From: Phenylobacterium sp.
Lineage (GTDB): Bacteria; Pseudomonadota; Alphaproteobacteria; Caulobacterales; Caulobacteraceae
NCBI GenBank assembly: GCA_003136395.1
Contig: PLEH01000291.1
Span: 1 to 34,776, forward strand
DNA: 34,776 bases
Direction of reading: 5' to 3'
This document shows positions 1 through 34,776 of this stretch, piece by piece. The position numbers and the translations under genes are program-made. The first letter of the stretch is position 1; every line of letters begins with the position of its first letter. A model generated the notes under the pieces. The model was not told the DNA's origin. It did not search any database and saw only the letters and a program-made list of their open reading frames with translations.

Positions 1-147
1 GTCTGGCTGATCCGCGCCTACTGGAACCCGTGGGCCACCCTGATTTTCCTCGGCCCGGTGCTCATGGCCCTGGGCGGGCTCACTTCGCTCTCCGACCGGA
101 AGATGCGGCTGGGCGTGGCGCAGCGGCAGCGGGAGCAGCCGGCATGA
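1..147 (+). CDS. ccmF: Cytochrome c-type biogenesis protein CcmF, C-terminal end (truncated by window edge)
   Basis: Open frame from base 1 reads VWLIRAYWNPWATLIFLGPVLMALGGLTSLSDRKMRLGVAQRQREQPA*, a typical CcmF/CycK C-terminus; stop overlaps the ccmH start (ATGA). Confidence 0.8.
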   Translation, partial: VWLIRAYWNPWATLIFLGPVLMALGGLTSLSDRKMRLGVAQRQREQPA

Positions 148-608
148 GGCCTAAGGTGAGCCTTCGTTCGCTTGCAGCGATGTTCGCGGGCGCCCTGTGC
201 CTCGCCGCGGCCGCCGATCCGGCCGACCGTCTGCCCGATCCCGCCCAGGAGGCCCGCGCCCGGGCGATTTTCGCCGATGTCCGCTGCCTCGTCTGCCAGA
301 ACGAGTCGATCGACGACTCGGAAGCGGACTTGGCCGCCGACCTGCGGCATGTTGTCCGCGAGCAGGTGAAGGCCGGCCGCAGCGACGCGCAGATCAAGCA
401 TTTCCTCACCGACCGCTACGGTGAGTTCGTACTGATGACGCCCGCGTTCTCCTGGATGAACCTGGCGCTGTGGGGCGGGCCGTTCGCAGTGGTGGTTCTT
501 GGGGCAGGCCTGCTCGTAAGCCGGCTTCGGAACCGATCGGGCGAAGCGGAACTCTCACCTGAGGAGGCTCAGCGTGTGAGAGCGCTGTCGCAAACCGACG
601 GCGCCTGA
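144..608 (+). CDS. ccmH: Cytochrome c-type biogenesis protein CcmH (CycL)
   Basis: Signal-like N-terminus, RCLVCQNESIDDS heme-handling motif (LxCxxC-like), YGEFVLMTPAF and C-terminal TM segment; the provided ORF starts too early (30), the start at 144 overlaps the ccmF stop. Confidence 0.9.
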   Translation: MRPKVSLRSLAAMFAGALCLAAAADPADRLPDPAQEARARAIFADVRCLVCQNESIDDSEADLAADLRHVVREQVKAGRSDAQIKHFLTDRYGEFVLMTPAFSWMNLALWGGPFAVVVLGAGLLVSRLRNRSGEAELSPEEAQRVRALSQTDGA

Positions 609-753
609 CATGATTGCGCCCTATAACAGACTGAATGGCGGCCTTAAGGCTGTCTGAAACGTAACTTGAGAGCAGTTGCGCTCTCGTGCATCGAACCTAG
701 GTTTACGAGGCGCGCCGGAGCATCATGCGGCGCGCGCAGGGAAACAGAAGTCT

Positions 754-2343
754 ATGACCTCCAAGAAGACCGGCTATCTCCTGGGCGCCATCGCCGGCGC
801 CGGCGTCATGGCCGCCGCGGTGGCGGGCGCGGGCATGAAGCTGCCCGCCGCCCACGCCGATGGGGCCGGCCATCTGATCCGGGCGTCCACGGCGCCGATC
901 TTCGCGCCGCCGCCAGGCGCGCCCATGTCCTTCGCCGACATCTTCGACCGCGTCTCTCCCGCGGTGGTGTCGATCAATGTCACCAGCCGGCCGGACGCCA
1001 GCGCGCTGCGCAAGATCCCCGGTTTCGAGAATTTCCCCTTCGACCTGCAGCCGCGCGGCGGCCAGGGCGGCGGCGACGACGAAGAGGGCGGCGCGCCGCC
1101 GCAGGGCGGGCGCACCGACAAGGGCCAGCCGAAGCTGCCGACCCAGCAGTCGGCGGGCTCGGGCTTCTTCATTTCGGCCGACGGCTACATCGTCACCAAC
1201 AATCACGTGGTCGAGAACGCCGAGTCCATCAAGGTGGTCATGAAGGACGAGACCGAGCTCGACGCCACCGTGGTCGGCCGCGACGAGGGCTCGGACCTGG
1301 CGGTGATCAAGGTCAAGAGCGGACGGACCAACTTCCCGTTCGTGAACTTCGAGAACGCCGGCAAGCCGCGCGTCGGCGACTGGGTGATCGCGGTGGGCAA
1401 TCCCTTCGGGCTGGGCGGCACCGCCACGGCCGGGATCATCTCGGCCTACGGCCGCGACATCGGTGAGACCTTCGTCGACTACATCCAGATCGACGCCCCC
1501 ATCAACCGGGGCAACTCTGGCGGCCCGACCTTCGACATCTATGGCCGGGTGATCGGGGTGAACACCGCGATCTTCTCGCCCTCCGGCGGCTCGGTGGGCA
1601 TCGGCTTCGCCATTCCCGCCGAGGTGGCCGACAATGTCACCAAGCAGCTGATCGCCGGCGGCAAGATCCAGCGCGGCTACATCGGCGCCACCATCCAGAA
1701 CTTCACGCCGGATCTCGCCGAGGCCCAGGGTCTGGGCGCGCAGAAGGGCGCGATCGTCTCCGACCTGGTGCCCGCGGGCCCCTCGGCGCGCGCCGGCCTC
1801 TTGCCCGGCGACGTGGTCGTGGCGATCAACGGCGTCGCGGTGAAGACCTCCACGGAACTGACCCGCGAGGTCGCCAAGGGCCGGGCCGGCGACGTCCTGA
1901 AGCTCGACGTGATCCGCGAGGGCAAGCATCGCCTCATCGAAGTGCGCTCGGGAATCCGCCCCTCGGAAAAGGACCTGGCCTCCAACGACAACACGCAAGG
2001 CCAAGGCGGCGGCGCCGCGCCGACGACCCCGCCGGCGACCCATCCGTCGGTGCTCGGCATGGCGCTGGGCCCGCTCGACGAGGCCACGCGCCGGCGGCTG
2101 AACGCTCCGCCCGAGCTCAAGGGCGTGGTGGTCGAGAGCGTCGACCAGACCTCCGACGCCGGCCAGAAGGGCCTGCACCGCGGCGACGTGATCGTGCAGG
2201 CGGGCGGCCATCCGGTGAGCACCGCCGCAGAGGTTTCCGCCGCGGTCGACGCCGCCAAGAAAGCCGGGCGCGCCGGCGTGGCGATGGGCATCTTCCGCCA
2301 GGGCCGCACCACCTTCCTGGCGCTGAAGATGGCGGCGGGCTAG
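754..2343 (+). CDS. degP: Do/DegP family periplasmic serine endoprotease with two PDZ domains
   Basis: GSGFFISADGYIVTNNHVV (catalytic His), SDLAVIKV (Asp), GNSGGPTF (Ser), two PDZ-like regions; start assigned to ATG 754 (MTSKKTGYLLGAIAG...). Confidence 0.92.
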   Translation: MTSKKTGYLLGAIAGAGVMAAAVAGAGMKLPAAHADGAGHLIRASTAPIFAPPPGAPMSFADIFDRVSPAVVSINVTSRPDASALRKIPGFENFPFDLQPRGGQGGGDDEEGGAPPQGGRTDKGQPKLPTQQSAGSGFFISADGYIVTNNHVVENAESIKVVMKDETELDATVVGRDEGSDLAVIKVKSGRTNFPFVNFENAGKPRVGDWVIAVGNPFGLGGTATAGIISAYGRDIGETFVDYIQIDAPINRGNSGGPTFDIYGRVIGVNTAIFSPSGGSVGIGFAIPAEVADNVTKQLIAGGKIQRGYIGATIQNFTPDLAEAQGLGAQKGAIVSDLVPAGPSARAGLLPGDVVVAINGVAVKTSTELTREVAKGRAGDVLKLDVIREGKHRLIEVRSGIRPSEKDLASNDNTQGQGGGAAPTTPPATHPSVLGMALGPLDEATRRRLNAPPELKGVVVESVDQTSDAGQKGLHRGDVIVQAGGHPVSTAAEVSAAVDAAKKAGRAGVAMGIFRQGRTTFLALKMAAG

Positions 2344-2345
2344 CC

Positions 2346-2507
2346 AGCGTGCTGGATTTGAAGTTCGTCTCAGTCATGACCAAGCGCCGTGCGAACTTCA
2401 AATCCAAGAAGCACGCTGGAAACGTAGGCTTGCTAGTGTCCTCATCGATTCCGAAGTTCGTCCGAGCCTGCCGCAAGCGCTCGCGAACTTCGGAATCGGG
2501 ACACTAG
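2346..2507 (+). repeat. Copy A of a bipartite double-hairpin intergenic repeat
   Basis: Hairpin 1: AGCGTGCT+GGATTTGAAGTTCG (2346-2367) pairs with CGAACTTCAAATCC (2392-2405)+AGCACGCT (2410-2417). Hairpin 2: CTAGTGTCC (2433-2441)+GATTCCGAAGTTCG (2447-2460) pairs with CGAACTTCGGAATC (2484-2497)+GGACACTAG (2499-2507). Homologous over its whole length to the reverse complement of 31863-32027. Confidence 0.93.
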
Positions 2508-2531
2508 AGCGTTCGCGGGGGCGGAAAACAG

Positions 2532-3203
2532 ATGCGGATCCTGATCGTCGAAGACGACCTCGAGGCGGCCGACGCCATGGAACGCGGGCTCTCGGAAGCC
2601 GGCAACGCCTGCACGCGCGCGGCGGACGGCGAGGAGGGCCTCACCGCCGCCCGCGACGGCGAGTTCGACGTGATGATCGTCGACCGCATGATGCCGAAGA
2701 TGAACGGCGTGCAGCTGATCGAGACCATCCGGCGCGAGGGCGACCAGACGCCGGTCCTGTTCCTGTCGGCGCTCGGCGAGGTCGGCGACCGGGTGGCGGG
2801 CCTGCAGGCGGGTGGCGACGACTATCTGGTCAAGCCCTACGCCTTCGCCGAACTGATCGCGCGGGTCGAGGCGCTCGCGCGCCGCCGCGAGACCGGGTCG
2901 GTGCAGACCCTGCTCAGGGTCGGCGAGCTGGAGATGGACCTGATCGGGCGCACCGTGCACCGGCAGGGCAAGGAGATCGACCTGCAGCCGCGCGAGTTCC
3001 AGCTCCTGGAATTCATGATGCGCCACGCCGGCCAGTCGGTGACCCGGACCATGCTCCTGGAAAAGGTCTGGGAGTATCACTTCGACCCGCAGACCAACGT
3101 CATCGACGTGCACATCTCGCGCCTGCGTTCGAAGATCGACAAGGGCTTCGACCGGCCGATGCTGCAGACCGTCCGCGGCGCCGGCTACCGGCTGGACGCG
3201 TAG
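2532..3203 (+). CDS. feuP: OmpR-family response regulator (FeuP-like)
   Basis: Receiver domain MRILIVEDDLEAADAME...MIVDRMMPKMNG...VKPYAF plus winged-helix C-terminus (VWEYHFDPQTNVIDVHISRLRSKID); context degP-RR-HK-glnE matches rhizobial degP-feuP-feuQ-glnE. Confidence 0.88.
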   Translation: MRILIVEDDLEAADAMERGLSEAGNACTRAADGEEGLTAARDGEFDVMIVDRMMPKMNGVQLIETIRREGDQTPVLFLSALGEVGDRVAGLQAGGDDYLVKPYAFAELIARVEALARRRETGSVQTLLRVGELEMDLIGRTVHRQGKEIDLQPREFQLLEFMMRHAGQSVTRTMLLEKVWEYHFDPQTNVIDVHISRLRSKIDKGFDRPMLQTVRGAGYRLDA

Positions 3204-3221
3204 GCGGCGGACGGCGCGCTG

Positions 3222-4625
3222 ATGCGCCTGCCGCGCATTTTCCGCACCACGCCGTTTCGGCTGACGCTGCTGTTCCTGGCGCTGTTCGCTTCGGCCGCCA
3301 GCGCCTTCCTGGCCTACATCTATGTGGCGACGGCGGGCGAGGCGACGCGGCGCACCGACCAGGAAATCACGCGGGAAATGCACTCGCTGGTGGCGGCCTA
3401 TGACCGGGCGGGCCTGGACGCCGTCAACCAGTCGCTGATCGAGCGCGCCGCAAGCGAGCGGCCGTTCCTCTACCTCCTGATGAACAATGACCAGAAGCGG
3501 ATCTCCGGCTCCATCGAGGAGAGTCCGGTGGACAATTTCGTCGGTCCGGCGAGATGGACCAGCTTTTCGGTTACCGACCAGGACGCGCAGGGCCACACGG
3601 TCAAGCACCCGGCACGGGGCCTGCAGCAGCGGCTGCGCGGCGGCCAGATGCTGTTCGTGGGCGCCGATATCGGGGCCGACGAGGCCTATGTGAACAATGT
3701 CACCCGCGCGCTGCAGGGCGGCGGCGCGCTGTTCGTCCTGCTGGGCCTGGCCGGCGGGGTGCTGATGAGCCGCAATGTCACGCGCTCCATGGTGGGCCTG
3801 ACCGAGGTGGTCGACGCCGTGCGCAACGGAGATATTGGCGCGCGGGCGCAGGTGCGTGGGACGCGGGACGAGTTCGACGAGCTCGCCGCCGGCGTCAACG
3901 AGATGCTGGACCGCCTGGAGCGGTCCATGGCCGGCCACCGCCACGCCGGCGACGCCATCGCCCACGATCTGCGCTCGCCGCTGACCCGCCTGCGCGCGCG
4001 GCTGGAGGTGGCCTATCTGGACGTCGAGGCCGGCAAGGGCGACCCGACCCAGGCGCTGGCCCAGGCGCTGGAGGACACCGACGGGGTGCTGAAGACCTTC
4101 GGCGCGGTGCTCTCGATCGCCCGGCTACAGGCGGCCGGCACGGCGCCCGACCCGGTGCTGTTCGACCCCGCCGAGCTCGCGGCCAACATCGCCGAGCTCT
4201 ATGAGCCTCTGTGCGAAGACAAGGACATCGACTTCGACGCGGAGTTCTCCAAGGACCTGCAGGCGCGCGGCAACCGCGAGTTCCTGGCCCAGGCGCTGGC
4301 CAACATCCTGGACAACGCCGTGAAATACACCCCGGCCGGGGGCGCCATCATGCTGCGGGTGCGCAGGCGCTCCTCCGGCGAGATCGAGTTCTCGGTGACG
4401 GACACCGGGCCCGGTGTCCCGGACGGTGACCGCGAGCGGGTGGTCGAACGCTTTGTGCGCCTGGAGAACAGCCGCAACGAGCCCGGCGCGGGCTTGGGCC
4501 TGTCGCTGGTGGCCGCGGTGGCCGAGGCGCACGGCGGGCGCCTGGAGCTGGCCGAGGGCCCGGGCAAGGTCGGCGAAATGGGGCCGGGGCTCAGGGTTGC
4601 GCTGGTCCTGCCGCGGCCGGCCTGA
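3222..4625 (+). CDS. feuQ: Sensor histidine kinase (HAMP, HisKA, HATPase; FeuQ-like)
   Basis: Two TM segments, HAMP-like region, H-box AIAHDLRSPLTRLRARLE, N-box NILDNAVKYTP, G-boxes DTGPGVP and GAGLGLSLV. Confidence 0.88.
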   Translation: MRLPRIFRTTPFRLTLLFLALFASAASAFLAYIYVATAGEATRRTDQEITREMHSLVAAYDRAGLDAVNQSLIERAASERPFLYLLMNNDQKRISGSIEESPVDNFVGPARWTSFSVTDQDAQGHTVKHPARGLQQRLRGGQMLFVGADIGADEAYVNNVTRALQGGGALFVLLGLAGGVLMSRNVTRSMVGLTEVVDAVRNGDIGARAQVRGTRDEFDELAAGVNEMLDRLERSMAGHRHAGDAIAHDLRSPLTRLRARLEVAYLDVEAGKGDPTQALAQALEDTDGVLKTFGAVLSIARLQAAGTAPDPVLFDPAELAANIAELYEPLCEDKDIDFDAEFSKDLQARGNREFLAQALANILDNAVKYTPAGGAIMLRVRRRSSGEIEFSVTDTGPGVPDGDRERVVERFVRLENSRNEPGAGLGLSLVAAVAEAHGGRLELAEGPGKVGEMGPGLRVALVLPRPA

Positions 4626-4635
4626 CGTGGCCGGC

Positions 4636-7518
4636 ATGGTCCTCGCCGAACAGTTGACCCCCTGCGGGCCGGTCGTGGACGAGAAGGCGGCCGAACGGCT
4701 GCGCAGCCAGGTCGCCGCGGCGCTGTGGACAGAGCGGCTGGAGCAGGCCTGGCCGGCGCTGGCGCCGATCTTCGCGGCCTCGTCCTATCTCGCAAGCCTG
4801 GCGCGGCGCGATCCGGCGGGGCTGGACGCGCTGCTGGCCGATGAGCCGCAAGGCCGGCTGGAGGACATCCTGGGGCGGACCGCGGCGGCGGCCGACCTCT
4901 CGACGGAGGCCGCCACCGTGCGGCTGCGCGAGCTGAAGGCCGAACTGCACCTGCTGACCGCGCTGGCCGACCTCGGCGGGGTCTGGGACCTGGATCAGGT
5001 GACGGGCGCGCTCACCCGTTTCGCGGACGGGGCGGTGGCCTCGGCGCTTGAGGTGGCGGCCCGCGGCGAGCTGGAGGCGGGGCGGCTGACCCGCCTGGGG
5101 ACGGGGGCGGAAGGTCCCGTTCCCGGCTGGTTCTGCATCGCCATGGGCAAGCAGGGCGCCTTCGAGCTCAACTACTCCTCGGACATCGACGTCTCGGTGT
5201 TCTTCGATCCTGGCCGGATGCCGCTCGCCGAGGGGATCGAGAGCGAGGCCTTCGCGGTCAGGCTGACCCAGCGGCTTTCCGACCTGATGCAGCTCAGGAC
5301 CGCCGACGGCTACGTCTTCCGGATGGACCTGCGGCTGCGCCCCGACCCCTCCTCGACCCAGGCGGCGGTGCCGATCCCCGCGGCGCTGGAATACTACGAG
5401 AGCGTCGGCCAGAACTGGGAGCGGGCGGCCTTCATCAAGGCGCGGCCCTGCGCCGGCGACCTGCCGGCGTCTCAGGCGTTCCTGGACGAGCTCCTGCCCT
5501 TCGTCTGGCGCAAGAACCTCGACTTCGCCGCCATCGCCGACATCCATTCGATCAAGCGCCAGATCCACGCCCACAAGGTCGACGAGCGGGTCTCGGCCAA
5601 GGGGGTCGACCTGAAGCTGGGGACGGGCGGCATCCGCGAGATCGAGTTCTACGTCCAGACCCAGCAGCTGATCCTGGGCGGCCGCAACCCGGCCCTGCGC
5701 AGCCGGCGCACGCTGGACGCGCTCGCCGCCCTGAGCGAGGCCGGTCACGTCACCTCTGAGACCGCCGCCGAACTCAGGGTGGCCTATGAGCGCCTGCGCG
5801 CCGTCGAGCACCGCATCCAGATGCTGGCCGACGAGCAGACCCACAAGCTGCCGGAATCCGACGCCGAGCGTCGGCGCGTGGCGGCGCTTTCGGGCTTCGA
5901 GCCGCTGCGCAGCTTCGACGCGGCGATCACCCGGATGCTGAAGGGCGTCAACGCGCGCTATGGCGAGCTCTTCCCGTCGGAGGAGCCCCTGTCGTCGCGG
6001 TTCGGCAGTCTGGTGTTCACCGGCGTGGACGACGATCCGGCGACACTCGCCACGCTGAAGCGCATGGGGTTCTCCAGCCCGGCCAATGTGGCCGCCACCA
6101 TCCGCAGCTGGCACCACGGACACATCCCGGCCACCGCCACGGAGCGCGGGCGGGAGTTGTTCACCCGGCTTGCCCCCCGCCTGCTGGACGCCGCCCAGGC
6201 GACCGGGTCGCCGGACACCGCCTTCCACCGGTTCTCGGACTTCTTCTCCCACCTGTCGTCCGGGGTGCAGCTGCAGTCGCTGTTCCTGGCCCAGCCCAAC
6301 CTCTTCGAGCTGATCGTGCAGGTGATGGCCTTCGCGCCGCGCCTGGCGACCACGCTGGCGCGGCGGCCGGCGGCCATCGACGCCATGCTCGACGGGGCCT
6401 TCTTCGAGCCCATCGACATCGCCGAGGATCACGCCTTCATGCGCTCGGCGGTGGCGCAGGCGCAGGGTTTCGAAGGCGCCATGGACGCGGTGCGCGTCGT
6501 CCACCGCGAGCAGGCTTTCCGGGTGGGCGTCCAGGTGATGAGCGGGGCCGCCAGCGCCGCGGCCGCGGGCAAGGCCTTCGCCGACCTGGCCGACGTCTGC
6601 GTGGGCGCGCTCGCCGACGCGGCGCTCGCCGAGACCGAGCGGCTGGGCGGGGCCTTCGCCGGTGACGTGGCGGTGGTGGCGCTCGGCAAGTGCGGCAGCC
6701 GCGAGATGAGCGCCGGCTCCGACCTCGACCTGATGACCCTCTACCGCGCGGCCGACCCGCATGCGGCCTCGACGGTGAAGGGCTGGGACGCGGTGACCTT
6801 CTACGGCCGCTTCACCCAGCGCCTGATCGCCGCGCTCTCCAGCCAGACCGCGGAGGGCGGGCTCTACGAGGTCGACATGCAGCTTCGCCCGTCCGGCACA
6901 AAAGGGCCGGTGGCGGTGAGCTTCGCGGCCTTCGAGGGCTACTACGAGGCCGAGGCGGAGACCTGGGAGTTCCTGGCGCTGACCCGCGCACGGGTGGTCT
7001 GGTCGACCAGCCCGGCCTTCGCCGAGGCGGCGCAGGGGGCGGTCGCCGCGGCGCTGCGCCGGCCGCGCGACCGCGCCGCCGTGGCGGCCGACGTGCGCGA
7101 CATGCGCGAGCTGATGGCCGAGGAGCGTCCGCCGAAGGGCGAGTGGGATCTGAAGCTCTCGCCCGGGGGGCTGGTGGACATCGAGTTCGCCGCCCAGTTC
7201 CTGCAGCTGGCTTACGCGGGCGAGGGCGGACCGCTGGAGCCCAATACGGCCGCGGCGCTGGCGGCCTTCCGCGAGACGGGCCTCGCGGCCCCGAAACCGC
7301 TGGCGGACCTGGAGACGGCCTGGCGATTGCAGCAGGACCTGACCCAGCTCCTGAAGGTGGCGCTCGACGACCGCGCAGACCCGGCCGCGGAGCCGCCCGC
7401 GTTCCGCAAGCTGCTGGCGCGCGCCGGCGGGGCCCGCGACTTCCGGCAGTTGCAATCGACGCTGAAGGCCGCGCGGACCGCGGCGCATGCGGCCTACGAG
7501 GCGATCGTCGGTGGCTAG
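4636..7518 (+). CDS. glnE: Bifunctional glutamine-synthetase adenylyltransferase/deadenylase
   Basis: Two nucleotidyltransferase halves: MGKQGAFELNYSSDIDVSVFF...FRMDLRLRPDPSSTQ and LGKCGSREMSAGSDLDLMTLY...VDMQLRPSGTKGPVAVS; start ATG 4636 or GTG 4627. Confidence 0.93.
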   Translation: MVLAEQLTPCGPVVDEKAAERLRSQVAAALWTERLEQAWPALAPIFAASSYLASLARRDPAGLDALLADEPQGRLEDILGRTAAAADLSTEAATVRLRELKAELHLLTALADLGGVWDLDQVTGALTRFADGAVASALEVAARGELEAGRLTRLGTGAEGPVPGWFCIAMGKQGAFELNYSSDIDVSVFFDPGRMPLAEGIESEAFAVRLTQRLSDLMQLRTADGYVFRMDLRLRPDPSSTQAAVPIPAALEYYESVGQNWERAAFIKARPCAGDLPASQAFLDELLPFVWRKNLDFAAIADIHSIKRQIHAHKVDERVSAKGVDLKLGTGGIREIEFYVQTQQLILGGRNPALRSRRTLDALAALSEAGHVTSETAAELRVAYERLRAVEHRIQMLADEQTHKLPESDAERRRVAALSGFEPLRSFDAAITRMLKGVNARYGELFPSEEPLSSRFGSLVFTGVDDDPATLATLKRMGFSSPANVAATIRSWHHGHIPATATERGRELFTRLAPRLLDAAQATGSPDTAFHRFSDFFSHLSSGVQLQSLFLAQPNLFELIVQVMAFAPRLATTLARRPAAIDAMLDGAFFEPIDIAEDHAFMRSAVAQAQGFEGAMDAVRVVHREQAFRVGVQVMSGAASAAAAGKAFADLADVCVGALADAALAETERLGGAFAGDVAVVALGKCGSREMSAGSDLDLMTLYRAADPHAASTVKGWDAVTFYGRFTQRLIAALSSQTAEGGLYEVDMQLRPSGTKGPVAVSFAAFEGYYEAEAETWEFLALTRARVVWSTSPAFAEAAQGAVAAALRRPRDRAAVAADVRDMRELMAEERPPKGEWDLKLSPGGLVDIEFAAQFLQLAYAGEGGPLEPNTAAALAAFRETGLAAPKPLADLETAWRLQQDLTQLLKVALDDRADPAAEPPAFRKLLARAGGARDFRQLQSTLKAARTAAHAAYEAIVGG

Positions 7519-7520
7519 GC

Positions 7521-8612
7521 CTATTTCAGCGCGACCGTCTCGGGTTTCGCCGGCGCCGCCGCGGCCGCCTTGCGTTCCTCGGCCCGGGCGCCGGCCAGGA
7601 TGCCGGGCAGGGCGTAGTTGCCCTCGTGGCAGGCGTATTCGTAGATCTTGTCCTTGGTGAAGTTGAACGCTTCCTCGCCCTTCACGGGCGCTGAGAACGT
7701 GGCGGGATCGACCACTTCGAACTGGTAGAGGATCTGCTGGGGCGAGACGCGGGTGAAGCGCTCGATCACCTTCATGTTGTCCTCCGGACCGCGCAGGCCT
7801 TCTTCGCGGCGAAGATTCGTGGTTTCGACGACGAGGGTGTCGCCATCCCAATGGCCGACCGAGTCGCCCATCCAGGTGCGCAGGCTGGCCGGCGGATGGC
7901 TGCCGCCGATCCGGACGATGCGGGCGTCGTGCACCATCTCAACGACGATGACGACCGAGTCCCTGGTTTGATGGATCTCGTAGTGGTTGTTGTAGAGCAC
8001 CGGCATCATCGGCGGGCCGGAGGTGCCGCCGAAGCCCACGATGCAGCGCTCGCCCAGCGCGCGGTTCTCCGGATTGTCGAAATTCCCGCCGAACTGGGCG
8101 CGGGCGCGTCCTGCGCCAGCCGCGCCGGCGGCGGTCCCGTTGCTGGAGGTGGGGCGGCTCGGCAGGCGGCCGTTGGCCGGCGCGGTCAGGATCGAGGTGC
8201 GGGCCTCGCCGCCGATGCGTACCAGACGGGTGCCGGGGTCGGTCCAGAAGGCGTTGTAGCCGCAGGCCGCGCCTTGGGCGCCGCTCTGGCATTCGGGCAG
8301 CTTGTCGGGGTCCTTGATCGAGGTGTCGGTGTTGGCGCGCAGGCGGGCGTTGCGCTGGTCGCTGGCGCCCTCGATGGCCTTGGCCTCTTCAGGGGTGAGG
8401 ATCAGGCGGTCGCCGTACTTGGGGTCGCGCTCCAGCCGCGTGATGGTGGCGTTGCTCCAGACGCCGGACATGTCCGGCTGGCCGAAGGCGTTGCGCGGCG
8501 CCTTGTAGCCCTTGGCGACGGCCGCCGGGCTGGTCTGGGCGGCGGCCGGGACAGCCGCGGAAACCGCGAACACCGTCACTAATAGCGCGAGGGGCAGAAG
8601 CCGGCTGTTCAT
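7521..8612 (-). CDS. Exported protein of unknown function
   Basis: 363 aa with signal peptide (MNSRLLPLALLVTVFAVSAAVPAAAQ); contains RNAFGQPDMSGVWSNATITRLER and WMGDSVGHWDGDTLVVETTNL, which I recognise only as a recurrent uncharacterised family of alphaproteobacteria. Confidence 0.75.
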   Translation of the reverse strand: MNSRLLPLALLVTVFAVSAAVPAAAQTSPAAVAKGYKAPRNAFGQPDMSGVWSNATITRLERDPKYGDRLILTPEEAKAIEGASDQRNARLRANTDTSIKDPDKLPECQSGAQGAACGYNAFWTDPGTRLVRIGGEARTSILTAPANGRLPSRPTSSNGTAAGAAGAGRARAQFGGNFDNPENRALGERCIVGFGGTSGPPMMPVLYNNHYEIHQTRDSVVIVVEMVHDARIVRIGGSHPPASLRTWMGDSVGHWDGDTLVVETTNLRREEGLRGPEDNMKVIERFTRVSPQQILYQFEVVDPATFSAPVKGEEAFNFTKDKIYEYACHEGNYALPGILAGARAEERKAAAAAPAKPETVALK

Positions 8613-8650
8613 CTCGATCCATCCTCCCAGGCCGCCATTCTTGACGTGGC

Positions 8651-9253
8651 GTGCGCAGGCTAGCAGGAAGACGCCGGCCGGGCTCAGTCAAGCCTCAACG
8701 GGAGTGCGCCGCTTCGCCGGAACATCGGGTCTTCTTCGCGCTGCAGCCGGACGCGCAAGCGGCCGAGCGGATGGTCCGGCTGGGCCTGGACCTGCGCCGG
8801 CGCCACGGGCTGAAGGGCGTCCTTATGCCCCCCGCGCGCCTTCACCTGTCGCTGAACTTCGTCGGGACCTTCCGCGGGCCGCCGACCCGGGCGGTGATGG
8901 AGAAGGCCAAATCCCTCGCCGACAGGGTCGCCCTGGCGCCCTTCACGGTGACGCTGAATCACGTCGAGAGCTGGAAGGGCGATCCTCACCCGCTCGTGCT
9001 ATTGGGCGATGACGGCCTGACCGGGGTGGAATTCCTCCATACCGCCATCCACAAGGCGCTGGCCGCCGGAACCATGGCGCCGCGCCGCGAGCCGCAGGTC
9101 TGGCCCCACGTAAGCCTGCTCTGGGACAAGGCCGCCGCGCCAAAGGAATTCATCGAGCCGATCAGCTGGGTGGCCACGGAGTTCGTCCTGCTGGACAGCG
9201 TTTCCGGCGAGGGCCGCCATGAGGTGCTCGGGCGTTGGCCACTGGTCGGTTGA
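8651..9253 (+). CDS. thpR: RNA 2',3'-cyclic phosphodiesterase / 2'-5' RNA ligase family
   Basis: Two HxS motifs (LHLSLNFVGTF and PHVSLLW) with RVFFALQPDAQ N-terminus; exact start uncertain. Confidence 0.82.
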   Translation: MRRLAGRRRPGSVKPQRECAASPEHRVFFALQPDAQAAERMVRLGLDLRRRHGLKGVLMPPARLHLSLNFVGTFRGPPTRAVMEKAKSLADRVALAPFTVTLNHVESWKGDPHPLVLLGDDGLTGVEFLHTAIHKALAAGTMAPRREPQVWPHVSLLWDKAAAPKEFIEPISWVATEFVLLDSVSGEGRHEVLGRWPLVG

Positions 9254-9300
9254 GTTCGGCGTGTGCGATCCCATCTGTGGGGCTCCCTGGAGACTCCCAC

Positions 9301-10005
9301 TTGGCCGATCTGTCCGCCTTCGCGATCACGACCCGCTGGCCCGCCCAACACCCCGACCGGCTGCAGCTCTATTCGTTGCCGACGCCCAATGGCGTGAAAG
9401 TATCGATCATGCTGGAGGAGATCGGGCTGCCCTACGAGCCGCACCTGGTCGACATCGGCAAGGACGAGAGCCGGACCCCGGAGTTCCTCTCACTCAATCC
9501 GAACGGCAAGATCCCGGCGATCATCGATCCCGACGGGCCGGGCGGCCGGCCCATCGGGCTCTTCGAGTCCGGAGCGATCCTGGTCTATCTGGGGGAAAAG
9601 ACCGGCAAGCTGCTGCCGGCCGACCCGGCGCGGCGCTACGAGACGCTGGCCTGGGTGTTCTGGCAGGTGGGCGGTCCCGGGCCGATGTTCGGCCAGGTGG
9701 GGTTCTTCCATAAGTTCGCGGGCCGCGAATACGCGGACAAACGCCCACGCGACCGCTACGCCGCAGAGGCCAGGCGCCTGCTTGAGGTGCTCGAGGCGCG
9801 GCTGGAGGGCCGGCGGTGGATCATGGGTGATGACTTCACCATCGCCGACATCGCGATGCTGGGCATGGTGCGAAACCTGATCGGCTTCTATGGCGCGGGC
9901 GAGCTGGTGGACTACGCCCGTCTGAAGAACGTCCCGGCCTGGCTGGAGCGTGGTTTGGCGCGGCCGGCCGTGCAGCGCGGCCTGACAATCCCGAACCGCG
10001 GCTGA
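9301..10005 (+). CDS. Glutathione S-transferase, YghU/YfcG (Nu-class)-like
   Basis: RLQLYSLPTPNGVKVSIMLEEIGLPYEPHLVDI...NPNGKIPAIIDPDG...LFESGAILVYLGEKTG; TTG start at 9301 preferred over upstream ATG 9235. Confidence 0.85.
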   Translation: MADLSAFAITTRWPAQHPDRLQLYSLPTPNGVKVSIMLEEIGLPYEPHLVDIGKDESRTPEFLSLNPNGKIPAIIDPDGPGGRPIGLFESGAILVYLGEKTGKLLPADPARRYETLAWVFWQVGGPGPMFGQVGFFHKFAGREYADKRPRDRYAAEARRLLEVLEARLEGRRWIMGDDFTIADIAMLGMVRNLIGFYGAGELVDYARLKNVPAWLERGLARPAVQRGLTIPNRG

Positions 10006-10025
10006 GGCCCCGACCAAGGACGAAC

Positions 10026-10370
10026 ATGACGACGATCTACGGCATCAAGGCCTGCGACACGATGGTGAAGGCCCGCGCCTGGCTGGCGGATCACGGGGTC
10101 GCCTACGCCTTCCACGACTACAAGGCGCAGGGGATCGACCGCGGTCGTCTTGAAGCCTGGGCGCGGCAGGTGGGTTGGGAGGTGCTGCTCAACCGCTCGG
10201 GCACGACCTTCCGCAAGTTGCCGGACGCCGACAAGGCCGGCCTCACCGGGGCCAGGGCTATCGATCTGATGCTGGCCCAGCCGTCGATGATCAAGCGGCC
10301 AGTACTGGAGACCAGGGGTGAACTGACCGTGGGCTTCAAGCCGGAGATATACGCCGCCCGATTCGGCTAG
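10026..10370 (+). CDS. ArsC/Spx-family thioredoxin-fold protein (YffB-like)
   Basis: MTTIYGIKACDTMVKARAWL...YAFHDYKAQGI...LLNRSGTTFRKL...SMIKRPVL. Confidence 0.85.
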   Translation: MTTIYGIKACDTMVKARAWLADHGVAYAFHDYKAQGIDRGRLEAWARQVGWEVLLNRSGTTFRKLPDADKAGLTGARAIDLMLAQPSMIKRPVLETRGELTVGFKPEIYAARFG

Positions 10371-10418
10371 TTGCCCCCGGCGGCGCGCGCCCGAGCAGCA
10401 AGTTCACTCCGAAACCCA

Positions 10419-10440
10419 CCCCGCCGGGCGGTCGGCGGGG
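10419..10440. terminator. Candidate GC hairpin downstream of the ArsC-like gene
   Basis: CCCCGCCG (10419-10426), loop GGCGGT, CGGCGGGG (10433-10440); 8-bp perfect stem but no T-tract. Confidence 0.4.
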
Positions 10441-10572
10441 CCGTGGCTAGGGTGCGCGCGTAGGGCTAGGTTTGCGCCCTGCATCCGATCTGGGAGTCGG
10501 CGGCGACTACAGGGCAAAGGGCGGTGCGGGAAATCAGGTCCCGCCCGCCGCGGGTTCCAGGAGCTCAAGCTC

Positions 10573-11061
10573 ATGTTCTATTTTTTCAGCAGTTATTGGT
10601 GGTTGCTCTTTCCGATCGGGTTCTTCGTGTTCGGCGCCTGGGACCGCTGGCTCGCCTACAAGCGCAGCCGCGATCATCTGGACCTGCTGAGACACTACGC
10701 TGAGCAGGGCAAGGATCCGCCGCCCGAGCTGGTGCGCGGGGTCAGCGGCGACATGCCGGGCGGTCCGCTGCCCGGCGAGGCCCCCGGGGCCTATCCGCCG
10801 GGCTACGGCTACGGCGGCTATTGGGCGTCTCCGCGCTATATGCGGCGCGCCTATCGCCGCTACTACCGCTGGGGTCCGTACTGGCAGTGGCGCAGCGCCT
10901 TCGTTACCGGCGCGGTGGCTGTCGGCTTCTGGTGGGCGTCCGAGTACGCCGACTGGCCCGGCGCCGAGATGCCCTTTCGCCTCGTGGCGATCATCATGAC
11001 GGTCGTCGCAGTCGGCAACCTGGTCTTCGCGGTCATGGCGTCGACCTTCCGGGACAAATGA
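10573..11061 (+). CDS. Small membrane protein, Tyr/Gly-rich linker (cassette 1, gene 1)
   Basis: N-terminal TM (FYFFSSYWWLLFPIGFFVFG), cytoplasmic-looking LRHYAEQGKDPPPEL, C-terminal TM segments; stop overlaps next start (ATGA). Confidence 0.75.
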   Translation: MFYFFSSYWWLLFPIGFFVFGAWDRWLAYKRSRDHLDLLRHYAEQGKDPPPELVRGVSGDMPGGPLPGEAPGAYPPGYGYGGYWASPRYMRRAYRRYYRWGPYWQWRSAFVTGAVAVGFWWASEYADWPGAEMPFRLVAIIMTVVAVGNLVFAVMASTFRDK

Positions 11062-11597
11062 GCCCGGCGAGCCTCGATGAAGCGCTGGTCGCCGCCGCCC
11101 AGGGCGGATCGACGGAAGCCTTCTCGCGGCTCGTGGAGCGGCACCAGCAGCCGCTGCGCGCCTTCCTGCGCCGGGCCTGCGGCGACTGGGTCCAGGCCGA
11201 CGATCTGGCCCAGGAGACCTTCCTGGCGGCCTGGTCACGAATCGGGCGGCTCAAGGCTGGAGCTAGCGTCAGGGCCTGGTTGTGCGGGATCGGCTACAAC
11301 AAGCATCTGACGGCGGTGCGCTCGGCCGGACGCGAGCGGGCCCGCGCCGCGGTCTACGAAGCCGATCGCGACGAGACGGTCGACGCGCCGGCCGAGGACA
11401 AGCTGGCCCTGGAGCGGGCGATGGCCGACCTGCCGGCGGAACAGCGGGCCTGTGTGGCGCTTTGTCTGGCTGCTGATTTCAGTCATGCCGAAGCGGCGGA
11501 AGCATTAGATATGCCGTTGGGGACGGTGAAGAGCCATGTATCGCGGGGCCGCGCGCGGCTTCTGCAGGCGTTGGGAGTGTGTGATGACGCAAGCTGA
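11058..11597 (+). CDS. ECF-type RNA polymerase sigma factor (cassette 1, gene 2)
   Basis: Sigma region 2 (RLVERHQQPLRAFLRRACGDWVQADDLAQETFLAAW) and region 4 (LPAEQRACVALCLAADFSHAEAAEALDMPLGTVKSHVSRGRARL). Confidence 0.9.
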   Translation: MSPASLDEALVAAAQGGSTEAFSRLVERHQQPLRAFLRRACGDWVQADDLAQETFLAAWSRIGRLKAGASVRAWLCGIGYNKHLTAVRSAGRERARAAVYEADRDETVDAPAEDKLALERAMADLPAEQRACVALCLAADFSHAEAAEALDMPLGTVKSHVSRGRARLLQALGVCDDAS

Positions 11598-11892
11598 TGA
11601 TCACTTGAAAGCCCTGTTCGCCCTGGACGAACCCGCGGCCCGGGACCCGGTATTCTCCACCGCGGTGATGGAAAAGGTGATGCGCCGGCGCTTCCAGGAA
11701 GACGTGGCGCTGCTCTCCGGTCTCAGCGTGGTGGGCGGTGGCGCGTTCTGGCTGCTCTGGCCGACTCTGCAGCCGGTCGTGGTGTCGCTTTCGCAGGGAC
11801 TTGCCCCGGCGTTGGGGGCCATCGCGCTGGCGGCGGGCGCTCTGGTGATCCTTGGAGCACGGCCCAGTTCGGCGCTGGACCTTGGATCATGA
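11584..11892 (+). CDS. Small TM protein, putative sigma-factor partner (cassette 1, gene 3)
   Basis: Overlaps sigma gene by 14 nt; N-terminal HLKALFALDEPAARDPVFSTAVMEKVMRRR then hydrophobic segments; no HxxxCxxC zinc motif. Confidence 0.65.
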   Translation: MTQADDHLKALFALDEPAARDPVFSTAVMEKVMRRRFQEDVALLSGLSVVGGGAFWLLWPTLQPVVVSLSQGLAPALGAIALAAGALVILGARPSSALDLGS

Positions 11893-11997
11893 CCAAGATT
11901 TCACGCTACAATCTGCATCTGACGATCGCCGCCTAAGCCTCTTCCTTATCAGAGATGGGGCTTTGTCGGTCCCGGTCGAGACAAGGGAGAGATTAAG

Positions 11998-12387
11998 ATG
12001 GAAGCTGTATTCATCATCGCGATCATATTCGGATCGATCGCCGCCGTTTGTATCGTTCCGTTCTACATCCGCTCGCAGGAACGGATTCGAATCCAGGAAA
12101 CCCTGCGCGCCGCCATCGAGAAGGGCCAACCGCTGCCCACCGAGATGATGGCGACCATGGAAACCGCAGCCCGCAACGTGAACCTGCGCGCCGCGCCGTC
12201 GCCCAGCCGCGATCTGCGCACCGGAATCATCTGGCTGGGCGTTGGTCTAGGCTTCGTCGCCATGGGCGTCGCCCTGGGCTACGAAGAGCCGGAATCGACG
12301 ATCCCGATGATCGCCTTGGCGGCGTTCCCGGTGTTCATCGGCCTGGCCTTCATCGTGCTCAGCTTCGTCAACCGGACCAAGAGCTAG
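11998..12387 (+). CDS. Small membrane protein, DUF6249-like (cassette 2, gene 1)
   Basis: N-terminal TM (VFIIAIIFGSIAAVCIVPFYI), IQETLRAAIEKGQPLPTEMM, then two C-terminal TM segments. Confidence 0.72.
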   Translation: MEAVFIIAIIFGSIAAVCIVPFYIRSQERIRIQETLRAAIEKGQPLPTEMMATMETAARNVNLRAAPSPSRDLRTGIIWLGVGLGFVAMGVALGYEEPESTIPMIALAAFPVFIGLAFIVLSFVNRTKS

Positions 12388-12414
12388 TCACTGGCTTAGC
12401 CGGGGGAACAGCCC

Positions 12415-12999
12415 ATGCCGGGCTCAAGACATTCACGGTTCGCTAGCCTGCACGACGTGGAGCTGTGCTCCCACGCCGCGACGGGGGAAAGACGGGCCTT
12501 CGGGGAACTGGTGCGTCGCCATGGTTCGGCGGTGCGCGGCGTGCTGCGCCGGATGGGGGCTCAGTCCGCCGAAGCTGACGATGTGGCCCAGGACGCGTTC
12601 CTCACCGCCTTCGAGCGGGTCGCCGAATTTCGCGGCGAGGGAACCTTCGCGGGCTGGGTGAAGAAGATCGCTGCGAGGCTCTATCTGCGCCGCCTGCAGC
12701 GGGACCGGAAACTGGGCCTGATGACGGCCGAGCCGGTCGAAGACGAGGCCGAGGCGCCGCGCGGCGACGCCGATGCGACGATCGACCTCGAAGAGGCGCT
12801 GAAGGTGCTTGGGCCCGTGGAAAGGCTCTGCGTCACCATGTGCTTTGGAGCAGGACTTTCTCATACGGAAGCGGCTGAGGCCTTGAACCTGCCACTTGGA
12901 ACGGTCAAATCCCATGTCAAACGTGGTCTGGAAAAACTCAGAACGCGACTGGCGCCGGAGCACGGCGTCGTTTTGGAAGGGAGGCGTGGCAATGGTTGA
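12415..12999 (+). CDS. ECF-type RNA polymerase sigma factor (cassette 2, gene 2)
   Basis: AFGELVRRHGSAVRGVLRRMGAQSAEADDVAQDAFLTAFERV and LSHTEAAEALNLPLGTVKSHVKRGLEKLRTRL. Confidence 0.9.
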   Translation: MPGSRHSRFASLHDVELCSHAATGERRAFGELVRRHGSAVRGVLRRMGAQSAEADDVAQDAFLTAFERVAEFRGEGTFAGWVKKIAARLYLRRLQRDRKLGLMTAEPVEDEAEAPRGDADATIDLEEALKVLGPVERLCVTMCFGAGLSHTEAAEALNLPLGTVKSHVKRGLEKLRTRLAPEHGVVLEGRRGNG

Positions 13000-13369
13000 G
13001 CTCGATTTCGAGCGTCGGCTCGAGCGTCTCTTCGCCGATTATCCGGAACTGCCGGACGCCGGATCCTTTGCCGAGCGCGTGGAGCGCCGGCTCGACGCCG
13101 GGTGGACCGCAAGGCGCTGGCTCATCGGCGCGGCAGGCGTGGTCGGTGGCGTGATCGGCGCCAGCCAGCTGATGCTGTCCAATGTCTTCCAGCGGGTGGA
13201 GACGGCCGGCGATTCCGCGCGCCTGCTCACCTCCAGCCTCAATCACATCTCCACCGGCACGGACTGGGTCGCGGCGCTCTCGAACGGCGGGACGGCGGTC
13301 TGGGTGGCGGCGGGCCTCGCCGTGATCATGATGGGCTTCGTGCTGACCCGTGTGATCGGCGAGATCTGA
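12992..13369 (+). CDS. Small TM protein, putative sigma-factor partner (cassette 2, gene 3)
   Basis: Overlaps sigma gene by 8 nt; N-terminal RRLERLFADYPELPDAGSFAERVERRL, two TM segments; no HxxxCxxC zinc motif. Confidence 0.65.
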   Translation: MVELDFERRLERLFADYPELPDAGSFAERVERRLDAGWTARRWLIGAAGVVGGVIGASQLMLSNVFQRVETAGDSARLLTSSLNHISTGTDWVAALSNGGTAVWVAAGLAVIMMGFVLTRVIGEI

Positions 13370-13491
13370 CGCCGATCCCCGCGCTTGCGGCCTCATTTCG
13401 AGCCCCCTGAGGATCGGTTGCGGCGCGCGTCGGCGCGCTATAGGTTCCCGGCCTCTGAAATGCCGCGCCAAATTCTGTCCGGAGTCCCCGA

Positions 13492-14283
13492 TTGAGCGAT
13501 CTGTTTGACGAGGTCGAGGAGCAGCTTCGCTCCGACCGCTACCGGGCGCTTGCGCGCAAGAGCGCGCCGTGGGTGCTTGCCGCAGCGGCGGCCGCGCTCA
13601 TCGTCGCGTTGGGGATCTGGGGCTGGCAGCAGTACCAGCAGCAAACCACCGACAAGGCGTCCGAGCAGTACGCCGCCGGCCTGACCGCCTTCGCTCAGGG
13701 CGACAAGGGCAAGGCCGAGCAGCTTTGGGGCGAGGTCGCCAAGTCGCCGGCCAAGGCCTTCAGCTCGCTGGCCCTGATGCAGCTTGGCGGCGTGAAGATC
13801 GCCTCCGGCAAGCCCGACGACGTCAAGGCCGCGGTCGCTCTGTTCGACCAGGCCGCCGCCGCGGCGCCCGACGATATCCTGGGGGACGCCGCGCGCCTCA
13901 AATCCGCCTTCGCGATCCTCGACACCGCTCCTTTCTCGGAAGTGGAGGGGCGATTGGCGCCGCTGATGAAAGACGGTCACCCTTATCGGGTGCAGGCGCG
14001 TGAGGCGCTGGCCTTCGCCAAGCTCCTGAAGGGCGACATGGCCGGCGCACGCGCCGACTTCGTGGTGATCACCGGCACGCTCGATGCGCCCGAGGGCGCG
14101 CGCCAGCGGGCGCAGGCCGCCATGGGCCTTATCGACACCGGCTCGGCCAAGGCCGTGCCGGCCGCGGTGAAGGCCGCGCTCGCCCTGCCGCCGCCGATGC
14201 TCGTGGGACCCGGCGGCGTGCCGATGGGTCTGGCTCCCCAAGCTCAAGAGGGGGCACAAGACCAAGCGCCGGGCCCGCAATGA
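13492..14283 (+). CDS. TPR-like membrane-anchored protein (YfgM-like)
   Basis: Single N-terminal TM, alpha-helical TPR-like repeats, directly upstream of bamB-der as yfgM is in E. coli; TTG start. Confidence 0.75.
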   Translation: MSDLFDEVEEQLRSDRYRALARKSAPWVLAAAAAALIVALGIWGWQQYQQQTTDKASEQYAAGLTAFAQGDKGKAEQLWGEVAKSPAKAFSSLALMQLGGVKIASGKPDDVKAAVALFDQAAAAAPDDILGDAARLKSAFAILDTAPFSEVEGRLAPLMKDGHPYRVQAREALAFAKLLKGDMAGARADFVVITGTLDAPEGARQRAQAAMGLIDTGSAKAVPAAVKAALALPPPMLVGPGGVPMGLAPQAQEGAQDQAPGPQ

Positions 14284-15665
14284 CGCCTCGCGCCAAGAGT
14301 CTCATCGCCGTCCTGATGATCGCTGCGCTGGGCGCGAGCGGCTGCTCGACGATCAGCAATCTGAATCCCTTCAAGGGTAAGGACACCAAGGAGGTCGCCA
14401 CCGAAGGTGATCGCATCTCCATCATCGCGGCCGACCAGAAGCTCGAGCCGGCCGAAGCGCTGAAGAACGTCGACTTCGCGCTGCCGCCGCCTGAGACCAT
14501 GGCGGACTGGCCGCTGCCCGGCGGCACGCCCGAGCAGCTGGTCGGCAACATCACCGCTGCGCCTGACCTCTCGATCGCCTGGCGCAAGAACATCGGCATG
14601 GCTTCGAAACAGGGCGAGCTGATCACTGCGCCGCCGGTTGCGGCGGGCGGACGGGTGTTCACCATCGACGCCCAGGCCGAGGTCAGCGCGCACGACGCCC
14701 GGACGGGCGCCGGCATCTGGCGCGTGAATATGCGGCCCAACGACAACAAACGCGACCGCGAAGGGTTCGGCGGCGGCCTGGCCTACGCCGACGGGAAGCT
14801 CTACATGACCTCCGGCTTCCGGCTGGTCGCCCAGATCGACGCCGCGACCGGCCGCGTGGGCTGGCGCACCCGCACCGAGCAGCCGATCCACGGCGCCCCC
14901 ACGGTGTTCGGCGGCCGCGTGATGGCCGTGGCCCTGGACAACACGCTGCTGACCTTCGACGCCGCCACCGGCGCGTCGGGCTGGAGCTATCAGGCGCTCT
15001 CGGAATCGGCTCGGATCCTCTCCTCGTCGAGCCCGGCGGTCTCCGGCGACACCGTGGTGGCGTCCTTTGGCTCCGGAGAGCTGGTGGCGTTGCGCACCGC
15101 CAATGGCAACGACCTGTGGAACGTCGCCCTGTCGCAGGCGAGCCGCACCAGCGCGCTCTCCGAGATCCGCGACATCGCCGGCCGCCCGGTGATCTACAAT
15201 GGCGACGTCTTCGCGGTCAGCCACTCCGGCGTCTTCGCCGCGACCGACCTGCGCACAGGCCAGGCGCGCTGGACGCTTCCGGTGGTGGGCATCACCTCGC
15301 CCCTGCCGGCCGGCGACGTGGTCTATGTGGTCGCCACCGACGGCAAGCTGATCTGCGCCGCCCGCGAGACGGGCCAGATCTACTGGATCCACGACATGAA
15401 CACCGGCTACGTGGCCAAGAAGAAGGGCGGCTTCTGGGGTATCGGCGCCCGGACGGTCGCCAAGCCGTTGTGGTCCAACCCGATCCTGGTCAACAGCCGC
15501 CTGGTGCTGGTGTCGTCGACCGGCCAGCTCGAAGCGCTCAACGCCAAGACCGGAGCGGTCGAACGCAAGGTCGAGCTGGGTGGGCCGGCGCTGATCGGGC
15601 CGATCGTGGCGGGCAATATGATCTATGTGGTCACCGACAACGCCCAGCTGATCGCGCTGCGCTGA
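14280..15665 (+). CDS. bamB: Outer membrane assembly lipoprotein BamB (PQQ-like beta-propeller)
   Basis: Lipobox ([19 protein letters not shown]), repeated propeller blades ([43 protein letters not shown]). Confidence 0.87.
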
Positions 15666-15690
15666 CCGTTTTTGGTCTATAGCTGAGCCC

Positions 15691-17289
15691 ATGACGCTGA
15701 AACTCGCGATCGTCGGGCGTCCCAACGTCGGTAAATCCACGCTGTTCAATCGGCTGGCGGGCAGGAAACTCGCCATCGTCGACGACCAGCCGGGCGTCAC
15801 CCGCGACCGGCGCTTCGGCACCGGGCGCATCGGCGACCTCGATCTCGAACTGATCGACACGGCCGGCTTCGAGGACCTCACCGACGACAGCCTCGAGGCG
15901 CGGATGCGCGTCCAGACCGAGCTCGCCATCGACGACGCCGACGTGGCCCTCTTCGTCATCGACAGCCGAGAGGGCGTCACCCCGATCGACGAGGTGTTCG
16001 CGGAAATCCTGCGCCGGCGCGACAAGCCGGTGGTGCTGGCCGCCAACAAGGCCGAGGGCCGGGCCGGCGAGAGCGGCATCCTAGAGGCCTTTGGGCTGGG
16101 CCTCGGCGAGCCGGTGCCGATCTCCGCCGAGCACGGGGAGGGCATGGCCGACCTCTACGCGGCGCTGATCGCGGTGGCGCCCGACCAGAGCGACCACGAC
16201 GACGATGACGGCGACAAGGCGGTGAAGATCGCCATCGTCGGCCGTCCCAACGCCGGCAAGTCGACGCTGGTCAACAAGCTGATCGGCGAAGACCGCATGC
16301 TGACGGGCCCGGAGGCCGGCATCACCCGCGACGCCATTCCGGTCGACTGGACCTGGGGCGACAAGGCCGTGCGGCTGGTGGACACCGCGGGTCTGCGGCG
16401 CAAGGCCAAGGTGCAGGAGAAGCTGGAGAAGCTCTCCACCCACGACTCCATCCGCGCCATCACCTTCGCCGAGATCGTTATCCTGGTGATGGACGCCACC
16501 CACCCCTTCGAGATCCAGGACCTGCAGATCGCCGACCTCGTTGAGCGGGAAGGTCGTGGGCTCGTTTTCGTCCTGGCCAAGTGGGATCTGGTGGAGGACC
16601 AGCAAGCGACGCTCGCCCATATCGTCGACGAGGCGCAACGCCAGCTGCCGCAGGTGCGCGGCGCGCCGATCATCGCGCTGTCGGCCGAGACGGGCAGGGG
16701 CCTCGAAAAGCTGATGCCGGCGGTCTTCAAGACCCACGCCGACTGGTCGACCAAGGTGAAGACCCGCGATCTCAACGACTGGCTGAAGATGGCCACCGAG
16801 CGCCATCCGCCGCCGGCGGTGAGCGGGCGGCGGATCAAGCCCAAGTACATGGCCCAGACCAAGTCGCGCCCGCCGACCTTCGTCCTATTCGCCAGCCGCG
16901 CCGACCAGCTGCCGGAGAGCTATCGCCGCTACCTGGTCAACTCGATCCGCGAGAGCTTCGAGCTGCCCGGCGTGCCGATCCGCATCACCGTGAAGTCGAA
17001 CAAGAACCCCTACGCCGAGGGCGAGGAGAAGTCCGGCCAGGGCTCGGCGCGCGCGCCGTTCGGCGAGGTGCTGCCCAAGACCGGCCTGAAGGCCAAGACC
17101 CGGATCGCCGCCGCCGCCAGGGCCAAGGCAGGCGCGGCGGGCAAGCCCAAGCTGTTCGGCAAGGCGAAACCCCAGGGCCCAAAGGCCAAGGCCGGCAACC
17201 CGCGCGGGCGGGCGGCGAAACTCCTGCGGCCCGGCACTAAGCCGAAGCGAGCGTCCCGGCCGCCTTCCAGTGGGCGAAGACCACGTTAG
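15691..17289 (+). CDS. der: Ribosome biogenesis GTPase Der (EngA)
   Basis: Two G domains ([44 protein letters not shown]) and KH-like C-terminus; Lys/Arg/Ala-rich tail. Confidence 0.95.
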
Positions 17290-17995
17290 CGTGCGGCAGG
17301 CCGAGGTCCGCCTGCGCCAGCTCCACGATCAGGGGACCGATCTCCGAGGGATCGGTGACGGTCGCGGGATCCTCGCCCGGCATGGCCTCGGCCCGCATCT
17401 TGGTGCGCATGGTGTTGGGGTCGAGCAGGACAGCGCGGACCTTGGTCTGCTCCAGTTCATCGGCCCAGGTGCGCACCAGGTGCTCCATCCCGGCCTTGGT
17501 GACGCCGTAGGGGCCCCAGAAGGCCTTGGGCCGAGCGACGCGGCCGGTGGTCAGGAAGATGGCCCGTCCGGCCTCAGAGCCGCGCAGCAGCGGCTCCATG
17601 GCGCGGATCAGGCGATGGGTGGCCGTCAGGTTGACCGCCACCACCCGGTCCCACTGTTTGGGCTCGATGTGGCTGACCGGGGTCATGGGACCGAGGATCG
17701 CCGCGGCATGGACGATCACGTCGACCCGGCCGAACCGCTGATGCAGCGCCAGGCCCAGCTGATCGAGACCGTCGCCTTCGGTGATATCCAGCGGCACGAG
17801 GGTCGCAGGCTCCCCGGTGGCGGCCCGGATCTCGTCGTCGAGCTCGGTGAGGCCGCCTTCGGTGCGGGCGACGGCCACCACATGGGCGCCGGCCATGGCG
17901 AGCGCGAGGGCGGAGGCGCGGCCGATGCCGCGGCTGGCGCCGGTGACGAGGGCGATCTTGCCAGAGAGGGGCTTGTCGGCGAAGGGCAGGGACAT
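17237..17995 (-). CDS. SDR family NAD(P)-dependent oxidoreductase
   Basis: [21 protein letters not shown] Rossmann motif, [18 protein letters not shown] catalytic Y-x3-K. Confidence 0.9.
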
Positions 17996-18006
17996 GGGGC
18001 GGGTGT

Positions 18007-19065
18007 CTAGCCCGTCACCGCGTCCAGGTCAGCCCGCTTTGCGTAGCGCTGGGCGATCACGGCGCAGGCCATGAGCTGGATCTGGTGGAAGAGCATCAGG
18101 GGGAGCAGCGCCAGGCCGGCGGTGGCGGCCGGGAACAGGACGCCGGCCATGGGCACCCCGCTCGCCAGGCTCTTCTTCGACCCGCAGAAGACGATGGCGA
18201 TCTCGTCGGGGGTGGCGAACCTCAGCGTCCGGGCGGCGAGGAAGGTGGTGGTCAGGGCGGCGGCCAACAGCGCCGAACAGATGACCAGCAGGCGGGCGAG
18301 GTCCATCGCGCCGATCTGCGACCAGACGCCTCCGACCACGGCGCTCGAAAAGGCGGTGTAGACCACCAGCAGGATCGAGCCGCGATCGACGATCTGAACC
18401 AGCTTCGCGTGCGCCGAGACCCAGCTGCCGATCCAGCGGCGCAGGAGCTGGCCGGCCACGAACGGGAAGAGCAGCTGCAGGACGATGGCCCAGGCCGACC
18501 CGGGCGAGATCGCGCCCTTGGCGTGGAGCAGGAGGCCCACCAGGATCGGGGTCAACACAATGCCCAGCAGGTTGGAGGCCGAAGCCGCGGCCACGGCGGC
18601 GGCGACATTGCCCCGGGCGATCACCGTGAAGCCGATGGACGACTGGATGGTCGACGGCAGGCAACCCAGGAAGACGATGCCGCCCGCCAGCGCCGGCGGC
18701 GTGATCCAGGCGGGCAAGGCCGCGATTCCGAGGCAGAGCAGGGGGAAGAGCAGATAGGTCGCGCCCAGCACCACCAGGTGCAGCCGCCAGTGGGTCAGGC
18801 CGCCGACCACCGCCACGCGGCTGAGGCGGGCGCCATGCAGGAAGAACACCAGGCCGATGGCCACCTTGGTCGCCCAGCCGAAGCCGACGGCCGCCTCGCC
18901 GCGCGCCGGCAGGAACGAGGCGGCGATCACCATCGAGACGATCAGCAGGAGATAGGTGTCGATCTTCAGGCGGCTGAGGATGCCTCCGGTCTGCGCCTTG
19001 CGACCGGCCCCCACCGCTTCGCGGTTCCCCTCCCCCGAGGGGGGAGGAACGCTCGCTTTGCTCAC
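18007..19065 (-). CDS. Bile acid:sodium symporter family protein (YfeH/Rch1-like)
   Basis: Multiple TM segments; VAIGLVFFLHGARLSR, GCLPSTIQSSIGFTVIARGNVAAAVAAASASNLLGI, FCGSKKSLASGVPMAGVLFP. Annotated GTG start at 19065 is doubtful (see findings). Confidence 0.85.
   Translation of the reverse strand: MSKASVPPPSGEGNREAVGAGRKAQTGGILSRLKIDTYLLLIVSMVIAASFLPARGEAAVGFGWATKVAIGLVFFLHGARLSRVAVVGGLTHWRLHLVVLGATYLLFPLLCLGIAALPAWITPPALAGGIVFLGCLPSTIQSSIGFTVIARGNVAAAVAAASASNLLGIVLTPILVGLLLHAKGAISPGSAWAIVLQLLFPFVAGQLLRRWIGSWVSAHAKLVQIVDRGSILLVVYTAFSSAVVGGVWSQIGAMDLARLLVICSALLAAALTTTFLAARTLRFATPDEIAIVFCGSKKSLASGVPMAGVLFPAATAGLALLPLMLFHQIQLMACAVIAQRYAKRADLDAVTG
19033..19055. repeat. GC-rich inverted repeat at the purF/symporter junction
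   Basis: TTCCCCTCCCCCGAGGGGGGAGGAA: near-perfect stem; lies within the codons for VPPPSGEGN of the longest symporter ORF. Confidence 0.6.
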
Positions 19066-20552
19066 TACGCGTCGACCAGGAAGGAGAGCTGGCGCTCGGA
19101 GACCTCGTTGCGGCCCTCGGCGATCTCACGATCCAGCAGGCGCGTGGGATAGTCCCCGGTGAAATAGTGATCGGTGAACTGGGGGCAGTCGGGATTGCGC
19201 GGCGCCGCGTCCATCGACCAGTAGAGCCCCTCGACGGACAGGTAGCCCATGGAATCGACGCCGAGGATCTTGGCGATCTCCTCCACGGAATGATTGGCGG
19301 CGAGCAGCTTGTCGCGGTCGGGCATGTCGATGCCGTAGTAGTCCGGCCACATGATCGGCGGCGAGGCCGAGCGCAGGTGCACCTCCGCGGCGCCGGCCTC
19401 GCGGACCATGCGGACCACGCGCACGGAGTTGGTTCCGCGCACGATCGAGTCGTCCACCAGGATCACCCGCTTGCCGGCCAGCACCGAGCGGTTGGGCGAA
19501 AGCTTCATGCGTACGCTGGATTCCCGCGTGGCCTGGGTCGGCTGGATGAAGGAGCGGCCCACGTAGTGATTGCGGATGATGCCCATCTCGAAGGGCAGGC
19601 CGGCCTCCTGGGCGAACCCCAGGGCTGCTGGAACGCCGCTGTCGGGCACCGGAACCACCACGTCGGCCGGCACCAGGCTTTCCTGCGCCAGGCGGTTGCC
19701 CATGCGCTTGCGCACTTCATAGACCGAGCGGCCGTTCACGACGGAATCCGGGCGGGCGAAATAGACGTATTCGAAGATGCAGGGCCGGGCCTGCTGCGCC
19801 GGGAAGGGCTTCACGCTAGTGACGCCCTCGGCGTCGACAACCACCATCTCGCCGTGCTCAATGTCGCGGACGAACTTGGCGCCGATGATGTCGAGCGCGC
19901 AGGTCTCGGACGCCAGGATCGGCTTGCCGTCCAGCTCGCCGAGCACCAGCGGCCGGATGCCGAGCGGGTCGCGCACCCCGATCAGCTTCTTGTTGGTGAG
20001 CGCCACGAGCGCGTAGCCGCCCTCGATCTGCGACAGGGCGTCGATGAAGCGGTCGACGAAGCGGGCTTTTCGCGAGCGGGCGATCAGATGGAGGATCACC
20101 TCGGAGTCCGAGGTCGACTGGAAGATCACCCCGTTGGAGACCAGCTGGTCGCGCAGCGTCAGGAAGTTGGTCAGGTTGCCGTTGTGGCAGAGCGCCACGC
20201 CGCCGGCTTCCATGTCCGCGAACATCGGCTGGACGTTGCGGATCACCGATCCGCCGGCGGTGGAATAGCGCGTGTGGCCTATGGAGAACCGTCCCGGCAG
20301 GCGCTCAGTCAGGTCCATGCCGCCGAAGGCGTCGCCCACGTGGCCCATGTGGCGTTCGGTGTGGAACCGCTGGCCGTCGAAGCAGGCGATGCCGCAGGCT
20401 TCCTGGCCGCGATGCTGCAGGGCGTGCAGGCCCAGCGCCGTGAGGCCGGCGGCTTCAGGGCAGTCAAACACGCCGAACACGCCGCATTCCAGGCGAGGGG
20501 AATCGTCAAGCGGGTCCCGGCAAGGTGGCGAACGTCGCCCAGCAGCGCTCAT
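19065..20552 (-). CDS. purF: Amidophosphoribosyltransferase
   Basis: LECGVFGVFDCPEAAGLTALGLHALQHRGQEACGIACFDG; PRTase motif VILVDDSIVRGTNSVRVV. Confidence 0.96.
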   Translation of the reverse strand: MSAAGRRSPPCRDPLDDSPRLECGVFGVFDCPEAAGLTALGLHALQHRGQEACGIACFDGQRFHTERHMGHVGDAFGGMDLTERLPGRFSIGHTRYSTAGGSVIRNVQPMFADMEAGGVALCHNGNLTNFLTLRDQLVSNGVIFQSTSDSEVILHLIARSRKARFVDRFIDALSQIEGGYALVALTNKKLIGVRDPLGIRPLVLGELDGKPILASETCALDIIGAKFVRDIEHGEMVVVDAEGVTSVKPFPAQQARPCIFEYVYFARPDSVVNGRSVYEVRKRMGNRLAQESLVPADVVVPVPDSGVPAALGFAQEAGLPFEMGIIRNHYVGRSFIQPTQATRESSVRMKLSPNRSVLAGKRVILVDDSIVRGTNSVRVVRMVREAGAAEVHLRSASPPIMWPDYYGIDMPDRDKLLAANHSVEEIAKILGVDSMGYLSVEGLYWSMDAAPRNPDCPQFTDHYFTGDYPTRLLDREIAEGRNEVSERQLSFLVDA

Positions 20553-21181
20553 CGGGATTTCTCCACCAGGTCCTCGATCTCGCCCCGTTGGCGGGCGTCG
20601 TAGCCTTCTGACTTCAATCTGTCATCAATGGCGTCGTGCTTGGCGTTGTGTAGCGCCTGCTCGAAGGCCGGTTTGAGGCGTCCGGCAATGTCCATGCCCT
20701 GGGGCGCCATTGCGACGAGCAGTTTTCCCATGGTCTGGGACAGCGGCCAGGTGGTCGAACCGACGATCCAGTGCGGCTGCAGGTCCTTGGGCGTGGCGGC
20801 GTTGAACATCAGGTTCAGCGCGCCCAGCACGATCAGGCCGCGCGCCAGGCCGATGGCCAGCCCCACGCTGCGGTCGAGCGCGCCCAGGAAGTCGGTCTGC
20901 TGGATCTGGCGCGCGATGATCGCGCCCACCATCCGGATGAGAGCGAAGACCACGAGGAAAACGACGATCAGGGCCGCGGCCGTGGCCAGCCAGTCGAGAT
21001 GGATGATCTTCCTGGCGATCGGGGCGGCGCTGGACAGGCTGAAGATCGCCGCGCCGGCGGCGATCACCAGGGCGAAGAGCGAGACGATCTCCAGCATCGC
21101 GCCGCGGAAGAAGCCCATCGCCGCGGAGACCGCCAGCAGGACGAGGACAATGGCGTCGAACTGGGTCAGACCTAGTCCCAT
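20549..21181 (-). CDS. cvpA: CvpA family membrane protein
   Basis: FDAIVLVLLAVSAAMGFFRGAMLEIVSL, four TM helices, directly upstream of purF with ATGA overlap. Confidence 0.9.
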   Translation of the reverse strand: MGLGLTQFDAIVLVLLAVSAAMGFFRGAMLEIVSLFALVIAAGAAIFSLSSAAPIARKIIHLDWLATAAALIVVFLVVFALIRMVGAIIARQIQQTDFLGALDRSVGLAIGLARGLIVLGALNLMFNAATPKDLQPHWIVGSTTWPLSQTMGKLLVAMAPQGMDIAGRLKPAFEQALHNAKHDAIDDRLKSEGYDARQRGEIEDLVEKSR

Positions 21182-22539
21182 GCGCCGTCTCCGATCCGCT
21201 GCACGGCGTCGGCAAGCCGGGTGGCGCCGGTGGTCAGCATGGCGCCGCCGCCGTCCATGCCGGCTGGCCCCAGCGCGCGGCGGAACCCTAGCTTGGCGGC
21301 CTCCTTCAACCGCGACTCCATGCGGCTCACCGAGCGCACCTCGCCCGAGAGGCTGATCTCCCCAAACACCACGCAGTCCTGCGGCAGGGCCTGGTCGAGT
21401 CCGGAGGAGGCGAGCGCCGCCGCCGCCGCCAGATCGGCCGCGGGCTCAGTGATGCGCAGGCCCCCGGCCACGTTCAGATAGACGTCACGGTCGCCGAAGG
21501 AGAGGCCGCAGCGCGCCTCGAGCACCGCCAGCACCATGGCCAGGCGCCCCGAATCCCAGCCCACCACCGCGCGGCGGGGCGTGCCATAGGCCGAGGGCGC
21601 AACGAGCGCCTGGAATTCCACCAGGACCGGCCGCGAACCCTCGATGCCGGCGAAGACCGCCGCGCCCGCCGCCCGCTCCCCGGAGGTGTTGAGGAAAAGG
21701 GCCGAGGGGTTTTTCACTTCAGCGAGCCCTGCGTCGCCCATCTCGAAGACCCCGATCTCGTCGGTGGCCCCGAAGCGGTTCTTGGCGCCGCGCAGGATGC
21801 GGAACGGATAGCCCCGCTCGCCCTCGAAGGAGAGCACGGCGTCGACCATGTGCTCGATCACGCGGGGCCCGGCGATGGTCCCCTCCTTGGTGACGTGCCC
21901 CACCAGGATGATCGCCACGCCGCGCGACTTCGCGAGCCGCACGAGCTCGCCGGCGGCGGCGCGCACCTGGGTGACGGAGCCGGGCCCAGCCTCGTGGGCG
22001 TCGCTCCACAGGGTCTGGATGCTGTCGATGACGACGAGATCGAAGGCCTCGCGCTTCAGACCGTCGGTGATGGCGCGCAGCGAGGTTTCGGCCGCGAGCT
22101 TCACCGGGGCGAGCGCCAGGCCCATGCGCTGGGCGCGGCTGCGGACCTGCTCGACGGCTTCCTCGCCGGAGATGTAGGCGCACCTTGCCCCGCGCAGGGC
22201 GGCCTGGGCCACCACCTGCAGCATCAGGGTGGACTTGCCGACGCCCGGGTCGCCGCCCAGCAGGATCGCCGAGCCCGGCACCACGCCGCCGCCGCAGACC
22301 CGGTCGAACTCATCGACGCCGGTGGAGATACGCGGCGGGGCCGGGGTCTCGTCCTCCAGGCCCTCGAAGGCCAGGCCCCGGGCGCGGCTGGCCTTGGACG
22401 GCGCCATGGCGCCTGGCGGACGGGCCTGCAGCTCCTCGACGAGCGTGTTCCACGCGCCGCACGCCGGGCACTGGCCCGCCCACTTGGTCTGGACGGCCCC
22501 GCAGGATTGGCAGGCGTAGACGGCGCCGTCGCGGGCCAT
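21172..22539 (-). CDS. radA: DNA repair protein RadA
   Basis: Zn finger CQSCGAVQTKWAGQCPACGAWNT, Walker A GGDPGVGKSTL, KNRFGATDEIGVFEM. Confidence 0.96.
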   Translation of the reverse strand: MARDGAVYACQSCGAVQTKWAGQCPACGAWNTLVEELQARPPGAMAPSKASRARGLAFEGLEDETPAPPRISTGVDEFDRVCGGGVVPGSAILLGGDPGVGKSTLMLQVVAQAALRGARCAYISGEEAVEQVRSRAQRMGLALAPVKLAAETSLRAITDGLKREAFDLVVIDSIQTLWSDAHEAGPGSVTQVRAAAGELVRLAKSRGVAIILVGHVTKEGTIAGPRVIEHMVDAVLSFEGERGYPFRILRGAKNRFGATDEIGVFEMGDAGLAEVKNPSALFLNTSGERAAGAAVFAGIEGSRPVLVEFQALVAPSAYGTPRRAVVGWDSGRLAMVLAVLEARCGLSFGDRDVYLNVAGGLRITEPAADLAAAAALASSGLDQALPQDCVVFGEISLSGEVRSVSRMESRLKEAAKLGFRRALGPAGMDGGGAMLTTGATRLADAVQRIGDGAWD

Positions 22540-22669
22540 AGCGGTGGGAGAGCTCCTGATTCGGTAGGCGCACAGTCTAGCCGACCGGCGCGAATGGCGC
22601 CTTGCGCGTGCTTGCCGCGGCGCGGGGTTGGTTTAGGCTCCTAGGTGGGCAGGCTGGGAGGCGGTTGCA

Positions 22670-23317
22670 ATGAGCGGTGTCGAGCCGGGAACGCCGGAGC
22701 CGGGGCCGGACCTGTCGGTCCATGGCATGATCGCGCGGGTGCTGAACCTGCTGCTGCATCCGCATGAGGCGTGGGACGCCATCGACGCGGAATCCTCGAC
22801 GATCGAGGGGCTTTACCGCGGCTGGGTGCTGCCGCTGGCGGCGATCCCGGCGGTCTGCCGGGCCGTCGGACTGCTGTCCTTCCGCGGCTTCGAGATCTTC
22901 GGCGTCCGTTACCAGCCGAGTTTCATCGGGACCATCGGCGACGCCGTGGCGACCTATGCGCTGACCCTGGTCTCGGTCTATCTGCTGGCCCTGGTAATCG
23001 ACCAGTTCGCCCTGCAGTTCGGCGGCGAGCGCAGCCGCACCCAGGCGTTCAAGGTCGCCGCCTACTCCGGCACGGCGGCCTGGGTGGCCGGTATCTTCAT
23101 GCTGCTGCCGACCGCCGGCGGCCTCTTCGCCCTGTTGGGCGCGCTCTACAGCCTCTACCTGCTCTATCTCGGGCTGCCCAAGCTCATGCGCTCCAGCCCG
23201 GCCTTCACGCTCAACTACTTCGCCCTGACCCTGGTGTCGGCCATCCTGATGGCCGTGGTGATCGGCGCGGTCACCAGCTGCGCCACCAGCTTCGGCGGCC
23301 CGATCCACATCTACTGA
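22670..23317 (+). CDS. Yip1 family membrane protein
   Basis: Five-TM layout, MIARVLNLLLHPHEAWDAIDAESSTIEGLYRGWVLPLAAIPAV. Confidence 0.8.
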   Translation: MSGVEPGTPEPGPDLSVHGMIARVLNLLLHPHEAWDAIDAESSTIEGLYRGWVLPLAAIPAVCRAVGLLSFRGFEIFGVRYQPSFIGTIGDAVATYALTLVSVYLLALVIDQFALQFGGERSRTQAFKVAAYSGTAAWVAGIFMLLPTAGGLFALLGALYSLYLLYLGLPKLMRSSPAFTLNYFALTLVSAILMAVVIGAVTSCATSFGGPIHIY

Positions 23318-24408
23318 GCCTTGCCAAGGTAGATGCGCTCGGCCCGGCGGCTGAGGCGGACCAGGATTTCGTGGGCCACGGTCCCGCCGGCGGCCGCCAG
23401 ATCATCGAGCTGAGCGTTCGCGCCCAGCAGTTCGACCGGCTGGCCGACATCGGCCTCGGCGTCGCCGATCTCGATGACCAGGATGTCCATGTTGACGATC
23501 AAGAGCCTGCGCCGCGCGCCGGCGAACCAGGCGTAGCCCGCGCCCTTGGCCGCACGGATCACGCCGTCGGTGTAGCCGGCCACGACCACGGCCACGCGGG
23601 TCGCGGCGTCGACACGGACGCTCTCGCCATAGCCCAGGATGTCGCCGGGCCGCAGGTTGCGGATGTCGAGGATCGGGGCGGTGAGGGTGGCGACCGCCCG
23701 CAGGCGCGCGTCCGGCTGCTCCAGCGGCCCGCCGCCGAACAGGCTGATCCCGGGGCGCACGAGGTCGAAGCGGTAGTCGGCGCCCAGGAACAGGCCCGCC
23801 GACGCGGCCAGGCTCGCGCGGGCTTTCGGAAACAGGCTCCGAACCTCAAGAAAGCGGGATAACTGACTGACGTTGCGGGGATTGCCGATTTCGGCGGCCG
23901 AGCCCAGGTGGCTCATCACCAGGCGCACGTCGAGGCCACGCAACCGGTCGATCGCCAGAACGACGGCGCGGGTTTCGTCCGGCGTCAGCCCCTGGCGGCA
24001 CATGCCGGTGTCGATGTTGAGGGCCACCGGCAGCGGGCGTCCGATATCGGCCGCATGCGTGGCCGCGGCCGCGATCTGTTGCAGGCTGCAGAGCACCGGC
24101 GTCAGGCCCGCGGCGTCCAGCCGGGGGGCGGCCCCATCCGTCATGCCGTCGAGCACATAGATCGTAGCCGGCCGCGCCGGCGCCAGGGCGGCCCGCAGGG
24201 CCTCGCCCTCGGCCAGGCGGGCCACGAAGAAGCTCCGCGCGCCTTCCGCCCACAGCCGCCGCGCCACGGGGCCCGCGCCCAGGCCGTAGCCGTCCGACTT
24301 CAGGACAGGCGCGACCTCCGCGCTGGCGGCCTCTGCGCACAGGACCGCGTGGTTGTAAGCCAGGGCGTCGAGATCGACCGTCAGGCGCGCGGCGGCCGGC
24401 TCAGCCAT
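23311..24408 (-). CDS. alr: Alanine racemase
   Basis: VLKSDGYGLGAGPVARRLWAEGARSFFVARLAEG (PLP Lys), NIDTGMCRQGL, VRPGISLFGG. Confidence 0.92.
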   Translation of the reverse strand: MAEPAAARLTVDLDALAYNHAVLCAEAASAEVAPVLKSDGYGLGAGPVARRLWAEGARSFFVARLAEGEALRAALAPARPATIYVLDGMTDGAAPRLDAAGLTPVLCSLQQIAAAATHAADIGRPLPVALNIDTGMCRQGLTPDETRAVVLAIDRLRGLDVRLVMSHLGSAAEIGNPRNVSQLSRFLEVRSLFPKARASLAASAGLFLGADYRFDLVRPGISLFGGGPLEQPDARLRAVATLTAPILDIRNLRPGDILGYGESVRVDAATRVAVVVAGYTDGVIRAAKGAGYAWFAGARRRLLIVNMDILVIEIGDAEADVGQPVELLGANAQLDDLAAAGGTVAHEILVRLSRRAERIYLGKAQ

Positions 24409-24416
24409 CGCCTAGG

Positions 24417-25916
24417 TCAGTGCTGCTCGTAGCGGCTGTGGTGGTCGCGGGCGAGGTTGCCGAACTTGGTCAGGTCCTCGTTGTAGGAGAGCTTCACATT
24501 GCCGATCGGGCCGTGCCGCTGCTTGCCGATGATGATGTCGGCCTGGCCGCGGACCTGATCCATGTTCTCCTGCCATTTGAAGTGCTCTTCTGTGCCTTCG
24601 CGCGGCTCCAGGCGGCTGAGGTAATAGGCCTCGCGGTAGATGAACATCACCATGTCGGCGTCCTGCTCGATGGAGCCGGATTCCCGCAGGTCGGAGAGCT
24701 GGGGCTTCTTGTCTTCGCGGTTTTCCACCTGGCGGGAGAGCTGGGCCAGCGCAATCACCGGGATGGAAAGCTCCTTGGCGAGCGACTTCAGGCTCTGGGT
24801 GATCATCGAGACTTCCTGCACGCGGTTGTCGTTGCGGCTCATGCCGTCGCCGCCGGTGATCAGCTGCAGGTAGTCGACGATCAGGAGGTCGAGGCCGACC
24901 ATCCGCTTCAGGCGTCTGGCCCGGGCGGCCAATTTGGCCATGGAGATGCCGCCGGTGGCGTCGATGTAGAGGGGCGCCTCCTGGATCTCCAGCGCCGCAT
25001 CGCGCACCCGCCCGAACTCGCTGGCGTCGATCTCGCCCTTGCGCAGCCGGTCGCCGGAGACGCCGGAGGCCTCGGCCAGCAGGCGCATGGCCAGCTGCTC
25101 GGCGGCCATTTCCAGCGAGAAGAAGGCCACGACCCCGCCGCGCACGGTCTTCTTCGAGCCGTCAGGCTGCGGCTCCCAGGCGTAGTTGCGGGCCACGTCG
25201 AAGGCGATGTTACAGGCCAGCGACGACTTCCCCATCGAGGGGCGCGCGGCGATGATTACCAGGTCGGAGGGGTGCAGGCCGCCGATCTTGTTGTCGAGGT
25301 CGATCAGGCCGGTGGAAAGCCCCGCCAGGCCGCCGTCGCGGCTGTGGGCCTCGGCGGCCATGGTCACCGCGCCGTGCAGGGCGTCGGCGAAGGTCATGAA
25401 ACCCTGGGAGACACCGCCGGTCTCGGCCAGCGCATAGAGCTGCTGTTCGGCGGCCTCGATCTGGTCGCGGGCGGAAAGCTCAGCGTCGCCCTGACCGGCC
25501 AGGGTGGAGATGTCGCCGCCGATGCGGATAAGGTCGCGGCGAAGCGCCAGGTCATAGACCGCGCGGGCATAGTCCGGAGAATTGGCGGCCGGCGGGGCGC
25601 GGTCGACCAGATCGGCCAGATAGCGCACGCCGCCCAGCTCCTCGAAGCCGACGTCGCGCGCGAACTGCTCGGCCAGCAGGATAGGCTCGGCCAGCTGGCC
25701 CTTGCGGATATGGCTCTCGATCGCGGCGAACAGGCGCTGATGGAAGGGCTCGAAAAAGTGGCGCGCCTGCAGATAGTCGCCGATCCGCTCGAAGGCGGCG
25801 TTGTCGTAGAGCAGCGCGCCCAGCAGCGCCTGTTCGGCCTCCACATTGGCCGGCGCGTGCGCGATGGCGACGTCCGAAGAGGCGGTACGCAGATCGAGGA
25901 GCGGAACGAGGGCCAT
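24417..25916 (-). CDS. dnaB: Replicative DNA helicase DnaB
   Basis: NVEAEQALLGALLYDN N-domain, Walker A AARPSMGKSSLACNIAF, FFSLEMAAEQLAMRLLAE, LSDLRESGSIEQDADMVMFIYR. Confidence 0.95.
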   Translation of the reverse strand: MALVPLLDLRTASSDVAIAHAPANVEAEQALLGALLYDNAAFERIGDYLQARHFFEPFHQRLFAAIESHIRKGQLAEPILLAEQFARDVGFEELGGVRYLADLVDRAPPAANSPDYARAVYDLALRRDLIRIGGDISTLAGQGDAELSARDQIEAAEQQLYALAETGGVSQGFMTFADALHGAVTMAAEAHSRDGGLAGLSTGLIDLDNKIGGLHPSDLVIIAARPSMGKSSLACNIAFDVARNYAWEPQPDGSKKTVRGGVVAFFSLEMAAEQLAMRLLAEASGVSGDRLRKGEIDASEFGRVRDAALEIQEAPLYIDATGGISMAKLAARARRLKRMVGLDLLIVDYLQLITGGDGMSRNDNRVQEVSMITQSLKSLAKELSIPVIALAQLSRQVENREDKKPQLSDLRESGSIEQDADMVMFIYREAYYLSRLEPREGTEEHFKWQENMDQVRGQADIIIGKQRHGPIGNVKLSYNEDLTKFGNLARDHHSRYEQH

Positions 25917-26025
25917 GGGTTACCGATAGCCTAAGGGCGCGCGCGGGTTCACCGGGACATGGTGTCTCGTCCACACAATAGAGTGAGCCTGTGGACAGCT
26001 TTGCCTTTGGAACCCGCCCACGAAA

Positions 26026-26053
26026 AAGGCGGGCTGCAAATCCAGCCCGCCTT
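26026..26053 (-). terminator. Rho-independent terminator of the TonB-dependent receptor gene
   Basis: Perfect 11-bp stem AAGGCGGGCTG/CAGCCCGCCTT; read on the minus strand the stem runs into a T-rich tail (CCTTTTTCG). Confidence 0.8.
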
Positions 26054-26084
26054 CGCCGTCTTCGCCCTGAAGCGAAAGCCTAGA

Positions 26085-28508
26085 TCACCATTGGACGCTC
26101 AGGCGGCCATAGAGGAACCGGCCGCCAAAACCGAACGGCGAGAAGGAGGTGAAGGGCGCGGCGCCCGTCAGGTCCAACGCCGGCGGGATCTGGCGCGGAT
26201 AGGCGTCGAAGAGGTTGTCGGCGCCCACGGCGAGCGTGATGTCGTGCGGGAAGGTATAGCGGCCCTCCAGATCCCAGATGCTGCGCTTGCCGGTGTGGAT
26301 GTCGGCGCTGCCGTCGGCGTTGGTGCCGGGCGACAGCACGTCCCCGTAGAAGGACGAGCGGAGCGTCGCGCCGAAGGGGCCCTTGCTCCAATCGGTCTGC
26401 AGCGTGACCTTGTTCTGCGGCGTGCCGCGTTCGAAGCGCAGGACCGCCTGGCGCGCGAAGAGCGAGGTGGGCACGGGCAGGATGGTCTGCTCGGTCACCG
26501 GCGTCTTGGTCACCCGGAAGTTGTTGTGGTTCGCCGCGGCCGTGAAGTCGAAGTCGCCGAGCTCGTCGGTGTTCAGCCTGTAGTGGGCCACCACGTCCAC
26601 GCCCTTGGTGCGGGTGTCGACGCCGTTCAGGAAGAAGCGGGCCGCCGACGCGCCGAAGGGCTGCAGCAGATCGAAGATCACGCGGGCGTTGGTGCCGGGC
26701 GCCGCCGCGGCGCTGCCCGTCAGGGTCTCGGACAGCACGATCCGGTTGTCGACGTCGATTTCGTAGCCGTCGATGGTGACTTCCAGGGCGCCGGTGTGGA
26801 AGACGCCGCCGAACGCGTAGTTGCGCGACTTCTCGGGTTCCAGTGGCTTGCCACCCAGCGCCTTGCCGGTCGGGCTGATCGACGGGAACGTCCCGGTGTC
26901 GAAGGGCACGCCGTTGATGAACAGGATCGAGGTCGAGGTGAAGTACTGCTGCTGCAGGCCTGGCGCCCGGAAGCCGCTTTCGGCCGAGCCGCGGAAGGCC
27001 AGTTCCGGCGTGACTTCGAAGCGGCCGGAGACCTTGCCCGAGGTGTTGTCGCCGAAGTCGGAGTAGTGCTCCTGGCGCACGGCCGCCGAGCCGGTGAACC
27101 GGTCGGTGATCTTGCCTTCCAGGGCAACGTAGGCGCCGACGTTGGTGCGGCTCTTGTCGATGACGTTCTCCGGCGTGAAGCCCGAGAAGCCGCGCGAGCC
27201 CAGAGCGAGCGTCGGGGCCACCGTGCCGCGCTGATAGGAGCCAGGTTCGCCGGCGCCGATCTTGAACTGCTCGTCACGGGCCTCCAGGCCGAAGGCGACG
27301 TTCAGCGGGCCGGCCAGGCCCACGTTGAAATCACGGCTGAAGTCGGCGTTGCCGACCAGTTGGTCGTAGGTCATCTGGCCCGCATAGAACGAATGCGGCG
27401 AGGTCGGGCCGAGCGACGGATTGAGCGTGTGCTCCACCCCGTACTTCAGGTTGTTCCAGCCGTAGTCGATACTGAAGGCGGACTTCCAGCCGGCGATGGC
27501 GCCCTTCAGGGCGCCGCCGACGCTGAAGTCGTCGGAGTGGGTGTTGATCAGCGGCAGGTAGCCGTCTGGGTAGACCGACGGGATGTTCTGGGTCGCGTCG
27601 TTGGGCGCACGGTAGGTGGCCGCGGTTTCACTGTGGCGCCGCTGGCCGCCGCCCCAGGCGTAGGCTTCCCAGGTCTCGTTGAGCGGCTTGCCGGCGTTGA
27701 AGTAGACGGTCTGCTCCTCGACATCGCCGTCGCCAAAGCGCGAGCGGACCTTGGCGGGGGTGAACCGCGGGTCGATGTCGCTGCGGTTGGTGTTGTTCTG
27801 GTCGCGATAGCCGGCCGAGAGCGTGAAGAAGCCGTCGGAGCCGAGCTTGAAGCCCTGCCAGGCCTGAACGGTCGTGGCCGCGCCGTCGTGGCGCTTCGTG
27901 TCGCCGCCGTAGAAGAAGTTGATGTCGGTGTCGTGCTCGCCGTAGGTCAGCGTCGCGCCGCCGCCGTGGTCGGCCTGGCGCAGACCGATGTTGATCACGC
28001 CGGCGATGGCGTCGGAGCCATAGAGGGCCGAGGCGCCGTCACGCAGCACCTCGATGCGGTCGATGGCGATCTCGGGGATGGTGTTGAGGTCGACGGCGGC
28101 CGAGCCGCGGCCCACCGAACCGTTGAGGTTCACCAGCGCCGAGGTGTGGGCGCGCACGCCGTTGATCAGCACCAGGGTCTGGTCCGGCCCCTGTCCGCGC
28201 AGCGTCGCCGGGCGGACGGAGTCGGTGCCGTCGGTGTTGGACGGGCGCGGGAAGTCGATGGAGGGCACGGTCGCGGCGAGGGCTGCGGCCAGTTCGGTGG
28301 TGCCGCGCTTCTGCAGCGACTGGGCGGTGACCACATCGACGGGAGCCAGCGATTCCAGGCGCGACCGGGGCTCGGCGCGGCTGCCGGTGACCACCAGTTC
28401 CTCGACGTTCGCAGTGGCGGCCGTGGTCGGCTTGGACTGCGCCATGGCGCCCGTGGCAAGAAGTGTCGCCGCTGAAGCAGCGGCGAACAGAACGACGCGA
28501 TATTTCAT
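26085..28508 (-). CDS. TonB-dependent receptor
   Basis: Signal peptide, plug domain (ELVVTGSRAEPRSR..., LRGQGPDQTLVLINGVRAH, IDRIEVLRDGASALYGSDAIAGVINI), beta-barrel ending in GRFLYGRLSVQW. Confidence 0.92.
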   Translation of the reverse strand: MKYRVVLFAAASAATLLATGAMAQSKPTTAATANVEELVVTGSRAEPRSRLESLAPVDVVTAQSLQKRGTTELAAALAATVPSIDFPRPSNTDGTDSVRPATLRGQGPDQTLVLINGVRAHTSALVNLNGSVGRGSAAVDLNTIPEIAIDRIEVLRDGASALYGSDAIAGVINIGLRQADHGGGATLTYGEHDTDINFFYGGDTKRHDGAATTVQAWQGFKLGSDGFFTLSAGYRDQNNTNRSDIDPRFTPAKVRSRFGDGDVEEQTVYFNAGKPLNETWEAYAWGGGQRRHSETAATYRAPNDATQNIPSVYPDGYLPLINTHSDDFSVGGALKGAIAGWKSAFSIDYGWNNLKYGVEHTLNPSLGPTSPHSFYAGQMTYDQLVGNADFSRDFNVGLAGPLNVAFGLEARDEQFKIGAGEPGSYQRGTVAPTLALGSRGFSGFTPENVIDKSRTNVGAYVALEGKITDRFTGSAAVRQEHYSDFGDNTSGKVSGRFEVTPELAFRGSAESGFRAPGLQQQYFTSTSILFINGVPFDTGTFPSISPTGKALGGKPLEPEKSRNYAFGGVFHTGALEVTIDGYEIDVDNRIVLSETLTGSAAAAPGTNARVIFDLLQPFGASAARFFLNGVDTRTKGVDVVAHYRLNTDELGDFDFTAAANHNNFRVTKTPVTEQTILPVPTSLFARQAVLRFERGTPQNKVTLQTDWSKGPFGATLRSSFYGDVLSPGTNADGSADIHTGKRSIWDLEGRYTFPHDITLAVGADNLFDAYPRQIPPALDLTGAAPFTSFSPFGFGGRFLYGRLSVQW

Positions 28509-28634
28509 GAACTTGATCCCCTGATACACAGCCCCAGCCCGTCGAGGACGGGGCGGCCGTCGGCCCTTATCGGTGAGCAGTTAGTGTGCGCCGCCGCCAT
28601 TAGAAATGACAATTTTACAACATAAGACATGCAA

Positions 28635-28660
28635 AAGGCGCGGGGGTTGGCCCGCGCCTT
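28635..28660 (-). terminator. Rho-independent terminator of the rpsF-rpsR-rplI operon
   Basis: Perfect 10-bp stem AAGGCGCGGG/CCCGCGCCTT, minus-strand tail CCTTTTGC. Confidence 0.72.
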
Positions 28661-28697
28661 CGCAATCGATCAGGTGCGACCTTTCGGCCTCGCCCGG

Positions 28698-29285
28698 CTA
28701 GTCCTGGACGTAGTTGCCTTCGATGGAGCCGGCGCCGCCTTCCAGCAGGTCGGCCTGGGCTTCTTCAGTGGCGATGCGGTCTTCTTCGAACTGGGTGTCG
28801 ATGATGTTCTCGCCGCGCGCCTGACGCTCAGCTTCGTCCTGCGAACGGGCGATGTTGAGGGTGACGGTGACGGTCACTTCGGGGTGCAGGCGGACCTTCA
28901 CCTCGTGCATGCCCAGCGTCTTGATCGGCTTGTCGAGGACGACCATGGCGCGGTCGACCTTGGAGCCGCCGGCGCCGTTGACCGCGTCGGCCACGTCGCG
29001 GCCGGCCACGGAGCCGTAGAGCTGGCCGCTTTCGCCAGCCTGACGGATCAGGATGTAGGACGTCCCGTCCAGCTTTTCGCCGGACGTTCCGGCCGCTTCC
29101 TTCGCCTTGGCGTTACGGGCCTCGATCTCGGCGCGCTGGCCTTCGAAGACCTTGAGGTTGGCGTTGTTGGCGCGCAGCGCCTTGGCGCGGGGCAGGAGGA
29201 AGTTGCGGGCGTACCCGTCCTTCACCGTGACCACGTCGCCGAGGGCGCCCTTGCCTTCGACACGTTCGAGCAGGATGACTTTCAT
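28698..29285 (-). CDS. rplI: 50S ribosomal protein L9
   Basis: MKVILLERVEGKGALGDVVTVKDGYARNFLLPRAKAL. Confidence 0.97.
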   Translation of the reverse strand: MKVILLERVEGKGALGDVVTVKDGYARNFLLPRAKALRANNANLKVFEGQRAEIEARNAKAKEAAGTSGEKLDGTSYILIRQAGESGQLYGSVAGRDVADAVNGAGGSKVDRAMVVLDKPIKTLGMHEVKVRLHPEVTVTVTLNIARSQDEAERQARGENIIDTQFEEDRIATEEAQADLLEGGAGSIEGNYVQD

Positions 29286-29298
29286 GTGCCTGGCTCCC

Positions 29299-29577
29299 TT
29301 ACTTCACGACGTAGGGGAGAAGCGCCAGGAAGCGGGCGCGCTTGATCGCCTTGGCGAGCTCACGCTGCTTCTTGGCCGACACCGCGGTGATCCGCGACGG
29401 CACGATCTTGCCGCGCTCGGAGACGTAGCGCTGCAGGAGCTTCACGTCCTTGTAGTCGATCTTCGGCGCGCCGGCGCCCGAGAACGGGCAGACCTTGCGG
29501 CGACGGAAGAAGGGACGGCGGGCGCCGCCGGCGCCGCTTGCGGCGGGGGCGTCGTCAATGAGGGTGTCGTCGGTCAT
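29299..29577 (-). CDS. rpsR: 30S ribosomal protein S18
   Basis: [71 protein letters not shown]. Confidence 0.97.
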
Positions 29578-29951
29578 CAGAAGGCTCCTTCCTTGGCCGG
29601 GAAGTCATCGCGGCGTTCGCGGTCGCGATCGCGGCGGGCGAGGATCGGGGAGAGTTCCAGCTCCAGTTCGTCGACGCGCACGGTCAGATACCGCAGGACG
29701 TCTTCATTGATGGACAGCTGGCGTTCCATCTCCTTTACCGCCTCGGCGGGGGAGTCGATGGCCAAGAGGGAGTAGTGCCCCTTGCGGTTCTTCTTGATCC
29801 GGTAGGTCAGGTTGCGAAGACCCCAGTACTCGATCTTGGCGACGGTTCCACCGCCAGCCTCGATGAGCGCTTTCATCGTGTCGTTGAGGGCTTCAGCCTG
29901 TTGCGGCGAGATATCCTGCCGCGAGATGACGACGTGCTCGTAGAGCGCCAT
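29577..29951 (-). CDS. rpsF: 30S ribosomal protein S6
   Basis: [26 protein letters not shown]...[25 protein letters not shown]; true start at 29951, not 30050. Confidence 0.96.
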
Positions 29952-30100
29952 AGTTTCCTTCTTCCGTTGGGAGGGCGGCGCGTCCGGCGGCGGAAGACCC
30001 GCTGGACGTGATGGATCTCTGGCGCGGCGGCCGGGATGGTCCCGACCCATTGGTGTTCCGCGAGAGACCGCTCTCCGTGAAGAGGCGGGCTGATAAGTGA

Positions 30101-30143
30101 AAAAGGCCGCGGAAGCAAGCGATTGCGAGCTTCCGCAGCCCTT
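30101..30143 (-). terminator. Hairpin downstream of the exported peroxiredoxin gene
   Basis: AAAGGCCGCGGAAGC...GCTTCCGCAGCCCTTT, long stem with a mismatch. Confidence 0.55.
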
Positions 30144-30166
30144 TGGGCCTTCGTCTGGGCCGCAGC

Positions 30167-30712
30167 CTACTTCTTCATCGCCTTCACCGCGTTCAGCGTC
30201 TCGGTGACGTGATCGTTGGGGTTCAGGTTCGAATAGACGTGAACGATGTCGCCGTTCTGGGCGATCACGTAGGACGTGCGGCTGGACCAGTCCGGCTTGG
30301 CGGCCAGGATGGAGTCATACTGCTTGGCGATCTTGGCGCCCGGATCGGCCGCCACCGGGAACTTGCCGCCGCAGTGTTCGGTCTCGGTGGAGAAGGCGGC
30401 CAGCTCGTCGACCTTGCCGGCGGTGACGCCGATGACCGTCGCATGGGCGGCCTTGAACTGGTCGATGGCGTCGGAGAACAGATGAGCTTCCAGATTGCAG
30501 CCCGAGGTGTGGGCGGCGGGGAAGAAATAGACCACGACGGGGCCCTTCTTCAGGGCGTCGGCGAGCTTGTAGGTGAAGGGTTGCCCGGCCAGGTAAGCCG
30601 GCGCCGTGAAATCGGGCGCCTTGGCGCCGACCTTGAGCTCGGCGAAGGCCGAGGTGGCCAGGGCGGCCGCGAGCGTGGCCCCGATGGCGGCGGTGGTGAT
30701 GAGCGTCTTCAT
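30167..30712 (-). CDS. Exported peroxiredoxin-like protein (AhpC/TSA/Bcp family)
   Basis: Signal peptide [58 protein letters not shown] active-site Cys, second Cys in TEHCGGKFP. Confidence 0.85.
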
Positions 30713-30786
30713 GGTCGTTCTCCCCTCGGAATTTCGGGGGTTCTACACCGGCGCGGACAGATTGTCGCGGCCTAGGTTACCTAAGG

Positions 30787-31803
30787 TCAGTTATAGGCGA
30801 CGGTGACGACGAAACTGCCACTGTAGTCGCCGTTGAGCGTCGAGGCGTTGATCGGCGCGGATCCGCCCACCCCGATGGTGAAACTGCCAGCCGAACCAAG
30901 AGTCGAGCTGAGCATCGCCGTGCCGGCGACCGAGCTCGAGGTGGTGACGGTCATCGTCTGCGGTCCGGTCATGTCGAAGGTCGCCGGCACGGTCACCGAG
31001 AAGGTCTGGCCGCCCTCGCCGGTGACGCTGAAGGCCGCGCGTGTCGGGACCGGCGTATCCAGCCCCTGGGCGCCGCTGAAGGTGCGCGCGCCCGTGATCG
31101 CGTCGATAGTCACCGAGCCGGCGCCGGCCAGGGGTTTGACCACCCGGCCGAACACCAGGTCCGAGGTCTTGGCGATGGCGATCGAGCGGATGACGGTCGC
31201 CCGGAAGGGGCCGATCGCGCCGGAGGTGGGCGTCGCCGGGCTTTCGGCGGCGAAGGCGAAGAAATCCGCCTCCGCCAGGCCTGTCGGCAGGCCGGAATCG
31301 TCGCCCGCCACGCCCATGTCGGCGCCCATGAAGAAGGTCTTCGAGGAATTGGGGCCGATGGCGGCGATGGTGAAGGCGCCGGAGCCGGGCGGGCCGGGCC
31401 CGCCGGTCAGCTGGGCGGTGCCCATGGTGAAGGTGATGCGGGTGAGCGCCCGCGCGCGTCCGATGGGCGACCCCGCCGAACCCAGGCGGATGTTGACGTT
31501 TTGGGTGCAGTCGCCGGCAAGGGACGCCGCGCAGCTGACCGTCACCATGGCCCGCGTCGCGCCGGCGCTGGCGCGGGTCGCGGTCCCGGAGATCGTGGTC
31601 ACCGCACCCGAGGTCGGGTCGATGCGGAACACCGTGTTGCCCGTCGCCGCCGAGGTGACCGTGCCGAGGTCGACGCTTTGGGTGATCTGGACCGAATAGA
31701 CCGGCGCGGCCTCGGCGGCCCCTGAAAGGCTCAGGAGGAACAGACCCCCGCCAAGCGTCGCAGCGCCACGCCAAAGGCCCCTGAAGCTGATGAGCCTGTT
31801 CAT
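30787..31803 (-). CDS. Exported protein with two DUF4402-like domains (putative fimbrial/surface subunit)
   Basis: Signal peptide MNRLISFRGLWRGAATLGGGLFLLSLSGAAEA; two related segments, each with strands like DLGTV.../DLVFGRVV..., GxVTI/TTISG and Thr/Ser/Gly-rich beta segments; ends GDYSGSFVVTVAYN. Start at ATG 31803. Confidence 0.7.
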   Translation of the reverse strand: MNRLISFRGLWRGAATLGGGLFLLSLSGAAEAAPVYSVQITQSVDLGTVTSAATGNTVFRIDPTSGAVTTISGTATRASAGATRAMVTVSCAASLAGDCTQNVNIRLGSAGSPIGRARALTRITFTMGTAQLTGGPGPPGSGAFTIAAIGPNSSKTFFMGADMGVAGDDSGLPTGLAEADFFAFAAESPATPTSGAIGPFRATVIRSIAIAKTSDLVFGRVVKPLAGAGSVTIDAITGARTFSGAQGLDTPVPTRAAFSVTGEGGQTFSVTVPATFDMTGPQTMTVTTSSSVAGTAMLSSTLGSAGSFTIGVGGSAPINASTLNGDYSGSFVVTVAYN

Positions 31804-31862
31804 GGTCACAACCGAACGCGCACGCCTCACTCCGATGAATCCCTAGTCTAGCCGCAACCGGG

Positions 31863-32027
31863 GCTTGCGTCCCGATTTCGAAGGTCGAAAGCGCTTGCGG
31901 CCAGCGCCCGCCGGACTTCGAAATCGATGAGGACGCCAGCAGGCGTAGGTTTCAAGTGTGCTTCTTTGGATTTGAAGTTCGCTGAGCGCCTTGTCCCGAA
32001 TGGGGCGAACTTCAAATCCAGCACGCT
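31863..32027 (-). repeat. Copy B of the bipartite double-hairpin intergenic repeat (inverted relative to copy A)
   Basis: Hairpin 1 arms at 31955-31981 and 32006-32027; hairpin 2 arms GCGTCC+GATTTCGAAG (31867-31872, 31874-31883) and CTTCGAAATC+GGACGC (31916-31925, 31931-31936). The reverse complement aligns with 2346-2507. Confidence 0.92.
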
Positions 32028-32036
32028 TGCGCACAG

Positions 32037-34776
32037 TCAGCAGGGCGGCCGGGCGTCCGCATCGCCGCGGGGTTCGAATTTCACCTCCGCGGCGACATCC
32101 GGGGTAATTGAACCGTCCGGCCTAATTGTGACGCTGACCGGGGCGGTCAGGCGCATGCGCAGGCGCGCGGCCTGGTCCTTGTCCAGTTCGACGCGGTAGG
32201 TCCCGGCCGGCACATCCTGGAAGTTCACCGAACCGTCGAACTCGGTGATGCCTTCGATGGCCACGCCCTTGTCGTCCACCAGCCGAACGCGGGTGGCCGA
32301 CAGGCCGACCGGCGGCTGGTCCGGCCGGCGCAGCTTGACGTTGACCATCACCTCGCCGGTGGGGCGCATGGGATATTCGACGGTGGTCACCCCGCCGGGC
32401 CGCGGCGCGAACTCGACGACCGATGGCGGCGTCTTGACCTGCTGGTTCTCGACCTCGGCGATGCCCACCAGCAGGCGCGCGGTGGACCCGGCGCCAAAGC
32501 CCGAGAGGTAGGCGCGGCCGTCCGCATCGGTCTTGACCCGAAGCTCCCCGCCCTCGAGCGAGACATTGGCCACCGGGCGCTCACCCGGATCGAACTTGCC
32601 GTTGCCGTTGGCGTCGATGAAGGCGTGGAAGGCGACGGAGCTGCCCGAGCCGGGGCCGGAGCGGGTGAGCTGGTAGCCGGATTGCGGGTTGTAGCCGACA
32701 CCGAAGTTCATCTGGGCGCCGAAGCGCCAACTGGAGTCGGCGGTGTCGTACTGGCCGGTCAGGGCCAGGTCGCCGAACTTGGTGCGGGTGGTGCTGCCGG
32801 CCAACAGTTCCGTGCCCTTGGGCGCGTCCAGCCGCTCGGTGGCCCCGAACCGCAGGGACCAGGTGTTGGAGATGGTCCGGTCGACGAGGATCTCCAGGTC
32901 GCTCGGCTTGACGTTCGGAACCAGGTCGTAGTTCAGCGTCCCGCGCACCTGCCACTGGTAGTTGCGGAAGGTGGAGAACCCCAGCGATCCGCGCAGGAGG
33001 TCGTTGACCTGGCCGTTCGCCGCGGTGTTGCGGTCATATTCGAAGCCGGTCGAATAGAGGATTCTCCCCACCGAGGTCGTGGCACGCACCTGGCCGATCC
33101 AGGCGCGCCCGCCGTCGGCGTAAATGTCGCGCAGCGCGCGCACGGTCAGGGGCACGAGTTGGCGTCCGAAGCGCACATTGTCGTCGACGGTGACCTCGGT
33201 GCGACGGGTCAGCGGCCGGTCGATGGTCGCTTCGGAATTGTTCTCGTCCAGCAGGCCGCCGCGGTACTCGGAATGACGGAACAGGGTGTTGGCGCCCAGG
33301 ATCCGGCCGGCGACATCGACCGAGGCGCCTTCGCCGCCCCGGTTGTCCGCGGCCACGTCGAACTGGGTCGCGAAGCCGGCGATCGAGGTGCGCAGGCCCG
33401 CGGTGTAGAGATCGCGCTGGACCCCCAGGGTGTCGGAGTAGACCGCCGCGCCCAGGGCGGCAGTGACATATTGGGTGAGGCCGTAGTTGATGTTGGCCAC
33501 GACCCTTGGCCGGCCGAGGCTGCGGTCGACGGCGAGGGGGTCGATGCTGCGGACCCGGAACAGCGGTTGGTTCTGGTCCACGGCGCCGAACTCAAGGGTC
33601 ATCTGGCCGGGCCGCAGCAGGCCGCCGCTGGCGTTGATGACCCGGGTTTCCTCGTTGCGCTGACCGCGTGGGCCGTAGGTCACGATGCGGACCACATTGA
33701 CGCCCTGGGTAAGCGGCACGTTGAGGAATTCGTAGCGGCCGTTGACGGCCGTCTGCTGAGCGGCCTGCAGGACGTCATTGACGTAGAGCTCGACATCGTC
33801 GCCGAGCGGCAGTTCGCCGCGCAGGTCGACGCGGTTGAAGACGCTGGTCTGATCGAGCGGGACGGTCGAGAGCTCGAACCCGCGGCCGCCGAGGCTCCGG
33901 GGTCCGATCGACAGACCCGGCGTGAAGACATCGCCCAGGCCGACCACACGGGCGTGCAGCGGACCCAGCAGGTCGCCGTCGAGCGACCGCTTCTCGAGGA
34001 GGACCCGGGCCGTGTTCGCCCGGCCAGCGTCGTCGGAGCCGACATAGGCCTGCAGGCCGGCGTAGAGCAGGTCTCCGCCCAGGCGGATGTCATAGCGGGT
34101 CGGAGTCTTCGGCTCGACAGTCTGGGCGCCCAGTCCCAGCGCGATGTCGAACGAGGGCGGGCTGAACAGCCTGTAGGGCTCGTCGACCCGCATCACCTGG
34201 CGCGCGGTCGGGTTGGGCGCCGTCTGGCGCAGCCGGGCCAGGCGCTGCAGCCGACCCTGTATGGGCAGGAGCTCGGTGGCGGTCAGCCGCATCTGCAGGG
34301 CGCGTCCGTCGACGTCGAACTTCAACGGCAACAGCTGAGCCAGGACCGAGGCGCGCACATAGATGTCGGCGGGCTCGACCGCCACGTCCCCGGCCGCGAG
34401 GGGGATCTGCATCGGACCGACGCGGGCGGTGTTGGTGGCCAGGTCGATGATCAGCGAGCGCCGCGCCTCGCCCAGGCGGCCCACCACCCGGCCTTCGCTC
34501 GGAGTGACGTCAATGTCGAGCTCCAGCAGCCGGCTGAGTTCGCCGACCGGCAGCAGGGGATCGTCGGCGGAGCCGTAGGCGGCCATGCCCTCGCTGACGA
34601 TCGCTCCGAGGCCGCACGCGTCGAATGCCGCGGCCACGTCGAGGTCTCCTGCGCTGGTGAGCGTCGAGGTGATGCACCCCTGCGCCTGAGAGTAGGTGAG
34701 CGTCGGGGAGTAGGCGCGCATGCTCGCCTCGGCGGTGGAGACGATCTCCCCCGAGTAGCTGCTGCCGTTCGCCCAG
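32037..34776 (-). CDS. Fimbrial usher-like outer membrane protein (5' end outside the window)
   Basis: DDPLLPVGELSRLLELDIDV, SIGPRSLGGRGFELSTVPLDQTSVFNRVDLRGELPLGDDVELYVNDVL, YGLTQYVTAALGAAVYSD, C-terminal FIDANGNGKFDPGERPVANVSL. The frame stays open upstream of the ORF-track Met at 34721 to the window edge (WANGSSYSGEIVSTAEASMRAYS...). Confidence 0.75.
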   Translation of the reverse strand, partial: WANGSSYSGEIVSTAEASMRAYSPTLTYSQAQGCITSTLTSAGDLDVAAAFDACGLGAIVSEGMAAYGSADDPLLPVGELSRLLELDIDVTPSEGRVVGRLGEARRSLIIDLATNTARVGPMQIPLAAGDVAVEPADIYVRASVLAQLLPLKFDVDGRALQMRLTATELLPIQGRLQRLARLRQTAPNPTARQVMRVDEPYRLFSPPSFDIALGLGAQTVEPKTPTRYDIRLGGDLLYAGLQAYVGSDDAGRANTARVLLEKRSLDGDLLGPLHARVVGLGDVFTPGLSIGPRSLGGRGFELSTVPLDQTSVFNRVDLRGELPLGDDVELYVNDVLQAAQQTAVNGRYEFLNVPLTQGVNVVRIVTYGPRGQRNEETRVINASGGLLRPGQMTLEFGAVDQNQPLFRVRSIDPLAVDRSLGRPRVVANINYGLTQYVTAALGAAVYSDTLGVQRDLYTAGLRTSIAGFATQFDVAADNRGGEGASVDVAGRILGANTLFRHSEYRGGLLDENNSEATIDRPLTRRTEVTVDDNVRFGRQLVPLTVRALRDIYADGGRAWIGQVRATTSVGRILYSTGFEYDRNTAANGQVNDLLRGSLGFSTFRNYQWQVRGTLNYDLVPNVKPSDLEILVDRTISNTWSLRFGATERLDAPKGTELLAGSTTRTKFGDLALTGQYDTADSSWRFGAQMNFGVGYNPQSGYQLTRSGPGSGSSVAFHAFIDANGNGKFDPGERPVANVSLEGGELRVKTDADGRAYLSGFGAGSTARLLVGIAEVENQQVKTPPSVVEFAPRPGGVTTVEYPMRPTGEVMVNVKLRRPDQPPVGLSATRVRLVDDKGVAIEGITEFDGSVNFQDVPAGTYRVELDKDQAARLRMRLTAPVSVTIRPDGSITPDVAAEVKFEPRGDADARPPC

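Follow-up and report, generated by a model that had tools for sequence, protein, structure and literature searches.

The segment that follows the stop codon of an 894-aa protein gene on the minus strand is, with a probability of about 80%, a copy of a mobile palindromic repeat with CTAG, and therefore stop codons, as its landing place. Its placement after a gene most likely reflects the landing site, not a switch that separates two neighbouring genes. The repeat belongs to a family with dozens of copies in the genome, and comparison of filled and empty sites in related species identifies CTAG as the site of insertion.

Two copies in the window and their neighbours

The window, the whole 34,776-nt stretch that was analysed, contains two copies, designated A and B. 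Their positions, parts and flanking genes are as follows.

754–2343, plus strand: gene of an HtrA/Do-like trypsin-PDZ protease (Pfam Trypsin_2 and PDZ), upstream of copy A
2340–2343, plus strand: CTAG with the TAG stop of the HtrA/Do-like gene, beside the insertion of copy A
2344–2507, plus strand: copy A, 164 bp, directly after the htrA-like stop codon; ends CCAG...CTAG
2532–3203, plus strand: response regulator gene (Pfam), downstream of copy A; about 25 nt from htrA in element-free relatives
3200–3221, plus strand: empty site (GACGC-GTAG-GCGG); the relative G015 has a repeat copy between CTAGs here
30787–31803, minus strand: gene of a protein with a DUF4402 domain, downstream of copy B
31864–32029, minus strand: copy B, diverged two-hairpin repeat of 166 bp; ends CAAG...CAAG instead of CTAG...CTAG
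31864–31935, minus strand: hairpin 2 of copy B (limits approximate)
31936–31948, minus strand: linker of copy B, about AAACCTACGCCTG (limits approximate; alignment and cross-order consensus)
31949–32029, minus strand: hairpin 1 of copy B (limits approximate; fold and family covariation)
32037–34721, minus strand: gene of the 894-aa protein, upstream of copy B, with its TGA stop at 32037–32039

As the original prediction had it, the reverse complement of copy B matches copy A from end to end (134 of 168 alignment columns, 80% identity), the linker is common to both, and the loop word CCGCAAGCGCT occurs at 2471–2481 in copy A and at 31890–31900 on the minus strand in copy B. BLAST with copy A recovered copy B at E = 1e-35 together with dozens more in the same genome, and chance likeness of the two copies is thereby excluded. 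Both fold far better than their shuffled versions (z = -10.2 for copy A and -5.3 for copy B; none of 200 shuffles was as good). Hairpin 1 of copy B consists of the stem GGATTTGAAGTTCGC / GCGAACTTCAAATCC and a basal stem, with AAAG unpaired on the 3′ side and perfect 16-bp arms at 31967–31982 and 32005–32020. Hairpin 2 has the stem CGATTTCGAAG / CTTCGAAATCG and the basal bulge TCAT. Both GANTC sites of hairpin 2 are lost in copy B (GATTT / AAATC); GANTC is present in both arms of hairpin 2 in copy A. An Rfam scan of the window returned no family match.

Two details of the surroundings were revised. A spacing of stop codon, 9 nt and element had been proposed as common to both copies; copy A starts 0 nt after its TAG and copy B 7 nt after its TGA, the latter figure applying when the ends are set on the terminal CTAG of the family (CAAG here) and becoming 9 nt with the end used previously. 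As overlap with the stop is the mode in the family, a fixed stop-to-element spacing was rejected. The 894-aa protein had been called usher-like, a label that finds no usher family in Pfam or NCBIfam, where only sub-threshold beta-sandwich matches were obtained. We also note that about one-third of the genus keeps its gene beside that of a DUF4402 protein.

Copy number and conservation of the hairpins

BLAST with copies A and B, combined with a covariance model, revealed no fewer than 47 full copies in the assembly of this genome (4.9 Mb, 336 contigs). Eight other genomes of the same genus contain at least 44, 18, 16, 8, 6, 6, 2 and 1 copies. The covariance model was built from 41 copies and finds more of them than BLAST; all of these counts are lower bounds, the best 150 candidates per genome having been scored. 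No copies were found among the best 150 candidates in each of the near relatives G088, G046 and G054, and the presence of the repeat is thus patchy. Contig ends are often no more than a few hundred bases away from a copy (for example in contigs C80, C118, C283 and C5 of G072 and C291, C245 and C72 of G000), which suggests that the repeat breaks assemblies and that the true copy numbers are higher.

The family consensus runs CTAGTGTGCTGGATTTGAAGTTCG...CGAACTTCAAATCCAAAGAAGCACACTAG, followed by the linker AAACATAGACTTG and then by CTAGTGTCCTCATCGATTCCGAAGTTCG...CGAACTTCGGAATCGGGACACTAG, with CTAG at the foot of each hairpin, four times in total. Changes on both sides of a pair were observed at 20 of 48 pairs, compared with 5.3 in shuffles, and the pairing is lost when the partners are slid, which shows that the helices are maintained at the level of DNA or RNA. 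The individual hairpins are near-palindromic, and either strand folds alike.

Spread on plasmids or phages was rejected, as blastn with copy A finds no match in them and the hairpin-2 pattern matches no more than 12 stretches among 2.9 million viral contigs. The partial matches include no clear case of a split autonomous element, with a gene between the hairpins.

CTAG as the probable landing site

The sequence context was examined for 148 full copies with their flanks from nine genomes of the genus. Gene calls came from a home-made codon-usage caller that was trained on the window and recovers the genes there well; its start codons are rough, and its stop codons are exact if the frame is correct. 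The terminal CTAG is found at the 5′ end of 118 copies and at the 3′ end of 124, and conservation ends there. In 90 of the 148 copies the terminal TAG is the exact stop codon of a neighbouring gene, with 66 such fusions at the 5′ end, 41 at the 3′ end and 17 at both, the last between convergent genes. A test free of the gene model, which requires an open frame of 100 codons or more to end on the terminal TAG, gave 102 of 148.

Base composition predicts 2.9 background sites per kb for the tetranucleotide, which was observed at 0.45 per kb and is about six-fold rarer than expected; the 293 background sites divide into 106 TAG stops, 101 intergenic and 86 coding ones. Only four copies overlap called genes, and these are read as calling errors. 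Where both neighbours were called without overlap (132 copies), 68 copies lie between co-directional, 41 between convergent and 23 between divergent genes, a spread similar to that of the non-coding CTAG sites (77, 35 and 28, respectively). This match indicates that random insertion at CTAG, followed by loss of coding insertions, is enough to explain most of the placement. Stops remain moderately over-represented (61% of the copies and 51% of the non-coding CTAG sites). Copy B itself counts against the landing explanation, since it possesses no terminal CTAG and is not fused to the stop of its neighbour.

Empty sites in related genomes

The junction between the htrA and response-regulator genes lacks the element in all 29 relatives compared, where most gaps measure 20–34 nt, and the CTAG at the htrA stop is conserved in many of these element-free relatives. 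In this genome the same junction reads CTAG, then CCAG...CTAG, and then the same downstream leader. The cleanest comparisons, in which CTAG-element-CTAG at one locus is paired with a single CTAG at the other, are provided by G002 (L223, filled) with G000 (L038, empty) and by G069 (L234, filled) with G072 (L191, empty). In both pairs the target is duplicated on insertion, one CTAG in the empty site becoming two in the filled one, as is expected of miniature inverted-repeat elements (MITEs). These comparisons are between species at roughly 74–94% identity, and no recent jump within a species is shown by them, a limit that weighs against the landing explanation. Ends of mixed type, TTAG...CTAG and CTAG...CTAA, are also present; they hint at duplication of the TA inside CTAG, and decay could give the same ends.

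The same operon of G015 has a copy one gene farther on, at the stop of the response-regulator gene, where the window is empty. That junction, between response regulator and histidine kinase, carries an unrelated palindromic repeat of about 150 bp, of the CCCTCTCCC...GGGAGAGG type, in G067 and G072 (L099 and L097). This junction has thus been filled repeatedly by different repeats.

Orientation relative to transcription

The element had been proposed to act in a transcription-linked manner and, at copy B, to uncouple the stoichiometry of the usher-like protein and its subunit. A general version of this idea, considered as a rival explanation, is an attenuator, a terminator or a stabiliser of mRNA 3′ ends, as suggested for the REP/BIME elements of E. 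coli, which is selected in the sense orientation after insertion and sets the ratio of upstream to downstream products. An orientation bias is real in the genus: between co-directional genes, 49 copies lie in sense and 19 in antisense in the nine genomes (binomial p = 0.0004), a test that is slightly optimistic because a few copies are common to several species, and the corresponding numbers for this genome alone are 20 and 7. The hairpins are also very stable as RNA, and REPs within 15 nt of a stop can stall ribosomes (PMC12306157, PMC5082802). However, what had been named as contrary evidence is in part observed: 23 of the 132 copies are divergent and 41 convergent in setting, distributed as the CTAG background is, and the feature that stays constant is the CTAG landing site, often a TAG stop. 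The near-palindromic hairpins also fold alike from both strands. Furthermore, the element is conserved at neither the htrA nor the usher junction of relatives. At the latter, where the gaps in relatives reach about 120 nt, three close relatives (flanks of 69–81% nucleotide identity) retain the gene order without the element, and conserved uncoupling of the two products was accordingly rejected.

A similar tendency is seen in convergent pairs, where the 5′ end abuts the stop by 15 to 8 (p = 0.2, not significant), which suggests that the sense bias may arise at insertion rather than through transcription. In other Alphaproteobacteria, 125 copies show 26 stop fusions at the 5′ end only and 22 at the 3′ end only. 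The bias is real in this genus, and it is neither absolute nor universal. Insertion preference and selection on RNA are not separated by these data; the flanking contexts were tabulated for a base preference that could cause the bias and gave no clear answer. The insertion rule alone leaves the bias unexplained, which counts against the landing explanation. On balance, the statistical bias lends partial support to a link with transcription, which is not the main rule of placement; a transcription-linked regulator is an unlikely account of the element, and the landing-site reading is retained below.

Comparison with known repeats and candidate enzymes

The closest description is that of the Caulobacter CcrM-associated intergenic repeats (CIRs; Chen & Shapiro 2003), as given in the accessible text of Delihas 2007 (PMC2229807). 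According to this text, CIRs are multi-copy intergenic repeats of 100–200 bp in Caulobacter and other Alphaproteobacteria, composed of two long inverted repeats that form two arms with a linker, containing GANTC, ending in TA and possessing no ORF. The two inverted-repeat arms with a linker are found here, as are the TA ends, the intergenic setting and GANTC within the repeat, copy B having none in hairpin 2. In contrast, described CIRs measure about 110 bp and have GANTC in the terminal loop of one arm or close to it, whereas the present repeat is about 165 bp long with GANTC in the stem of hairpin 2. The accessible literature makes no mention of CIRs landing on CTAG or on stop codons. We would call the repeat CIR-like rather than file it as a CIR, the likeness being one of described anatomy.

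The element shares with ERIC, Correia/NEMIS and RUP, all of them MITEs, a short (<300 bp), non-coding, multi-copy nature, inverted ends (GTGT...ACAC), TA ends and patchy intergenic occurrence. It differs from them in having two separate hairpins and a linker instead of one stem from end to end, and in that no parent insertion sequence was found among the three transposase families tested. Br-REP1 and Br-REP2 of Bradyrhizobium (Hahn et al. 2016, PMC5082802) are likewise alphaproteobacterial palindromic elements that occupy 3′-UTRs, lie between convergent genes and contain GATTCCGG, but their published core consensus sequences are unlike the repeat here. For Afipia and Nitrobacter, the same study mentions a ‘larger repetitive element’.

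We also considered a system of the REP/RAYT type, with pairs of inverted hairpins mobilised by a Y1 tyrosine transposase. The inverted pair of palindromes, the basal bulges and the terminal tetranucleotide resemble a REP dimer, and the GTAG REPs described by Di Nocera et al. 2013 (PMC3733652), whose palindromic units commonly form inverted pairs, also frequently supply the TAG stop of the flanking ORF from their end tetranucleotide. Those units, however, are 20–40 bp long, bear a GTAG or CGTC tag and, in the case of GTAG, are linked to transposase genes; the repeat here ends in CTAG and has longer stems and units of about 75 bp. Y1_Tnp had no match in G000, G072, G067, G069, G015 and G098, which comprise this genome and most of the high-copy relatives and all bear copies, and where Y1_Tnp genes do occur, in G002, G009, G068 and G096, the element does not flank them. 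Both the tag and the transposase tests thus fail, membership was rejected, and a mechanism of this type appears highly improbable.

No candidate for the mobilising enzyme emerged from the three transposase families tested (PF01797, PF13358 and PF01609), which counts against the landing explanation. This genome lacks IS630-type DDE_3, and no CTAGTG ends lie near the few DDE_Tnp_1 genes; IS630 and IS4/IS5 (DDE_Tnp_1) parents were rejected, the genes being few and none of them flanked by CTAGTG...CACTAG. The accessible literature contains no report of an enzyme that moves CIR-like repeats, and Delihas 2007 (PMC2229807) remarks that the mechanism of mobility needs more information.

Distribution in Alphaproteobacteria and GANTC sites

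A scan of genome contigs for the hairpin-2 stem found at least 120 stretches, nearly all alphaproteobacterial among the matches listed, with Bradyrhizobium, Afipia, Nitrobacter, Hyphomicrobium, Devosia, Magnetospira, Parvularculaceae and Caulobacter ginsengisoli as hosts. Most of the matches listed represent the same two-hairpin element with the linker CTAGAATCATAAACTTGCTAG and a variable hairpin 1. The linker is AAACATAGACTTG in the family of copies to which those of the window belong and AATCATAAACTTG in other Alphaproteobacteria (cross-order consensus). Within the taxonomic family of the window, 30 of 150 genomes yielded matches, as did 11 of 22 genera. An Acidobacteria-labelled MAG contains a copy (L259, CALFMR010000399.1) that hardly differs from the consensus for the genus of the window; this is probably a misbinned contig or contamination. 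The Hyphomicrobiales MAG CP_BM_RX_14 has the CCGAAGTTCG stem in both hairpins of three copies (L262, L309 and L320), possibly recombinants between subfamilies.

At least one GANTC is present in 138 of the 148 copies of the genus and exactly two in 104, and in other orders GANTC occupies three positions in 89, 80 and 61 of 125 copies. At one locus (L035, G000:C239:4000-10300) the element, at about 3033–3198, lies approximately 90 nt upstream of ccrM (1865–2944, minus strand; N6_N4_Mtase and RAMA) and adds two GANTC to a leader that already has two. That the GANTC in hairpin 2 and at the linker is read by CcrM/GcrA as a cell-cycle timed regulatory site is the least probable of the alternatives considered: the motif is frequent and recurs in other orders, and this genome has ccrM, yet copy B persists after loss of the site, 10 copies contain no GANTC, and copies lie at gene ends rather than at promoters.

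Proposed mode of insertion and implications

We propose that the segment is a mobile palindromic repeat, non-autonomous and about 165 bp long, formed by two imperfect hairpins and a 13-nt linker. Insertion at the palindromic CTAG would leave CTAG at both ends, as the empty-site comparison shows for the clean pairs, and insertions inside genes would be purged. Given that CTAG is strongly depleted in this GC-rich genome and that about a third of its sites are TAG stops, most surviving copies would then lie on or just after stops. A stop codon would survive insertion because the landing site is restored at both ends, and both genes of a convergent pair with one CTAG in common would still end in a stop. 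For the compensatory changes that maintain the hairpins, the simplest reason would be that folded DNA or paired ends are the substrate of the enzyme. Effects on RNA, such as 3′-end protection or attenuation, may be side effects that would explain part of the sense bias; they are not needed for where the copies lie.

Tentatively, the repeat may represent an Alphaproteobacteria-wide family of hairpin pairs for which the rarity of CTAG makes stops safe landing sites, the stop being rebuilt on both sides, and whose putative enzyme recognises folded hairpins together with CTAG. Through its choice of target alone, a repeat can come to lie after genes and look like part of a regulatory arrangement, and statistics on the position and orientation of bacterial repeats therefore need a control for the target site. 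If the landing rule holds across Alphaproteobacteria, it would explain how a high copy number is reached at little cost, and CTAG with paired hairpins would offer a handle for finding the enzyme that moves CIR-like repeats.
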